From NCBI RefSeq assembly GCF_015169395.1, contig NZ_CP063458.1, positions 7,027,954-7,091,953 on the forward strand: DNA of 64,000 nt, given 5' to 3'. Source of the DNA: Humisphaera borealis. Lineage in GTDB: Bacteria; Planctomycetota; Phycisphaerae; Tepidisphaerales; Tepidisphaeraceae. Shown here piece after piece: positions 1 to 64,000 of this stretch. Position 1 is the stretch's first letter. Each line of letters opens with the position of its first letter. A program made the position numbers and the translations under genes. The notes below the pieces were generated by a model, which saw only the letters and a program-made list of their open reading frames with translations, did no database searches and was not told the origin of the DNA.

Positions 1-1601
1 ACCGTGCCGGCCTGCGAGGCGTTGCCGGAGATCGACCGTCGGAACAGCAGTCCTGCCGGCCGGGCACCGGCCCCGCCTGTGGCTGCGTCGGCGACATTCA
101 GGATCGGCTGCGCGCCGGGCGAAAGCACGTCGAACGGCAGCAGTCGCCGTGCGGTGATTCCGCCGATCTGGAAACGTTCGTCCGTCAGCCCGTCGAGCAC
201 CGGGTCGGCCGGCGAGGCGATCGCTGCGGTGTAAGTTGACGACCGCAGAAGCGCGGCCGTCGGTACGCCGGGCAGGATTGCCGAAAGCGCATCGCGCTGC
301 GGTTGCGGCAGATCGGCCCACGATGCTTCGAGGCCCGGGCGGAGAAAGAGAATGACCGTGTTCCCCGCCGCGGCGAAGTCGCGAAGCTGTCGGGCTCGCT
401 CGACCGACGGCCAGTCGCTGATCACGGCGACGGCGACGTTCGCATCGGCCGGCAGGCCGGACGCACGCCGAACGGACAGTGGCCAGGCGTCGGCCCGTCC
501 GCCGCCGGGGTCCATCGCAAGTTCGATCCGCCGGGTAACGTCGTCCATTCCCGGCGAGTCGAGGATGGCGGTGTTCTGTCGCGGCGGTACCTGAAGCAGC
601 AGTCGCCGCGACCGGGCCCAGGGCAGCGGTTGTTCGCTGGTCAGCGACGCCTCGACCGCGACAAAGCCAGCGGGTGGGATCGCCAAAGGAATTCGCAACC
701 GCGCACGGCCACCGTCGTCAAGATTCGCCGGCGCAGGCGGATGGGTTGCGCCGCCTTCCAGATCAAGCGAACGTGAGACTACGTTGACCTGCCGCGCGTC
801 ACGTGGTCGGCCGGCGACATCAATGACGGCTTCGCTTATCAGGCCGGGTGTCGGCTGCTCCGGGTTCAGTCGCACGCTGGCGATCGACGCCGACCGGACG
901 TCGTCGGGGTGTAGATCGATCAACACCATCCGGACGCCGTTCGGTTCGGGAATGGCGCGGGGGAACTCGCGATTCTGGAAGTCACTGACCACGATCAGCC
1001 AGCGGTCGTCCACCGGCTGTTGGGCCAGCAGCCGGGCCGCGAGTTCCACGCGGTCGGCCAGTGGCGTTACCGCCGGTTGCGGCGGCGGGGCCGACCATTG
1101 GATAGTCGCGGCGTCGCGGAAGGTTTCCTGGGATTGCAACTCAGTCGTATCGGCGAGATCCGCGGGCGCGGCCTGCGATCGAAGGATCGCGACCTTCATC
1201 CCGCGAAGCTGGCCGGCGAGCAGTTCCCGCACCGTGCGATCGGCCCGCCCTGCAAGGGTGGAACCGTCGGCGGCGAGCTGCATTGAGTAGCTGGTATCAA
1301 CGACGATTACAGCGGCCGCGGAGTTTCCGCCCCGACTTGCCCAGACATCGGACGGCATAAGCGCCGGCTGGGCGACGGCCCAGATGAGTGCCAGCAGCGC
1401 CACCGCACGCAGCAGCAGGAGCAGCCAACGGCGGATCTTCTTCCGTGCGGCGGTCTGCTGCATGCTTGCGCGAACGAAGCGCAGCGTCGGGAATGGCACC
1501 ACCTGGCTCTTGCGCCGAAACAGCAGATGCAGCAGCACCGGCAACCCCGCCAACGGCAGGGCCCAGAGGGCGGCGGAGAAGAGGAAGGTCAGGCCGGACA
1601 T
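1..1601 (-). CDS. BatA-like membrane protein, cut by left edge
   Basis: Reading the minus strand from an ATG at 1601 gives an open frame of 533 codons with no stop before the window edge, so the C-terminus is missing. It starts MSGLTFLFSAALWALPLAGL, with one membrane segment at residues 5-27. A second hydrophobic stretch rich in Leu follows a basic 'RKKIRR' at about 55-80. This is the two-helix N-terminal layout of the BatA/aerotolerance family (TIGR02226). A von Willebrand A-like fold follows, with 'VIVVDTSYSMQL' near residue 105 (DTSYS for the usual DxSxS metal site). Proteins of this kind usually sit with MoxR ATPases and DUF58 proteins; any partners would lie beyond the left edge. The plus-strand frames over this stretch are shadows. 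Confidence 0.8.
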   Translation of the reverse strand, partial: MSGLTFLFSAALWALPLAGLPVLLHLLFRRKSQVVPFPTLRFVRASMQQTAARKKIRRWLLLLLRAVALLALIWAVAQPALMPSDVWASRGGNSAAAVIVVDTSYSMQLAADGSTLAGRADRTVRELLAGQLRGMKVAILRSQAAPADLADTTELQSQETFRDAATIQWSAPPPQPAVTPLADRVELAARLLAQQPVDDRWLIVVSDFQNREFPRAIPEPNGVRMVLIDLHPDDVRSASIASVRLNPEQPTPGLISEAVIDVAGRPRDARQVNVVSRSLDLEGGATHPPAPANLDDGGRARLRIPLAIPPAGFVAVEASLTSEQPLPWARSRRLLLQVPPRQNTAILDSPGMDDVTRRIELAMDPGGGRADAWPLSVRRASGLPADANVAVAVISDWPSVERARQLRDFAAAGNTVILFLRPGLEASWADLPQPQRDALSAILPGVPTAALLRSSTYTAAIASPADPVLDGLTDERFQIGGITARRLLPFDVLSPGAQPILNVADAATGGAGARPAGLLFRRSISGNASQAGT

Positions 1602-1740
1602 CGATATCAGTTCAGTGTCGCGTCGCGGAATGTTTTACGGAGCGTTTCAACGCGCAGTCGCTCTTGGCAGTGGCGACGGTGTCTGCAGTCCCGGGCTGCA
1701 CTGCTCGGCGTTACCATTGCTCGTTCGGTATCCGCATACG

Positions 1741-2262
1741 TCACTCGAGATCAGTAAAGTTCCATTTCTCCGGCAGGGCTTCGCCGCATACGTCGCAATA
1801 GAACCATCCGTCCTTCACAATGTTTCGTTCTCCACACGATCCGCACTTACGAAAGGTGCATATCGTCGTAAAGTCGCGCGGGTGGGATAATCCGATCCGA
1901 TCGAGCGCCAGCGCTACGGCTTCCCAGCAGTCCGACCTGGGACAATAGCCAGTCGATTGGTTGCTGATTTCATCGATGTGAACACTCGATGGGCTTTCGA
2001 CCACGAAGAAAACCTCGCCAGCCGCGAGGACATTCCTACCTGCTGCGCACGCGACGTGTTCTGAATGCCGATCGGCGATCAGCAAACGAGACTCCTCATC
2101 TATGACATATGTTGCTGCGACAGGGAACCCCCGACGGATATCTTGCCCCGTGTCCCGCGCCCAGGTCAGGACATCAGCAGCGGATCTTATCTCGCGACCT
2201 GCGGGCTTTCCCAGCGATCGAAGGCGAATGTCCGGTGGGCCGACGTAGGCATATGAGCGCAT
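1741..2262 (-). CDS. Hypothetical protein with C-terminal zinc ribbon
   Basis: This is a 173-residue cytoplasmic-looking protein without signal peptide or membrane segment. The last 40 residues hold two CxxC pairs (CGSC and CDVC, separated by 15 residues) of the rubredoxin/zinc-ribbon knuckle type, followed by 'GEALPEKWN'. The first 120 residues match no family I recognise. It reads in the same direction as the BatA-like gene, 139 bases upstream of it, but co-transcription is not shown. The start is the only ATG at the beginning of the frame (2262). It is one of three neighbouring genes that end in a zinc ribbon, although this one is not exported. Confidence 0.65.
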   Translation of the reverse strand: MRSYAYVGPPDIRLRSLGKPAGREIRSAADVLTWARDTGQDIRRGFPVAATYVIDEESRLLIADRHSEHVACAAGRNVLAAGEVFFVVESPSSVHIDEISNQSTGYCPRSDCWEAVALALDRIGLSHPRDFTTICTFRKCGSCGERNIVKDGWFYCDVCGEALPEKWNFTDLE

Positions 2263-2312
2263 CGCCTTAAGTTTCTAATGGCAGATCATATGCTGCAATA
2301 GACGGGCCCACG

Positions 2313-5300
2313 TTACCCGCCCGTCTTCGCTCCGCAGTTCGTGCAGAACTTCGCGCCGATGGTCAGCGGCTTGCCGCAGTTGGTGCAGAATTTCGGCCTG
2401 GCCGGCGTCACCGCGGCGGGCGCGGTTGCAGGCGACGTGGCCGTTGCCTGCACGGGCGGGGGTTGGACGGGTGGAGGCTGGACTGGCGTCACCGGCGGCG
2501 GTACCGGCGTTGTCGCTGTGGGTGTCGTCGGCGCTTTGCTGAAGTCGATCTTCACCGGATCGAACCGGGCCACCGTCGTCGAGTTGGCGTTCACCCACGC
2601 CTGCCGTTTGAACTCGATGCCGGCCATCGTTGTCGTCACCGTGTATTGCCCCGGTGACAGCTTGGCGCTCTGGCCGAACAGGCCGCGGGCGACCTCCTTG
2701 CCGTTCCTGTCGGAGATGACCCACTGCTCGGGCGTGCGGAAAATCGCGGTCTGCAATTTCGCCAGCAGGATGTCCGCCTGCGCCGCCGGCAGGTACTGGC
2801 CGTTGCCGGCCCGGGCCGTCGCGAGCAACTGCTCGCTCCAGTCCTGGCGGTTGATGTCGAAGCCGACGACCTGGAAGCTGACGCCGGGAAGCTTGGCGAT
2901 CGCCTCGGCGGCTTTCACCGGGTTCTGCCGCGGCATCGTGTCTTCGCCGCCATCGGTCAGTAGCACCAGCGTGATCGGCTTGGTCTTGTCCTTCGCGCCG
3001 GCCAGGTCCTGCGCCGTCTGTGTGAGACTGGTGGCCAGTGGCGTTTTGCCGCGGCAGCGCAAGCCGCGGACGATGTCGATCACCTTCTTCTTGTCGAGCT
3101 TCGCCATCGGAAGGATGAGCGCCGTATCCAGGTCGGCGTCCTTCTCGATCGCTCGCTTGCGGTAGCCGTAGGCACGCAGCGCGACCTCGCTGTTCTCAGG
3201 GAGTGATTCGATCAGCGCAATCACCGCGTCCTGGGCGATCGCGAACTTCTGCCGGCCGCCCATCTCTTCCAGCATCGAGCCCGACGCATCCATAATGATG
3301 TAGATGCGGTTCATCGGCGGGGTGGTCACTTCAGTCTTCAGTGTGCCGGGGCCTTCCTTCTTTGCGATCGTCAGGTTCGGTGTGGCCCGTGTGAGGAAGA
3401 GCAACGCGAAGCTCGTCGGCAACGGCGGGTCGGCCTCCTGGCCGGTGTGAATCCAGCTTCCATCGTCCATCTGCTTCGACACCAGCATCTTGGCGCCAAA
3501 GGGGTACCACTCGTTGTCGCCGATGTATTCGGTGTCGAGGATCCGGCCGACGCGCTCCATGCCGTAGAGATAGTAGTAGAGCCAGCTATCGCTGTTCTCC
3601 GGGTTCTGCGTGACCGAAAACTTGACGTCCAGCCAGCCGATGCCGCGCTCGATGATCTCGTCGACGCCGGGCTCTTTTTCGCCCATGTGATAACGGCAGA
3701 GGGTGAGTGTGCCGACGCCGGCACAGGTCATCGAGCCATACGACCGGTCGCCGTGGTAGCCGAAGCCGCCGTCTTCCTGTTGCCAGGATTTCACGGTGTC
3801 GTAGGTTTTCTTCCAGAGTTCCGGGGGGATCTTCAGGCCCATGCGGGCGGCGGAATGCAGGCCCAGTATGGCGTATTGCGTTACGGAGTTGTCGCCGTCT
3901 TCGCCGGCCTCGGGCTTGCTGATGCGGGTCATCACGGCTTCGTCGGAGCCGGGGCCTTCGGTCGGCTTGCCGCCGACGATGCTGAGCGGGTCCGACAGGT
4001 CCGGCGGCGTTTCGGCGTAGAACTTGCGGTCGCGATTGCCGCCATAGCCCCAGGTGCCTCCCTTGCCCTGCGATTCGATCAGGTACCTCGTTGCGTTGCG
4101 GACTTTCGGCATGTACATCGCGTCGCCGAAGTGCTCGGCGATCATCAGGTAGACGCCGGCGGCATAGGTGCCCAGGGAGACCGGGTCAGCGCCATCCAGG
4201 AACATTCGCACCGCAGCATCGCACGCAGGATTCTTCTTGTGATGGTCGCTGTGGACCAGCGCCAGAAGCATGAGCGCTTGCTGGGCGGTGAACTGGTTGC
4301 CGTTCTTGAAGTCCTTGGTGTCCTTCTCCAGTGCTTTCCACAGGAAGGCCGCACCGCGGTCGATCGCGGCATTGACCTGCTCGGGTGTCAGGCCGGCGGC
4401 CGCGAGCCCCATCGGCTTGGCGGGCTGCTTCGCCGTCACCCGCGCCGGAAGCTCGGACTTCTTTGTCACCTGCGGCGGCGTGATCGGCTTGACCGGCGGT
4501 GTCGTCGTTCCGGCGACCGCGGGGCCGGTGGCGGGCCTGCCGCCGCCGGGCTGGTTCGCGGGTTGCGAAGCGGCGACTGCGGGGTCGGCGCCTGCCCCGG
4601 CGATCGGTTGCAGATCGAACACCTTCGCCATCGAGATACCTGCGTACGCCAGTCGCGGCTTGGCGAGTGCGGCGGCCACATCGTAGACAACCTGAAACGC
4701 CCGCTGCTCGCCGGAGGGAATGTAGACCAGCGGCGTGGGCCGACGGATACCGGCGAATGTCGCATCACTGACCGCAAGCTGAGCGCCCTGCTCGTCCACC
4801 AGCTTGAGCTGGTCTTTTACCTGGAAGAACTCGCCTTGCCGGCCGGTGTTCTGCACCTCTACATCCAGCACCAGGAATCGGCCCTTGGTTGGCTTCACGT
4901 CGGCGAAAGTCTCTAGTGCTGTCTGGCCGACGATCGCGACCTTGAACAGGTCATCATTGATCGCCAGCAGGGCATCGCGCTTGGCGGGGCGGATGTAATT
5001 GCCATCGACGAACAGGTCGATCGCGGTCGGCCGGATGATCTGCGTGCCGCTGCGCGCGCCGGGGAAGCTCAACTTCAGTTCCGTTCCCTTGGCTTCGGCG
5101 GGTGCGAGAAAAACCATCGATCCGCCGGTCTTCACTTCCGGCAGCAGGCGTGGAATGACCGGAAGATCGGAGAGTTCGGTATCCACCGCGTAGGCGTACT
5201 GGCCGTCGACCAGCAGGCTCACGTATTTCTGCCACTCAGCCCAGTCGGTGAAGATCGCCTTGCGGATCTTGCTGCCGGGACTGGCGGTGGGATCGAACGC

Positions 5301-6020
5301 GGTGGCGTCGGCGTCGGCCTTGAAGGTGCTTTCAGCGCGAAAATCGATCGTGACGTACGTCATGCCCGCCGGTGCCTTGCGGCCGGCCAGCTCGGTGTCG
5401 CGCTTGATGGCGAACACGCCGGCCTCCATCACCTGGTTGCTGCGAGCGATGCCGATGGGCTTGAGCGGCGACGCCGGTGGTGTGCCGGCGATCTGCACGA
5501 AGAAGTGGCCGTGCGTCAGGTCGTAGTAGTGCAGCGAAAACTGGCTCGCCGACAGGGCCAGATCCTTCGGCACGTCGAAGATCAGGTTTCCCTTGGCGGT
5601 GTCCCCCAGGGCGGGCAGATCGAAATCGCGGGTCTTGAGATGGCCGGGCAGTTTCGCCGTCGCCGGGGCGACCCGGGCGACCTTGCGACCGTCGACGACG
5701 AGATAAACATGCTCGGCCAGATCGGGAATTTTATACCCAGTCGGAATGCTCTTGTTCTCCGCTGTTATCTTGACCGGCAGGACGTTCTCCCACTGCGTGC
5801 TGATGATCAGAAACAGCCTGCCGTCGGCGGCCTTGGTGTCGCCGTAAGTGTCGGCGAGGCCGGCATTGCGAATGGTGACAGCGACGGCGCGATTGCCCGT
5901 CTCTGCCCGAACGGGAACGGTCTTACCCAGCTCGATCGCCGCGGCGAAAACAGGGTGAGAAAGCAGCGACACCAAGAGACTGACGGAAAGGGCAAGGCAG
6001 CGTCTGTTGGATGATTGCAT
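2313..6020 (-). CDS. Exported toroid + von Willebrand A + zinc-ribbon protein
   Basis: This 1235-residue protein has a signal peptide (residues 1-26, cut after 'SHPVFAAA'). Residues 30-470 look like two or three beta-sandwich modules and include an 'FLVLDVEVQNTG' stretch typical of DUF4352-like folds. A Pro-rich linker runs to about 540. Residues 545-890 carry prenyltransferase/squalene-cyclase-type repeats ('QQEDGGFGYHG', 'QMDDGSWIHTG'), which form an alpha-alpha toroid. A von Willebrand A domain follows (about 905-1100) with the complete metal site: DASGS, the Thr of 'GKTPLATSL' and the Asp of 'LLTDGGED'. After a PV/PPP linker comes a double CxxC zinc ribbon ('FCTNCGKP', 'FCTNCGAK') at the C-terminus. 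A GGAG lies 8 bases before the ATG. The function is unknown; the domains suggest a protein-binding scaffold outside the cytoplasm. Confidence 0.85.
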   Translation of the reverse strand: MQSSNRRCLALSVSLLVSLLSHPVFAAAIELGKTVPVRAETGNRAVAVTIRNAGLADTYGDTKAADGRLFLIISTQWENVLPVKITAENKSIPTGYKIPDLAEHVYLVVDGRKVARVAPATAKLPGHLKTRDFDLPALGDTAKGNLIFDVPKDLALSASQFSLHYYDLTHGHFFVQIAGTPPASPLKPIGIARSNQVMEAGVFAIKRDTELAGRKAPAGMTYVTIDFRAESTFKADADATAFDPTASPGSKIRKAIFTDWAEWQKYVSLLVDGQYAYAVDTELSDLPVIPRLLPEVKTGGSMVFLAPAEAKGTELKLSFPGARSGTQIIRPTAIDLFVDGNYIRPAKRDALLAINDDLFKVAIVGQTALETFADVKPTKGRFLVLDVEVQNTGRQGEFFQVKDQLKLVDEQGAQLAVSDATFAGIRRPTPLVYIPSGEQRAFQVVYDVAAALAKPRLAYAGISMAKVFDLQPIAGAGADPAVAASQPANQPGGGRPATGPAVAGTTTPPVKPITPPQVTKKSELPARVTAKQPAKPMGLAAAGLTPEQVNAAIDRGAAFLWKALEKDTKDFKNGNQFTAQQALMLLALVHSDHHKKNPACDAAVRMFLDGADPVSLGTYAAGVYLMIAEHFGDAMYMPKVRNATRYLIESQGKGGTWGYGGNRDRKFYAETPPDLSDPLSIVGGKPTEGPGSDEAVMTRISKPEAGEDGDNSVTQYAILGLHSAARMGLKIPPELWKKTYDTVKSWQQEDGGFGYHGDRSYGSMTCAGVGTLTLCRYHMGEKEPGVDEIIERGIGWLDVKFSVTQNPENSDSWLYYYLYGMERVGRILDTEYIGDNEWYPFGAKMLVSKQMDDGSWIHTGQEADPPLPTSFALLFLTRATPNLTIAKKEGPGTLKTEVTTPPMNRIYIIMDASGSMLEEMGGRQKFAIAQDAVIALIESLPENSEVALRAYGYRKRAIEKDADLDTALILPMAKLDKKKVIDIVRGLRCRGKTPLATSLTQTAQDLAGAKDKTKPITLVLLTDGGEDTMPRQNPVKAAEAIAKLPGVSFQVVGFDINRQDWSEQLLATARAGNGQYLPAAQADILLAKLQTAIFRTPEQWVISDRNGKEVARGLFGQSAKLSPGQYTVTTTMAGIEFKRQAWVNANSTTVARFDPVKIDFSKAPTTPTATTPVPPPVTPVQPPPVQPPPVQATATSPATAPAAVTPARPKFCTNCGKPLTIGAKFCTNCGAKTGG

Positions 6021-6323
6021 GGCAGAACTCCGTTCGTTCGGCTGGGGCAGCCACGAAGGACTCGTCTCAAAACAGCCGACCGAGATTCGCAGTCCCGGTG
6101 CGCGAATCTTGGACGTCTATCCAGCTCACTTCTTTTCGCCGACGACCGGCACCTATTTGCGTCGATCCAGAGTCCCACTTCCAGTGGTGTTGCGAGATTT
6201 GAGAAGCTCGAGTCTGCCACCCGGGTCTTCAAGGCCCGCTTGACCGGCCTCCGGGCTCGCGATTCTTCCCGGCTCCCCGGGTGACAGACGAAACTCTGCA
6301 GCTTCTCCGTGTCCCCGGTGTCG
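6021..6323. other. Intergenic, holds an inverted repeat
   Basis: This 303-base gap lies between two minus-strand genes. Arms at 6212-6225 and 6276-6289 (GTCTGCCACCCGGG and its near complement) match at 13 of 14 positions around a 50-base spacer. No coding sequence or clear promoter was seen. Confidence 0.5.
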
Positions 6324-8633
6324 TCACAGCAGCAGGATCAGCTCGTGCAATCGGGCGGCGTTCTGAAACGCGCGGAGCAGTTGAAGGCCGTTCAAACCCT
6401 TGCCGCCGCACACCATCTGGATGAACTCCTTCTGCGAGTAGCTCTTCATCTCGTCAACGCTCAGACGGAACGGAATGTCGAGCAGGCCGTTGACCTTGTT
6501 CTCGATCTGCTGGCGTTCGGTGGTGGCGGCGTGGAAGCCGTCGCCGGTGACACCGATCGTCGAACCCGTCGCCGGGTCCACCTTCCACCAGCCGACCTGG
6601 CCGGTCAGCCGAGCGACGGTACTCGCCGACGGCTTGGCGGTGGCGATCAGGACTGCGCCACCGGCGACCGACTGCTCGGCGCGGGTGCGGGCATCCGTCG
6701 GCCAGACGGACAAATCCGCTGCCCGGCCGGGGAGGGCAACCAGTGCGGCGTCCGGCCCTTCAAGCAGGTTCACCGTGTTGATCGCCTTGCTCGCCTGCTC
6801 GCCGGCGAGGGTATCCATCGTCTCGACCACACCGGCTTCGACGACCGTATCGGCGACGCCCTGTTTCACGCGGGTTACGAACGCATCCACGCCCGAACGG
6901 ACCGCGACATCGTTGACCGCCAGGTCGGTGCGGGTGAGCCGAACAACCTTGCCGTCGGCGGTGGCGCGGGTGAAGCGGGCGAGCGTGAAAACGTTCGTGG
7001 AATCGAGATACACGTCTCCTGCGACCGGGCTCACGGCGAACCGGCCGGTGGCCGCGCCCCACGCGGGCGAGAGCGCCAGCGTGCGCGGGTCGAAATCGAT
7101 CGGCTTGATCTTCGCGTCTTTGCCAGCTGCGGCGATGCGGGCATCGAGCGTCGCCAGCACGCGGCGCTTGGCCTTGAGCAGCGCCTGCGCGTACTGGCTG
7201 GCGAGGAACTCCTGCGTCGGCTGGGCGCCGAACGCCAGGATGTCGGTCTCGCCGACCAGCGTCAGGGCGCGGTCGAGCCGGACGGCGTCCGTGAGCTTCG
7301 ACAGCGTGACTGCACCCTTGGCACGGGCCGCGGGGCCGACAAGATCGAACACCTCGCGGCGGATCGTCCGGGCCGGTTTGCCCGGCGTGCGGACGGTCAT
7401 CTCCAGCCATTCGGCGGTCCAGATGCCGGCAGCCTGTGCCGTGTCGCTGTCGCCGGCCAGTCCGCCGCCCAATCCGCCGAGCGTGCTGCCGGTGGCCTTG
7501 CCCATGCCGGCGGTGCGGTCGAGGTTGGGATTGGAGTTGATCTGTCCGGCGTCGGTGACTGCGTCGTTCACGGTGCTCGCACCGGCGATGATGAACGCCG
7601 GGATGTACTCGCTGACGGCGGTCATCGCCTGGAGCTGCTGCGGCAGCGGGGCGGTGGTCGGTGTTTTGTATGCGACGGGGATATGCGTGTAGACGACGCG
7701 TTTGCCCTGCAGTTCGGCCGGGCGAAGCGAGAGCGTGAGCGGCGACGCTTCGAGCAGCTTGCCGCCTTCCAGCCGTTCTACAACGACCTTGAAGTCGACC
7801 GTATGCACCGATTCGGCCGGAATCGCCTTAAGTTTGCCGTCCTCGCTCGGACTTGCGACGGTGGTCTTGGCGTCGGCGATGCGGTCGCCGAGCTTGGCGG
7901 TCGGAAGCGTGGGGTCGGCGTCGATCCACTGTTCAGCTTGCTTGAGTTGAACCCACCAGTGATCGGCAAGCACATCGGCGATGGCCGCGGGCTGAGACGC
8001 CTGGCCCTTCTGCGGTGCGAGGCCCGACGCGGCAAGCTGTTTGATGAGTTCGTCTGAATGCTTCGCCACTCGTGCCGCGGCGGCGGCGTTCTGCGCGACC
8101 GCGCCTTGATTCGCAGCCGTCAGTTCGGCGCTGGCATCGGCGGGTCGCGCGGACGTCAGCCAGTTCGCGGGGATCGGACGGATCGCGCCCGCGACCTTGG
8201 CGGCATCGGTCACCGCGCCCTGGGCGAGCCGCGCTTCAAACCCGGCGGCGCGGAGCAGCTCGGCCAGCAGCAGGCTGCGGTCCAGGCTTGAACCCAGGCG
8301 ATCCTGCAGTACACCCGCCGCGCCGCGGAGGGAGCCGCGATAGGGGGCGAAGTGCGTGTTGTCGCGCACCCAGGCGAACAGTGTGGCAGGGTCGCGGCCG
8401 ATCTTCTCGATCAGCGCGACCGGGTCGGACGTCTCGGCGGGGATCTGCCCGGCGGCGTCTTCGAGCGCGGCAAACGCCTCGACCAGCTGCGCCTTGACGG
8501 CCTTGGGGTCGGCCGCTGGTGCGGCGGTGTTGGACGGCTGCGCGATCAGTTGGCCGGCTCCCGAAAAGCTGAAGGCGAGGACCGAAACAACGAGCGTGCG
8601 AAATTGATGGGTTGGTTTGGCAAGGCGAGTCAT
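6324..8633 (-). CDS. Exported transglutaminase-fold protein, Cys replaced
   Basis: This 769-residue protein has an N-terminal signal peptide (about residues 1-32). At residues 90-140 is a transglutaminase-like core: 'VRDNTHFAPYRG', then 'RLGSSLDRSLLLAELLRAAG', then 'FEARLAQG'. In active members the segment reads G-x-C-x-D before the LLxALLRxxG helix; here the Cys position is Ser, so classical Cys catalysis looks unlikely. Residues 150-770 are mostly extended, without repeats or domains I can name, and are rich in Ala, Asp and Val. The start at 8633 is supported by AGGAG five to six bases upstream. It lies between two other exported proteins on the same strand, separated from the next upstream gene by a repeat-rich 174-base gap. 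The role may be structural or binding. Confidence 0.75.
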   Translation of the reverse strand: MTRLAKPTHQFRTLVVSVLAFSFSGAGQLIAQPSNTAAPAADPKAVKAQLVEAFAALEDAAGQIPAETSDPVALIEKIGRDPATLFAWVRDNTHFAPYRGSLRGAAGVLQDRLGSSLDRSLLLAELLRAAGFEARLAQGAVTDAAKVAGAIRPIPANWLTSARPADASAELTAANQGAVAQNAAAAARVAKHSDELIKQLAASGLAPQKGQASQPAAIADVLADHWWVQLKQAEQWIDADPTLPTAKLGDRIADAKTTVASPSEDGKLKAIPAESVHTVDFKVVVERLEGGKLLEASPLTLSLRPAELQGKRVVYTHIPVAYKTPTTAPLPQQLQAMTAVSEYIPAFIIAGASTVNDAVTDAGQINSNPNLDRTAGMGKATGSTLGGLGGGLAGDSDTAQAAGIWTAEWLEMTVRTPGKPARTIRREVFDLVGPAARAKGAVTLSKLTDAVRLDRALTLVGETDILAFGAQPTQEFLASQYAQALLKAKRRVLATLDARIAAAGKDAKIKPIDFDPRTLALSPAWGAATGRFAVSPVAGDVYLDSTNVFTLARFTRATADGKVVRLTRTDLAVNDVAVRSGVDAFVTRVKQGVADTVVEAGVVETMDTLAGEQASKAINTVNLLEGPDAALVALPGRAADLSVWPTDARTRAEQSVAGGAVLIATAKPSASTVARLTGQVGWWKVDPATGSTIGVTGDGFHAATTERQQIENKVNGLLDIPFRLSVDEMKSYSQKEFIQMVCGGKGLNGLQLLRAFQNAARLHELILLL

Positions 8634-8677
8634 GGTGACTCCTGGAATTGCGAGGGTTTCGAAAGGCTAAGTCGGCG

Positions 8678-8708
8678 TCAGCCCCGGCGAGCGTCGCCGG
8701 GGCTGACA
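8678..8708. repeat. Perfect 14-bp hairpin, REP-like
   Basis: GTCAGCCCCGGCGA (8678-8691) is followed by a 3-base loop and its exact complement (8695-8708). There is no T-run on either strand, so it is a palindromic repeat unit rather than an obvious intrinsic terminator. Confidence 0.6.
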
Positions 8709-8717
8709 ACAGTCTCT

Positions 8718-8802
8718 TTGTGGCATGGGCATGTACTCATGCCCGTGCGGCGGCAACTGGGCATTCAGCGGACATGGGCAAGAGTACTTGCCCATGCCAC
8801 AA
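8718..8802. repeat. Long inverted repeat between genes
   Basis: The arms at 8718-8744 and 8776-8802 match at 25 of 27 positions as inverted copies. Both contain TTGTGGCATGGGCA and a GTACTC core. The 31-base spacer has no coding potential. It looks like a small non-autonomous (MITE/REP-like) element. It reaches to six bases from the stop of the CsgG-like gene, so it could also shape the 3' end of that transcript. Confidence 0.6.
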
Positions 8803-8807
8803 GAACG

Positions 8808-9848
8808 CTACTCGATTTTCGTGCCATCCTTCGGGCAGAACCGGGCACCCGCAGGAATCGCTTCGCCACAGTCCGGGCAGAACTTCTTGGCGCTGACGGC
8901 CGAAGGGGTGACGGCGGGGGCCGACACAGCCGGGGCTGAAACGGCGGGGGCTGAGACAGGGACCGGAACTTCCGCCGCCGCCGCCGCCGCAACCGGGGTT
9001 GCGGGTGCTTTGGCGGGTTGGGTAACCGTACCTGGAGCGGCAGCCGGCGACTTGGTCAGCTTCGCGATCTTGGCATCCAACTCCGGCAGCATTTTCTTGA
9101 TGGCGTCGTCGAACGCGAGCCGCAGCACGCGGCCGGCGTCGTCTTCGGTCACCTGGATCTGCGCGTCATTCTTCCCGCCGAAGCCCATCACGTTGATGCC
9201 CAGCGATTCGGCCGAGTCCACGCGATCGAACTCCGAGAACTTGCTCACCAGGATCTTACCATTGGTCGGATCGACCAGGCGAAGGTCAACGCCAACCTGG
9301 GTCTTGATCTGAACGTTCTTCTGGTTGTAACCGGTTTCGCCGCCACCGAAGCGACCGCCAAGCAGGCCGCCAAGACCGCCGGCATTGATGCCGGTTTCGG
9401 TCGCTTCCTGCTTGATGCGGAAGCTGGTGATCTTGCCGATCAGCAGGTACTGCGCCCCGAGCACCTGGCCGGCCTTGGCCATCTGATCGGGGCGAACGAT
9501 GCCTTCCATGTTCTGTTCGGCCAGCAGTTGCTGAACCTGGGTGCGCTCGACCATTTCAAATCGACGGGTCTGGTCGAGCAGGGTCGTCAATTGGTCGCCG
9601 GCGATCCGGGCGAGCTGCTGCTTGTCGCCGGAGAAATTGCCAGGCGCCGCAACTTCCAGGAACGGCGGAACGGCGGCACGAAGCACCGGGTTGCTGCCCG
9701 GCGGCGGGGGATAGACGCCGACATTGGCCGTCAACTGGTCGCGGTTGGCCGACTCGCCGGTCTTGGCACAACCGGTGCCCAGAGCCAGGACGCCTGCGGC
9801 AAAAACACAGGAAAGGTTACGAAGCGTGCGATTCACGGAAGTCTCCAT
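8808..9848 (-). CDS. CsgG-like lipoprotein with C-terminal zinc ribbon
   Basis: This 346-residue protein begins METSVNRTLRNLS and continues into a hydrophobic stretch ending 'ALGTGC', a lipobox, so it should be a lipoprotein. Residues about 65-255 match the CsgG/HfaB family (curli-secretion-channel type): 'FEMVERTQVQQLLAEQ' and 'GAQYLLIGKITSF' are typical. A Pro/Ala/Val-rich linker with repeated 'VSAPA' follows (about 285-320). The end is a zinc ribbon with CPDC and an incomplete second knuckle (CPKD in place of CxxC). An in-frame start 69 bases upstream would hide the lipobox, so ATG 9848 is preferred. No curli subunit gene is nearby, so a general stress or envelope role is as likely as secretion. 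Confidence 0.85.
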   Translation of the reverse strand: METSVNRTLRNLSCVFAAGVLALGTGCAKTGESANRDQLTANVGVYPPPPGSNPVLRAAVPPFLEVAAPGNFSGDKQQLARIAGDQLTTLLDQTRRFEMVERTQVQQLLAEQNMEGIVRPDQMAKAGQVLGAQYLLIGKITSFRIKQEATETGINAGGLGGLLGGRFGGGETGYNQKNVQIKTQVGVDLRLVDPTNGKILVSKFSEFDRVDSAESLGINVMGFGGKNDAQIQVTEDDAGRVLRLAFDDAIKKMLPELDAKIAKLTKSPAAAPGTVTQPAKAPATPVAAAAAAEVPVPVSAPAVSAPAVSAPAVTPSAVSAKKFCPDCGEAIPAGARFCPKDGTKIE

Positions 9849-10361
9849 CTGACAGCAAAGGGACGATAGTGCCGAACGACCGCGGGCGACGGTTGGTGTC
9901 GCGATCCCCGATGGCATGCACCTGACAGGGTTGCGGTCGCGTCGGCCGGCTCCAAAACTGCCGGCCGTCGCGTTCGGCGTGTCAGGTAAGGACGCGATTT
10001 ATAGGGATTCGGTTAGACCGCTCGACCGCCCTTTTCAGGTCAGTGAAGTCCGGAATGGGTCGGCAACGTCGTAGCTGCTGCGGCCCTCCTGTCCTGTGGC
10101 TCAGCTCGCTGTGTTGACCATCATCGTTTGCGAATGGGGTGCGCTGAGTCGCCATTGCGAGCGTCGAGGAATTTTCCTGTGGGGTGCGATTTCGTGTTGG
10201 GTGGGATTCTTCTGGCGGGAATAGCGGCAGAGGAAAACGATCGACGCGAGAAGTCGGCAAGAGCTCTGTCGATACTCCCGCGTTGTTCCAGCCTGTCCGC
10301 GTCGCGCCGTCAGTGTGTCGGCCGCGACCCACCCACACCAAATCTTTGCGACGGAGGCCAA
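9849..10361. other. Divergent intergenic region, nothing clear
   Basis: This gap of 513 bases lies between divergent genes. It must hold both promoters, but no pair of hexamers stands out. The upstream in-frame extension of the following plus-strand gene has no coding character. Confidence 0.4.
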
Positions 10362-11282
10362 ATGCGCAGCATTTTGGAAAGCATCGAGTCTCGACGTCTG
10401 TTGTCGGGAAGCCCCATTGAACTCGAGTCCGATGGCGAACTGGAAATCAAAGGCACCGACGCCGCCGACACCCTTGCGGTGGTCGTCAACGGGACCGACG
10501 CGACACTGCTCGATGTCACGCTCAATGGCGTCACGTCGCAGTTCAAGGTCGCGCTGGTGAAGAAGATCGAGGCGTCGCTCGGTGCCGGCAACGACACCGC
10601 GACGATCGGCACCGGCATCGCCGTCAAGGCCGAGCTCAAAGGCGGCTCGGGCGATGACAGCCTGACCGGCGGCGACGGCAACGACGAAATCGACGGTGGA
10701 GACGGTGTCGACACCATGACCGGCGGCGCAGGCGCCGACAAGTTCAAGGTCACCACCGGCGACGTGCTGACCGACTTTGTTGCCGGCACCGACACACAGG
10801 TGACGCAGACCGTCAAGCCGCCCAAGCCGCCGGAACCCCCGAAGCCGCCGAAGCCCCCGGAAGTCAAGCCGGTCGGCCCCTCGGTGACGCTCAGGAAGGG
10901 CGAAGTGAAGGTGCTCGGCACCTCCGGCGATGACAAGCTCAACGTCGCCCTCAATGCGATCGACGCCACGCTGCTCGACGTCACCCTGAACGGCGTCACG
11001 ACGCAGTTCAAGGTCGCCGACGTGAAGGAAATCGAAGCCGAGCTGCGAGCCGGCAACGACACTGCCGTCATCGACAACGCCGTCACCATCCGCTCGGAAC
11101 TCGACGGCGGCGCCGGCGACGACAACCTCACCGGCGGCGGTGGGAAGGACACGCTTTACGGCGGTTCCGGCATCGACACCCTGACCGGCGGCGGTGGGGC
11201 CGATCGCTTCATCGTGAAGCTCGCCGACACCGTCACCGACTTCGACGCGCTGGTCGATACGAAGTACCTGCTGCCGATCTAA
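10362..11282 (+). CDS. Secreted Ca-binding-repeat (RTX-like) protein
   Basis: This 306-residue protein starts MRSILESIESRRLLSGS. The LExRRLLS-type N-terminus is common on planctomycete surface proteins and is taken to be a sorting signal. The body is two homologous halves of about 130 residues. Each has 'DATLLDVTLNGVT.QFKVA', an 'AGNDTA' turn and a glycine/aspartate nonapeptide block ('GGSGDDSLTGGDGND', 'GGAGDDNLTGGGGKD') like haemolysin-type calcium-binding repeats. A Pro/Lys linker built on PPKPPEP separates the halves (residues 150-175). GGAGG at 10353-10357 sets the start, although the frame is open 78 codons further upstream. The role is probably extracellular, calcium-folded and structural. 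Confidence 0.85.
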   Translation: MRSILESIESRRLLSGSPIELESDGELEIKGTDAADTLAVVVNGTDATLLDVTLNGVTSQFKVALVKKIEASLGAGNDTATIGTGIAVKAELKGGSGDDSLTGGDGNDEIDGGDGVDTMTGGAGADKFKVTTGDVLTDFVAGTDTQVTQTVKPPKPPEPPKPPKPPEVKPVGPSVTLRKGEVKVLGTSGDDKLNVALNAIDATLLDVTLNGVTTQFKVADVKEIEAELRAGNDTAVIDNAVTIRSELDGGAGDDNLTGGGGKDTLYGGSGIDTLTGGGGADRFIVKLADTVTDFDALVDTKYLLPI

Positions 11283-11307
11283 CCCGCGTATGCGGCATCC
11301 CAAGTTC

Positions 11308-11355
11308 AGACGGCAGTCTCCGCCCGAGTGAATCGGCGGGGACTGCCGTCTTTTT
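11308..11355 (+). terminator. Strong intrinsic terminator
   Basis: The left arm 11308-11324 pairs with 11335-11351 over 17 positions (one G-T wobble) around a 10-base loop, followed by a T5 run. It starts 25 bases after the stop of the Ca-binding-repeat gene. Confidence 0.9.
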
Positions 11356-11456
11356 GTCTGGCAGTTCAACATCGGGCCGACCTGCGTCTACTCTGCGTAG
11401 GCAGGATCGGTCCGCGTGGACGATTCGTGCCCTGCCACCCCAACCCAACGAACGCC

Positions 11457-12200
11457 ATGAAAAACCGCCTCATGCTCGCCTTGTCTCTTGCCCTCAGTGC
11501 TTCGGCTTTCGCGGCCGAGCCGCCGGCGATTCCGGCTGAATCGATTGCCAATAAGAAGGAAGTGCTTTTCTCCGACGACTTTGAAGGCGCCGAGCCCGCG
11601 AAGGTGTGGCACAAGGTCGTGCCGACATTCGCGGTCGAGAAGGGCGCGCTCAAGGGAACGCAGACCCGCGACAAGGCCATCCCTGCCGAGGGTGGCAAGC
11701 CTGCGGTCACCCCGCACGCCGCCGTCCATGGCCTGGAGATCCCGACGAAGGACAGCGTCGTGGAAGTGAAGATCAAGTTCGAAGGCGCGTCGATGATCGA
11801 CGTCGAGTTCGACGACCGGAAGTACACCGGTGCCCACTATGGCCACATCTGCCGGGCGCAGGTGCGGCTGAACGGTGTCACGCTGATCGATGAGCGCGAC
11901 GGGACGATGCGCAACGACATCTACGAGATGAAGGACCCTTCGCAGAAGGCCGCGAAGGCCAAGCTGCTCGCGGGGCGCAGCGCGACGTTCCCCGCCAAGC
12001 TCGAAGCCGGCAAGTGGTACACGCTGGTGGTCGAGACCGTCGGCGACGAGATGCGCGTGACCATCGACGGCAAGCCCGCCGGCTTCCTCAAGTCCTCCGG
12101 CATCGGCCATGCGACCAAGAGCAAGATCGAGCTCGGCGTCGCGGGCAAGGACGGCTTCTTCGACGACATTAAGGTCTGGAACGCCGAGCCGAAGAAGTAG
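11457..12200 (+). CDS. Secreted lectin/glucanase-fold (DUF1080-like) protein
   Basis: This 247-residue protein has the signal peptide MKNRLMLALSLALSASAFAA, and ATG 11457 is chosen because it starts this peptide. The mature part has 'LFSDDFEGAEPAKVWHKV' followed by alternating beta strands, ending in 'GKDGFFDDIKVWNAEPKK'. That pattern fits the concanavalin-like fold of DUF1080/family-16-type carbohydrate proteins, which planctomycetes carry in large numbers. Catalytic residues cannot be assigned. It stands alone between a strong terminator upstream and a stem-loop downstream, so it is probably a single-gene transcript. Carbohydrate binding or hydrolysis is inferred from the fold only. Confidence 0.7.
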   Translation: MKNRLMLALSLALSASAFAAEPPAIPAESIANKKEVLFSDDFEGAEPAKVWHKVVPTFAVEKGALKGTQTRDKAIPAEGGKPAVTPHAAVHGLEIPTKDSVVEVKIKFEGASMIDVEFDDRKYTGAHYGHICRAQVRLNGVTLIDERDGTMRNDIYEMKDPSQKAAKAKLLAGRSATFPAKLEAGKWYTLVVETVGDEMRVTIDGKPAGFLKSSGIGHATKSKIELGVAGKDGFFDDIKVWNAEPKK

Positions 12201-12239
12201 TAGTCGATGGTCTGACGAGATATCAACGGATCGATCATA

Positions 12240-12272
12240 CGGCGGAGTCGGCGCGATGCGTCGGCTCCGCCG
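12240..12272 (+). terminator. Probable terminator hairpin
   Basis: CGGCGGAG at 12240-12247 pairs with CTCCGCCG at 12265-12272, with partial inner pairing and a short TTT tail. It lies 40 bases after the stop of the lectin-like gene and before the end of the convergent membrane-protein gene. Confidence 0.5.
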
Positions 12273-12323
12273 TTTACGTCTGGGTTGCGATAACAGGGGG
12301 ACCTGCGACGTCTCGGCGCGTGG

Positions 12324-12989
12324 TCAGCCTCCCAGAGCCATGGTCAGCCCCACCATCGCGGTACCGAGCAACACCATCGTAACGCCCGTACGGACCGGTC
12401 GAAGAGCGGCGCACTTGCCGAACGAGTATCCGGTAACGAACAGCAGGGCGATCGCGATGCCGTTCGATAGCCGAATGGCGTTAGCGGGATGGCTCATGAA
12501 CAGGAACGGCAACACCACGGGAAAGGTGGAGACGAATACGAGCGCGAAGATGGCCGCCGCACCGAGCCAATCGTCCTTTCGCAGTCTGGGGTAGGGCGGC
12601 GGCTCCGCCAGTTCATGGACGCGCTGACGCATCAGTTCCAGTTCAGCCGGTCGCAGCAGCGACGCCGCCGCGGCCGGCAGGGCTTTGGCGATCGCTTGCT
12701 GGCCTTCAGAGGCGTTGGTGGCGGCTCGCACCGCACGCCAGGTACGCAGGGTCTGTCCCTTTTCGCTGAGGCAGGCCATCAGGAACATCACGGCGTCGAT
12801 CAGTCCCCACGCCAGATTGCACCCGATCGCCCCGAACAGCATGGTGCGCACCGCCGCCTGGCCCGCCTCGGCCGCGCTGAGCGAGCCAGTGAATCCCAAG
12901 ACCATGATCAGGCCGAAGAGCACTTCGGAGATGCGGTCCATCGGATCGAGGAGGCGATCGGTCGATCTTTCGGGCAGGGCAGTAGGCAT
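12324..12989 (-). CDS. VIT/CCC1-like membrane protein
   Basis: This 221-residue integral membrane protein starts at ATG 12989 (MPTALPERSTDRLLDP); the open frame continues upstream without hydrophobic or family character. It has five likely helices: about residues 20-40 ('FGLIMVLGFTGSLSAAEAG'), 50-72, then three near 145-165, 173-193 and 197-220. The N-terminal 'MDRISEVLFGLIMVLGFTG' and the following 'GCNLAWGLIDAVMFL' resemble proteins annotated as VIT1/CCC1-type iron or manganese transporters. Substrate and direction cannot be read from the sequence. It is encoded convergently with the lectin-like gene and divergently from the following DUF1501 gene. Confidence 0.65.
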   Translation of the reverse strand: MPTALPERSTDRLLDPMDRISEVLFGLIMVLGFTGSLSAAEAGQAAVRTMLFGAIGCNLAWGLIDAVMFLMACLSEKGQTLRTWRAVRAATNASEGQQAIAKALPAAAASLLRPAELELMRQRVHELAEPPPYPRLRKDDWLGAAAIFALVFVSTFPVVLPFLFMSHPANAIRLSNGIAIALLFVTGYSFGKCAALRPVRTGVTMVLLGTAMVGLTMALGG

Positions 12990-13169
12990 GCTGGGACGAT
13001 ACTGTCGGCATTCCCTTCCGCTTGGCCAGCACGCGGTTCGTTGATCCAGCGAGCAACAGGGCGATCCAGGGGCGTCGCGAGCTGCCGGCACGTTGCAACA
13101 CGCCCGGCCGTAGCGAGGTAACACCGATCGAGCAGGCGGGAGACGCCTTCACCTCTGGCTCGGTGGAAC

Positions 13170-14651
13170 ATGAAGAACACGCGATCCCAATCCTCGCCGA
13201 CGTCCGGCGGCGTGCCCATGCACCCCGGCGTCGGCTTGACCCGCCGACAGGCGATCCAGGCCGGTGCGATCGGCCTGCTGGGCCTGGGGATGAATCACCT
13301 TTCGGCGCTGCAGTCGCTCGCCGGGGCGACCGGGGCGAAGTCAGCCAAGGCCAAGTCGGTCATCTACATCTTCCTGTCCGGTGGGCTGGCTCAGCACGAA
13401 AGCTTCGACATGAAGCCCGATGCCCCGGACAACATCCGCGGGGAGTTCAAACCCATCCGCACCGCGACGCCGGGCACGCACATCTGCGAGCACCTGCCGA
13501 TGCTCGCCCAGCGGTCGGACAAGTACGCGCTGGTTCGTTCGCTGACGCACGAAAGCAACGAACACTCTCAGGCCCATCACATCATGTTGACCGGCCGCAG
13601 CGAGATCCCGATCGGCTTTGATCCGAGCAAGCCCAAGAACACCGACTGGCCGAGCATCGCCTCGCTCGCGGCGGCGTCGCTGAAGCCGGTGAACAATCTG
13701 CCGCCGGCGCTGGTGCTGCCGGACAAGATCGTCCACCGCACCGGTCGGACCATTCCCGGTCAGTTCGGCGGAATGATGGGTACGCGGGCCGATCCCTGGT
13801 TTTTGGAGATGTCGCCGTACCATCCGATTCACTACGGCGCGTATCCGCAGTACCTGTTTCATCACGAGACGGGGCTGCAGAAGGATGACGGCCTGCGGTT
13901 TCAGGCGCCGTACCTCAGCCTGCCCGAGGGCCTCACGCTCGACCGCGTCGCCAGCCGGGTCGGCCTGCGGGACCAACTCGAGAAGCAGGTGGCGGCGTAC
14001 GACAAACTCGCCGGCGATGAACAACTCGACCGGCACCGCGAACTGGCGATCTCGCTGCTGACTGATCCGAAGACCCGCGAGGCGTTCAGTCTCGATCGTG
14101 CCGACCCCAAATCCCTCGACCGCTACGGCCGCAACAGCTTCGGCTGGAGCCTGCTGATGGCGCGGCGGCTCATCACGTCCGGTGTGAAACTGGTGCAGGT
14201 CAACCTCGGCAACAACGAGGCGTGGGATACGCATCAGAACGCGTTCCCCAATTTGAAAAACTTCCTGCTCCCGCCGATGGACCAGGCCGTCAGCGCCCTG
14301 CTCGATGATCTCTCGGCCAGCGGCGAACTGGACGAAACGCTGATCGTGATGGCCGGCGAGTTCGGCCGAACGCCGAAAATCTCCACGCTACCCAAGGCCA
14401 AAGGCGCCGGCCGTGATCACTGGGGCGCGGTGCAGTCGGTCCTTCTCGCCGGTGGCGGTGTCCGCGGCGGGGCGGTTGTCGGCAGCAGCGACAAGATCGG
14501 CGGCCACCCCGCGTCCGACCCGCAGCGTCCGGAGAACCTGGCTTCCACGATTTACAACGCACTCGGCATTTCACGCGAGGCCACCTGGCAGGACTTCGGC
14601 GGCAGGCCGCACTACCTGTACCAGGGCGAGCCCATCAAGGGCTTGGTGTGA
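13170..14651 (+). CDS. DUF1501 family exported protein
   Basis: This 493-residue protein has a twin-arginine-type signal: 'LTRRQAIQAGAIGLLGLGMN' at residues 23-42. DUF1501 proteins have the alkaline-phosphatase/sulfatase-like fold. Recognisable blocks are 'FLSGGLAQHESFDMKPDAP' (68-86), 'GEFGRTPKI' (about 393) and 'GAGRDHWGAVQSVLLAGGGV' (about 411-430). An alternative ATG at 13218 (MHPGVGLTRRQ) would still keep the signal. In planctomycetes the gene usually sits beside a PSCyt1/DUF1549/DUF1553 partner, as happens at 57.8-62.3 kb. Here it has none. The function of the family is unproven. Confidence 0.85.
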   Translation: MKNTRSQSSPTSGGVPMHPGVGLTRRQAIQAGAIGLLGLGMNHLSALQSLAGATGAKSAKAKSVIYIFLSGGLAQHESFDMKPDAPDNIRGEFKPIRTATPGTHICEHLPMLAQRSDKYALVRSLTHESNEHSQAHHIMLTGRSEIPIGFDPSKPKNTDWPSIASLAAASLKPVNNLPPALVLPDKIVHRTGRTIPGQFGGMMGTRADPWFLEMSPYHPIHYGAYPQYLFHHETGLQKDDGLRFQAPYLSLPEGLTLDRVASRVGLRDQLEKQVAAYDKLAGDEQLDRHRELAISLLTDPKTREAFSLDRADPKSLDRYGRNSFGWSLLMARRLITSGVKLVQVNLGNNEAWDTHQNAFPNLKNFLLPPMDQAVSALLDDLSASGELDETLIVMAGEFGRTPKISTLPKAKGAGRDHWGAVQSVLLAGGGVRGGAVVGSSDKIGGHPASDPQRPENLASTIYNALGISREATWQDFGGRPHYLYQGEPIKGLV

Positions 14652-14702
14652 GCGGTCGGTCCGGAGTAGGCAGCGTGGGGCTCCAATGGGTTGAGGTTTT
14701 TG

Positions 14703-14731
14703 TTGACTACTTCGGTAGTCACGCTTATTCT
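14703..14731 (+). promoter_or_regulatory. Sigma-70-type promoter of the blaI operon
   Basis: TTGACT (14703-14708), a 17-base spacer and TATTCT (14726-14731) resemble a housekeeping promoter. The first operator-like dyad overlaps the -35 box and spacer, so a bound repressor would block it. Confidence 0.6.
14705..14720. promoter_or_regulatory. BlaI-type operator dyad 1
   Basis: GACTAC-TTCG-GTAGTC is a perfect six-base dyad with a four-base centre. It has the same ACTAC-N4-GTAGT layout as classical BlaI/MecI operators and sits over the -35 region, 60 bases upstream of blaI. Confidence 0.65.
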
Positions 14732-14735
14732 CTGC

Positions 14736-14747
14736 CTACGCTAGTAG
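14736..14747. promoter_or_regulatory. BlaI-type operator dyad 2
   Basis: CTAC-GCTA-GTAG is a second, shorter dyad with the same four-base centre. It lies 31 bases downstream of the first (left edge to left edge), close to the expected transcription start. Paired dyads at the promoter fit an autoregulated BlaI repressor. Confidence 0.55.
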
Positions 14748-14779
14748 TCACAGCTCCGCCCAACTAAAAGGGAATGAGA

Positions 14780-15178
14780 ATGGCAGACCGCAAGCCCGCC
14801 CTTGGATCGACTGAAATCGAGGTGCTTCGGTACCTCGGCGACCACGGCCCCCTCAGCGTGGCCGATGTCGCGGCCCACTTCGCCCGGACCTCGGGTCAGG
14901 CGCGCACGACCATTCTGACCATGATGGAGCGGCTGCGTAAGAAGGGCTATCTGAGCCGCAAGCAGGTCGACGGCTCGTACCAGTATTCAACCAAGGTCGA
15001 AAAGAAGGCGTTGCTTCGCGGGCTGGTGAAGTCCTTCGTCGACAAGACCCTGGCCGGTTCGGTCTCGCCGTTCGTGGCCTACCTCTCTGAAGATGGCGCG
15101 GTATCGCAGGACGATCTTGACCAGTTGAAACAACTGGTTCGCGATCTGGAACAGGAGAGAAACGGAGGGAAGAAATGA
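14780..15178 (+). CDS. blaI: BlaI/MecI/CopY-family repressor
   Basis: This 132-residue winged-helix protein carries 'LGSTEIEVLRYLGDHGPLSV' at the start and the recognition-helix segment 'QARTTILTMMERLRKKGYLS'. A 'YSTKVEKKALLRGLVKSFVDK' linker helix and a C-terminal dimerisation part follow. The family represses its own operon until the partner M56 peptidase triggers its cleavage. AAGGGA at 14768-14773 is six bases from ATG 14780 and touches an alternative ATG at 14774, so 14780 is preferred. The stop overlaps the next start as ATGA, showing translational coupling with the M56 gene. Two dyads upstream are its likely operators. Confidence 0.9.
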   Translation: MADRKPALGSTEIEVLRYLGDHGPLSVADVAAHFARTSGQARTTILTMMERLRKKGYLSRKQVDGSYQYSTKVEKKALLRGLVKSFVDKTLAGSVSPFVAYLSEDGAVSQDDLDQLKQLVRDLEQERNGGKK

Positions 15179-16782
15179 GCGGTTTAAATGGCTTGTCGGA
15201 ACTCTGGTCGTCGGCCGTCTGGCGGGCTAGTTGGCAGGGCGGCGTCTTCACCCTTTTCGTATGGCTCATCTGTTGGCTCGCGCCGTCAATACCCGCTCGA
15301 TTCCAGAGTTGGATGTGGCGGCTGGTCGCGCTCAAGTTCGTGGTCGCATTGGTCTGGTCGACGCCGATCGGCATTCCGCTGCTGGCACCCCCGGATGCAG
15401 TAGTCGTTCAGGCGGGCACTTCTGTCGCGTCGGAACAAACCGATGTGGCAGCGGAGTTTACGTCGGAGAGAACGCTCTCCCCCATGCTGATGCCGCTTTT
15501 GGTCATGTTCGTCGGCTGGCTGCTGGTTACGGCGTGCCTGTCGGTGCGAATACTCGTCGCCTGCCTGGCCGCCCGCCGATTGAAATCCGCATGCCGTCGC
15601 AGCGAGGACAGAAGGTTTTTATGCCAATTGGCGGCGATCGCGCGGTCGTTCGGGATGACAGGCCACCCGCCTGTCCTGGAGTCCGATGGTGACGGCAGTC
15701 CGCTGCTCGTCGGGATTCTTCGGCCGGCTATCGTCGTCCCCTCGACTACGCTCAGGCGACTTGCCGATCCGGAACGCGCCATGGTGATCGGCCACGAACT
15801 CGCACATCTCCGCCGGGCCGACCTGGCGTGGGGACTGCTCGCGTCGGTCATCCGAGCCGTGTTCTTCTTTCACCCGCTGGCCTGGCTTTGCGAACGGCGG
15901 TTGCGGCTGTCACAGGAAATCGCCGCCGACGAATTGGCTGTTCTTAAACAGCGACAAGACCCGATCGGCTATGCCACGTTGCTGGTGGCGGTTGTCGGCA
16001 AGTTTAGCCGTCATCAAACACAACCCGCACTGTCGCTTGCGGCAGCGGGGTCTGGTCAATCGCTCGGAAAAAGGATCGTAGCCATGCATTTTATCAAGCC
16101 CGTTTCCCGTCGAGCCGTGGCGACCTATGCGATCGCACTCGGATTGTTCAGTGCGCTGGGCGTCGTCCCCTGGACGGTCGTCGCGGCCGAGCCGCAAGCG
16201 GAAAAGAAATCGTCCCCGGACAAACCCGCCGCGAAGGAAACCGTCGATCAAAAAGACAAGAACGGCTGGGGCAGATTCGTGTCGTTCAAGGACGGCACCC
16301 TGACCGTCGAGAGCAACGCCGGTGCGCACCTCGTCTGGACCGGCATCACTGAGACCGTTAAGGCGATGGTGTACGACGTCCAATCCAATTCATATCGCCA
16401 GTACGAAGGGACCGCGGCGGCACTGAACCAGGCGAAGCCCGGAACGCCAGTGTCGGTGACGTCCGGAAAGGCGATGATCCGCATCGGCGCGAGGAAGGGG
16501 CAAACCGTGGGCACCTTCGTGGCCTTCAAGGACGGGCGTCTCCTGATGCTCGGCAAGAACCTCGGCGAGAGCTTCACCAAGAAGTATGGGAACAACGTTC
16601 ACTTCAATCCGTTCCGTGCCGACATCCCGGCTTACGAAAGCGTCGACGGCGGCGAGTACAAGCAAGTGGGAACCGCCAACAAGGTCTTGGGCAATGTGAA
16701 GGAAGGGACAATCCTGACCATTCACGGCGAAGGCGACGACAATATCACGCGAGTGGACATCGGCGTGCCGAAAGCGAACTGA
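15175..16782 (+). CDS. BlaR1-like M56 peptidase with fused repeat domain
   Basis: This 535-residue membrane protease has helices near residues 20-38, 45-65 and 105-130. The zinc motif HELAH is at 207-211, and the downstream acidic 'EIAADE' at about 248-253 is a likely third ligand. Another helix lies at 222-238 and a last one at about 313-337. Instead of a penicillin-binding sensor, the C-terminus (365-535) is a two-repeat domain: 'GRFVSFKDGTLTVE...' and 'GTFVAFKDGRLLMLG...' each start a repeat of about 80 residues. The protein is expected to sense a signal outside the membrane and trigger cleavage of BlaI. The same two-repeat domain is encoded alone by the next gene. The ligand is unknown. 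Confidence 0.88.
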   Translation: MSGLNGLSELWSSAVWRASWQGGVFTLFVWLICWLAPSIPARFQSWMWRLVALKFVVALVWSTPIGIPLLAPPDAVVVQAGTSVASEQTDVAAEFTSERTLSPMLMPLLVMFVGWLLVTACLSVRILVACLAARRLKSACRRSEDRRFLCQLAAIARSFGMTGHPPVLESDGDGSPLLVGILRPAIVVPSTTLRRLADPERAMVIGHELAHLRRADLAWGLLASVIRAVFFFHPLAWLCERRLRLSQEIAADELAVLKQRQDPIGYATLLVAVVGKFSRHQTQPALSLAAAGSGQSLGKRIVAMHFIKPVSRRAVATYAIALGLFSALGVVPWTVVAAEPQAEKKSSPDKPAAKETVDQKDKNGWGRFVSFKDGTLTVESNAGAHLVWTGITETVKAMVYDVQSNSYRQYEGTAAALNQAKPGTPVSVTSGKAMIRIGARKGQTVGTFVAFKDGRLLMLGKNLGESFTKKYGNNVHFNPFRADIPAYESVDGGEYKQVGTANKVLGNVKEGTILTIHGEGDDNITRVDIGVPKAN

Positions 16783-16897
16783 GCTTTGTTCGCAAACGAT
16801 GCGGGCCACCCACGCCACAAGACTTCGGCCAGGTACGAGTACTGTCTCGCGGTCGTTGCGACCGCGGGATGTGCCAACTTTGAAAGGTAACACATCT

Positions 16898-17614
16898 GTG
16901 CTGCATTCGATCACTAGCGCCAGTCGCGTTGTTTACTCTATCGTCCTCGGGTTGCTTGCCGCTGCGGGTGCCATGTCCGGGTCGGCAGGGGCAGCGGAGC
17001 CGCCGGCCGGCAAGACGCCTGGGTCCCCCGCTGTCGAAGCCGCCCCGACAGAGTCTGTCGCCACAAAGCGGCCGATCGATCAGAAGGAGAAGTTCGGCTT
17101 CGGCAGGTTCGTGTCGTTCAAGGACGGTACGCTGACGCTCGAAAACAATGCCGGCGACTTGATCGTTTGGAACAAGATTCCCGAGAGCGCCAAGGCCCTC
17201 AAATACGACCCCGAGATCAATGACTACAAAGAAATCAAAGGCACAGCCGCCGCCCTCAAGGAGGTGAAGCCTGGCAGGTACATGATGGTCGGCGAGAAGA
17301 TGGCGTTCGTCCGGATCGGAGCGAGAGTCGAGCAGGTCAGGGGCACGTTCGTGTCGTTCAAGAACGAGCGGCTTCTGACGCTCGGCAAGGATCTCCCCGA
17401 GAGCTTCACCAAGCGATACGGAAACAACCTGCATTACAGCAAGTTCCGTGACGACGTACCCGTTTACGAGAGCGTCGACGGCGGCGAGTACAAGCTGATC
17501 GGGACCGCCAACAAGGTCCTGGGTAGCGTCAACGAAGGAACGCTCGTCATCGTTCACGGAGAGGGCGACGACAATATCACTCTCATTCAAATCGGCGAGC
17601 CGACGAAGAAGTAA
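16898..17614 (+). CDS. Secreted copy of the M56 sensor domain
   Basis: This protein of 238 residues starts at GTG 16898, with GAAAGG about ten bases upstream, giving a signal-like segment 'VVYSIVLGLLAAAGAMSGSA' and cleavage near 'AGAAEPP'. Residues about 68-238 are homologous along their full length to the C-terminal domain of the preceding M56 protein. Shared runs include 'GRFVSFKDGTLT', 'ESFTKxYGNN', 'YESVDGGEYK' and 'HGEGDDNIT'. Each copy has two internal repeats. Even the segment corresponding to the last membrane helix of the M56 protein is retained and now serves as signal peptide. An open frame extends upstream to 16799 but has no coding character. It may be a soluble ligand-binding partner or decoy of the sensor. 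Confidence 0.8.
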   Translation: MLHSITSASRVVYSIVLGLLAAAGAMSGSAGAAEPPAGKTPGSPAVEAAPTESVATKRPIDQKEKFGFGRFVSFKDGTLTLENNAGDLIVWNKIPESAKALKYDPEINDYKEIKGTAAALKEVKPGRYMMVGEKMAFVRIGARVEQVRGTFVSFKNERLLTLGKDLPESFTKRYGNNLHYSKFRDDVPVYESVDGGEYKLIGTANKVLGSVNEGTLVIVHGEGDDNITLIQIGEPTKK

Positions 17615-17705
17615 CCATTACGTGTTGACGCGACGTCGTGGCGTGGGCCCCAGCCCAGGGCGCACGATCCGAACTCCTGTGCCACCTAACCCGGGGCCTG
17701 CCGTG

Positions 17706-20042
17706 ATGAAGTGGACTGTATTCGCGTGCCTGTTGCTGTTTGCAACGGCTCTGTCCGCCGCGGAGCCCGTGACCTTCAATGCGCGCTCTGCCAATAGCGG
17801 CAACTGGTCGGACGTCGGCACCTGGGAAGCAGGTCGCAAGCCGCAGGCCGGCGACTTCGTTCAGATTCGTTCCGGGCACACGGTCGAGTACGACGTACAT
17901 TCCGGCGACGCGCTGCGCATGTTGCATGTCGCCGGGAATCTGCGGTTCTCGCGGACGAAGTCGACGTTGCTGGACGTCGGTCTGATCAAGATCGAGCCCG
18001 GCACGACGACCACCGAAGACGGATTCGACTGCCACGACGACGCACCCGCGGCGCTCCCCGGCGGCGTTAAGCCGGCGCTGGAGATCGGCTCGCGGGAGTC
18101 GCCGATCCCCGCAGGCATCAAGGCAACGATTCGTCTTCGGCATCACAAGGGCACCAACGCCGAAACGCTCCCTGCGATCATCGCCTGTGGCGGACGATTC
18201 GATGTGCATGGCGAACCCATGGCTCGAACCTGGCTCAAGCTGGCCAAACCGGCAGGCCCCGGTGACACTCGGATCACGCTCGAATCGGCGGTCCCTGACT
18301 GGCGCGTGGGGGATCGGATCATCGTCACGACCGGCGACCTGAAGGGGCCGGACGCCGGCGGCGGGTTTCGCCAGGGGCTCGGCCGACCGAAGAAGCCGGG
18401 CACCGAGGAATGCCTTATCAAGGCTGTCGACGGCGCGGTGCTGACCCTCGATCGCGCCTTGAAGTTCGTCCATCACGGCCAGGGCCTGATGCGGTGCGAG
18501 GCCGCGAACCTCTCCCGGAACGTCGTCATCGAATCGGCCGAGCCCGGCGGTGTGCGCGGACACACGATGTACCACCGCGATTCCATCGGCGGCATCAGCT
18601 ACGCCGAGTTCCGGCACCTCGGCAAGGACGGCGTACTCGGCAAGTACCCGATCCACTTTCACCTCGTCCGCGACACCATGCGGGGCAGCGGCGTGATCGG
18701 CGCAAGTATTTGGGACTCGCACAACCGCTGGGTCACCATTCACGGCACCGACCATCTGATCGTCCGCGATTGCGTCGGCTACCAGTCGCGCGGCCACGGC
18801 TACTTCCTCGAAGACGCGACCGAGCAATGGAACCTGCTCGACCGCAATCTCGCCGTGCAGGCGTTCGGTTCAGCTCCACTGCCCAAACAAGTCCTGTCGT
18901 ATGACCCCAACGACGGCGCTGGGTTCTGGTGGGCCAACGGGCGGAATACGCTCACACGCAATGTCTCCTGCGAAAACGACCGTTACGGCTATCACTTTCA
19001 GATCGTCAAAACGTCGGTCTTCGATCCCGTCATGCAGCTGAGAGGGCCCGATGGCAAGTCCGCCGGCCAGGACGTTCGCGCGGTGCCATTCCTTCGCTTC
19101 GAAGACAACGAGTCGCACGGCAATGGACTTTTCGGATTCCGTTTCGGCGACGAGGTTCACGGCTCCGTCGGCGGAACCCCTCAGCACCCCTTTGTGGTAC
19201 GCAACCTGCGGAGCTGGCAAGAGCACTACGCGGTCCGGCCCAACGTGCGTTGCTTCATGCTCGACGGTCTGAAGGTCCGCAACGCCGCCTACGGCATTTA
19301 CCACCCCGACTATGATCTTCACGTCTACCGCGATATCGAGTTGGACAACGTGACCGCAGAGCCGATCAACGGCGGGCACGACGACGACAGCCTTGCCGAC
19401 GGCGACTTCACCTACGAACGCCTGACGTTCCGAAACTGCCGCCTCGGCCGCGATCCCCTCGTGCAACTCACGCACCGGGCAGCGAAACCAGGGCTCTCAG
19501 GGCATTTTCGCGGGATCGTCGTCATCAACAGCGTGTCGAACGACGGCGTCGTCAACTTCGGCGGCGGGCCTCGGACCAACCGCGTTGACAATCCAGTCCG
19601 TTACTACTTTCACGATTGGCCAGCCGCCGGCGAAGTCACTCGTGTCATCAGCGAAAGATCGCTCGACATCGAGAGCCGCGGAGATTTTCGAATCATCGAC
19701 GGCTGGACCGGCGGCGAAGCGCGGGCTGGCATCGCAGCGGGTGTCGTCTTTCCCCAACTACTTCATTTATCGGACAACCTTCCTCCTGCTACCCTGATCA
19801 CCCAAGTGCGAACGGAAGACAATCGCCGAATCGTATCGGGCGTCTCCCATGACAACGGTGAGATCGCTACCGTTTCCGTCAATGGTCAACCCGCCACGAT
19901 CACAGCACGCCACGCCGGTGTGGCTGACTGGACGATCACGCTTGAGGCGTCGAACGACCGAGCTTACGTTGGCCGGTCTGTGGACCGCGCGGGTAACGTC
20001 GAACACACGACACACCAGCGATTTGAAAGCGATCGTCGCTGA
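17706..20042 (+). CDS. Secreted G8-domain beta-helix protein
   Basis: This 778-residue protein starts MKWTVFACLLLFATALSAAE (signal peptide; ATG 17706 chosen for it). Residues 25-180 match the G8 domain: 'SDVGTWEAGRKPQAGDFVQI' at the start, then 'EIGSRESPIPAG'. Residues 200-650 look like a right-handed beta helix with 'GKYPIHFHLVRD', 'DSHNRWVTIHGTDHL' and 'GYFLEDATEQWNLLDRNL'. This combination is found in the animal CEMIP/TMEM2 hyaluronan-processing proteins and in bacterial surface proteins. The last 90 residues are Ig-like. The gene lies 91 bases after the secreted sensor-domain gene on the same strand and could be co-transcribed with the blaI group. A polysaccharide substrate is likely but inferred. 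Confidence 0.8.
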   Translation: MKWTVFACLLLFATALSAAEPVTFNARSANSGNWSDVGTWEAGRKPQAGDFVQIRSGHTVEYDVHSGDALRMLHVAGNLRFSRTKSTLLDVGLIKIEPGTTTTEDGFDCHDDAPAALPGGVKPALEIGSRESPIPAGIKATIRLRHHKGTNAETLPAIIACGGRFDVHGEPMARTWLKLAKPAGPGDTRITLESAVPDWRVGDRIIVTTGDLKGPDAGGGFRQGLGRPKKPGTEECLIKAVDGAVLTLDRALKFVHHGQGLMRCEAANLSRNVVIESAEPGGVRGHTMYHRDSIGGISYAEFRHLGKDGVLGKYPIHFHLVRDTMRGSGVIGASIWDSHNRWVTIHGTDHLIVRDCVGYQSRGHGYFLEDATEQWNLLDRNLAVQAFGSAPLPKQVLSYDPNDGAGFWWANGRNTLTRNVSCENDRYGYHFQIVKTSVFDPVMQLRGPDGKSAGQDVRAVPFLRFEDNESHGNGLFGFRFGDEVHGSVGGTPQHPFVVRNLRSWQEHYAVRPNVRCFMLDGLKVRNAAYGIYHPDYDLHVYRDIELDNVTAEPINGGHDDDSLADGDFTYERLTFRNCRLGRDPLVQLTHRAAKPGLSGHFRGIVVINSVSNDGVVNFGGGPRTNRVDNPVRYYFHDWPAAGEVTRVISERSLDIESRGDFRIIDGWTGGEARAGIAAGVVFPQLLHLSDNLPPATLITQVRTEDNRRIVSGVSHDNGEIATVSVNGQPATITARHAGVADWTITLEASNDRAYVGRSVDRAGNVEHTTHQRFESDRR

Positions 20043-20157
20043 TTTAACGTTCTGCAAGTTCCACCTTTGGAAGGCGCGACGGAACTTGGTCCCGCTCTGC
20101 GGCATGGCGACTGCGTCGAGATTCCGTCGTCCAGTCAATGCGGACTAGGTCAAGAGA

Positions 20158-20691
20158 TCATCTCAACTCCGCCGCCGAGAGATGCTCTTCCCGGCTGATG
20201 TCCGGTTCCGAACCGGTCAGCATTCCCTTGGCGATTTCGAAAAGGGCTCGCGGGCGGGAGTGCTTGCTCTTGGTGTAGACGACCGAGACGGCGTCTACCA
20301 GGATCAATGCCAGCCGAGGGTCGTCGGGGCCGCCGTTGCGGTTGCCGCCTTCGTCGCCGAACCAGGCCTGCCAGTCGGGCTGATGCAGCTCCCGGATGAG
20401 CCTGCGGTCCTGGCTCAGTGTCGCCTTGCCGCTGACCGACACCCACTCATACGTGCCGTGGTTGTAGTAGCCCAGGTTCACATTCGGATCGTCCTCGAGC
20501 TCGTCGATTTTCTGAGTCTCGATATTGGTGACGAACCAGAGGTCGGCGATCGGATTTCGCTTCTGCGTCGCCATCGGACGCGTCACGAGAAGACCATCGG
20601 ATCGACGGGTGGTCATGAGCGCGATCTTCATCTCCTTGATCAGGTCGTACAGTTCGTCGAGCTTCTTCGCCGTTGGCGTGGTTTCAGTCAT
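20158..20691 (-). CDS. Pyridoxamine-phosphate-oxidase-fold (general stress 26-like) protein
   Basis: This 177-residue protein starts at ATG 20691 with AGGTGA eight bases upstream. The fold is the split-barrel flavin-binding type: 'KIALMTTRRSDGLLVTRPMA' early, 'DLWFVTNIETQKIDELEDD' in the middle, 'EWVSVSGKATLSQDRRLIR' after that. It lacks the full PdxH signature, so a role in pyridoxal synthesis is unlikely. Similarity is to the general-stress-protein-26 type, which binds FMN or related cofactors. It is divergent from the esterase gene and convergent with the G8 gene. Confidence 0.8.
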   Translation of the reverse strand: MTETTPTAKKLDELYDLIKEMKIALMTTRRSDGLLVTRPMATQKRNPIADLWFVTNIETQKIDELEDDPNVNLGYYNHGTYEWVSVSGKATLSQDRRLIRELHQPDWQAWFGDEGGNRNGGPDDPRLALILVDAVSVVYTKSKHSRPRALFEIAKGMLTGSEPDISREEHLSAAELR

Positions 20692-20994
20692 GGTGTTCAC
20701 CTGAAACGATGCTACGCACTTGCCCACCCGCTCGGACCTGCGAAAGCCGCGTTAAAAGTGCATCATGCTTCAAGCGACCACGACGATGCGAACGACCGGA
20801 CCTCTGCGTGGTATCGAACTTCGGCATCACGTCATTTGTTCTGCTTCGGCGACACAGGAAAGCGAGACCTTCAAATGATCCATCTGCGTAACCCAAGGCA
20901 GGAAAGCCACAAAGGCACAGGGGCACAGACGGCCAACTCTGCCCGATGGACCTGGGGCGAACTCGACTTGCTTCAAAAGAACGTTCGCACGACC
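20692..20994. other. Divergent intergenic region with half of an inverted repeat
   Basis: This 303-base region lies between divergent genes. It holds the left arm (20906-20932) of the inverted repeat that extends into the esterase signal region. The in-frame ATG at 20875 is possible but lies ahead of the repeat. No clear promoter hexamers were found. Confidence 0.4.
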
Positions 20995-21039
20995 GTGCTG
21001 AAGACCCGTTTGCCCTCCGTGTCTCTGCGCCTCTGTGGC
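20906..21039. repeat. Inverted repeat across the esterase start
   Basis: The arms at 20906-20932 and 21013-21039 match at 21 of 27 positions as inverted copies (GCCACAAAGGCACAGGGGCA on the left). The right arm lies inside the beginning of the esterase frame and encodes part of its putative signal peptide. Confidence 0.6.
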
Positions 21040-23253
21040 GTTCTCGTCCGCACGGCGTGCGTGCTGGTCGTCGCTGCACTGGCGCAAGCCGCATCCGCCG
21101 ATGCCCCGCGCGTTCTGCCGGCCGGTACGCTTCCGGCGGATAGTCGGCTCGAGCCATTGAAGGACCTCAACGGCTACTTTCCGTTCACGCCGCCGACGGA
21201 CAAAGACGCCTGGGCGAAGCGGGCGGATTACGTCCGGCGGCAGATCCTGGTGTCGCAGGGCCTCTGGCCGATGCCGACGAAGACGCCGCTGAACGCCGTC
21301 ATCCACGGCAGCATCGATTGCGGCGACTACACGGTCGAGAAGGTTTACTTCGAAAGCGTGCCGGGGCTGTTCGTCACGGGGAACCTCTACCGGCCGAAGG
21401 GATCGACCGGAATCGGAGCGCCGCCGCTGAAATACCCCGCCGTGATGTTCGCCCACGGTCATTGGAAAGACGCCCGGCTCTCCGAAGAGTCTGAAGCGAA
21501 TGTTCGCAAGGAGATCGCCACCGGCCAGGAGCGCTTCGAGAAAGGCGGCCGCAGCCGGTTCCAGTCGATGTGCGTGCAGCTTGCCCGCATGGGGTGCATC
21601 GTCTGGCAGTGGGACATGCTGAGCGATTCTGACGCGATCCAGTTCTCTGCCCAGACCGTGCATCGCTTCGCCAAGCAGCGGCCGGAGTTCAACACGCTCG
21701 AGAACTGGGGCCTCTACAGTGCACAGGCCGAAGCCCGTCTGCAGAGCATCATGGGCCTGCAGACGCTCAATGCCGTCCGCTCGCTCGACTTCCTGATGAC
21801 CCTGCCCGAGATCGATCCCAAGCGCATCGCGATCACCGGTGCCAGCGGCGGCGGCACGCAGACGATGCTGCTGGCGGCGATCGATCCGCGCATCACGCTG
21901 TCGTTCCCCGCCGTCATGGTCAGCACGGCGATGCAGGGGGGCTGCACCTGTGAGAGCTCGTCGCTGCTCCGCGTCAACACCGGCAACATCGAGTTCGCCG
22001 GGCTGTTCGCGCCCAAGCCGCAGGGCATGACGACCGCCAACGACTGGACGAAGGAGATGTCCACCAAGGGCTTCCCCGAGCTTCAGCAGCTCTACAAGTT
22101 TCTGGGCGCGCCGAACAACGTGATGCTCCATCGCGGCGAGCACTTTCCGCACAACTACAATGCCGTCTCGCGGTCGGCCTTCTACACGTTGCTGAACAAG
22201 CACTTCAAGCTCGGCTTTCCCGAGCCGGTGATCGAGAAAGACTTCGAGCCCCTGACACGCGCGCAGCTCACGGTGTGGGATGACAAACACCCCGCGCCCA
22301 AGGCCGACGACGCCGACTTCGAACGCAAGCTACTCAAGTGGCTCGCCGACGACGCTGACAAGCAGCTTCGTTCCGCCGCCGCATCGCTCGAGGGTCTGAA
22401 GAAGGAGATCGCGCCGGCGGTCGAAGTGCTTATCGGCCGCAGCATCGCGACGGCGGGTAAGGGCGAGTGGGAACTGAAGCTCAAGACCGACCGCGGTGAC
22501 TACATCGAAATGAACGGCCTGCTTAGGAACAAGACGTATAAGGAAGAGCTACCGGTCGTCTGGCTCTTTCCGAAGGACTGGGACGGGCATGCGGTGGTCT
22601 GGCTCGGCGACGGCGGCAAGTCTTCGCTGTACACCGCCGACGGTAAGGTGCAGCCCGATGTGCTGCGGCTGGTGAAGTCGGGCGCGACGGTGCTGGGGAT
22701 CGATCTGCTGATGCAGGGCGAATTCCTCGCGGAGGGACAGCCATTGAAGGAGACCCGAAAGGTCGCCAACCCGCGCGAATTTGCCGGCTACACCTTCGGC
22801 TACAACCATGCGCTGTTTGCCCAGCGGACCCACGACGTGCTGACGGCGGTGAGTTTCCTGCGGACGGCGGAGTACGGGTCGCACCCGAAGGTGACCCGGG
22901 TTGACGTGGTCGGGCTCGGCGGGACCGGGCCGATCGTTGCCGCCGCCCGGGCGATCGCCGGCGGCCAGATCGACCGCGCCGCGGTGGACACCGGGGGTTT
23001 CCGGTTCGGCAAGCTGCTGGATTACCGCGACCCGCAGTTTCTGCCGGGTGGGGCCAAGTACCTTGATGTGCCCGGTCTGCTCGCGCTCAGTGCTCCGCAC
23101 CCGCTCTGGCTGGCCGGCGAGGGCAACGGGGTGGACCTTGTGACCGCCGCCTATGCCCCCGACGGGAATGCGAGCCGGCTGACACTCGCGCCGGTGGATA
23201 AGGCTCGAGCCGCGGCATCGGCGACGGATTGGCTGCTGAAACAAGGGATTTGA
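20995..23253 (+). CDS. Secreted acetyl-xylan-esterase-like alpha/beta hydrolase
   Basis: This 752-residue protein begins here at GTG 20995. ATG 20875 and GTG 21019 are alternatives, and a hydrophobic signal 'RTACVLVVAALAQAASA' follows in all of them. The catalytic domain has the nucleophile elbow 'ITGASGGGTQTMLLAAIDPR' and 'VPGLFVTGNLYRPKG', typical of family-7 abhydrolases and acetyl xylan esterases. A second alpha/beta-like half follows after residue 500 ('VDVVGLGGTGPIVAAARAI'), as in related long planctomycete esterases. The frame is open far upstream (from 20182), but that part overlaps the divergent oxidase gene and is a shadow. Deacylation of plant polysaccharide is a family-based inference. 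Confidence 0.8.
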   Translation: MLKTRLPSVSLRLCGVLVRTACVLVVAALAQAASADAPRVLPAGTLPADSRLEPLKDLNGYFPFTPPTDKDAWAKRADYVRRQILVSQGLWPMPTKTPLNAVIHGSIDCGDYTVEKVYFESVPGLFVTGNLYRPKGSTGIGAPPLKYPAVMFAHGHWKDARLSEESEANVRKEIATGQERFEKGGRSRFQSMCVQLARMGCIVWQWDMLSDSDAIQFSAQTVHRFAKQRPEFNTLENWGLYSAQAEARLQSIMGLQTLNAVRSLDFLMTLPEIDPKRIAITGASGGGTQTMLLAAIDPRITLSFPAVMVSTAMQGGCTCESSSLLRVNTGNIEFAGLFAPKPQGMTTANDWTKEMSTKGFPELQQLYKFLGAPNNVMLHRGEHFPHNYNAVSRSAFYTLLNKHFKLGFPEPVIEKDFEPLTRAQLTVWDDKHPAPKADDADFERKLLKWLADDADKQLRSAAASLEGLKKEIAPAVEVLIGRSIATAGKGEWELKLKTDRGDYIEMNGLLRNKTYKEELPVVWLFPKDWDGHAVVWLGDGGKSSLYTADGKVQPDVLRLVKSGATVLGIDLLMQGEFLAEGQPLKETRKVANPREFAGYTFGYNHALFAQRTHDVLTAVSFLRTAEYGSHPKVTRVDVVGLGGTGPIVAAARAIAGGQIDRAAVDTGGFRFGKLLDYRDPQFLPGGAKYLDVPGLLALSAPHPLWLAGEGNGVDLVTAAYAPDGNASRLTLAPVDKARAAASATDWLLKQGI

Positions 23254-23280
23254 AGAATCTGTTCAGGAAAATAGGGAAGT

Positions 23281-23308
23281 TAGACAACGCGGAACGGGGT
23301 CCGATAAT
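23281..23308 (+). promoter_or_regulatory. Sigma-70-like promoter for the cold-shock gene
   Basis: TAGACA (23281-23286), a 16-base spacer and GATAAT (23303-23308) each differ from consensus by one base. They predict a leader of about 330 bases before the cold-shock ATG. Confidence 0.55.
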
Positions 23309-23646
23309 AGACAGGAACATGCCGAGAGGTTTGTAGCTCTGGGAGAGACATTTCGTCGGGGATCGCCGGAATGTTTGAGCGTCTCATCGGTGGTGTGAAA
23401 AAGGGAGAACCACGTCTTGTGCCTTGCGACTTTCGGGTCGTTGCGTTGTAGGGGTTGTCGTACACATCCGCTCGGTGCCTGCCGTCGCCCGGCACGCTGC
23501 ACGCAGTTGCGTGGCCTCATCGGGTGATCAGCGAGCACCGTCCAACGCCTTGGAAGTGGCCGGTCATTCTGTTGTGTTCGCCGTATGGCACGCGCCCTGC
23601 GCGTGGGTTCTCCGTTGGGCGAGTCATCATTTCATTGGAGTTGGCC
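23309..23646 (+). other. Long leader of the cold-shock gene
   Basis: About 340 bases without a reading frame of coding character lie between the putative promoter and the cold-shock gene. Cold-shock genes often have long structured leaders; no named RNA motif was recognised here. TTGGAG at 23635-23640 is the ribosome site. Confidence 0.4.
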
Positions 23647-24036
23647 ATGCCTACCGGTCCGGTTAAGTGGTTCGATTCGAAAAAGGGTTTCGGCTTCATC
23701 GTCAGCCCCGACGGTGAGGACGTTTTTGTTCATTTCTCCAGCATCGAAGGGGACGGCTTTCGGTCCCTTCGCGACGGCGAGACCGTCGAATACGAAATGC
23801 GGAAGACCGACAAGGGACTGGCCGCGGATCATGTCCGTCGGCTGATCGCCGAGGTCGCGGAGATCGCTGTCGATCAGGTTCGTGAGACGCGTGACGTTCG
23901 CGGCCCGCGCGAGGTCAACGGCAACGTGCTGCATCCGCAGGAGCGGCCGGGGCAGTCGGCCCGGTTCCGTGGCAGCCCGGCCGGGAGCATGGGCCGTCCC
24001 AGCCGCGTGCCGCAGGGCCATGCCCATCGGTACTGA
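23647..24036 (+). CDS. Cold-shock-domain protein with C-terminal tail
   Basis: This 129-residue protein starts [20 protein letters not shown]. The cold-shock domain (residues 3-66) has both nucleic-acid-binding motifs, KGFGFI and DVFVHF, and ends with '[11 protein letters not shown]'. A 60-residue tail without predicted structure follows, rich in Arg, Gly, Pro and Gln. Standard CspA proteins stop at about 70 residues. TTGGAG six bases before ATG 23647 fixes the start; an upstream in-frame extension of 64 codons is noncoding in character. It is likely an RNA chaperone active at low temperature or in general growth; the tail could add RNA affinity. Confidence 0.88.
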
Positions 24037-24340
24037 TTGCCCGTGCGAGCCGCGCCCGCAGGGAGGTGGTCGCGGCTCGCATGTCACGCTCGGCGCGATT
24101 CACGGCCGGACCCAGCCGTCATATACACTACAGCCACCCCAGGTTGACCACTCGGGGCCGGCGGACATCGTTTAGGTGTTTCTCGCATCTTCTGCCGCGC
24201 GGCTGATTTGCCGATGCTTACGCAAAGTACCCCCGCATCGACAGCTCCGGCCGTCGAAACGGGTACTGCGTGCCTTGGTCAAATCGGCCTGCGTCGAGCG
24301 GGCGACCGAAGGACGTCCTCTTCGACAGGGACAACCACCG
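24037..24340. other. Intergenic, one stem-loop
   Basis: This 304-base gap contains a hairpin: GTGCGAGCCGCG (24043-24054) pairs with 24071-24082 at 11 of 12 positions. It directly follows the cold-shock stop and may end that transcript, although no T-run follows. Nothing else was recognised. Confidence 0.45.
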
Positions 24341-25684
24341 ATGTCTGACGGTGCCGCCGATACGACGTTTCCCACCAGCAGGTCCTACGCCAACAGCCGA
24401 AAGCTGCAGGCGGTCGCGCACGCGTTGATTCCCGGCGGCGCGCACACCTACGCCAAGGGGGACGACCAGTTCCCCGAAGATTCCCCAGGTTTCATGGCCC
24501 GCGGGCAGGGCGCGCATGCCTGGGATGTCGATGGCAACGAGTTCATCGAGTACGGCATTGGGTTGCGGTCGGTCATCCTCGGCCACGCTTACGAGCCGGT
24601 CATCCGCGCCGCCGCGGCCGCTTTGCCGATGGGCGTCAACTTCACCCGGCCGCACCAGGTGGAAGTCGAAGCCGCCGAGGCCGTCCTGTCGCTGGTCAAC
24701 CAGGACATGATCAAGTTCGCCAAGCACGGCTCGGACGTCGTTACCGCCGCCGTCAAGCTGTCGCGCGCCTTTACGGGGCGCGACATGATCGCGGTCTGCG
24801 GCGACCACCCGTTCTTCGCGGTCGACGACTGGTTCATCGGCACCACCGCGATGAACGCCGGCATTCCGCTCTACACGCAGCTGCTCACCCAGAAGTTCAA
24901 GTACAACGACCTGGCGAGCCTGCAGGCGCTGTTCGACCAATTCCCCGACAAGATTGCCTGCGTGGTCATGGAGGCCGAGAACACCGAGGCCCCGCAGCCC
25001 GGCTATCTGCAGAAGGTGCAGGACCTCTGCCGCCGCAAGGGCGCGGTCTTTGTGATGGACGAGATCATCACCGGCTTCCGCTGGCACAACGGCGGAGCCC
25101 AGGCTTTCCACGGGGTTAAGCCGGACCTGTGCTCGTTCGGCAAGGCGATGGCCAACGGGTTCAGCGTGTCGGCGCTGTGCGGCCGACGCGACATCATGGA
25201 GCAGGGCGGCCTGCGGTCCGACCGCAAGCGCGTCTTCACCCTCAGCACCACTCACGGCGGCGAAACCCACGCGCTGGCCGCCTGCATCGCGACGATGAAC
25301 GAGTACAAGAGCCGCGACGTCATCGGCACGCTCTGGCGGCAGGGCAAACGGCTGCAGGACGGCGTCGACCGCATCATCGATTCGCTCGGCATCCGTGACT
25401 ACTTCCATCTCGTCGGCCGCCCGGCGGCCCTGATCTACGTCACCAAGGACGCCGACAAAACCCGCAGCCAGCAGTTCCGCACGCTGTTCCTCCAGGAGAT
25501 GATCAAGCGAGGCGTCATCTGCCCGAACCTGATCGTCTCGGCCGCCCACACTGACGCCGACATCGATCGCACGATCGCGGTCGTGGGTGAATCGCTGGAG
25601 GTGTACAAGAAGGCGCTGGAAGAAGGCGTCTACCGATATCTCGCCGGTCGGCCGGTTAAGCCGGTGGCGCGGGCGTACAACTAG
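24341..25684 (+). CDS. Class-III aminotransferase, glutamate-semialdehyde-mutase type
   Basis: This 447-residue PLP enzyme shows 'DVDGNEFIEYGIGLRSVILGH' near residues 60-80, 'KHGSDVVTAAVKLSR' near 130, 'VFVMDEIITGFRWHNGG' near 240 and the PLP lysine in 'LCSFGKAMANGFS'. This is the HemL-like branch of class-III aminotransferases. The environment contains no haem genes, and similar stand-alone members act in polysaccharide or nucleotide-sugar pathways, so a hemL name is not given. ATG 24341 is the start; the 55-codon in-frame extension upstream is rich in Arg and Cys and looks noncoding. The substrate is unknown. Confidence 0.8.
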   Translation: MSDGAADTTFPTSRSYANSRKLQAVAHALIPGGAHTYAKGDDQFPEDSPGFMARGQGAHAWDVDGNEFIEYGIGLRSVILGHAYEPVIRAAAAALPMGVNFTRPHQVEVEAAEAVLSLVNQDMIKFAKHGSDVVTAAVKLSRAFTGRDMIAVCGDHPFFAVDDWFIGTTAMNAGIPLYTQLLTQKFKYNDLASLQALFDQFPDKIACVVMEAENTEAPQPGYLQKVQDLCRRKGAVFVMDEIITGFRWHNGGAQAFHGVKPDLCSFGKAMANGFSVSALCGRRDIMEQGGLRSDRKRVFTLSTTHGGETHALAACIATMNEYKSRDVIGTLWRQGKRLQDGVDRIIDSLGIRDYFHLVGRPAALIYVTKDADKTRSQQFRTLFLQEMIKRGVICPNLIVSAAHTDADIDRTIAVVGESLEVYKKALEEGVYRYLAGRPVKPVARAYN

Positions 25685-25800
25685 CGGGGAAGAATCTGGC
25701 AAGGGGGCAGCACCGCCCGGCCGCCTTCTGCCGGTCGGGCGCAAAGTCATTCACATCAGTGGCTTAGTGTCACGTGGAGTTTCCGTCGGGGGGCTTCCTA

Positions 25801-25828
25801 TTGACGCGCGTTCCCGGGTCGGTAGCAT
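25801..25828 (+). promoter_or_regulatory. Sigma-70-like promoter of the riboswitch-permease unit
   Basis: TTGACG (25801-25806), a 16-base spacer and TAGCAT (25823-25828) place a transcription start near 25835, just before the riboswitch aptamer. Confidence 0.55.
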
Positions 25829-25840
25829 TTGTCCCCTTCG

Positions 25841-25995
25841 TTTGCCGCCGAGGCACGGGTTTGTTTGAGCCTGTGCGCGGGGAACCCAAGGGTGTTGGTT
25901 GCCGTGAGAATCGGCCCGGCACCGGGGGCGCAGCGATCCACGAAGATCGCGGGGCACTTTCAAGCCCTAGCCCGTCAGCTAACCCCGTAGGCTTT
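25841..25995 (+). ncRNA. c-di-AMP riboswitch aptamer (ydaO-yuaA type)
   Basis: The diagnostic 3' core AGCCCGTCAGCTAACC is at 25969-25984, followed by CCGTAGGC (25985-25992), as in known ydaO/yuaA aptamers. The 5' half has a GCACGGG...CCTGTGC stem, then GGGGAACCCA (25879-25888), a second hallmark. A side stem GCGATC/GATCGC (25933-25938 and 25945-25950) lies between. It precedes a permease of the same superfamily as KimA (YdaO), the classical target in Bacillus. Ligand-bound ydaO RNAs normally switch transcription off. The terminator/antiterminator pair downstream fits that mode. Confidence 0.85.
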
Positions 25996-26155
25996 TGAGA
26001 GGGCACGACAGAGCCTTCCTGCGACGGTCGCCACCCAAGTGGTGTCCGCCCGTCCGACCGCCAAGACTCCTGTCTGTGCGCTGAACGCATGACTGCCGCT
26101 TCCGGGAAGGACCGGGGTGTCGGTTGCTGAATGACGTCTTCGGATTTCCGACGCT

Positions 26156-26203
26156 GTCGCCTCGCTCGGGCGACGGAAGGTGTCGCTATCCGGTCGCTTT
26201 TTT
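26156..26203 (+). terminator. Riboswitch-controlled terminator with competing hairpin
   Basis: The terminator stem 26170-26177 pairs with 26189-26197 (eight pairs, one bulged G), followed by T6 at 26198-26203. A competing hairpin, GTCGCC (26156-26161) with GGCGAC (26169-26174), uses the same left arm, so the two cannot form together. The T-run ends 36 bases before the permease ATG. This is the expected expression platform. Confidence 0.7.
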
Positions 26204-26239
26204 GGCAACTCGAAGGTCGTCGTTCCACCTGTTTCATGT

Positions 26240-28225
26240 ATGCACACCGCATCGTCTTCCGGTCGGGCAAAGCCCGCGGCGCTGTCCCTTTTGTCTGCTG
26301 AACGTCCAAGGAATGTCGGCTGGAAACAGGCCGGCGGCCTGCTTTTTGGTGACTGGGGCACCAGTCGTCTCTACGTGCTGGGCCTGGCCCTTTTCTTCGC
26401 GGGGCGCACCAGCTTCTGGCTCATTCTCGCGATGAGCGTGCTCATCATGGCGGTCGGCTGGGCGTACTCCCAGATCTGCCGCATTTACCCCGACGGCGGC
26501 GGTGTCTACACCGCCGCCAAAAGCAAGAGCCGAACCCTCGCCGTCGTCGGCGCATTGCTGCTGTTTGCCGACTACACGGTGACTGCGTCGCTGAGCGCGC
26601 TCGACGCGTTCCACTACTTCGGTCTCGGCGCCGAGCATGCACATGTCGAGAAGGGGCAGGTCGACAAAGGCCCCGATACCGATGCGTCCCTCGACCCCCA
26701 CCGACAGACGCCACCCAGCACCGCCGACGAACTCTTCGCCTGGCGAAGCCCGGCACTCTGGGGCATCGTCGCGGTTGCCGTCATCGGGATGTTCAACCTG
26801 ATGGGGCCGAAACACACCGGCGGTTTTGCCATCGCGGCGGCCGTGGGGATGGTGTTCATCACACTCCTCATCACCGCGTTCGCGCTGCCGCAGGTGCCCT
26901 GGGCCGACCTGCCGCAGAGAATCCCCTCACTTTCCGACACGCTGCAACACCAGCCGACGGCGCTGTGGGTCTCGTTCGTCTCAATCGTCCTGGCGCTGTC
27001 CGGCGTTGAGGCGATCGCCAACCTCACCGGCGTGATGAAGAAGCCCGTCGCCCATACCGCCCGCAAGGCGATCTGGGTCGTCGCGACCGAGGTCGCCGTC
27101 TTCAACGTCCTCCTGGCGTTGTTCATGCTTTCGATCTCCCCGATCGACCGCGACGCCCACCAGGCTGACATGGCCGCCTTCCTCACCGGGCACTACGTCG
27201 GTCAGTGGGGCGAACTGGCCGTACGCATCATCGGCGGCGTGCTGCTGCTCTCGGCGGCCAACACCGCCATCACCGACATGATCTCCGTCCAGTACCTCAT
27301 GGCCCGCGACGGCGAACTGCCGCAGGTCATGACGCGGCTGAATCGTTTCGGCGTGCCCTGGCTGCCGGCGGTGGTCGCGGCATCGGTCCCCATCATCGTC
27401 CTGCTGATCAGCCACGACCTCGACAGCCTCGCCGCGCTCTACGCCATCGGCGTGATCGGCGCGGTCGCGATCAACGTCACCCTCTGCGCCATGCACCCGC
27501 GCCTCCGCCGCATGCAACGCAAGGTGCCGATGCTCGTGCTGGGTGTCATCCTGCTGGCGATCTGGGTGACGCTCGCGTTCGTCAAGCGCGAGGCGCTGCT
27601 TTTCGTCACCGTCGTCATGGTGCTCGGGCTGTCGGCCCGTCAGCTCAACCGATTCCTCGCCCAGCGCCGCGGACCCAAGCCCAGCATCCTCCGACAGGCG
27701 ATCGCCGAGCAGCTCCCCGACAACGTCGCACTCATGCCCAAGGTTCTCCTGGCCACCTACGGCTCGGAAGCGCTCGCGGCGCCGGCGTTCGCCGAGGCCA
27801 AGCGCATCGGCGCGGCGGTCGTGGTCGCGTTCGTGCGGCAGGTCAACCTGTCCTACAAATACGACGCCGCCGAACGGCTGACGATCGACACCGACCTGGC
27901 CGCCCTCCGCACGTTCGCGCGTTTTCTCGACCTTGGTCACGAGGCCGGCGTGCCCGTCATCCCCATCTACGACACCGGCACCAACGCGGCGGAACTGCTG
28001 GCCGAATCGGCGGCGATGTACGGCGTGGACCGCGTGCTGATCGGCACCAGCCGACGCGGCGCGATCCACAAGTTCATCAAGGGAAACTTCCAGAAGCAGC
28101 TCGAATACCTGCTCCCACCCGACACCAAGATCGTCGTCGTCCCGCCACCGGCCGACGGCCTGCCCCACCGCGCCGATGCTTCGGTGGACGAAGAGGCACT
28201 CGAGACCGTCGGGCCCAAGACCTGA
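26240..28225 (+). CDS. KimA-like APC permease with C-terminal USP domain
   Basis: This 661-residue protein has about twelve membrane helices between residues 35 and 475 ('YVLGLALFFAGRTSFWLIL', 'FHYFGLG' and so on). An insert rich in His, Asp and Lys follows helix 3 or 4 (about 135-165). A universal-stress-like domain occupies about 500-640 ('MPKVLLATYGSEALAAPAFA', 'VDRVLIGTSRRGAIHKFIKG'). The layout, an APC core plus cytosolic nucleotide-binding-type domain, is that of the potassium importer KimA/YdaO, and the upstream c-di-AMP riboswitch points the same way. The frame is open from 26180, but that start would place the terminator inside the gene, so ATG 26240 is chosen. K+ uptake is an inference; an amino-acid substrate is possible. 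Confidence 0.82.
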   Translation: MHTASSSGRAKPAALSLLSAERPRNVGWKQAGGLLFGDWGTSRLYVLGLALFFAGRTSFWLILAMSVLIMAVGWAYSQICRIYPDGGGVYTAAKSKSRTLAVVGALLLFADYTVTASLSALDAFHYFGLGAEHAHVEKGQVDKGPDTDASLDPHRQTPPSTADELFAWRSPALWGIVAVAVIGMFNLMGPKHTGGFAIAAAVGMVFITLLITAFALPQVPWADLPQRIPSLSDTLQHQPTALWVSFVSIVLALSGVEAIANLTGVMKKPVAHTARKAIWVVATEVAVFNVLLALFMLSISPIDRDAHQADMAAFLTGHYVGQWGELAVRIIGGVLLLSAANTAITDMISVQYLMARDGELPQVMTRLNRFGVPWLPAVVAASVPIIVLLISHDLDSLAALYAIGVIGAVAINVTLCAMHPRLRRMQRKVPMLVLGVILLAIWVTLAFVKREALLFVTVVMVLGLSARQLNRFLAQRRGPKPSILRQAIAEQLPDNVALMPKVLLATYGSEALAAPAFAEAKRIGAAVVVAFVRQVNLSYKYDAAERLTIDTDLAALRTFARFLDLGHEAGVPVIPIYDTGTNAAELLAESAAMYGVDRVLIGTSRRGAIHKFIKGNFQKQLEYLLPPDTKIVVVPPPADGLPHRADASVDEEALETVGPKT

Positions 28226-28239
28226 CGCTTCAAAAGCAG

Positions 28240-28282
28240 TGGTGCCACGGGTCTGCGACGTTACCGCCGACCCGTGGCACCA
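28240..28282. terminator. Bidirectional stem-loop between convergent genes
   Basis: TGGTGCCACGGGTC (28240-28253) pairs perfectly with 28269-28282 around a 15-base loop. It lies between the ends of the permease and peroxiredoxin genes. On the minus strand it is preceded by TTTTG, on the plus strand followed by AAAA. Confidence 0.55.
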
Positions 28283-28327
28283 AAATGCACGCCGCATTGC
28301 TGACAGAACATGAGCGCTGCGCGGTCG

Positions 28328-28915
28328 TTACTTCTGCGCGACCTTCAGTTCCTTCAGCTTCGCGATCATGTCTTCGGCGCTGGTCGCCGGCTTTACCGCC
28401 TTGTCGATCGCGGCGATCTTGCCTTCCTTGTCGATATAAATCGTCCAGCGGTTGGACATGCCCTTGGCGTTCAGCACGCCGTACGCGGCGGCGGCTGTCT
28501 TCTTCTCGTCGCCGAGGATCGGGAAGTCGGTCTTCTCCGATTCGGCGAACGCCTTGTTCCCCTTCGGCCCGTCCACCGGATCGACGCTCGCCATGAAGTA
28601 CGCGACGTCAAACTTCCGGATCTTGTCCCCGTTGGCGGCGAGCGATTTGCACTCGGTCGTGCATCCGCCGGTGAACGCCTTGGGGAACCACGCGATCACC
28701 ACCGCCTGCTTGCCCTTGAAATCGGACAGCTTGTAGGTCTTGCCGTCGCTGGCGGGGAGCGAAAAGTCAGGGGCGGCGTCGCCGACCTTCAGCTCGGCTG
28801 CGGCGGCAGCCTGAACCGGGGATGCGGTGTAGGTCAGCCCGGCAAAGCCCGCGGCGACACCGCAGGCGGCCGCAACCGCGATCGACAATGATTGAAGATT
28901 CTTCGAGAAGCGCAT
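28328..28915 (-). CDS. Exported peroxiredoxin (AhpC/TSA, PrxQ-like)
   Basis: This 195-residue protein starts at ATG 28915 with a perfect GGAGGAG seven bases upstream. A signal or anchor sequence spans residues 10-37 ('[19 protein letters not shown]'). The thioredoxin fold shows '[20 protein letters not shown]' and the peroxidatic motif '[16 protein letters not shown]', matching PxxxTxxC. A second Cys lies four residues later (CxxxC), one residue closer than the usual PrxQ spacing. '[18 protein letters not shown]' follows. Reduction of hydroperoxides outside the cytoplasm is likely; the electron donor is unknown. The leader has a perfect ATCGCCCG/CGGGCGAT dyad at 28956-28973. Confidence 0.85.
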
Positions 28916-28955
28916 GGTTCTCCTCCAGTGGTCTGTGTTGTTGCACACAATCTTG

Positions 28956-28973
28956 ATCGCCCGCACGGGCGAT
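28956..28973. promoter_or_regulatory. Dyad in the peroxiredoxin leader
   Basis: ATCGCCCG-CA-CGGGCGAT is a perfect 8+8 dyad 41 bases upstream of the peroxiredoxin ATG. It could be an operator or an RNA hairpin; no binding protein can be named. Confidence 0.4.
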
Positions 28974-29184
28974 ACTCGACTGAACGCCGCAAGTATATAC
29001 CGGCCGGTGACCGAAGGGTTTGCGTTTACCCCATCACAACGGGCGTTGTGGAAGGGGGAGCCGAGCTTACCGGCAGCGTCTCCAGAAGTGCTACTTCGTG
29101 CCCGTCAGGTTCTTCGCCGGGCCCGCCCGATTTCGCGTAGGCGGGCTCCGCCGAACCTGCTACGGTCCGATCAAGGAATCCACC

Positions 29185-29835
29185 ATGACGCAGAAAAACA
29201 CAACTTCTCGCAGCGGTCACGATCACAAAGGGCCGGCATCGGCCAAACTTCCCGCCGGCGAATCGGGGAAGCAGTTGAACGCCACGACTTCCGCCAAGGA
29301 AGCCCGCCTGAATGAAGCGGGTCTGGGCGGCAATCGCACTGGGAAGGCATCCGCGACCGGCAAGCGTGCCCAGGCGCGGCGCGATGCAAAACCGGAAGTC
29401 GTCCCCGCGGTCGACACGCTGACCCAATCATCGAACGCATCGACCTCATCCAACGAAGCGCCCGAACCCCAGACGCCCCGGATCCAGGTCCAGGTCAACA
29501 CCGATCACAACGTCAAGGGGAGTGAGGCGCTCGAGCTGCATGTTCAGTCCACCGTCGATGCCTCGCTCGGCCGATTCGGCGACAAGATCACCCGTGTCGA
29601 AATCCACCTCAGTGATGACAACGGCAGCAAGTCCAAAGGCGACGACAAACGCTGCCTCCTGGAAGCTCGCCCGGCGGGCATGAAACCCCTCGTCGTCACC
29701 CACGTCGGCGGAACCATCAACGAAGCGGTTGGCGGTGCGGTCGATAAGATGAAAAAACTTCTCGACAGTACGTTCGCCAAGCGACGTGATCCGCAGGGGC
29801 GTACGTTGCGTGGCGAATCGCCGGCCGCTGAATGA
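29185..29835 (+). CDS. HPF/RaiA-type ribosome-associated protein
   Basis: This 216-residue protein has a low-complexity polar N-terminus (residues 1-95, rich in Ser, Thr, Ala, Gly, Lys). The HPF domain follows: 'RIQVQVNTDHNVKGSEALEL', 'RFGDKITRVEIHLSDDNG' and 'DDKRCLLEARPAGMKPLVVT'. These are signatures of the HPF/S30EA family, which occupies the ribosome decoding region during rest. Short HPFs lack such a leader and long HPFs carry their extra domain at the C-terminus, so a 95-residue disordered N-terminus is unusual. AAGGA seven bases before ATG 29185 sets the start. The helical 'NEAVGGAVDKMKKLLDST' near the end is standard. Confidence 0.85.
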   Translation: MTQKNTTSRSGHDHKGPASAKLPAGESGKQLNATTSAKEARLNEAGLGGNRTGKASATGKRAQARRDAKPEVVPAVDTLTQSSNASTSSNEAPEPQTPRIQVQVNTDHNVKGSEALELHVQSTVDASLGRFGDKITRVEIHLSDDNGSKSKGDDKRCLLEARPAGMKPLVVTHVGGTINEAVGGAVDKMKKLLDSTFAKRRDPQGRTLRGESPAAE

Positions 29836-29884
29836 CGTGCGTCGCCCGACTTCACGCAAGGGGGCAGCTTCGTCGCACTTCGGT

Positions 29885-29938
29885 ACGCTCCGCTGCGCGT
29901 CGCGGCTAACCGGTTAGCCGCGACGCGGAGCGGAGCGT
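29885..29938. repeat. Palindromic repeat, family A copy 1
   Basis: The arm at 29885-29911 is followed directly by its inverted copy at 29912-29938 (26 of 27 match). It contains GTCGCGGCTAACC. The same arms occur at 36120-36192. It ends two bases before the TTAG duplication of the neighbouring IS. Confidence 0.75.
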
Positions 29939-29944
29939 CTTTAG

Positions 29945-31325
29945 CAGGACGCTGAAAAACCCTTGACGGCGGCCGGAGGCCGCGCTGAACTATCGGCCAT
30001 ACTCGACATGGAGGTCGCTCATGCGTGGCAAGACGGATCGGCAGGCAGTTCTGTTCGTGGCGTCGATTGACCTGGAGGCCCGTGTCCGCCCGGATCACCC
30101 GCTGCGGGCCATCAAGCGGATGGCGGATCAGGATCTGGCGAAGATGAGCCGCCGGTTCGACACCGCCTATGCCCAGGAAGGCCGGCCCAGTGTGCCGCCG
30201 GAGCGATTGATCAAGGCGATGCTGCTGCAGTCGCTCTACTCGATCCGCTCTGAGGCACAGCTCGTCGAGCGGATCGACCACGATCTGCTGTTCCGCTGGT
30301 TCCTGGATCTGCGGATCGACGAGCTGGTGTTCGACGCCACTGTTTTCAGCCACAACCGGGTCCGGCTGGAGAAGCACGGTTTGATCGACGCGTTCTTCAA
30401 CAGTACGGTGCGTCGGGCGATCGCGATCGGGCTGGTCAGCTCCGACCACTTCTCCGTCGACGGCTCGCTGATCGAGGCATACGCATCAATCAAGAGCTTC
30501 AAGTCCAAGGACCGAGACGATTCCGGGGACTCCAACGGCTTCAAGGGCCGCAACGCGGAAGTCGACTTCCACGGACAGAAGCGGTCGAACGATACGCACG
30601 AATCAACGACTGATCCTGACGCGAAGCTGATCCGCAAGAGCGACGGTCAGCCGGCGCGGCTTGCCCACGCGCTGCACGCGATCGTGGAGAACCGGCACGG
30701 TCTGGTGCTGGCGGTCGAGGTCAACTCGCCGCTGGACAACAGCGAGCCGAAGACCGCGGTGTCGTTGTTGGACCGCGTGAAGGAGCGATTCAAGATCACG
30801 CCTAAGACGCTGGGCGCAGACAAAGGATACGACCAAGGGCCGTTTCTGCTCGACCTGGAGAAACGAAAGATCACGCCGCACGTGGCGACCAAGGACGGAC
30901 CGATCGGCGGGGAGCCGGGAACCCGCTACAGCAAGGTGAACACCGAGACGATCGCGGCCCGCAAGCGGATGCGAAAGCGAGAGAGTGGCGTTGGGTACTC
31001 GATCAGCCAACGGTGCCGCAAGAAGATTGAGGAGTGCTTCGGCTGGGTGAAGACGATCGGCGGCCTGGCGCGGACGCGTCTGATCGGCCACCGCAAGACC
31101 GGCCAGCAGGCGCACATTGCCGCGGCGGCGTTCAACCTGATCCGGTTGCGCTCACTGTCGGGCGTAGCATGAACCACAGGGCCATCGATGCGCGCCGTCC
31201 GGCGCCGCGACGGGCTCGCCGAAGCGAAAATCCGTCCTGTTTCAAGCCATACTTGCAATAACTGTTGGTCAACGGCCAAAGCGAGGGCCAGAAATCAGGC
31301 GATTCAAGGGTTTTTCAGCGTCCTG
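29945..31325 (+). mobile_element. IS5-type insertion sequence, complete
   Basis: This 1381-base element is bounded by exact 22-base inverted repeats at 29945-29966 and 31304-31325 (left arm CAGGACGCTGAAAAACCCTT plus GA). It is flanked by a direct TTAG on both sides (29941-29944 and 31326-31329), a 4-base target duplication that fits the YTAR preference of IS5 elements. It carries one transposase gene in the forward direction. Intact ends and duplication suggest recent or still functional insertion. Confidence 0.92.
30021..31172 (+). CDS. IS5/IS1182-type DDE transposase
   Basis: This 383-residue transposase has the N-terminal domain 'DHPLRAIKRMADQDLAKMS' with 'GRPSVPPERLIKAMLLQSLY' and 'LFRWFLDLRIDE'. 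The catalytic core shows 'SSDHFSVDGSLIEAYAS' (first Asp), 'TLGADKGYDQGPFL' (second Asp) and 'RCRKKIEECFGWVKTIGGLA' (the Glu of the YREK-like motif). The frame is intact, full length for the family, and fills the inside of the inverted repeats. It runs forward from ATG 30021, 55 bases inside the left repeat. Family assignment between IS5 and IS1182 is left open by sequence; the 4-base duplication favours IS5. Confidence 0.92.
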   Translation: MRGKTDRQAVLFVASIDLEARVRPDHPLRAIKRMADQDLAKMSRRFDTAYAQEGRPSVPPERLIKAMLLQSLYSIRSEAQLVERIDHDLLFRWFLDLRIDELVFDATVFSHNRVRLEKHGLIDAFFNSTVRRAIAIGLVSSDHFSVDGSLIEAYASIKSFKSKDRDDSGDSNGFKGRNAEVDFHGQKRSNDTHESTTDPDAKLIRKSDGQPARLAHALHAIVENRHGLVLAVEVNSPLDNSEPKTAVSLLDRVKERFKITPKTLGADKGYDQGPFLLDLEKRKITPHVATKDGPIGGEPGTRYSKVNTETIAARKRMRKRESGVGYSISQRCRKKIEECFGWVKTIGGLARTRLIGHRKTGQQAHIAAAAFNLIRLRSLSGVA

Positions 31326-31356
31326 TTAGCGCGTCTCCCGTACGTCTCCGGAGGGC

Positions 31357-34002
<2,646 letters not shown>

Positions 34003-34091
34003 GAGGCCGGCTTATACTCCCGGGGCGACCCGCCGACAATTCTGGACAACGGATGGCAGGTATGGGGTTAAAGGTTAAGGGTCACTTGTCA

Positions 34092-34132
34092 CCGACTACC
34101 GACTACTGACTACTGACTACTGACTACTGACT
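34092..34132. repeat. Heptanucleotide tandem repeat
   Basis: There are about six copies of GACTACT/GACTACC, the last four nearly perfect, 39 bases before the start of the next gene. Copy number may vary between strains; a role in spacing the promoter is possible but unproven. Confidence 0.8.
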
Positions 34133-34170
34133 CCGTCCACCTTTGCTCGCCATTTCCCCGGAGGCACTTC

Positions 34171-35058
34171 ATGGCTGCGATCTTGAACCGTCTGCGATTC
34201 TTCCTTCCCGCGTTGCTTTGCCTGCTCCTGCCGGCGATGGGATTTGCCGACGACAAACCCGCATCGGCCGCGCCCCCCAAGGGGCAGCGGGTGCAGATCT
34301 GCGGCCACAGCTTTCACATCTTCGTCGCTCCGGCGCTGGGCAAAATCGCCGAGTCGGCGGGCATCAAGGATCATGTCACCGTCGGCGCCCAGATGATCGG
34401 CGGATCGACCGTTACCCAGCACTGGGACCTTCCCGACGACAAGAACAAGGTCAAAACCGGCCTGACCGCCGGGGCGTTCGACGTGCTGACCCTTGCCCCG
34501 CACATGAAACTCGTCCCCGACCCGGCGATCGAGGCGTTCACGATGCTGGGGCTCAAGCACAACCCCAACCTGCGCGTCTACGTGCAGCAGTCCTGGATGG
34601 CGTTCGACGACTGGAGCAAGCCGATCAAGGACAACAAGGAGCGCGACCAAAAGACGATCGACATCCTCCGCCCGCCTTTGGAAGTCTTCCGCACCGGCTT
34701 GGAAAAGCAGGCGAAGGAGATCAACGCCAAGGCCGGCAAGCAGGTGGTGTTCATCGTGCCCGCGGGCGAGGCGGTGCTGGCACTGCGGGCAAAGGTGATC
34801 GCCGGCGAGGTGCCGGGAATCACCAAGCAATCGGAGCTGTTCCGCGACCCCATCGGCCACGGTCTTGAGCCGCTGACTCGACTGGTGAGCTACTGCAACT
34901 ACGCCGCCATCTACCGCACCAGCCCGGTGGGCCTGAAGGTGTTCGAAAAAGACGGAGACGAAAACGCCCGCAAGCTCAACCGCATGCTCCAGGAGATCGC
35001 CTGGAAGGCGGTCTCGGAGGGGGCGATGAGCGGTGTGGAAGCCGACAAGGCGAAGTAG
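34171..35058 (+). CDS. Exported protein of unknown function, SGNH-like hints
   Basis: This 295-residue protein has a signal peptide 'FFLPALLCLLLPAMGFA' (residues 10-26). GGAGG six bases before ATG 34171 sets the start. The mature part begins 'QRVQICGHSFHIFVAP', where GHSF is placed like the GxSx start block of SGNH hydrolases. A possible late block is 'RDPIGHGLEPLTRLVSYCNY' (about 228-247). 'DVLTLAPHMKLVPDPAIEAF' lies in between. The complete catalytic set cannot be confirmed. No partner gene is adjacent; the S9 peptidase upstream is divergent. Confidence 0.55.
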   Translation: MAAILNRLRFFLPALLCLLLPAMGFADDKPASAAPPKGQRVQICGHSFHIFVAPALGKIAESAGIKDHVTVGAQMIGGSTVTQHWDLPDDKNKVKTGLTAGAFDVLTLAPHMKLVPDPAIEAFTMLGLKHNPNLRVYVQQSWMAFDDWSKPIKDNKERDQKTIDILRPPLEVFRTGLEKQAKEINAKAGKQVVFIVPAGEAVLALRAKVIAGEVPGITKQSELFRDPIGHGLEPLTRLVSYCNYAAIYRTSPVGLKVFEKDGDENARKLNRMLQEIAWKAVSEGAMSGVEADKAK

Positions 35059-35109
35059 CAGGCTTCTGGCTGATCCGGGCTGATCCCGCCCGAACCGTCG
35101 CCCGCCGAC

Positions 35110-35137
35110 TTGACCCGTGCCGGGAAAGCCGTACACT
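35110..35137 (+). promoter_or_regulatory. Promoter of the tRNA gene
   Basis: TTGACC (35110-35115), 16 bases, TACACT (35132-35137). It lies 17 bases upstream of the mature tRNA 5' end. Confidence 0.7.
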
Positions 35138-35153
35138 ATTTCACTCGGTTCCC

Positions 35154-35224
35154 GGGGCCATGGTCTAACGGGATGACGACTGAATCGCATTCAGTAAATC
35201 GGGGTTCGATTCCCCGTGGCTCCA
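35154..35224 (+). tRNA. tRNA-Ala (anticodon CGC)
   Basis: A complete cloverleaf of 71 bases is present. Acceptor GGGGCCA pairs with TGGCTCC and includes G3-T70, the alanine identity pair. The D arm GTC/GAC has GG in the loop. The anticodon stem ACTGA/TCAGT has loop ATCGCAT (anticodon CGC at 35186-35188). The T arm is CGGGG-TTCGATT-CCCCG, and the discriminator is A. CCA is not encoded. A promoter and an intrinsic terminator flank it. Confidence 0.93.
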
Positions 35225-35230
35225 TTTGGC

Positions 35231-35265
35231 AGCGGGACGGTTTCGACCGTCCCGCTGTTTCGTTT
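35231..35265 (+). terminator. tRNA terminator
   Basis: An 11-base perfect stem (35231-35241 with 35246-35256) closes a TTCG tetraloop, followed by GTTTCGTTT. Confidence 0.85.
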
Positions 35266-35292
35266 CACGCCTTGGGGATATACTTTTCTTAT

Positions 35293-35520
35293 ATGCACCA
35301 GATCGATCATGTGATCGTCCGGGAAGGAAAGGTTGTCCTGACTGGCCTTCCGTTCGCCGACGGGCAAGCGGTTACCATTTCGGTCGCTCTGGATGAGCCC
35401 TCGCAGCGAGCATCGCGGTCGATTGCCGAAGTGCGCCAGGTCCTTAAGGGTGGCGTCGAGCGGTTCGACGAACCGTGTGAGCCGATGATACCTCCCGAAC
35501 AGTGGGAGATGCTTCGTTGA
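35293..35520 (+). CDS. VapB-like antitoxin
   Basis: This 75-residue protein starts MHQIDHVIVREGKVVLTGLP. The first half is beta-rich and swapped-hairpin-like; the second half ('RSIAEVRQVLKGGVERFDEP') is the flexible helical region that antitoxins wrap around their PIN partner. ATG 35293 is chosen; the upstream in-frame extension would read through the tRNA. The TATACT at 35279-35284 could be its -10 box. The stop overlaps the toxin start. Antitoxins of this layout bind their own promoter. Confidence 0.7.
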   Translation: MHQIDHVIVREGKVVLTGLPFADGQAVTISVALDEPSQRASRSIAEVRQVLKGGVERFDEPCEPMIPPEQWEMLR

Positions 35521-35909
35521 TCGTCATTGACACCCCTGTCTGGATCTGGTGGGTGGATGATCATCCAAAGCTCAACCGGTCCGTGCGCGACCGGATCGAT
35601 CGCGAGCGCGATGTCAGAGTCTGCGCGGTTTCCCTGCTTGAGATCGCGACTGCGGTGTCATTGAATCGGCTGATTCTTCGACCGTCCGTCCGAGCATGGC
35701 TGGAAGTCGCACAGACTGCCGAGCAGATTCGAATCGAGCCTTTGACCGACGCATTGTGTCTCGAATCGGTCAGTCTGCCCGGCGACTTTCATCGGGATCC
35801 GGCAGACCGACTAATCGTGGCCCTTGCCCGGCTGCTCGAAACGGAACTAGTCACCGCCGACGAGAAGATCATTGCATATTCCGGTGTTCGGACGATCCCG
35901 GCATCGTGA
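35517..35909 (+). CDS. VapC-type PIN-domain toxin
   Basis: This protein of about 130 residues starts (M)IVIDTPVWIWWVDD with a likely TTG start that overlaps the antitoxin stop (TTGA). An ATG at 35502 in the same frame is the alternative. The PIN acidic set is present: Asp in 'VIDTPVW', Glu in 'SLLEIAT', then Asp residues in 'DFHRDPADRLIVALA' and 'LVTADEKI'. These coordinate Mg for RNase action, usually on tRNA or rRNA. Overlap with the antitoxin gene is the normal TA operon layout. A terminator follows at 35985. Confidence 0.88.
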   Translation: MIVIDTPVWIWWVDDHPKLNRSVRDRIDRERDVRVCAVSLLEIATAVSLNRLILRPSVRAWLEVAQTAEQIRIEPLTDALCLESVSLPGDFHRDPADRLIVALARLLETELVTADEKIIAYSGVRTIPAS

Positions 35910-35984
35910 TGAGGACCAACTGCGTCGTGCGTATCGCAGCGACGAAAAGCTCTACCGGTGCCCTGTTAGGTGCATTTTGTACGA

Positions 35985-36018
35985 CCCCGATTCCCGTTGA
36001 GGAATCGGGGTTCGCTTT
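35985..36018 (+). terminator. Terminator after the VapBC pair
   Basis: CCCCGATTCC (35985-35994) pairs exactly with GGAATCGGGG (36001-36010) around a six-base loop, then TTCGCTTT. Confidence 0.8.
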
Positions 36019-36382
36019 GATGACTGAGAGGAGGAAGTGTGCGTTCCCCCCTTGGTTGTTGCATTGACGCGCTCGTCGCGCCGATATGCTCATCGCACCA
36101 TAAGCGCTGACCGTGCGGCACGCGCTCCGCTTCGCGTCGCGGCTAACCGAGGACACGTTTCGTGGTTAGCCGCGACGCGAAGCGGAGCGCGTCCACGACG
36201 CGGAAAGACGCAGACGATCACCCGTGATCGTGACCGTCACGACCCGGACGTCTCCGGCACTACCTTTCGACCTTCGACGACCCTTCCCGGGCGGGATTTT
36301 TTGTTTGGTTTTTGTTCGATAATCCGTACACTTATAGAACATTCTTTTTACCCGGCGTACGCCGCCGGGATGGGAGGTTTCT
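36019..36382. other. Intergenic with palindrome and short leader
   Basis: This gap holds the second copy of the family A palindromic repeat (36120-36192). It also has an AT-richer stretch with TATAGA near 36334, and the ribosome site GGAGG at 36373-36377 of the next gene. No gene was seen. Confidence 0.5.
36120..36192. repeat. Palindromic repeat, family A copy 2
   Basis: The arm at 36120-36148 is exactly inverted at 36164-36192 (29 of 29) with a 15-base loop. It shares CTTCGCGTCGCGGCTAACC-type arms with the copy at 29885-29938. Confidence 0.8.
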
Positions 36383-37453
36383 ATGCGCCAGTCGTCGAAG
36401 CTTGCGGAGTTCATGGACGCGAAACCGTCCGCGCGGTCGAAGCAGTCCACATTCTCGTCTGCCCAGCGGGATGCGATTCTTGCCGGGGTGCCGCCGGTCG
36501 GGATGTTTCAGCCGTTCGTGTCGCCAGCGCCGGAGATGTGCGGCGGGTTTGGGTCGGATCGCGGCGCTGCCGCGGTGCCGGTGATGGATGGCTCGCCGAC
36601 CTCCAACCCTTGCGATGGCGCGCAGCAGCGTCGGTCGCGGGCGGAGCAGGCGCGGATCAATGGGGCTCGGTCGCGCGGACCGGTGACGCCGGCGGGCAAA
36701 GCCGCCAGCTCGCAGAATGCGCTCAAGCACGGGTTGTGCGCCCGGGGCGTTTTGATTCCGGGGGAGGACCCGGCGATCTACCAAGCGTTTGTGGATGATT
36801 TTATCGTCGAGCTGAACGCCGTCGGATCGCTGCAGGTGACGCTGGCCGAGCGGGCGGCGGAGCTGGCGTGGAAGCTCAAGCGGGTGCCGGTGCTGGAGTC
36901 GTCCATCTTCGCCGGGCGGCGCGAAACGCGCAAGCTCGACGACCTGGCGCTCGGCGGTTTGGGCGATCTGGTCCAGGAGATGCTGAGCGACGACGACACG
37001 ATGCTGGTCCGCCTGCAGCGGTACGAGCTGCGGCTGGAGCGGTCGATGCGCGGGTGCTTGCGCGAATTGCGCGAGGTGCAGCGGCATGCGGTGTTGTACG
37101 GGGCGCGAGAGCGGGGAGATCCGTCGGCGGATGACGCGGGAGATGTTGCGATGGATGACTTCGCGACGGACTTTGCGGCAATGGACGGTGGCACGATGAA
37201 TGGTGTTACTGCGGATGGTGCCACGTCGGGTGACGTCACGACTGATGGGGCGATGACGCCGGTGTCTGAGGTACTCCGAAGACCCGGATGCCCCGCGCCG
37301 ATCGCACCAGGAATCCGGGTCTTCGGGGTACCTCAGACACCGGCGTTCATCAGTGCGCCGGGTTCGTTCGACGCGTTGGGTTCGTTTGGCTTTCCTTGGG
37401 TTCATTCCGCAGAAACAGGAGGAGGTGGAGGATGGACATCAGCGGGTGCGTGA
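36383..37453 (+). CDS. Unknown protein, 'NALKHGL' family, carrying a repeat insertion
   Basis: This 356-residue protein has no signal peptide. GGAGG five bases before ATG 36383 supports the start. The recognisable core is 'ARINGARSRGPVTPAGKAAS' followed by 'SQNALKHGLCARG' and 'IPGEDPAIYQAF' (residues about 92-135). This motif is widespread in planctomycete, acidobacterial and other genomes and has no known function. It is followed by helical, charged sequence to about 250. The end, from about residue 265, is low complexity and then made of translated inverted repeat (37259-37343), so the natural C-terminus may lie earlier. It sits among repeats, which hints at mobile or variable DNA. Confidence 0.7.
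   Translation: MRQSSKLAEFMDAKPSARSKQSTFSSAQRDAILAGVPPVGMFQPFVSPAPEMCGGFGSDRGAAAVPVMDGSPTSNPCDGAQQRRSRAEQARINGARSRGPVTPAGKAASSQNALKHGLCARGVLIPGEDPAIYQAFVDDFIVELNAVGSLQVTLAERAAELAWKLKRVPVLESSIFAGRRETRKLDDLALGGLGDLVQEMLSDDDTMLVRLQRYELRLERSMRGCLRELREVQRHAVLYGARERGDPSADDAGDVAMDDFATDFAAMDGGTMNGVTADGATSGDVTTDGAMTPVSEVLRRPGCPAPIAPGIRVFGVPQTPAFISAPGSFDALGSFGFPWVHSAETGGGGGWTSAGA
37259..37343. repeat. Near-perfect inverted repeat inside a gene
   Basis: The arms at 37259-37289 and 37313-37343 match at 30 of 31 positions (left arm CCGGTGTCTGAGGTACTCCG...). Pairing extends outward with a one-base gap. The loop has 23 bases. It is a MITE-like element in frame with the surrounding gene. Confidence 0.8.
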
Positions 37454-37984
37454 CGTCGCTCGCACGGCTTGGAAAGCCGTGTTACGGACGCCTTGGCGGA
37501 CAATGTTGTCGGGTTCGTTCGGCGTTTTCGCCTGTGACGGGTTCTCGGGTTCGTTTGGCGCATTCGGCGAACCAGAGTGCTGCGGCGGTTCCGCCATGGG
37601 ATAAGGACGGACACCGATGCAGGACCGGAGGCGTCATCAGTGACACGGGCTTCCAGCCCGTGCGGGGTGCGTTGTAGTAGGAAGCGTTTGCGATTTCTCA
37701 ACTCCGATGCCTGACGCACGGGCTGGAAGCCCGTGTCACTAATGACGCCGTTCTTTGCCACGGCGGGCGTTCGGCGTGCTCGGAGAGCGTGGGGCGAATC
37801 GCCGTCTTTGACCGAGCCGGCTGGCGAATGAAGCCGGGGCGTTTACCGCCGAATCCGACCCTGCCGGGAGCCGGCACCGACGTCGCTGCGGTGCGAACTG
37901 GCCGCGCATCCTGTAAAAGCTATCCACGAACCCCGAATCTGTCGGGACTTTTCGTGATGGGGTTGGCGGATCTAATGAAGGGCC
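37454..37984. other. Repeat-rich intergenic region
   Basis: This gap of 531 bases holds the 120-base inverted-repeat element at 37630-37749 and GAAGGG just before the helicase start. No convincing gene was found on either strand. Confidence 0.5.
37630..37749. repeat. 120-bp MITE-like inverted repeat
   Basis: The arms at 37630-37663 and 37716-37749 match at 33 of 34 positions (core GACACGGGCTTCCAGCCCGT, itself containing a short palindrome). The 52-base centre has no coding potential. Confidence 0.85.
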
Positions 37985-37987
37985 GTG

Positions 37988-39721
37988 ATGGCAGCCGATG
38001 TCGAGGAAGTCGTTGAATCTGGTGCAACCGACGGTTTTGGAGGTCTCGGCCTGGATGCCGGGCTGATCAAGACGTTGTCTGATCTCGGCTACGAAGAGCC
38101 GACACCGATCCAGCGAGAGACCATTCCGCCGTTGCTCGCCGGGCGCGATCTGATCGGGCAGGCCGCGACGGGTACCGGTAAGACGGCGGCGTTCGCGTTG
38201 CCGATCCTTCAGCGCATCGCCGCCGCGGGCAAGGACCGTCCGCGGCCGTCGGCGCTGGTGCTCGTGCCGACGCGCGAACTGGCGATGCAGGTCGCCGAGG
38301 CGATGCACAAGTACGGTAACCGGCTGAAGGTGACGACGATCCCGATCTACGGCGGGCACTCGTTCGGGCAGCAGGCGCAGGCGCTGCAGCGGGGCGTGGA
38401 CGTGGTGGTGGCGACGCCGGGACGGGCGGTCGATCACATCGGTCGCAAGACGATGAACCTGAGCGGCATCTCGGTTCTGGCGCTGGACGAAGCCGACGAA
38501 ATGCTGGACATGGGGTTCGCCGACGACCTGGAGACGATCCTGTCGGCGACGCCGGAAACGCGGCAGACGATCTTCTTTTCCGCGACGCTGCCGCCGCGCA
38601 TCGCCGGGATGGCCAAGCGGTACCTGCGTGACCCGCTCCGCATCCACATCGAGCAGGAGAAGCCGACCAAGGGCATCGCGCCGAAGGTCCGCCAGACGGC
38701 GTACATCATTCCGCGCAGCCGCAAGCTGGAGGTGCTCGGCCGGGTGCTCGACATGGAAGACCCGCGGTCGGCGTTGATCTTCTGCCGCACGCGGACCGAG
38801 GTGGACAGCCTGACCGAACGGCTCAACGCGCACGGTTACCGGGCGCAGTCGCTGCACGGCGGCATCACGCAGGACCAGCGCAGCCGGGTCATCAAGCGAC
38901 TGAAGGACGGCGCAATTGACCTGGTCGTTGCCACTGACGTGGCGGCGCGAGGCCTGGACATCGAGAACCTGGCGCTGGTGGTGAACTATGACGTGCCGGC
39001 CAACCCCGATGCGTACGTGCATCGCATCGGCCGCGTTGGCCGGGCGGGGCGCGAGGGTGTCGCGGTCACGCTGGTCGATCCGCGCGAGTCGCGCCTGCTG
39101 GGCCAGTTTGCGCGTCAGGCGGGTGGACGGATCGAAACGGCGCTGGTGCCGACCGTCACCGATCTGCGGGCCAAGCGACTGGAGCTGACCCGCGCCGCGA
39201 TTCGCGAAGCGATTCTCGCCGGCGGGCTCGACCGGTATCGCGTGGCCGTCGAATCGCTGGCGCAGGAGCACGATCTGATGACGGTTGCGCTGGCGTGTGT
39301 GAAGCTTGCCCACAAGGCGGCCGGCGGCGACCGGGACGACGGCGAGGACGGCGACCCGTCCCGGCCTTCCGGCCCGACCGGCGGCAAATCCGGCGGCGCG
39401 AAGCCCGCCAGCGCTCGCACGACCGCGGCCAGCCCCGGCAGTGCCGCACCCGTTGAGGAAGAACCGGCGGCGGCGATGTCGCGGCTGTATGTCGGTGTCG
39501 GCCGAACCGACGGCATCCTGCCGCAGCACATTATCGCGGCGATCACCGGGCTGACCGGCATCATGGGAGAGCAGATCGGCACCGTGGAAATCGCCGACCG
39601 CCATTCGGTCGTCGAAGTGCCCGAGTCGCTGGTCGAGAAAGTGATCTACGGCATGCGGAAGTGCCGCATCCGCGGCCGGAAGGCGGCGGTGCGGCGGTTC
39701 CTGGATAACCGCCAGCCTTGA
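37988..39721 (+). CDS. deaD: DEAD-box RNA helicase with DbpA-type C-terminal domain
   Basis: This 577-residue helicase shows the motifs in order: Q motif 'TPIQRETIPPLL', I 'ATGTGKT', Ia 'VPTRELAMQ', Ib 'TPGR', II 'DEAD', III 'SAT', V 'ATDVAARGLD' and VI 'HRIGRVGRAG'. After a linker rich in Gly, Pro and Ala (about 445-490) comes 'MSRLYVGVGRTDGILPQHII' to the end. This is the DbpA/CsdA RNA-binding domain, which directs such helicases to structured RNA in ribosome assembly and cold adaptation. GTG 37985 directly precedes ATG 37988, and GAAGGG is just upstream. It is probably a CsdA/DeaD-like enzyme; the exact target RNA is not shown. Confidence 0.92.
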   Translation: MAADVEEVVESGATDGFGGLGLDAGLIKTLSDLGYEEPTPIQRETIPPLLAGRDLIGQAATGTGKTAAFALPILQRIAAAGKDRPRPSALVLVPTRELAMQVAEAMHKYGNRLKVTTIPIYGGHSFGQQAQALQRGVDVVVATPGRAVDHIGRKTMNLSGISVLALDEADEMLDMGFADDLETILSATPETRQTIFFSATLPPRIAGMAKRYLRDPLRIHIEQEKPTKGIAPKVRQTAYIIPRSRKLEVLGRVLDMEDPRSALIFCRTRTEVDSLTERLNAHGYRAQSLHGGITQDQRSRVIKRLKDGAIDLVVATDVAARGLDIENLALVVNYDVPANPDAYVHRIGRVGRAGREGVAVTLVDPRESRLLGQFARQAGGRIETALVPTVTDLRAKRLELTRAAIREAILAGGLDRYRVAVESLAQEHDLMTVALACVKLAHKAAGGDRDDGEDGDPSRPSGPTGGKSGGAKPASARTTAASPGSAAPVEEEPAAAMSRLYVGVGRTDGILPQHIIAAITGLTGIMGEQIGTVEIADRHSVVEVPESLVEKVIYGMRKCRIRGRKAAVRRFLDNRQP

Positions 39722-39772
39722 GGCAAGACCACGGGGAAGCCAGTCCCCGATCGACCCAGGAGATTGTAGATC

Positions 39773-40669
39773 ATGCGATTTCTACCCAACGCGATTCGGC
39801 TGACGCTGGCAGTATTCCTGGGGTTTGTCGCGTTTGGCGGCGGCGCGCCATCGGCCGAGCCGCCGGCCGCTGCCATCAAGTTCATTGATGTGCATGTCCA
39901 CGCGCATCCCTGCACGCCCGGCGGACTGGACGTTGTGGCCGAATGGATGGCGCGGAACCAGATCGACCGCTGCATTGTCAGCCCGCTGAATCACAAGGGG
40001 TCCCGCGACTACACCGACGACGATCGAAAGACCATGCTCGCGAACTTTGCCCATTACAAGGGCAGGATCGATCGCATGTGCATCATCGACGCCGGCCAGG
40101 TGCAGACGGTCGATGAGGCGGTGAAGATTCTTCAGAAAGAGGTCGCCGACGGCGCGATTGCCTTCGGCGAGCACTACGGCGTGGGGCTGATGTTCGACGA
40201 TCCGAAGAACATGCTGCTTTACGAGGCGTGCGAGAAGGTCGGCCTGCCGGTGATGTTCCACATCGACCAGAATAAGAACATGGTCGAGAAGGGCATGGAG
40301 CGGGTGGACAACGTCCTCAAGCGATTTCCCAAGTGCAGGCTGATTGCCCATGCCTACTGGTGGCGGCAGTTGAAGGACGCCGACCGTCAGCTCCAGCAGT
40401 TTCCGAACCTGTATGCCGACGTGTCGGGCACGGTGGTCCCCGACCTGCTGAGCCGCGATACCAAGTTTGCCCGCGAGTTCGTCATCCGTAACCAGGACAA
40501 ACTGCTGTTCGGCACCGATGAGGGATGGTGGTCGTTCAAGAAAAACCCGTCGCCGTACAAGCACTACACCTTCTTCGAATCGCTCGATCTTCCCGCCGAG
40601 GTGCGCTACAAGGTCTATCGCGGCAACGCCGAGAAGCTGTTCGGGTGGAAGGGGGTGGAGAAGAAGTGA
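39773..40669 (+). CDS. Secreted amidohydrolase-fold protein
   Basis: This 298-residue protein has the signal peptide 'LTLAVFLGFVAFGGG' (about 10-25). Metal-binding residues of the amidohydrolase/TIM-barrel type are visible: HxHxH in 'IDVHVHAHPC', His in 'PVMFHIDQ' and 'LIAHAYWW', and Asp in 'FGTDEGWW'. This resembles the amidohydrolase-2 group (decarboxylases and hydrolases of lactones or phenolic acids). It starts 51 bases after the helicase stop, on the same strand, with AGGAG about ten bases before the ATG. The substrate is unknown. Confidence 0.8.
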   Translation: MRFLPNAIRLTLAVFLGFVAFGGGAPSAEPPAAAIKFIDVHVHAHPCTPGGLDVVAEWMARNQIDRCIVSPLNHKGSRDYTDDDRKTMLANFAHYKGRIDRMCIIDAGQVQTVDEAVKILQKEVADGAIAFGEHYGVGLMFDDPKNMLLYEACEKVGLPVMFHIDQNKNMVEKGMERVDNVLKRFPKCRLIAHAYWWRQLKDADRQLQQFPNLYADVSGTVVPDLLSRDTKFAREFVIRNQDKLLFGTDEGWWSFKKNPSPYKHYTFFESLDLPAEVRYKVYRGNAEKLFGWKGVEKK

Positions 40670-40718
40670 GCCGCGGCGGCGCTGGAGTCGAGCAGCGCAC
40701 TGGTGTGTGCGGCGAGAA

Positions 40719-42161
40719 CTACTTCAACAGGTCGGGGTAATGCCGCTTGATGAGTGCCTGTTCTTCGGCTGAAAGCGCCGACAAGGGCACCGGCTTGTCA
40801 GCGGGCCTTAGCCCCTTCTGGTTCAGTCGGTTCATCAGGCTCCAGTTGCGGACGTGCTTGCCCGGCTGCGGATCGGGCGGCTCTTGGGCCGGCAAGTCGT
40901 ATCGCGTGAAATCAATGACGACCTCGGAGGCGTCGCGGCCGGCGTCCCCCAGCAATGCCAGGCGGAAGTCCTTGTTCATGAACCAGCGTATCTGCTTTTC
41001 GGGTTCAGACCCCGGGAACCCCGAGCCTCGCTTGACGAACTGGTAATCAAGTTTTTCGTTGTCCTTGAACTGCTGCCGCCAGAGTGTGCCGAACTCGCCG
41101 TGGGTGATGCACTTGGCTTCCGGCCAGCGGCGGCGGATTTCAGTGAGCCATTGCTCCAGGCCATCCATGCCGTTGCGGCCGCGATAGCCGTAGATCTTGC
41201 GACCTTCGACCAATGCCAGTTCCCAGATGCTGGTCACCCAGGCGAAGCCGTTTGCTTTGAAGCCGTCGTCGAAATGCGTGGCCGTGGTGGCGAGCATTTG
41301 TGCAAGGCCTTTTTCCGTTCCGTAGCCCAGGAGTGTCTCGATGGGCCCGACGCCGGCACGGCTCCTGAAGCCTCCGGTTTGCCCGGCGCGACGGGCGTTG
41401 AGGAAGTCCACGGTCCAGCCGTCGAGGTTGACGCAGTCGATCTTGTCTTCCTTGCCCTGAGCCGGTTTCAGGAAGTGTTCGCGCGACGGGTAGTAGGGGT
41501 AGGCGACGGAGCCGTCACCGTCGCCGTTGTCGACGGCGTGCTGGCTCCAGATGTTCCCCTGGCAGACGTGGATGCCTTCGGTTTCGGAGAGATAACGCAG
41601 GTTCTGGGCGGAGAGGAAGCCGGCGATCACGCAGCGAGGCCGATAGCCGTTGCCCACCATCTCCGACACGAGCCGAAGCCCGTCGTGCAGGTCACGATTC
41701 ACCTGCTCGCGGGAGTTGTACATGTTCGCGAAGTATCCGGCCGGAAGAAAGGTGACCTCGTCGCCGAGTTGCTGGTGGTAGGAGACCACGAGCTTCCGCA
41801 GGGCCTGGTAGTCCGGCCGTTGGTCGTTCAACGCGAGCCAGGTGAAGGCCCAGGTGATCCTTGCCCCGGGCCAGGCGCGGGCGATGGTTTCGCGAAACAG
41901 CTTCGCCTCGGCGGGCGTGTGCAGGCTGGATTCATCCGGGCCATGAGCCGTTTCCCGGGTGACCTCGATCTGCCGGACCCGCACGACGGTGGCGAACGTG
42001 ACGAACCGGTGCCCCATAAGGGTAAGCGGTGCGTCGGTTGCGGTTGGGGCGGCGGGTGCCGCAGGCACAGCGTTGTCGGTGCCGGTCTTGTGTTGCAGGG
42101 CACTGCAGGCCATGCCCACCAGGAGAACGCCAAAAGCCGTCGCCGCGAGCAGTCTCTTCAT
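40719..42161 (-). CDS. Exported DUF3863-like protein
   Basis: This 480-residue protein starts MKRLLAATAFGVLLVGMACS (ATG 42161; the frame extends 20 codons further up without signal features). Blocks 'LMGHRFVTFATVVRVRQIEV', 'TRETAHGPDESSLHTPAEA', 'YHQQLGDEVTFLPAGYFANM' and 'IHVCQGNIWSQHAVDNGDGD' fit, from memory, the DUF3863 family of Bacteroidetes and planctomycetes. The pattern of strands and 'YGYRGRNGMDGLEQWLTEIR' suggests a deacetylase-like barrel, with no proven activity. It is encoded 90 bases after a metalloprotease gene on the same strand, so the two may be co-expressed. Confidence 0.7.
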   Translation of the reverse strand: MKRLLAATAFGVLLVGMACSALQHKTGTDNAVPAAPAAPTATDAPLTLMGHRFVTFATVVRVRQIEVTRETAHGPDESSLHTPAEAKLFRETIARAWPGARITWAFTWLALNDQRPDYQALRKLVVSYHQQLGDEVTFLPAGYFANMYNSREQVNRDLHDGLRLVSEMVGNGYRPRCVIAGFLSAQNLRYLSETEGIHVCQGNIWSQHAVDNGDGDGSVAYPYYPSREHFLKPAQGKEDKIDCVNLDGWTVDFLNARRAGQTGGFRSRAGVGPIETLLGYGTEKGLAQMLATTATHFDDGFKANGFAWVTSIWELALVEGRKIYGYRGRNGMDGLEQWLTEIRRRWPEAKCITHGEFGTLWRQQFKDNEKLDYQFVKRGSGFPGSEPEKQIRWFMNKDFRLALLGDAGRDASEVVIDFTRYDLPAQEPPDPQPGKHVRNWSLMNRLNQKGLRPADKPVPLSALSAEEQALIKRHYPDLLK

Positions 42162-42251
42162 AGCAGGAGCCTGTCTTTGTCGTAGATGCCAGACTTTGTT
42201 GAACGGGGTGACGGGCGACATCGCCGAGGATGGCGACGCAGTTTCGGCGGC

Positions 42252-43478
42252 CTATGGCTTGGCGTCGCCGTTGGCGGCTTTTTCGCGGGCTCGGGCCTTG
42301 GCCTTGATGTCTTCGTTGGCCTGCTTCAGCCGCTGTGGCCACTCGAAGGTGGGGGCCTTGGAAGGGTCGTAGCCTTCCATGTGGCCAACGAGACGGGTGG
42401 CAGGCTTGCTGTACTTCAGTTCGGTGTCGCCGAAGACTTCGCGGCACATCGCGGCAAGGCCGGGGTCGTATTCGATCAGCTGTGAGCGCAGATGGACGTG
42501 GTTGTGGTCGTGGTCGTTTACGCGGTTGTCGTCGAACCAGGATTGCACGCCCTCGGCGAAATACTCGCTGTGGTTCACCGAGGCGTATTTGCCTTTCCAG
42601 AGGCCGGCTTTCATCGCGGCGTCGTAGGTCGCCTTGAGGCGTGTGTCGAAGGTGGGATCGACATTGAGCATGCCGCGGAGGTGAATGTTATGGGCAAACT
42701 CGTGGATGAGAATGCACTCTTTGACATACGGGTCGCCCGGGTAGCCAAGCACGTTTTCCTCGGCGACGGTGCAGTAAGGATCGGTCTCGCTGCCGCCGAG
42801 GCCGCGGGCGCGGGCGTCCCAGTAGTCCTTCGGGTCGATCTTGCTGAAGCCGGGTACCCTTGCGGTGGCCATGCGGGCGAATTCCGGCAGGTCGGTGGTG
42901 TATTCGTTGTGGGCCATGACGCACATGCGTGCGCCGCTCTTGATCATCGCGTCGCGCACGTCGGGGCGCTTGGCGAGCATAATGTCCACGAGGTAGGCGG
43001 CTTCCTTGAGTGCGTAGGGGTTCACCTTTGCAGAAGCGACGATGGGGAACCCGTTGGCGCTGACCTGCTGGGTATAGAACGCGGGAACGCCGTCGCGGCC
43101 CTTGGGATCGAAGCGGAACCCCTGCACCGGCACCAGGCTGGTCACGGCGGCTTCCGACTTGTCCTCACGCCCGACGACGACGAATCGATGACCGATTTCG
43201 GTCGAGATGATCGTGTTCTTGCCGGGCGAGACCGACCCGTTGGCCACTCGGTCGTTGTCGGACCGAAGCCAGAAGATGTCGATGGGCTGCGGGCTGCCGT
43301 TGATGATCTGCAGCTTCGGGCGTCGGGCGTCGGGGGCATCGGCGGCAGAGGCGGCGGGCATTGTGGCAGCGGCGAAAGCCAGCAAGAGGAACCGGAAAAC
43401 CCATTTGGCGCTAACGGCGCGGGCTGCCAGGCGGTGCGAGCCGGGGAAACGGGGCGACAGGGCAGGCGGGGATATCAT
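42252..43478 (-). CDS. Exported HEFAH zinc protease with VHL-beta domain
   Basis: This 408-residue protein has an N-terminal signal ending near 'AASAADAP' (residue 48). Residues about 53-105 form a VHL-beta-like module: 'KLQIINGSPQPIDIFWLRSD', then 'NTIISTEIGHRFVVVGRED'. The catalytic part has 'ILIHEFAHNIHLRG' (HExxH with a following His) and further on 'VNHSEYFAEGVQSWFDDN', where Glu is a candidate third zinc ligand. This fits gluzincin-like peptidases. Together with the S9 protein at 31-34 kb it is the second exported peptidase in the window joined to a VHL-beta domain. Confidence 0.78.
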   Translation of the reverse strand: MISPPALSPRFPGSHRLAARAVSAKWVFRFLLLAFAAATMPAASAADAPDARRPKLQIINGSPQPIDIFWLRSDNDRVANGSVSPGKNTIISTEIGHRFVVVGREDKSEAAVTSLVPVQGFRFDPKGRDGVPAFYTQQVSANGFPIVASAKVNPYALKEAAYLVDIMLAKRPDVRDAMIKSGARMCVMAHNEYTTDLPEFARMATARVPGFSKIDPKDYWDARARGLGGSETDPYCTVAEENVLGYPGDPYVKECILIHEFAHNIHLRGMLNVDPTFDTRLKATYDAAMKAGLWKGKYASVNHSEYFAEGVQSWFDDNRVNDHDHNHVHLRSQLIEYDPGLAAMCREVFGDTELKYSKPATRLVGHMEGYDPSKAPTFEWPQRLKQANEDIKAKARAREKAANGDAKP

Positions 43479-43749
43479 GGATTTGGCTCGCTTCTTGAAG
43501 GGCGTGCATTAAGCAGTCACGGCGGTGGCGATTCCGTGCTCGCCGTACGCCCGAGGTCGGCGGGACCGGCAGCCCAGTGTAACTCATTTGCAGGGAATCG
43601 CTTCCAGTTGTACGTCCGACGCGGTTTGACGTCCGGCTTCTTCGCACTTGGGCGCGGGATCGCGACGGTCGGGGCTGCGTTCGCGGATATCCTGCCGATC
43701 GTCGTCCTCGAAAACAAGGAGTGCCCGGTGTATCGCCATCCTCTCCCGC

Positions 43750-43779
43750 TTGACGGGTTCGGCCGGTTGCCGGTACATT
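43750..43779 (+). promoter_or_regulatory. Sigma-70-like promoter upstream of fusA
   Basis: TTGACG (43750-43755), an 18-base spacer, TACATT (43774-43779). It implies a leader of more than 500 bases if it drives fusA, or a separate small RNA. Confidence 0.6.
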
Positions 43780-43908
43780 CTCTCCCCTCATCGTCTGCGT
43801 ACATGGGCCGGAATCCGCCGATCGGTTGCCAAACAAGACCGGGCCGATCGACGTACCAGCGATGCGTTCCAACAAGGAGTGGCCGTGAAGAACGATCTTC
43901 GTTCGTAA

Positions 43909-44084
43909 CGGCTCCGACTGACTCCAAGCCCCTGCAAGGGTCAGTCCGCGGAGCCGACGGACCTTTGCAATCATCGTGGCGGATCGAGCGAAGACGGGTT
44001 TACCCCCAGTAAGCACGTCTGACGGCTGGTTCCGCCGGGAGCTTCGGAGCAACCCCGCCTGAAGCTCACCCATCGAAGGTGGGT
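43909..44084 (+). ncRNA. Candidate structured RNA upstream of fusA
   Basis: Three strong stems lie in series. CGGCTCCGACTGAC (43909-43922) pairs with GTCAGT and CGGAGCCG (43940-43956). GAGCTTC (44039-44045) pairs with GAAGCTC (44061-44067). ACCCATC (44068-44074) pairs with GGTGGGT (44078-44084). The last hairpin followed by TATTCC recalls the 3' part of 6S RNAs, but the rest was not matched to a named family. It could be a leader of fusA or a free RNA. Confidence 0.35.
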
Positions 44085-44146
44085 TATTCCACCGAACAGT
44101 TCAGAGCAGTTCCTGACGATTCCGCGGCTTTGGATGGTGGATCGCA

Positions 44147-44200
44147 GATTCGAAATCTCAGATTTGAGATTTCCGATTTGAGATCCGAATCCGAAATGTC
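44147..44200. repeat. AT-rich palindromic repeat
   Basis: It contains the perfect dyad GAAATCTCA-GATT-TGAGATTTC (44153-44174) and further degenerate copies (CGATTTGAGATCCGAATC). It contrasts with the GC-rich surroundings. Confidence 0.7.
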
Positions 44201-44359
44201 GGAGCTTCAGGCACCGAAGTGTGGAAACGACGGGTCCTTCGCCAGTGCCGGTGTACGCGGCGTAAACAGGCGAAGGGATCGAGTCTCTGACACTCGGGAA
44301 CGAGGACACTTGGCCGGCGTCACATTCAACACCGCCGGCCGGAATTGAAGAGAGCTTTT

Positions 44360-46552
44360 ATGTCACGCGACCTCACCAAGATCCGCAATATCGGTATTGC
44401 CGCCCACATCGACGCCGGTAAGACGACCACGTCCGAACGAATCCTGTATTACACGGGCCGCGTTCACAAGATCGGCGAAGTGCACGAAGGCACCGCCGTC
44501 ATGGACTTCGATCCCGAAGAACAGAAGCGCGGCATCACGATCAACAGCGCCGCGACGTTCTGCGAATGGAGCCGCGGCAACTGGGTCACCAAGACGCCGC
44601 CGACCGCGGACCAGCTGTACAACATCAACCTGATCGACACGCCGGGCCACGTCGACTTCACTGCCGAAGTCGAACGCTCCCTGCGCGTGCTCGACGGCGC
44701 TGTCGCTGTCTTCGACGGTAAGGAAGGCGTCGAAGCCCAGTCGGAAACCGTTTGGCGTCAGGCGACTAAGTACAATGTGCCCCGTATCTGTTTCGTCAAT
44801 AAGATGGACAAGGTCGGCGCGGACTATGAGTACTGCTACCAGACGATCCTGGATCGCCTGGGCGCTCCGGCGATCCCGGTCGTGGTCCCACTTGGCAAAG
44901 CCGACACCTTCCGCGGCGTCATCGACCTGATCAGCAAGATCGTCTATCAACCGGAAAAATACGGCGACGACAAGGACAAGGGCCAGACCGTCACGATGAA
45001 GTCGGTGGACAGCCTGGAAGGCGTTGACAAGGAAAACTACGAGCGATACCGCTCGATCATGCTCGAGAAGGTCGCCGAACTGGATGACGCCCTGGCCGAA
45101 AAGTACCTGGAAGACCCTGAATCACTGACGGAAAAGGAAATCCGCGCTGCTCTGCGAAAGGGCACGATCGATTTTAAGGCCCATCCGCTGTTCTGTGGAT
45201 CGGCTTACCAGTACGTCGGCGTGCAGCAGGTTCTGGACGGCGTCATCGACTTCCTGCCGGCGCCGACCGACATCTCGGAAGTCAAAGGCCACGACCTCAA
45301 GGACCATGAAAAGGAAATCGTCCGCAAGCTGGTGCCGGAAGAGCCGTTCTGCGGGCTGGCGTTCAAGATCGTCGACGACAAGTTCGGCACGCTGACCTAC
45401 GTTCGTGTGTACTCGGGCGTCCTCGAGCAGGGCACCCGCGTGCTGAACGCGAATAAGAACAGCAAGGAAAACATCAGCCGTATGTTCCAGATGTCGGCCA
45501 ACGACCGTATTCCGCGCGATCGCGCGGAAGCCGGTGACATCGTGGCCGTCATCGGCGTTCAGGAAGCCATGACCGGCGACACCCTGTGCGACCTCGACGA
45601 CCCGATCATCCTGGAACGCCCGACGTTCCCGGAACCGGTCATCAGCATGTCGATCGAGCCCAAGGCGGCCGCCGACAAGGACAAGCTCAGTCAGGCGCTG
45701 ACAAACCTGCGTCGCCAGGACCCGACGTTCCAGGCGAGCTACAACAAGGAAACCGGCGAGACCATCATCGCCGGCATGGGCGAGCTGCATCTTGAAATCA
45801 TCAAGCTACGTCTGACGCGCGACTACAAGGTCGAAGTCGTCGTCGGCAAGCCCAAGGTCAGCTACCGTGAGTGCATCACCGGCAAGGCCAAGGACATCCG
45901 CGGCGTTCACAAGAAGCAGTCGGGTGGTCGTGGTCAGTTCGGCGATTGCTGGATTAGCGTCGAGCCGTTCGACGGCAACGGCCCCGACGGCAAGCCGCTC
46001 GAAGCCGACGTGCTCAAGAAGCTCAAGTGGGAAGACGGCGTCGCGTTCGAGAACAAGATCGTCGGCGGCACGATTCCCAAGGAGTTCATCCCGTCGGTGG
46101 AATACGGGATCCGCACCACCTGCAAGACGGGTGTGCTCGCCGGCTTCCCGCTGATCAACCTCAAGGTCACGCTGACCGACGGCAGCTACCACGACGTCGA
46201 CTCGAGCCAGATCGCGTTCGAACTGGCCGGCCGACTGGCGATCATCGACGCGGCCAAGGCGGCGGGTCTCTCGCTGCTGGAGCCGATCATGAAGCTGGTC
46301 GTCACGACGCCGAAGGACTTCGTCGGTAACGTCACCGGCGACCTGAACCGCCGCCGCGGCCTGATCCTGGACAGCCAGGAGCGCGCCAACGCGGTCATGA
46401 TCGAAGCCGAAGTGCCGCTGAGCGAAATGTTCGGCTACACGACGGAACTGCGTTCGATGTCCACCGGTCGCGCCGCCGCGGCGATGGAGCCGTTGAAGTA
46501 CGCGGTCGTTCCGACCAACGTGAAGAACGCGATCCTGGAAGAGAACAAGTAG
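44360..46552 (+). CDS. fusA: Translation elongation factor G
   Basis: This 730-residue GTPase has all G motifs: 'AHIDAGKTTTSERILYYTGR', 'DPEEQKRGITINSAA', 'IDTPGHVDF' and 'NKMDKVGAD'. Domains II-V are complete to 'FGYTTELRSMSTGRAAAAME'. It moves tRNA and mRNA through the ribosome. Compared with typical EF-Gs of about 695-700 residues it has an insertion between 'FCEW' and 'LIDTPGH' containing 'RGNWVTKTPPTADQLYN'. ATG 44360 starts MSRDLTKIRN; the TTG at 44345 is upstream of the conserved start. It is not in a str operon here. Regular use of GAA and GAC codons and a strong terminator fit high expression. Confidence 0.96.
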   Translation: MSRDLTKIRNIGIAAHIDAGKTTTSERILYYTGRVHKIGEVHEGTAVMDFDPEEQKRGITINSAATFCEWSRGNWVTKTPPTADQLYNINLIDTPGHVDFTAEVERSLRVLDGAVAVFDGKEGVEAQSETVWRQATKYNVPRICFVNKMDKVGADYEYCYQTILDRLGAPAIPVVVPLGKADTFRGVIDLISKIVYQPEKYGDDKDKGQTVTMKSVDSLEGVDKENYERYRSIMLEKVAELDDALAEKYLEDPESLTEKEIRAALRKGTIDFKAHPLFCGSAYQYVGVQQVLDGVIDFLPAPTDISEVKGHDLKDHEKEIVRKLVPEEPFCGLAFKIVDDKFGTLTYVRVYSGVLEQGTRVLNANKNSKENISRMFQMSANDRIPRDRAEAGDIVAVIGVQEAMTGDTLCDLDDPIILERPTFPEPVISMSIEPKAAADKDKLSQALTNLRRQDPTFQASYNKETGETIIAGMGELHLEIIKLRLTRDYKVEVVVGKPKVSYRECITGKAKDIRGVHKKQSGGRGQFGDCWISVEPFDGNGPDGKPLEADVLKKLKWEDGVAFENKIVGGTIPKEFIPSVEYGIRTTCKTGVLAGFPLINLKVTLTDGSYHDVDSSQIAFELAGRLAIIDAAKAAGLSLLEPIMKLVVTTPKDFVGNVTGDLNRRRGLILDSQERANAVMIEAEVPLSEMFGYTTELRSMSTGRAAAAMEPLKYAVVPTNVKNAILEENK

Positions 46553-46590
46553 GGTCCGCCTTGGCGGACGCGAAAGCGGGATAGCACGAG

Positions 46591-46625
46591 AGAAGCTCGG
46601 TCGAAAGACCGGGCTTCTTTCTTTG
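46591..46625 (+). terminator. fusA terminator
   Basis: AGAAGCTCGGTC (46591-46602), loop GAAA, then 46607-46618 pairing along 12 positions with one G-T wobble. It is followed by a T-rich tail, 40 bases after the fusA stop. Confidence 0.88.
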
Positions 46626-46697
46626 TCGGAGCGACGATCCACGTTCGACTTCGACTTTCAACAATCCCGGCCAAACGCCGGCTGAGTCCGATTTCCC

Positions 46698-46726
46698 TTG
46701 ACCCAACCTCCTGCGTCGGTTGCACT
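46698..46726 (+). promoter_or_regulatory. Possible promoter of the adaptor gene
   Basis: TTGACC (46698-46703), 17 bases, TGCACT (46721-46726). The -10 box is weak. Confidence 0.4.
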
Positions 46727-46782
46727 AAGGTCGCGTTAGAACGCCGGCCCCGCTGGCGTCTGCACCTTCGGAGAAACATCGC

Positions 46783-48252
46783 ATGATCCGCAATCCCGTT
46801 CGAGTCGCGTTGTCGGCTGCCATCGCCGCAGCGCTGTTGGGTTCGTCTTGCCCGTCTTTCGCGCAGTCCGACCCCAAGGCCGCCGAGACCAAACCGGCTG
46901 AGGTCAAACCCGATGCCAAACCGGGCACGCCCGAGTTCGTCAAGGTCGTTAAAGGCGATCTGGCGTTGGAAGTGCGCGCCGAGGCCCCGTTTCAGCCGAT
47001 CGACCCGTTCGAGGTCAAGACCGATTTCAAGGCTTACACCGGTCCGCTGACCATCTCGACGATCGTGGAACAGGGAACGCTGGTCCGGAAAGATCAGTCG
47101 CTGATCACGTTCGACCGAACCTTCATCGACTGGGCGGTGCTGGGCGCGACGAACGAACTGGCTGCTGCCAAAGCCGCGCAGACCAAGGCCGAGATCGACG
47201 CCAGGCTCGCCGAGGAATCCGACAAGCTCACGCTCCGCCAGACGGAGGATGCGCTCAAGAATGTCGAGGCGGGTAAGAAGTGGTTCGAGGAAGTGGACGG
47301 CCCGCAGATGCTGCTGATGGCCGACCTGAACGTGAAGCAGGCGCAGAACTCGGTCGACGATCAGACTGATGAACTGGACCAACTCAAGAAGATGTACGCC
47401 GGCGAAGAGCTGACCACCGCGACCGCCGACATCGTCGTCCGCCGGGCCATCCGGTCACTGGAACAGGCGAAGGTCGTCCTGAAGATCCAGCAGGAACGGT
47501 CGGACAAGACCAAGACGTTCGACTATCCGGTGCAGCGGCAGCGGGTCCTGGATATCGTCGTCCAGGCCAAGTCGTCACTGGAAGCATTGAAGGCGACGCA
47601 GGCGCAAACTGCCGTCGCCCGGGCGGCGGGGCTACAGAATGCCCGAACGCTTGTCGAACAGGCTGAAAAGAAACTCGCCGACATCAAATCCGATTCGGCC
47701 CAGTTCCAGATCAAGTCGCCGGGCGATGGCGTGGTCGCCTACGGCGCGATGGTGGACGGCGTGCTGACCGGCGGCGACCCCAAGGCGTACCAGGTGGGCG
47801 ACAAGCTCGCCGCCGGGTCGGTGATCATGCGGGTGTATCAGCCGGGCAAGCTTCGGCTGTCGATCAACCTGCCCGAATCCCAGGCGTTCTGGGTTGAGAA
47901 GGGCGACAAGGCCCGCATCACGCCCGCGAGCCTGCCGCAGACCAGCTACACCGCCGAGACATCGTCGGTCGAGTTGCAGACCCGGGCCCAGGGCATGGGC
48001 TTCGTCACCACAATCGACCTGGAGAACGTAGACGCCCGCCTGATTCCGGGCATGAAGGCGACCGTGGTCATCGACGCAGGTAAGGTGAAGGACGCGTTGC
48101 TGCTCCCCCTGTCGTCGGTCGTGGGCGGCAAGGTGAAGGTGAAGCAGGCGAGCGACAAGATCGTCGAGAAGGCGGTCAAGGTCGGCAAGACCGACGGGAA
48201 GATGGTGCAGATCCTGTCGGGGCTGAGTGAAGGGGACGAAGTGGTGAAGTAA
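46783..48252 (+). CDS. HlyD/RND-type periplasmic adaptor, orphan
   Basis: This 489-residue protein has a signal peptide ending near 'PSFAQS' (residue 29). The adaptor layout is visible. A first biotinyl-lipoyl-like half has 'YTGPLTISTIVEQGTLVRKD'. A long coiled coil rich in Gln, Ala, Lys and Glu covers about 120-310. The second lipoyl half has 'FQIKSPGDGVVAYGAMVDGV'. A beta barrel follows ('LRLSINLPESQAFWVEKGD'), and a membrane-proximal part ends 'SGLSEGDEVVK'. Such proteins link an inner-membrane pump to the outer envelope. No ABC, RND or TolC gene lies beside it; a prenyltransferase-like toroid gene follows. The partner must be elsewhere in the genome. Confidence 0.85.
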   Translation: MIRNPVRVALSAAIAAALLGSSCPSFAQSDPKAAETKPAEVKPDAKPGTPEFVKVVKGDLALEVRAEAPFQPIDPFEVKTDFKAYTGPLTISTIVEQGTLVRKDQSLITFDRTFIDWAVLGATNELAAAKAAQTKAEIDARLAEESDKLTLRQTEDALKNVEAGKKWFEEVDGPQMLLMADLNVKQAQNSVDDQTDELDQLKKMYAGEELTTATADIVVRRAIRSLEQAKVVLKIQQERSDKTKTFDYPVQRQRVLDIVVQAKSSLEALKATQAQTAVARAAGLQNARTLVEQAEKKLADIKSDSAQFQIKSPGDGVVAYGAMVDGVLTGGDPKAYQVGDKLAAGSVIMRVYQPGKLRLSINLPESQAFWVEKGDKARITPASLPQTSYTAETSSVELQTRAQGMGFVTTIDLENVDARLIPGMKATVVIDAGKVKDALLLPLSSVVGGKVKVKQASDKIVEKAVKVGKTDGKMVQILSGLSEGDEVVK

Positions 48253-48262
48253 GGACGTCCCA

Positions 48263-48298
48263 CTTTTAGCGCCACCCCTTCGGGGATGGCGCTAAAAG
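48263..48298 (+). terminator. Hairpin after the adaptor gene
   Basis: CTTTTAGCGCCACCCC (48263-48278), loop TTCG, then 48283-48298 pairing at 15 of 16. T4 and A4 runs lie inside the stem ends. Confidence 0.7.
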
Positions 48299-48362
48299 AT
48301 GGAACTTGCGCGGGGATGAACGATGTGAGTTGATGACCTGTAATGCTGCGAAAGGTTGTTGG

Positions 48363-49526
48363 ATGCGCTGCCTGCTTTCCCTGCTCGCGATTCTCGCTCT
48401 ACCCGGCGCTCTGAGCGCCGGGCCGGCAACCCGAACCTCTGATCTCCCCACCACGCAGCCCGCGACTCAACCCGCCGAGCGTCGCAGCAGCATTGATGCT
48501 TCGATTCGCGACGGGGTGAAGTTCATCGTCGGTTCGCAGAACAAGGATGGCTCGTGGGGCACCGGCCGCGAGACGCGCGGGTTTGAAGTGATGGCGAGCG
48601 TGCCGGGGTCGCTCAAGTCGTTCCAGGTCGCGACAACCGCGCTATGCGTCATGGCGCTGCGCGAGGTGAACGCCGCCGGCGACTACCCCGGTGCCCGCGA
48701 AGCGCATCGCAAGGGGTTGGAGTTTCTGGTCAATAACGCCGACATCCGTCGCGACGACGGTGCGCTGCTCTACAACACCTGGGCGCACACCTATGGCCTG
48801 CAATGCCTGGCGATCGAGATGCGGCACAGCAACGATCCGCGGATCAAGAAGGCCGCCGAGCTGCACATCCGCCGTCTGAGCGGCTACGAGACCGTCATGG
48901 GCGGGTGGAACTATTACGACTTCGTCGCCCAGACGCAGACGCCGTCGATGGGGCCGACCAGTTTCGGCACGTCTGCTGCGCTGGTGGCGCTGTTCGAGGC
49001 GAAGGAGTCGGGCCTGGAGATCCCCAAGAACATGGTGGAAAAATCGGTCAAGCGACTGGCCGAGATGAAGCTGCCGAACAACGCGTTCCTCTACAGCGCC
49101 GACCTGAAGTACCGCCCGCGGATGGCGGCAAACCTGCCCAAGGGGTCGGTCGGTCGAACGCAGTCGGGTAACTACGCCCTGTGGATTTGGAACGCGGCCA
49201 ACCTCAACGCCAAGGCGGCCGGCGAGAGCCTTGAGTTCTTCATCAAGGACCACGATTACATCCAGATGGGCCAGAAGCGGCAGTACCCGCACGAAAGCTG
49301 GTATCAGACCGCGCCATATTATTATTACTTTGGCCACTACTACGCCGCCCGGCTGATTGAGAAAATGGGCCCCGAAGGCAAGAAGGCGTACGGTGCCAAA
49401 CTCGCCGACATCGGGATCCTTCCCTATCAGCTGAAGGACGGGTCCTGGTGGGACTTTGCGATGTGGGATTTCCACAAGCCCTACGGGACGGCGTTCGCGG
49501 TGATGACCTTGCTGCGGTGCGAATAA
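48363..49526 (+). CDS. Secreted terpene-cyclase-like toroid protein
   Basis: This 387-residue protein starts MRCLLSLLAILALPGALSAG (signal peptide; AAAGG seven bases upstream of ATG 48363). A Thr/Pro/Gln linker follows to about 42. The body is made of prenyltransferase/squalene-oxidase type helical repeats: 'FIVGSQNKDGSWGTGRETRG', 'VATTALCVMALREV', 'YETVMGGWNYYDF', and at the end 'LKDGSWWDFAMWDFHKP'. No DxDD or metal-site set of true cyclases is visible, so it is a toroid of binding or unknown role. The same fold occurs inside the 1235-residue protein at 2.3-6.0 kb. Confidence 0.78.
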   Translation: MRCLLSLLAILALPGALSAGPATRTSDLPTTQPATQPAERRSSIDASIRDGVKFIVGSQNKDGSWGTGRETRGFEVMASVPGSLKSFQVATTALCVMALREVNAAGDYPGAREAHRKGLEFLVNNADIRRDDGALLYNTWAHTYGLQCLAIEMRHSNDPRIKKAAELHIRRLSGYETVMGGWNYYDFVAQTQTPSMGPTSFGTSAALVALFEAKESGLEIPKNMVEKSVKRLAEMKLPNNAFLYSADLKYRPRMAANLPKGSVGRTQSGNYALWIWNAANLNAKAAGESLEFFIKDHDYIQMGQKRQYPHESWYQTAPYYYYFGHYYAARLIEKMGPEGKKAYGAKLADIGILPYQLKDGSWWDFAMWDFHKPYGTAFAVMTLLRCE

Positions 49527-49601
49527 ACGTCCGTCGGATCGCCGGCTGGCGACACCTCTCTTGAACCTGTGACTCGTGTTCGTCGACAACGGAGTTTTGC
49601 G

Positions 49602-52430
49602 ATGAGATCTCGATTTCGAATCGTGACGGGCGCTCTCGGTCTCTGCAGCGCGGCGATGGTGGGCGGATGCCAGATCGATGCCCCACCGGCCGCCACCAAC
49701 TCCGCCACCGGCAAGTCGGTCGCGCCGCTGGTCACCGGCCGATCGATCGATCCTTCGATCGCGCAGTCGTCTCAGAATGTCGGCAGTATGCCCGTCAATC
49801 TGGTCCTCAGTCCTGACGGCCAGTACGCGATCACGACCGGCGCCGGCAACAAGGAATACCTCTGCGCCACCCGTGTGAGCGACGGGAAGCAGACCGGGAA
49901 GATCGAATATCGAACCTCCGCCATCAGCAAGGCGAACGGGCTGTACTACGGGCTGGTTTTCGGCCCCGACGGGAAGATCTACGCCGCCCAGGGCGCAGCG
50001 GGCAAGGTGGACGTCGTCACGCTCAACGCCGATGGCTCGCTAAAGCGCGACCGGGAGATTGAAACCGGCAAGACCGACTTCCCGGCGGGCCTGGCGATCG
50101 ACGGCAAGGGCCGGCTCTACGTGACGCACAATGACCCGACGCACGGCAAGGGTGAAACGTTTGGCACGCCGGCGTCGGTTTCGGTGCACGATGCCGCGAC
50201 CGGTAAATCGCTCGGCCGATACACCTTCAAAGACGACCTGGGGCTGTCCAACTTCCCGTTGGCCGTCGCCGTCAACTCCGACGGCAGCCGCCTCTACGTC
50301 GCCAGCGAGCGCGACGACGCGGTGTACGTGCTTAACGCGTCAGACCCCGCGGACATCAAGCTGCATACGACACTGACAACCGGCACCCAGCCGATGGGCT
50401 TGCTGCTGAACAAGACGCAGAGCCGATTGTTCGTCGCCAATGCCCACAGCGACACGATCTCGGTCATCGACACCGCGGCGGACAAGGTGATCCACACGAT
50501 CCTGGTGCGACCGCAGGTGGCCAAGGATCTCGCCGGCGCGACGCCGCTGGGGTTGGCGCTCTCGCCGAGCGAGAAGTTCCTGTACGCCGCACTCGGCGAC
50601 ATGAACGCGATCGCCGTGATCGACATCGCCGATTCGGCCGGTCCGGAACTGGAAGGATACATTCCCGCCGGCTGGTATCCGACGGCGGTCGCGGTGGCCG
50701 GGCAGACGCTGCTGGTCACCAACGCCAAGGGAGACGCCGCCCGCATTCCGCACAACTTCTCCGGTGCCGGGAAGTCGGTCGGGTCGCCCCTGACACTCTA
50801 CGACGGCTCGCTCTGGCGGTTGCCCGTGCCGGGCAAGGCGGATCTCAAGAAACTGACCGAGACCTGCCTCGAGAACGCCCGCCTGACGCCGATGTACCTG
50901 AACAACCAGAACCCACTGAAAGCGATCTCGAAACAGGCGGGTGGCATTGAGCACGTCATCTACATCGTCAAGGAGAACCGGACGTACGACCATGTGCTCG
51001 GCGACCTGCCGCAGGGCAACGGCGACCCGGAGCGGTGTGTGTTCCCGCGCGCCGTCACGCCGAACCTTCACGCGCTCGCCGAGCGGTTCATCCTGCTCGA
51101 CAACTTCTACGATTCCGGCGAAGTCTCGGGCGACGGCTGGACCTGGAGCACCCAGGCCCACGCCAACCAGTACACCATCCGCAATGTGCCCTATCAGTAC
51201 AGCGGTCGCGGCAGGGTCTTCGATTACGAAGGCGACAACAACGGCTATCCCACCGGCGGATTCCCGGCCAAGGGACTGGACGGCAAACCCCTCTCCGACG
51301 ACCCGCGATTCAAGGATGGCGCCAAGCCCATCCGTGATGTCGCCGCCTCGCCCGGCGGGCACCTCTGGGACCTGGCACGAGCCAACAACCTGACCTACCG
51401 CAACTACGGCTTCTTCGTCGGCAGCGGCTCGAAGAAGGGGGACAAGGTCGTCATCCCCGACAACTACCCCAACAGCACCGGACTTCAGCCGGGCGGGCGC
51501 GATCTGGCGGGCGTCACCAACATCGACTTCCGCCGGTTCGACATGAACTACCCCGACAGCGACGCCCCCAGCCGATACGCCGCCGAGAAAAGCGATCCCT
51601 CGTACCTCTGGCCGACCAAGGCTTTCGGCCAGTCGGTCGCGCCCAGCCGGTTCAGCGAGTGGAAGCGCGAGTTCGACCTGATGCTCGCCAAAGACCCGAC
51701 AGGCGCGGCGGTGCCCAACCTGATGACCGTTCGGTTCTGCACCGACCACACCGCCGGTGCCAACCCCGGCCACCCGACACCCCGTTGCATGGTCGCCGAC
51801 AACGACTATGCCGTCGGCCAGCTCGTCGAGGCCGTCAGCAAGAGCCCGATCTGGAAGAAGTGCGCGATTGTCATCATCGAGGACGACGCGCAGAACGGAC
51901 CGGACCATGTCGACGCCCACCGGTCGATCTGTTTCGTCGTCAGTCCCTGGATGAAGCGGGCAGCCGTCGATCATTCGTTCCAGAACACGGTCAGCGCGAT
52001 CCGCACGATCGAGTGCCTGCTGGGCCTGCCGCCGATGTGCCAGTACGACGCGGCGAGTGGCGTAATCGGCGGATGGGACGATGCGCCGCGCAACGACGAG
52101 CCGTTCGTCGCGATCGCGCCGAGCCACGACATCATGAAGGAGCGGAACGGCAAGAAGAACACACCCAGTCCCATCAGCCCCGAACAGCCCGCCGCGCCGA
52201 AGCCGGCGACGCGTCCGGCCGGCGAGAAGGCCGAGGATCGCCCGCTGACCACGCAGGACGAGCTGGCAGCGGCATCGCTGGAGATGGACTTCAGTGTCGC
52301 CGACCGCGCCCCGGCCGACCTGCTGAACCGGGTGATCTGGAAAACGATCAAGGGCCTGGACGCCGAGATGCCCCCCACGCCGAAGGTGATCGCTGCCCAG
52401 GGGCAGAAGATCGACGACGATGACGACTGA
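49602..52430 (+). CDS. Lipoprotein with YVTN propeller and phosphoesterase domain
   Basis: This 942-residue protein has a lipobox in 'AMVGGC' (residue about 22). Residues about 40-390 form a YVTN-type seven-bladed propeller: 'MPVNLVLSPDGQYAITTGAG', 'SRLFVANAHSDTISVIDTAA'. Residues about 435-840 match the phosphoesterase family PF04185 (acid phosphatase/phospholipase C type): 'IEHVIYIVKENRTYDHVLGD', 'DGWTWSTQAHANQY' and 'AIVIIEDDAQNGPDHVDAHR' with metal-binding Asp and His. The last 100 residues are a Pro/Ala linker and helices. GGAG seven bases before ATG 49602 sets the start. Likely anchored in the envelope, it may release phosphate from extracellular organic esters. Confidence 0.85.
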   Translation: MRSRFRIVTGALGLCSAAMVGGCQIDAPPAATNSATGKSVAPLVTGRSIDPSIAQSSQNVGSMPVNLVLSPDGQYAITTGAGNKEYLCATRVSDGKQTGKIEYRTSAISKANGLYYGLVFGPDGKIYAAQGAAGKVDVVTLNADGSLKRDREIETGKTDFPAGLAIDGKGRLYVTHNDPTHGKGETFGTPASVSVHDAATGKSLGRYTFKDDLGLSNFPLAVAVNSDGSRLYVASERDDAVYVLNASDPADIKLHTTLTTGTQPMGLLLNKTQSRLFVANAHSDTISVIDTAADKVIHTILVRPQVAKDLAGATPLGLALSPSEKFLYAALGDMNAIAVIDIADSAGPELEGYIPAGWYPTAVAVAGQTLLVTNAKGDAARIPHNFSGAGKSVGSPLTLYDGSLWRLPVPGKADLKKLTETCLENARLTPMYLNNQNPLKAISKQAGGIEHVIYIVKENRTYDHVLGDLPQGNGDPERCVFPRAVTPNLHALAERFILLDNFYDSGEVSGDGWTWSTQAHANQYTIRNVPYQYSGRGRVFDYEGDNNGYPTGGFPAKGLDGKPLSDDPRFKDGAKPIRDVAASPGGHLWDLARANNLTYRNYGFFVGSGSKKGDKVVIPDNYPNSTGLQPGGRDLAGVTNIDFRRFDMNYPDSDAPSRYAAEKSDPSYLWPTKAFGQSVAPSRFSEWKREFDLMLAKDPTGAAVPNLMTVRFCTDHTAGANPGHPTPRCMVADNDYAVGQLVEAVSKSPIWKKCAIVIIEDDAQNGPDHVDAHRSICFVVSPWMKRAAVDHSFQNTVSAIRTIECLLGLPPMCQYDAASGVIGGWDDAPRNDEPFVAIAPSHDIMKERNGKKNTPSPISPEQPAAPKPATRPAGEKAEDRPLTTQDELAAASLEMDFSVADRAPADLLNRVIWKTIKGLDAEMPPTPKVIAAQGQKIDDDDD

Positions 52431-52442
52431 AACAGGCGGCCT

Positions 52443-53870
52443 TCAGAACAGCTGAAGAAGCGGCCGGCCGTCGTCGAGCAGGTTGTAGGGCCGCCCCTGC
52501 ATGTCGTAAGCGGTGAGGTCGTCAATCCCCATGGCGTGGTAGACGGTTTTGGTGACGTCTGCGGGGCTGATCGGCATCTCGGCGGGGTATTCGCCGTGGG
52601 CATCGGTACGGCCGTAGACCTGCCCGCCGCGCACACCGCCGCCGGCCATCAGCACGCTCATGCAGGCGGTCCAGTGATCGCGGCCCGCGCCGGATTTTCC
52701 GCCCGACCGCGGGTCGCCGATCTTCGGCTTGCGGCCCATCTCGCTCGTCACCAGTACGAGCGTGTCGTCGAGCAGCCCTTTTTGCGCGAGGTCTTCGATC
52801 AGCGCCGACAGGGCTCGATCGAACTCCCCCAGCAGATAGTCCTTCAGGCAGTTGAAGTTGTTGGCGTGGGTGTCCCAGCCGCCGGCGCTTTTGCACTTGC
52901 TGGCGATCGCTTCGTTTTCCTTCCAGAAGACGGTGACAAACGGCACGCCGGCTTCGACCAGTCGGCGGGCCATCAGCATGCTCGTGCCGTTGATCGTCTT
53001 GCCGTACCGCTCGCAGACCTCCGCCGGTTCGGAGGCAACATCAAATGCCCTGGTCGTGCTGCTGGACGAGAGAAGCGAGAAAGCCTTCTCGTGCTGAATG
53101 AGGTGATTGCGGACGGAAGCGTCGGTGTCGATACCGCGACGCAGGCCGTCGAGAGTGTTGAGCAGCGCCTGCCGATCGGTCATTCGGGCGGGCGTGATGG
53201 AGGCGTCGAGCGTCAGCGCCGGCGCGCTGAACTGCAGCGGGGTCTCCATGCTGCCCGAGAGATAGAACGGATCGTGCTCCATGCCCAGCCGGCCGGCGAA
53301 CTGGCCCGGCCGCGTGTAGGGCAGCTTGCTGGGCTTATGCGGCAGGGTGATGACCTTCGGAAGCTTCGGATGTGCCGGCCGCTTGCTGCCGACCACGCAC
53401 CCCATGTACGGCCAGTCGGTCGGATAAGGCCTGCGATCGTTGCCCTGCTGCTTGAAGGTCTCGTCCGGGGCGTGACCGGTGAGGTTGTAGTAGTAGCCGG
53501 CGTGATGGTCGCCGGTTGCCTGACCGCCGTCGGTAACACCGTTGACCACCGCCAGGTGATGCGCCTGTTTCGCCAGCAGCGGCAGGTGCTCACAGAGTTG
53601 GATTTCAGGTGCTGAGGTGCGGGTGGGATCGAACTCGCCGCGGTACTCGGCCGGCGCGTCTGGCTTCATGTCCCACATGTCGATGTGAGATGCGCCGCCA
53701 CAGAGAAAGAAAACGATGGTCGATTTGGCAGGCTTTTTACGCGCCGGCGACGGTGCCGCACCCGATGCACCCGATGCGGACGTTCCAAACCGCAGGCCGG
53801 CGAAGCCGACCGTTGACGCCGCGATGAATGCCCGGCGGCTCAGCTTGGCAGAGAACAGGGGAGCGGGCAT
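52443..53870 (-). CDS. DUF1501 family exported protein (second)
   Basis: This 475-residue protein has a twin-arginine-type signal 'LSRRAFIAASTVGFAG' (residues 10-25). Family blocks are 'FFLCGGASHIDMWDMKPDAP' (about 53-72), 'TSEMGRKPKIGD' (about 375) and 'GAGRDHWTACMSVLMAGGGV' (about 393-412). AGGAG seven bases before ATG 53870 sets the start. It follows an alpha/beta hydrolase gene after only 22 bases, so they form an operon. No PSCyt1/DUF1553 gene is adjacent. It is convergent with the phosphoesterase gene, 12 bases apart. Confidence 0.88.
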   Translation of the reverse strand: MPAPLFSAKLSRRAFIAASTVGFAGLRFGTSASGASGAAPSPARKKPAKSTIVFFLCGGASHIDMWDMKPDAPAEYRGEFDPTRTSAPEIQLCEHLPLLAKQAHHLAVVNGVTDGGQATGDHHAGYYYNLTGHAPDETFKQQGNDRRPYPTDWPYMGCVVGSKRPAHPKLPKVITLPHKPSKLPYTRPGQFAGRLGMEHDPFYLSGSMETPLQFSAPALTLDASITPARMTDRQALLNTLDGLRRGIDTDASVRNHLIQHEKAFSLLSSSSTTRAFDVASEPAEVCERYGKTINGTSMLMARRLVEAGVPFVTVFWKENEAIASKCKSAGGWDTHANNFNCLKDYLLGEFDRALSALIEDLAQKGLLDDTLVLVTSEMGRKPKIGDPRSGGKSGAGRDHWTACMSVLMAGGGVRGGQVYGRTDAHGEYPAEMPISPADVTKTVYHAMGIDDLTAYDMQGRPYNLLDDGRPLLQLF

Positions 53871-53892
53871 TCTGTGTCTCCTGACAGGGCGG

Positions 53893-54816
53893 TTATCGCG
53901 CGACGGACTTCCCAGCCGGTGCGGCGACCTTCGCGGCAGGGGCGGCCGGTGATTTGAGCTGGCGGTCCAGGTACTCGATCGCGGCGGCCTCGGCTTTCTT
54001 GCCGTCGTCGCCCTTGAAGCCGTGGCCGGCGCCGTCGAGCGTGACGAGTTCGACCGGAACCTCGGCGGCGTTGAGCTTGTCGCGCATCCAGAGCGCCTGC
54101 TCGTAGTTAACGTACTTGTCTTCGGTGCCGTGGAGCAGCAACATCGGTGCGGCCCGCGGCGTCACCCAGTACAGCGGGCTGGCGTGAATATGGCGGGCAC
54201 GTTCGTGCTCGACATCGCCGCCGAGGAACAGCGGCAGCACTTCAGCCGCATCGACACTCTTGCCGTAACTCTTGGTCAGGTCGCTGGGGCCGTAGTAGCT
54301 CACCACGCAGCGAACGCCAGGCGACGGGGCGTTCGGCGCGGCGTCGGGGGGATCAAACGCCCGGACGTCGCCGGTCACGCCCAGAAACAGCGCCAGGTGC
54401 CCACCGGCCGATCCGCCGAGCGCGGCGACTCTCTCGGGATCGATGCCATACTTGGCGGCGTTGGATTTGACCCACTGCACGGCGGCCTTCACGTCATGGA
54501 CGGCGGCCGGGAACTGGTACTTCGGGGCCAGTCGGTAATCGATCGTGACGGCGACATACCCGCGGTCGGCGAGCTTCTTGCACAGGTCGTTGTAGCCCTT
54601 GCGGTCACCCGCGCGAAACCCGCCACCATGAATGCACACCACCGCCGGCAACTTCTCCCCGGCCTTCACCTCTCTCGGACGGGCGAGGTTGAGTTTCAGG
54701 TGCTGGTCGGCGGGATTGGCAAACTCTATCCCTTCTTCAAAAACGACCTCCGCCGCCGACGCCGACAACGCAAGCAGGAGGACGACAACACCACCAACGA
54801 TTCGGGCAATAGACAT
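53893..54816 (-). CDS. Secreted BD-FAE-type alpha/beta hydrolase (carboxylesterase)
   Basis: This 307-residue protein has a signal peptide 'GGVVVLLLALSASAAEV' (about residues 8-24). Hormone-sensitive-lipase features are present: oxyanion 'HGGGFRAGD', nucleophile Ser in 'LGGSAGGHLAL', Asp in 'HGTEDKYVNYEQ' and His in 'DGAGHGFKGDD'. This fits acetyl or feruloyl esterases that act on polysaccharide side groups. AGAGG seven bases before ATG 54816 sets the start. The gene is first in an operon with the DUF1501 gene and is divergent from the glycosidase-like gene. Confidence 0.88.
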   Translation of the reverse strand: MSIARIVGGVVVLLLALSASAAEVVFEEGIEFANPADQHLKLNLARPREVKAGEKLPAVVCIHGGGFRAGDRKGYNDLCKKLADRGYVAVTIDYRLAPKYQFPAAVHDVKAAVQWVKSNAAKYGIDPERVAALGGSAGGHLALFLGVTGDVRAFDPPDAAPNAPSPGVRCVVSYYGPSDLTKSYGKSVDAAEVLPLFLGGDVEHERARHIHASPLYWVTPRAAPMLLLHGTEDKYVNYEQALWMRDKLNAAEVPVELVTLDGAGHGFKGDDGKKAEAAAIEYLDRQLKSPAAPAAKVAAPAGKSVAR

Positions 54817-54955
54817 GAAATGACCTCTCTCCCTTCCCGTTACCCGGGAACAGTCGCGGCGTTTACGAGAGAGCCTTCATCGCCGGCGGCAGGTACCATC
54901 GCACTGGCGCGACACCCGTACGCGATTGGCCAGGTCGACAGTGGGAGCCACTACG

Positions 54956-56575
54956 ATGAATCCTGCACGTCTGCTCGCTCGATCCACGGTTCAGATGCTC
55001 GCGATTCTCACGGCGATGAGCTGTGCGCCGGTCGCGGGGGCCGCCGACCCGCAAGGCGCTTCGCTCGTCGATGAGACGACCTGTCAGACGCTGTTCGCCT
55101 TCGACCGGGTCTCGATTCCCTATTCGCAGAACCTCCGGTTGGAAATGCGATCGCCACAGAAGCATCCGGCCAATCCGGTGGTACCGCGCGGCGCGGCGGG
55201 TACACCCGATGCGCGGGGCGTACAGTTCTACGGCTCGGTCATCCGCGAGGGCGGGAAGTATCGCATGTGGTACGTCGCCGCGGACGACGACAGCGACAAC
55301 AAGGTCGCTTCGGCCCGCTGGCGTCCGGCCTACGCCGAGAGCGACGACGGCGTGAAATGGGTCAAGCCGAACCTTGGCCTGGTGGAGTTTCAGGGCAACA
55401 AGAACAACAACCTGATCCTGATGGATCCGCCGCTGGGGACCGTGAACCTGAAGGTCCTCGCCGACCCGGAGGATCGGAACCCGGACCGCAGATACAAGAT
55501 CTCCACGCACGTCTACTTTCGGCACAAATCGCGGCTCGGCACCCTCGCCCCGTACGCCAGTGCCGACGGGCTTCGATGGAAACTGCTGACCGATGCCAGG
55601 CCCGTCAAAGCCGAACTGGCGAAGGAGGACCTGGTTCTGCCGGGCGTTCACTTCGAGCCCTGCGGCGGTTTGTACAAGTGGGACGGCATGTATTTCATCT
55701 GCGGCCAGAACGCGCTGAATGCGACGAACCCCTATCACGGCCGCGTGTCGCGCACGTACCGCTCGGCGGACTTCGTTCACTGGCTGCCGACGAGCAATAT
55801 TGCGTTCGTCCGCGAGCCGCAGCACCAGTTGCTGGGGGCAGGGCGAAGCCTGGAAGGCGAGCAGAACCACGAGGGCATCAGTGTATGGAATCGGCGTAAC
55901 GTGCTGCTTGGCGTGTGCGGGCTGTGGCACGGCGCGAAGGAATGGAAGGACATCTCCGTCGATCTGGGCTTTCTCGTCAGCAATGACGGACTCGACTTCC
56001 GCCAGCCCGTTAACGAATCGGTCTTCTTAAAGCGCGGCGATGACGGCGCGTGGGACCAAGGCGGCGTTCTGCAGGGCCAGGGCTTCGAGAATGTCGGCGA
56101 AAAGACGTACATCTATTACGGGGCGTGGGATCCCCGGCAGACGGGTCAGAAAGACCCGAATCGCGGCGGCGTGGGCATTGCCATGCTGCCGCGCGACCGT
56201 TTCGGCGACCTTGTGGTCGAGGAAGCGGGTAAGGGACCCGGAGCATACCAGTTGCCGATCATTCAGAGCGAGTTCACAACCGCAGCGATCTCGCTAAAGC
56301 CGAACGTGCCGTATCGCTTCCTCATCAACGCCGACGGCTTGGGTGCTGAAGCGGCGCTGCGAATCGAACTGCTCGGCAAGGACGAGAAACCGCTGCCCGG
56401 GTTTGCGGGCACGAACGCCGCGTGGGTCCGCCAAAGTGGATTCCAGACGCCGATCGTGTGGGGCGAAAGCGGCGACGTCCGCGGCCTGCCGGAACAGGTG
56501 AGGCTCCGCGTGAGTTTCGAAGGCAAGCGGAATACGGAGATTCGCTTCAGCGCGTTGTACGTGGCGGGGGGATGA
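54956..56575 (+). CDS. Secreted GH32/GH43-like propeller protein
   Basis: This 539-residue protein has a signal region 'STVQMLAILTAMSCAPVAGA' (about 10-29) with a Cys, so either lipoprotein or cleaved signal. The body shows five-bladed-propeller repeats typical of glycoside hydrolase families 32/43/62: 'GSVIREGGKYRMWYVAADDD', 'YKISTHVYFRHKSRLGTLAP', 'GGLYKWDGMYFICGQNALNA' and 'TYIYYGAWDPRQTG'. A C-terminal beta-sandwich follows from about 440. ATG 54956 is chosen (MNPARLLARS), with GGGAG a few bases upstream; a 10-codon extension upstream is possible. Many planctomycetes carry such proteins beside sulfatases; none is present here. Confidence 0.78.
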   Translation: MNPARLLARSTVQMLAILTAMSCAPVAGAADPQGASLVDETTCQTLFAFDRVSIPYSQNLRLEMRSPQKHPANPVVPRGAAGTPDARGVQFYGSVIREGGKYRMWYVAADDDSDNKVASARWRPAYAESDDGVKWVKPNLGLVEFQGNKNNNLILMDPPLGTVNLKVLADPEDRNPDRRYKISTHVYFRHKSRLGTLAPYASADGLRWKLLTDARPVKAELAKEDLVLPGVHFEPCGGLYKWDGMYFICGQNALNATNPYHGRVSRTYRSADFVHWLPTSNIAFVREPQHQLLGAGRSLEGEQNHEGISVWNRRNVLLGVCGLWHGAKEWKDISVDLGFLVSNDGLDFRQPVNESVFLKRGDDGAWDQGGVLQGQGFENVGEKTYIYYGAWDPRQTGQKDPNRGGVGIAMLPRDRFGDLVVEEAGKGPGAYQLPIIQSEFTTAAISLKPNVPYRFLINADGLGAEAALRIELLGKDEKPLPGFAGTNAAWVRQSGFQTPIVWGESGDVRGLPEQVRLRVSFEGKRNTEIRFSALYVAGG

Positions 56576-56624
56576 CAGCCTTGTGGCGGGGCGTCTGTGA
56601 CCTCGGCGGGCATGCATCCTGAAC

Positions 56625-56652
56625 TTGTGGCTGCAATCGAATAGGTTACAAT
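56625..56652 (+). promoter_or_regulatory. Promoter of the MNT-HEPN pair
   Basis: TTGTGG (56625-56630), 16 bases, TACAAT (56647-56652). Transcription should start near 56659, giving an almost leaderless message for ATG 56663. Confidence 0.6.
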
Positions 56653-56662
56653 TGTCACCGTT

Positions 56663-57370
56663 ATGATTACAGGAACGGAAGCCGGTGACATTCTCTTCGG
56701 CCGCACCCGGCGAGCTATCCTCGCATTGACCTTTCTCCGCCCGGATGAGTCTTTTTACATGAGAGAGATCGTTCGCCGGACGGGTTGTGGTACCGGCCCG
56801 GTCCAACGGGAGTTGAAACTGCTGACTGACTGCGGCATTCTCAGGCGCGACCGCCAGCGGTTTTTCCGCGCAAACCCGGACTCAGCAATCTACGAACCGT
56901 TGAAACAGATCGTGATCCGGACCGTCGGCTTGGGCGAGCGACTCCGTGCGACCTTGAATCCGTTCGCTAATGACATCGCCGTCGCGTTCATTTTCGGTTC
57001 CTTTTCGCGGGGAGAGCAGCGCGAGCAAAGCGACGTGGATGTACTGGTTGTCACCAAAGATTCCTCGGCTGATCCCCACGCGATCGACGCGGCGTTAGCC
57101 TCTCAGCAATCACAGGTCGGGCGCGCAATCAATCCTTTCGTGCTGCCGGCCGAAGAGTGGGCACGGAAGTACCGGTCGGGCAATGCTTTCGTGCAGCGCG
57201 TATCCAAATCGGAGAAGACGTATCTGATCGGAGATGATGATGAGCTTGAGCGTCTGGCAGAAGAACGGGTGGCTGAAGCCGCACAGCCCGACACGTCAGG
57301 AAGTGCTCGACCTGCTCGCGCTGGCCGATCGCGATCTGCGAAACGCGAAGGTCAGCGGTCTCGACAATGA
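56663..57370 (+). CDS. MNT-type nucleotidyltransferase with winged helix
   Basis: This 235-residue protein has a winged-helix N-terminus (residues 1-85): 'RRAILALTFLRPDESFYMRE', 'RTGCGTGPVQRELKLLTDCG'. A minimal nucleotidyltransferase (about 95-200) follows with the catalytic block 'AFIFGSFSRGEQREQSDVDV' (GSxSRG and DxD). In the MNT-HEPN systems described so far the MNT protein AMPylates or blocks the HEPN toxin; this pair probably works alike. The last 43 residues are read in another frame over the HEPN gene (131-base overlap) and are Arg/Ala-rich, so they may be a by-product of overlap. It is probably autoregulatory through the winged helix. Confidence 0.82.
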   Translation: MITGTEAGDILFGRTRRAILALTFLRPDESFYMREIVRRTGCGTGPVQRELKLLTDCGILRRDRQRFFRANPDSAIYEPLKQIVIRTVGLGERLRATLNPFANDIAVAFIFGSFSRGEQREQSDVDVLVVTKDSSADPHAIDAALASQQSQVGRAINPFVLPAEEWARKYRSGNAFVQRVSKSEKTYLIGDDDELERLAEERVAEAAQPDTSGSARPARAGRSRSAKREGQRSRQ

Positions 57371-57692
57371 CTGGCGATTCAATATCGCGTACAACGCCGC
57401 GCTTCAGGCGGGAACAGCTGCGCTGGTTGCCTCTGGCTTCGCCGTCCCCAAAGGCGATTCACATCATTTTAGAGTCATCGGATCACTCGCCCTGACCGTA
57501 GGACTCGAGGGCAAGCTGGTCGATCAGCTCGACCGGTATCGACGTAAGCGCAGTGTGAGTGTTTACGACGTAGCCGGCGCGATCAGCGACGCCGAAAGCC
57601 GTGGAATGCTCGCATTGGCTGAAGATCTGGTCGAGCACGTTCACGCATGGTTGTTGCAGAACCACCCGGACTTAATGGACTCAAAGTCTTAA
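57240..57692 (+). CDS. HEPN-domain protein, partner of MNT
   Basis: This 150-residue all-helical protein starts at the third of three consecutive ATGs, six bases after GGAG (57230-57233). 'QEVLDLLALADRDLRNAKVS' starts the family fold, with 'WRFNIAYNAALQAGTAALVA' in the middle. 'QLDRYRRKRSVSVYDVAG' (about 98-115) stands where RNase HEPNs have R-x4-6-H; here a KRxxxxY form occurs, as in some MNT partners, so RNase activity is uncertain. The gene overlaps the MNT gene by 131 bases and the two should be co-translated. Confidence 0.8.
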   Translation: MSLSVWQKNGWLKPHSPTRQEVLDLLALADRDLRNAKVSGLDNDWRFNIAYNAALQAGTAALVASGFAVPKGDSHHFRVIGSLALTVGLEGKLVDQLDRYRRKRSVSVYDVAGAISDAESRGMLALAEDLVEHVHAWLLQNHPDLMDSKS

Positions 57693-57761
57693 GCCCCGGG
57701 TGTAGGCCACGGCTACAGCAACACTGTTCTACTGCGCGGCACGTATCCCGTAACGCATCGC

Positions 57762-59219
57762 TCACGCCAGCAGCGGCTTCTGCACCACGCCGTGCACATC
57801 CGTCAGGCGGAACTCGCGGCCCTGGTACTTGTACGTCAGCTTCTCGTGGTCGATGCCGAGCAGGTGCAGGACAGTGGCGTTGAGGTCGTGGACGTGGACA
57901 GGGTTCTCAGCCGGCGCGAAGCCGAAGGGGTCGGTCTTTCCGAAGCTGATCCCGCCCTTCACGCCGCCGCCGGCGAGCCAGCAGGTGAAGGCATCTTTGT
58001 GGTGATCGCGGCCCGGGCTGGTGGCTTTGCCGTCGCCGTCGATGCCCTGAGCTAAAGGCGTACGGCCGAACTCCGAACCCCAGATGACCAGGGTGTCATC
58101 GAACATCCCCAGCCGTTTGAGGTCCTTGATCAGCGCCGCCATCGGGCGATCGACATCCTTGCACTTGGCGGGAAGCCTCGTCGCGATGCTGCCGTGGTGA
58201 TCCCAGTCGGAATCGTAAAGCTCGACGACACGCACGCCGCGTTCGACCAGCCGTCGGGCCAGCAGGCAGTTGCCGGCGAACGAAGCCTTGCCGGGTTGCG
58301 CCCCGTAAGACTCCAGCACCTCCTTCGGCTCGCGCGAGATGTCCATCAGATCGGGGACCGACGTCTGCATCTTGAACGCCATCTCGTACTGCGCGATGCG
58401 GGTGGCGATCTCGGGGTCGGCGACTTGCTGAAGGTGGTGCTCGTTGAGGCCCTTGACCGCATCAAGAATGCGCCGGCGATTCGCGGCGGTCTGCCCGGCC
58501 GGGTTGCCAAGGTACAGCACGGGGTCGCCGGAGTTTCTGAACTGGATGCCCTGGTACACGCTGGGCAGGAAACCGCTGCCCCAGAGCGAAGTCCCCGCGC
58601 CACCGAGCGGCCCGGACAGCAGCACGACATACGCCGGCAGGTTCTGGTTTTCAGACCCCAGGCCGTAGGTCACCCACGATCCGAAACCGGGCCGGCCACC
58701 CCGGCCGAAACCGGTGTGCATGAACAGCTGCGCCGGCGCGTGGTTGATTTCATCGGTGTGGACGGACCGAACGACGGCGATGTCGTCGGCGACGGTAGCG
58801 AGGCTGGGGAGAAGCTCGGAGAACGTCTGGCCGCTCTTACCGTGATTGGCGAACTTAAACCGCGACCCGGCGAGCGTCATCTTCCCGCCGATGAAGGCGA
58901 ATCGCTTGCCTTCGAGCAGTTCGGCGGGGCAGGGCTCGCCACTGCGCTTTTGCAGCTCCGGCTTGGGGTCGAATAAATCGAGTTGCGACGGGGCACCGAT
59001 CATGTGCAGGTAGATCACCCGCTTGGCCCGGGCGGCGAAGTGTGGCTGCCGAGGCGACGCCGGGTCGATGCGCAGAGACGGCGATCCGTCCGCGGAAGTC
59101 GCCGAATAGCCGTCGCCTGCCAGCAGCCCGGCGAGCGCGGCACCGCCGAACCCCAGGCCCGACCGGCGGAGGAACTGTCGGCGCGTCGCCAGTTGAAGGG
59201 CTTCGTCGATTGGATGCAT
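57762..59219 (-). CDS. DUF1501 family exported protein (third)
   Basis: This 485-residue protein starts [20 protein letters not shown] (ATG 59219; a TTG three codons upstream directly abuts the upstream stop). The twin-arginine-type signal is '[20 protein letters not shown]'. Blocks: '[20 protein letters not shown]', '[20 protein letters not shown]', '[13 protein letters not shown]', '[20 protein letters not shown]'. It is the second gene of a two-gene operon after the PSCyt1/DUF1553 gene, the classic planctomycete pair. The pair is often proposed to act in polymer degradation or electron transfer, without proof. Confidence 0.92.
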
Positions 59220-59224
59220 GGGGA

Positions 59225-62200
59225 TCAACCCTTGGTGATGGTCTCGTCGAGGTTCAGGATCGCCGCACTAACGGCGTACCACGCGGCAAACTGACCGGCC
59301 GACATCCCTGCGGGGATCTCTGCCTTGCCGACGAACTGCTTTGCGACCGCCGGTGCGGCTGTCATCGCATCCGATTCGGCGTCGAACAGCGTTCGCAGAA
59401 GCCCCAGTTCCCCCGCATCGGGTGTGCGGCCGAGTGCCAGGCGGAACGCGTGGGTGATACGGGCGTCGACGGATGCAGACGGCGTTTCCGCAACGAGGCG
59501 CCGCGCGAAAGCCATCGCGGCTTCGACGTAGACCGGGTCATTCAACAGCGTAAGTGCCTGCAACGGCGTGTTGGTGCGCGGCCGTTTCACGCGGCACGCG
59601 AAACGCTCAGGTGCGTCAAACGCGACGAAGCTCGGATAGGGAGCCGAGCGCTTCCAGACGACGTAGAGCCCACGCCGATACTTGTCTTCCCCCGGGCTGA
59701 CGACGTAGTCGTATTTCGCACCGCCTACCTTCGTCCACAGCCCGTCCGGCTGCGGCGGACGCACCGGCGGCCCGCCGAGCTTCGGCGACAGCAGCCCGCC
59801 GATCGCCAGCGCGTTGTCGCGAATCGCCTCGGCGTCCAGGCGGAACCGCGGCCCGCGGGCCAGGAGCCGGTTGGTCGGATCTTTCGACAGCAGCTCCGGC
59901 GTCAGCCGCGACGACTGGCGATAGGTGTTCGACAGCACCATCGTGCGGACGATGTGCTTGATTGACCAAGGCTTTGCGCCGCCCGCGACGGCTGTCGGTT
60001 CCATGAACTCCACCGCGAGCCAGTCAAGCAGTTCCGGGTGGCTCGGCGGGTCTCCCTTGATGCCGAAGTCCTCTGGTGTCGCGACGATGCCTTGGCCGAA
60101 CAGTTCGGCCCAGAGACGGTTGACCGTCACCCTCGCCGTCAACGGGTTGTCGCGGCTCACCAGCCAGCGGGCCAGGCCGACCCGGTTTCGCTCGGCGTCA
60201 GCGGGCATCGGTGGGAGCAGACCGGGCGTTCCGGGCGCGACCGATGCGCCGGGAGAACGGAAGTCGCCCCGGCTAAAGAGCATTGACGGCCTTGTCGCCG
60301 GCATCTCCTGCATTACCAGCGTCTTGACCGACGGTGCCTTGGCCAGTTCGGCTTCCTTCGATCGGATGTCGTTCTGCAGTCGCACGTACTCTGCGTCCTG
60401 CGCCAGGCGGTAGTCGGCGATTGCCTTCTTCTGCGGTCCTGAACGCTTCGCCGGCACGACGGCCAGTGCCTCTGCGACCGCGGCGGGGATGCTCGTTCCC
60501 TGGCCCGACCCGGTGAGGGCCGACAGCCTTACCCGACCGATGGTCCGGCCGCCGCCGAAGTTCTGTACCAGGGTAAAGGTGAGTTCTGTGCCGCCGTCAA
60601 ACCCGACCGGGGCGGCGCTTTCGAAGACGGCCCAGTGCGGCTCGTGGAACTTCGGATTGATCGCCCAGGCCGACTTGGGGTCGTCATCGATTGCGCCTTC
60701 GGGCGAAAACTTCGCCTGCGAGAAGTCGGCCCGGGCCGACTTGAACGTCACCGCCTCGGGTTTGCCGCCTGGCTTCGTCGCCGTCACGGCGAACGTGTTC
60801 AGCACAAAGTTCGGCCGGTTTGCATCGCCACGCCCCGGGCCTTTGCCCGGCAATGACGGATCGGTCAGCGCTTCGAGCTTGAACCCTCGAATCCCGGTCA
60901 GGCGTGTCCTGGCGACGATCGTATAGGTGTCTTTGTCCGGCGGATCGCCGCTTACCAGAACGGACCCGTCCTTCAGCACCTCGTGCGTCGCTCCGCCGAT
61001 GGAATCGAAGTCCGTGATTTCCAGCACATGTTCGCTGGGGCCTTCGCTGGCGGTCTTGAGCGTGGCGGCTTCCCAAGCGGCGTCGGGCGTTTCGAAAAGT
61101 TTGCTGCGGGCTGCGAGTTGCTGGTTCGCTGCGGCGACTTCCTGTTGCAGCTTCTCCTGCGCCTTGGAGTTGCCGGCGTCGGTCAGAGACATTTCGGGGC
61201 CCAGGAACCGGATCGAACCGGGCACCTTCGGGTTGGATCGTTCGGCTTCCTTCGTCGTGCTATTGAAGAACGCAAAGAGCTGGTAGTAGTCCTTCTGCGA
61301 GAAGGGGTCGTACTTGTGGTCGTGGCACTGGGCGCACTCGATCGTGCTGCCGAGCCAGATGGTGCCCAGCGTGTTGACGCGGTCCATCACCTGGTTGACG
61401 CGGGTCTCTTCAGGGTCGGTGCCCGCTTCCACATTCGTCGGGGCATTGCGGTTGAAGCCGGTGGCGATTCTCTGGCTCTGGGTGGCGTTGGGCAGCAGGT
61501 CGCCGGCGAGTTGCTCGACCGTGAACTGGTCGAACGGCATGTCGGCGTTGAGTGCATCGACGACCCAATCGCGATACGCCCAGATGTCGCGCAGGTCGTC
61601 GCGCTGGTAGCCGTGCGAATCGGCATAGCGGGCGGCGTCAAGCCACGAGCGGGCCCACTTCACGCCGAACTGCGGCGAGGCGAGCAACCGATCGACGGCG
61701 CGTTCGTAAGCCGCCTCGGTTGAGTCGGCCAGGAAGGCGTCAATCTCAGCCGGCGTCGGCGGCAATCCGGTCAGGTCGAGCGACAGCCGGCGGATCAGTG
61801 TCTCGCGGGAGGCTTGCGGCGACGGCGTCCAGCCCTCCTTCTGAAGTCGCGCGACGATGAAGGCGTCGATTGCATTCGGCCGGGGGTGGTCGGTATTGGC
61901 CGCCTTCGGCAGGGCTGGCCGCAGCGGCTTCACGTACGCCCAGTGCCTGGACGCCTGCGCCGGCCATGCGGCTCCCTGCTGAATCCACTCCTTAAGCGTT
62001 TGCACCTGGGCAGCCGTGAGCCGTTCGCCCCGCGGCGGCATCGCGCCGTCCTGGTCGGCAGGCAACGCCAGGCGACTGAGCAGCTCGCTCTTGCCTGGCG
62101 TTCCGGCGACAACCGCCGGCCCCGATTCGCCTCCCTTGATCGCTGCTTCGCGGGAATCCAGCCGCAGGCCCCCTTTCTGCTTCTCGGGTCCGTGGCATTC

Positions 62201-62317
62201 GTAGCAGGCGCGCTGCAGGACTGCGACGGCCGCTGCCGGGTCCGCCGCCGCCACATCGGCCGCTACCGCCGAACGGGGCACCGCCAGGAAGAGAGCGATG
62301 AACAGAACCAGCCGCAT
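59225..62317 (-). CDS. PSCyt1-DUF1549-DUF1553 planctomycete cytochrome protein
   Basis: This 1030-residue exported protein has signal '[18 protein letters not shown]' (3-20), then the PSCyt1 haem-c site 'QRACYECHG' (CxxCH at 38-42). DUF1549 occupies about 145-360 ('[20 protein letters not shown]', '[20 protein letters not shown]', '[11 protein letters not shown]' with a second CxxCH near 334). A beta-rich middle part follows. DUF1553 fills about 680-1000 ('[20 protein letters not shown]', '[20 protein letters not shown]'). AAGGA about ten bases before ATG 62317 sets the start. Its stop is six bases before the DUF1501 ATG. The two CxxCH sites imply a dihaem protein. Confidence 0.93.
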
Positions 62318-62612
62318 GATGCCAATCCTTCTGAGGTCCGATCCCGGTCCGACGCGTCAGCAGGCGAAGCTGGACCATCAACTGACGCGAGATGTTATCT
62401 CAATCTACGCCCCGAGTCGGGGTTTATTCGCCAGTCACCCAGGCCGAATGCGACGAGTCGTTCCAAGACGGCAAGGGGGCAGAGCCAAATAATCCGGCAC
62501 ACCGAGCGTTGAGGTTCGGTGCACCGCCTTTCCCGGCGGTACACTGCGCGGGTGACTCGGCCTGACGATGCGTCGCCGAGCGCTGGCACATCTCGACTGG
62601 CCGGAGATTTCA

Positions 62613-64000
62613 TGAAGCTGATCGCACTCCTGATCGCCTTGTTCCCCCTGGCTGCACAGGCCGCCGAACCTTCGCGGGCCGGAGGACCTCTTGCCGGCGA
62701 GATTCTGGCCGCCAGCGGCATCAAGGGCGGCGTCGTCGTTCACTTGAACTGCGGCGACGGCCGGCTGACGGCGGCGTTGCGTGCCAACGACAGTTACATC
62801 GTCCAGGGCCTCGGGGCCGACATCACCGCCGCCCGGCAGCACATCCAGTCGCTCGGCATCTACGGTCCGGTATCGGTCGCCAGGTGGACAGGCGACCGCA
62901 TTCCGTACGTCGACAATATGGTGAACCTACTGGTCGCTGACGACCTCGGCAGTGTGCCGATGGACGAAGTCAACCGCGTGCTGACGCCCAACGGCGTGGC
63001 AATGATCGGCGGAAAGAAGACGGTCAAGCCCAAGCCGTCGGCGATGGACGACTGGACGCACTACTTTTACGACGCCCGCGGCAACGCCGTCTCGAAGGAT
63101 ACTGCCGTCGGTCCGCCGGAACGGTTGCAGTGGGTGGGCAGCCCGCGGTGGTCGCGGCATCACGATCGCATCTCGAGCCTCAGCGCGATGGTGTCGGGTG
63201 CGGGGCGGATGTTCTACATCATGGACGAAGGGTCGCGGATCTCGATCTTGCTTCCGTCCAAGTGGATGCTGACCGCCCGCGACGGCTACAACGGAGCGAT
63301 CCTCTGGCGCAAGCCGATCGCCAAGTGGCAGGACCACATGTGGCCGCTGAAGTCGGGTCCGACCCAGCTCACGCGCCGGTTGGTCACCGACGGCAAGCAC
63401 GTTTTCGTCACCATGGCGATCGACGCGCCGGTCAGCGCGCTCGACCCGGCGACCGGCGACACGATCCGCATCTACGAAGACACCAAGGGTGCCGAGGAAA
63501 TCCTGCACGTCGATGGCACGCTCTATTGCCTGGTAAACCCTGAAGCCTGGTCGCTGAAAGAGTTCGCGCCCAAGCTCAACACCGGCGATCAGAAGCGGGT
63601 TGAAACGGAATACAACTGGGATGAAAAGCCCCGGCGGCTGGTCGCGGTGGATGTCGAGACCGGAAAGCTCAAGTGGAAGCTCGACGGCAAAATTGCGCCG
63701 CTCACCCTCGCTGCCGACGGCAAGCGCGTCATCTATTACGACGGCGAGAAGCTGACGTCGCTCAACCCGGCCACGGGCGAGCAGCAGTGGGCCAGCGCCC
63801 CCGTCGCCAAGCGAAAACTGTTTGAATACAACTATGCCCCGCGCGTGGTGATGTTCAACGACATGGTGCTTTACGCCGGAGGCGACGGCGCGCAGAAGGG
63901 CCTGGCGGCAGACACCGGCAAAGAGCTCTGGTCGGCCCCGCACGCCAAGTCGGGCTATCGATCCCCTGAAGACCTGATCTGCGCCGGCGGGTTGGTTTGG
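62613..64000 (+). CDS. Exported methyltransferase-like + PQQ-propeller protein, cut by right edge
   Basis: The frame is open from ATG 62613 (GGAG five bases upstream) to the window end: 462 codons, C-terminus missing. The signal peptide is MKLIALLIALFPLAAQAAE. Residues 30-125 look like a Rossmann methyltransferase: 'GGVVVHLNCGDGRLTAALRA' (motif I), 'VDNMVNLLVADDLG', 'EVNRVLTPNGVAMIGGKKTV'. From about 135 PQQ-like propeller repeats start ('DDWTHYFYDARGN', 'GYNGAILWRKPI', 'VDVETGKLKWKL', 'LNPATGEQQWAS'). This fusion exists in planctomycetes, with unproven function. The upstream gap of 295 bases is divergent with the PSCyt1 gene and shows no recognised site. Confidence 0.85.

Follow-up and report, generated by a model that had tools for sequence, protein, structure and literature searches.

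A predicted c-di-AMP riboswitch with an additional structured 3′ domain precedes a KimA/KUP-like permease gene in a Phycisphaerae planctomycete

The 64,000-nucleotide stretch of DNA analysed here (the window) contains a predicted K+ permease gene with a long structured leader, which raises the question of what signal this leader would sense and how it would act on the gene behind it. An initial annotation, made from the sequence, had described a c-di-AMP riboswitch that controls a KimA-like permease by means of a terminator and an antiterminator. The features of the locus are collected in Table 1. What is known here is the membership of the leader in Rfam family RF00379 and the expected type of gene downstream; what is new is a structured domain attached to the 3′ side of the known aptamer, referred to below as the post-aptamer domain (PAD).

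Table 1. Features of the leader and its gene, in positions of the window.
Feature	Position	Strand	Evidence
Promoter-like site TTGACG-16-TAGCAT	25801..25828	+	sigma-70-like motif scan
c-di-AMP riboswitch aptamer	25836..26008	+	RF00379, 66 bits, E 4.6e-13; local scan 4.3e-15
Conserved aptamer core CCCGTCAGCTAACCCCGTAGGC	25971..25992	+	common to almost all class members
PAD, proposed expression platform	25996..26127	+	model R1, 33.8 bits; covariation in relatives
PAD helix H1, 5′ arm GCACGACAGAG	26003..26013	+	pairs with 26067-26079
PAD strand K5 CCTTCCTG	26014..26021	+	candidate kissing partner of H3 loop
PAD helix H1, 3′ arm CTCCTGTCTGTGC	26067..26079	+	covariation; R1 alignment
PAD hairpin H3, CCGG-GAAGGA-CCGG	26102..26115	+	R1 alignment
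Stable local hairpin (antiterminator of the initial annotation)	26154..26176	+	-13.7 kcal/mol, z -4.0
Terminator-like hairpin with U6, lineage-specific	26170..26203	+	-12.7 kcal/mol, z -1.4
KimA/KUP-like K+ permease (predicted), 661 aa, APC transmembrane and Usp-like C-terminal domains	ATG 26240..28225 stop	+	profile and fold matches

The aptamer, its host and its relatives

The leader element is a genuine member of RF00379 and, judged by its sequence, a predicted c-di-AMP binder. The score of the covariance match, a check proposed with the initial annotation, lies above the gathering cut-off of 38 bits, and the alignment spans the full model (positions 1-134). The ydaO/yuaA-type core that had been placed at 25969-25992 was found almost exactly there, and the covariance alignment, read by eye, contains the loop-tail pseudoknot, formed by a CUUUC loop and a GAGAG tail. 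The promoter claimed ahead of the aptamer fits the site listed in Table 1, which is the sole sigma-70-like match in a scan of 3.1 kb, against 0.2 expected; TTGACA-type sites were also found 5′ of the aptamers of several relatives. No credible Na+-I or other Rfam element was detected in the leader of the window at E-values up to 10, and no credible other Rfam element in the leaders of relatives (15 loci, E up to 1). An altered ligand specificity through GGGGCGCAG in place of GGGGUGAAU was considered and dropped, since both forms precede the same genes across the class.

The host, described from the sequence as planctomycete-like, indeed belongs to the class Phycisphaerae, near Humisphaera; among the relatives found, Humisphaera, Tepidisphaeraceae and other Phycisphaerae metagenome-assembled genomes are closest to it. 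Its genome is a single contig of 7.19 Mb and harbors both enzyme types that had been named as a check on the ligand. The one diadenylate cyclase (DAC) gene is CdaA by NCBIfam (TIGR00159, 191 against a cut-off of 188.8) and adjoins a CdaR-like gene, and a PgpH-like 7TM-HD protein provides the phosphodiesterase. In this CdaA (L111, 1405-2265) HDLG takes the place of the expected catalytic HDGA motif, and RHR is kept; the cyclases of other class members likewise keep RHR and carry HDLG, HDMA or HDLA.

Among 248 genomes of the class, a DAC was present in 235 and the switch in 56. The genes behind 74 switch loci of the class include APC permeases of several subtypes (36), TrkH (13), KdpA (4), Kup (1), an SPFH protein (5) and a small orphan protein (10). 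Control of potassium uptake by c-di-AMP is well supported, because the same switch precedes K+-uptake genes (APC permeases, TrkH, KdpAB and Kup) across the class. The pairing of switch and permease extends to Schlesneria and Omnitrophota. This link is not absolute, because a Humisphaera relative (L134) encodes a permease 69% identical to ours with no c-di-AMP switch upstream, through either loss of the switch or control by an independent promoter.

Several other arrangements were observed at individual loci. L057 carries tandem related permease genes, each with its own c-di-AMP switch, and in L061 (3500-3980) two divergent switches lie about 100 bp apart, one ahead of a permease and the other ahead of an unclear open frame. 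The SPFH/Band 7 (flotillin-like) membrane protein found behind the switch in L066, L070, L071, L093 and L103 is a target outside K+ transport. In L040, L041, L045 and L053, where short GC-rich leaders precede KimA-type genes, a pairing can be drawn by eye between the aptamer tail (GGAGAG/GAGAG) and a downstream CUCUCC/CUCUC just 5′ of a GGAG ribosome site, and this suggests that these switches may act on translation. A second c-di-AMP switch is present in the genome under study, outside the window (G000:C1:3626899-3627396, loci L063 and L212; 38.8 bits). It precedes a gene for an orphan protein of 70 residues with no Pfam or NCBIfam match. Among 298 class genomes the protein was found in 11, every one of them from the family of this host, and in each case its gene directly follows a c-di-AMP-type switch.

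The domain 3′ of the aptamer

The PAD begins within the aptamer, its 5′ bases UGAGAG being the pseudoknot strand of the latter. In the relatives it comprises a two-part helix H1, an inner hairpin H2 and a hairpin H3; two conserved strands, UCCUG and CAGGA, may engage in a kissing contact. In 12 relatives 83% of the cells are paired, compared with 31-46% when the structure is slid, 18 pairs are altered on both sides, and covariation scores 0.356 (0.169 in shuffled alignments); none of 500 shuffles attained any of these measures. A model named R1, built from the PADs of the relatives with the window left out, locates the PAD of the window in register right behind the aptamer, with E-values of 8.9e-10 in a 401-base stretch and 9.7e-07 in 438 kb. 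Across 397 class genomes, the strong R1 matches all adjoin RF00379 elements, mostly ahead of APC permeases or TrkH. Two weak matches (29.4 and 27.6 bits) in these genomes have no c-di-AMP aptamer nearby and resemble coding DNA, and we take them as false. The copy in the window is divergent, its score only slightly exceeds those of the two presumed false matches, and its helix H1 has a probability near zero in single-sequence folding; the case for a PAD here rests on its position and on comparison with the relatives. Scans of the leaders of the window and relatives retrieved no Rfam family matching the PAD, and R1 gave no match in 392 genomes of the phylum, with filters so strict that the window's own copy was missed too.

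We propose that the PAD is the expression platform of the switch. The initial annotation had sought the platform in the hairpins further 3′; these exist as described, and the conserved domain at 25996-26127 had been overlooked. Within the PAD, strands K5 and K3 are a candidate kissing contact. The H3 loop GAAGGA of the window is able to pair with CCTTC at 26014-26018, and at least five pairs can form in 17 of 17 members, for strands chosen by hand. Compensatory change is limited to the window and L095, the latter by itself within chance (20% of shuffles). A different switch pairing, between AGRGC of the aptamer tail and GCUCU of the PAD, was rejected: it holds in some relatives and fails in L077, L091, L095 and L106.

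The hairpins between the PAD and the start codon had been interpreted as a switch in which the c-di-AMP-stabilised aptamer frees the terminator at 26170-26203, and the hairpin at 26156-26174 serves as antiterminator when ligand is absent. Both hairpins were recovered, and the terminator-like stem (26170-26197) is followed by U6 at 26198-26203, a rare feature given that only three runs of T6 or longer occur in the window with both strands counted. Terminators are also frequent in c-di-AMP riboswitches elsewhere, including the AT-richer class members L046-L051. The proposed role of the two hairpins as a switch found no support, however. None of 12 same-family relatives has a terminator at the corresponding place. 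The competitor hairpin is local and more stable, with its inner pairs predicted to be about 97% formed, and it outcompetes the terminator, whose pairs are predicted to be about 1% occupied. Finally, the best helix that would couple the aptamer or PAD to the terminator region was equalled in 85 of 100 shuffles, which is the level of chance. We thus regard this terminator mechanism as unlikely; it is possible that a terminator of the species' own, at the U6, works in this host.

The PAD could alternatively be a second sensor in its own right, responding to an ion, a metabolite or a protein, which would make the leader a two-input switch. Such a role would suit a compact covarying fold whose conserved UCCUG and CAGGA are unpaired and capable of kissing, and which is common to two unrelated transporter families. 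It is at odds with the constant company of the c-di-AMP aptamer, apart from which the PAD has no strong match, with the overlap between its 5′ end and the pseudoknot strand, and with the lack of a known ligand motif in the PAD. We consider this reading improbable, and give equally little credence to the wider proposal that the PAD is a hitherto undescribed RNA module for sensing or regulation, attached to the c-di-AMP aptamers of Phycisphaerae so that K+-uptake genes answer both c-di-AMP and a second input.

The permease and its proposed control

The start of the permease coincides with that of its same-family relatives, which have no more than 38 residues ahead of the GDWGTSRLY motif. The protein had been described as an APC permease whose C-terminal domain is USP-like; the first part is borne out by a match to PF13520 (3.8e-29), whereas the second finds a weak match (PF00582, 20.6 bits, under the 24-bit cut-off). 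The proposed comparison with KimA structures singled out Bacillus subtilis KimA as the closest solved relative by profile and fold. KimA is the single phmmer match of the permease in the PDB (7.7e-08), the top PDB profile match (1.8e-22) and the first-ranked Foldseek match (1.2e-15) of an AlphaFold2 model with a pLDDT of 82.6 and a pTM of 0.80. VIA-align matches 530 residues of the model to KimA, the C-terminal domain included, with a Z of 42.9 and an rmsd of 17.5, the large value of which we put down to a probable difference in placement of the cytosolic domain. In KimA this domain is swapped (PMC10284832).

The K+ ligands of KimA are Asp36, Tyr43, Thr230 and Tyr377 (PMC10284832). Their counterparts in the permease are D38, Y45, S254 (a conservative change) and Y401, which do not vary in alignments of 20 and 24 relatives. 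S254 and Y401 were placed by profile alignment, and D38 and Y45 by their D-x6-Y spacing, as automatic alignment puts TM1 out of register. The c-di-AMP pocket of KimA is not kept in the permease, which has Gln at the position of Arg337 and lacks HNQS (His579-Ser582); KimA-type members of the class, such as L040, carry HNQT. The c-di-AMP motif of KdpD-type USP domains, SXS-X20-FTAXY (PMC4686210), is likewise absent, by inspection, from residues 499-635. Because neither site is conserved, a KimA-like direct inhibition of the permease protein by c-di-AMP is not indicated by its sequence. The His/Asp/Lys-rich insert (residues about 130-170), which had been considered an added oddity, turned out to be a variable loop with no support for a special meaning, missing from L059 and L061 and more than 100 residues long in L069. 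A gene for an IS5/IS1182-type transposase (30021-31172) lies a short distance 3′ of the permease gene.

Transport of amino acids or some other solute by the permease, instead of K+, is most improbable: family libraries label it an amino acid permease and amino-acid APC structures also fit it well (Z 33-37), but KimA comes first by sequence profile and by fold, the K+-site positions agree with those of KimA, GDWGTSRLY in TM1 resembles the Kup signature of L081 (GDIGTSPLY), and other switch-controlled genes of the class encode K+ transporters.

In our view the leader probably acts as a c-di-AMP riboswitch, lowering expression of a KimA/KUP-like K+ importer at high c-di-AMP. In Firmicutes, c-di-AMP is established to rise when K+ is plentiful. 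Plentiful K+ would raise c-di-AMP in this host too, the dinucleotide would bind the aptamer and the pseudoknot would form, setting the PAD in a state that reduces synthesis of the importer. The OFF direction is suggested by analogy, as characterised c-di-AMP riboswitches act in this direction (PMC9337991). The PAD would act near the start codon on translation, and not through an intrinsic terminator; we infer this because no terminator is conserved and because the H3 loop lies near the start codon in relatives, usually about 45 nt 5′ of it by eye. The c-di-AMP-controlled K+ homeostasis suggested for this organism agrees with the covariance match, the cyclase and phosphodiesterase, the relation to KimA and the conserved K+ site.

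With these results, c-di-AMP control of K+ uptake would reach into the planctomycetes, where KimA-like permeases, TrkH, Kdp and Kup would form a coherent regulon; our search of open-licence papers found no description of c-di-AMP riboswitches in planctomycetes. The PAD is an RNA fold on a well-studied riboswitch and could reveal how regulation works in the absence of a conserved terminator. The survey also points to the small orphan protein found solely behind a c-di-AMP switch.

Comparison with known systems

The leader shares with the ydaO/yuaA leader (RF00379) the full-length covariance match, the conserved core, the loop-tail pseudoknot of CUUUC with GAGAG/GAAAG and the K+-transport gene downstream. 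It differs in its planctomycete host and in the structured 3′ domain that replaces a conserved terminator. In the tandem riboswitch of Na+-I and c-di-AMP aptamers, the partner of the c-di-AMP aptamer is on its 5′ side and both are equipped with separate terminators (PMC9337991). Both systems join a c-di-AMP aptamer with another structured RNA before an osmotic gene, whereas the extra domain of the window lies 3′, has no terminator and matches no Rfam family. The permease has in common with B. subtilis KimA (PDB 6S3K, 8B70, 8B71) the APC/LeuT fold, a C-terminal cytosolic domain, the K+-site positions and control by a c-di-AMP riboswitch. The two proteins are only 16-18% identical and differ at the Arg337 and HNQS positions, and TM1 of the permease has the Kup-like GDWGTSRLY, in contrast to GADGLSSSAYG in L040, a KimA-type member of the class. 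Unlike Kup/KUP transporters, the permease matches PF13520 instead of PF02705, but it shares with them the GD-x-GTS-x-x-Y signature in TM1.
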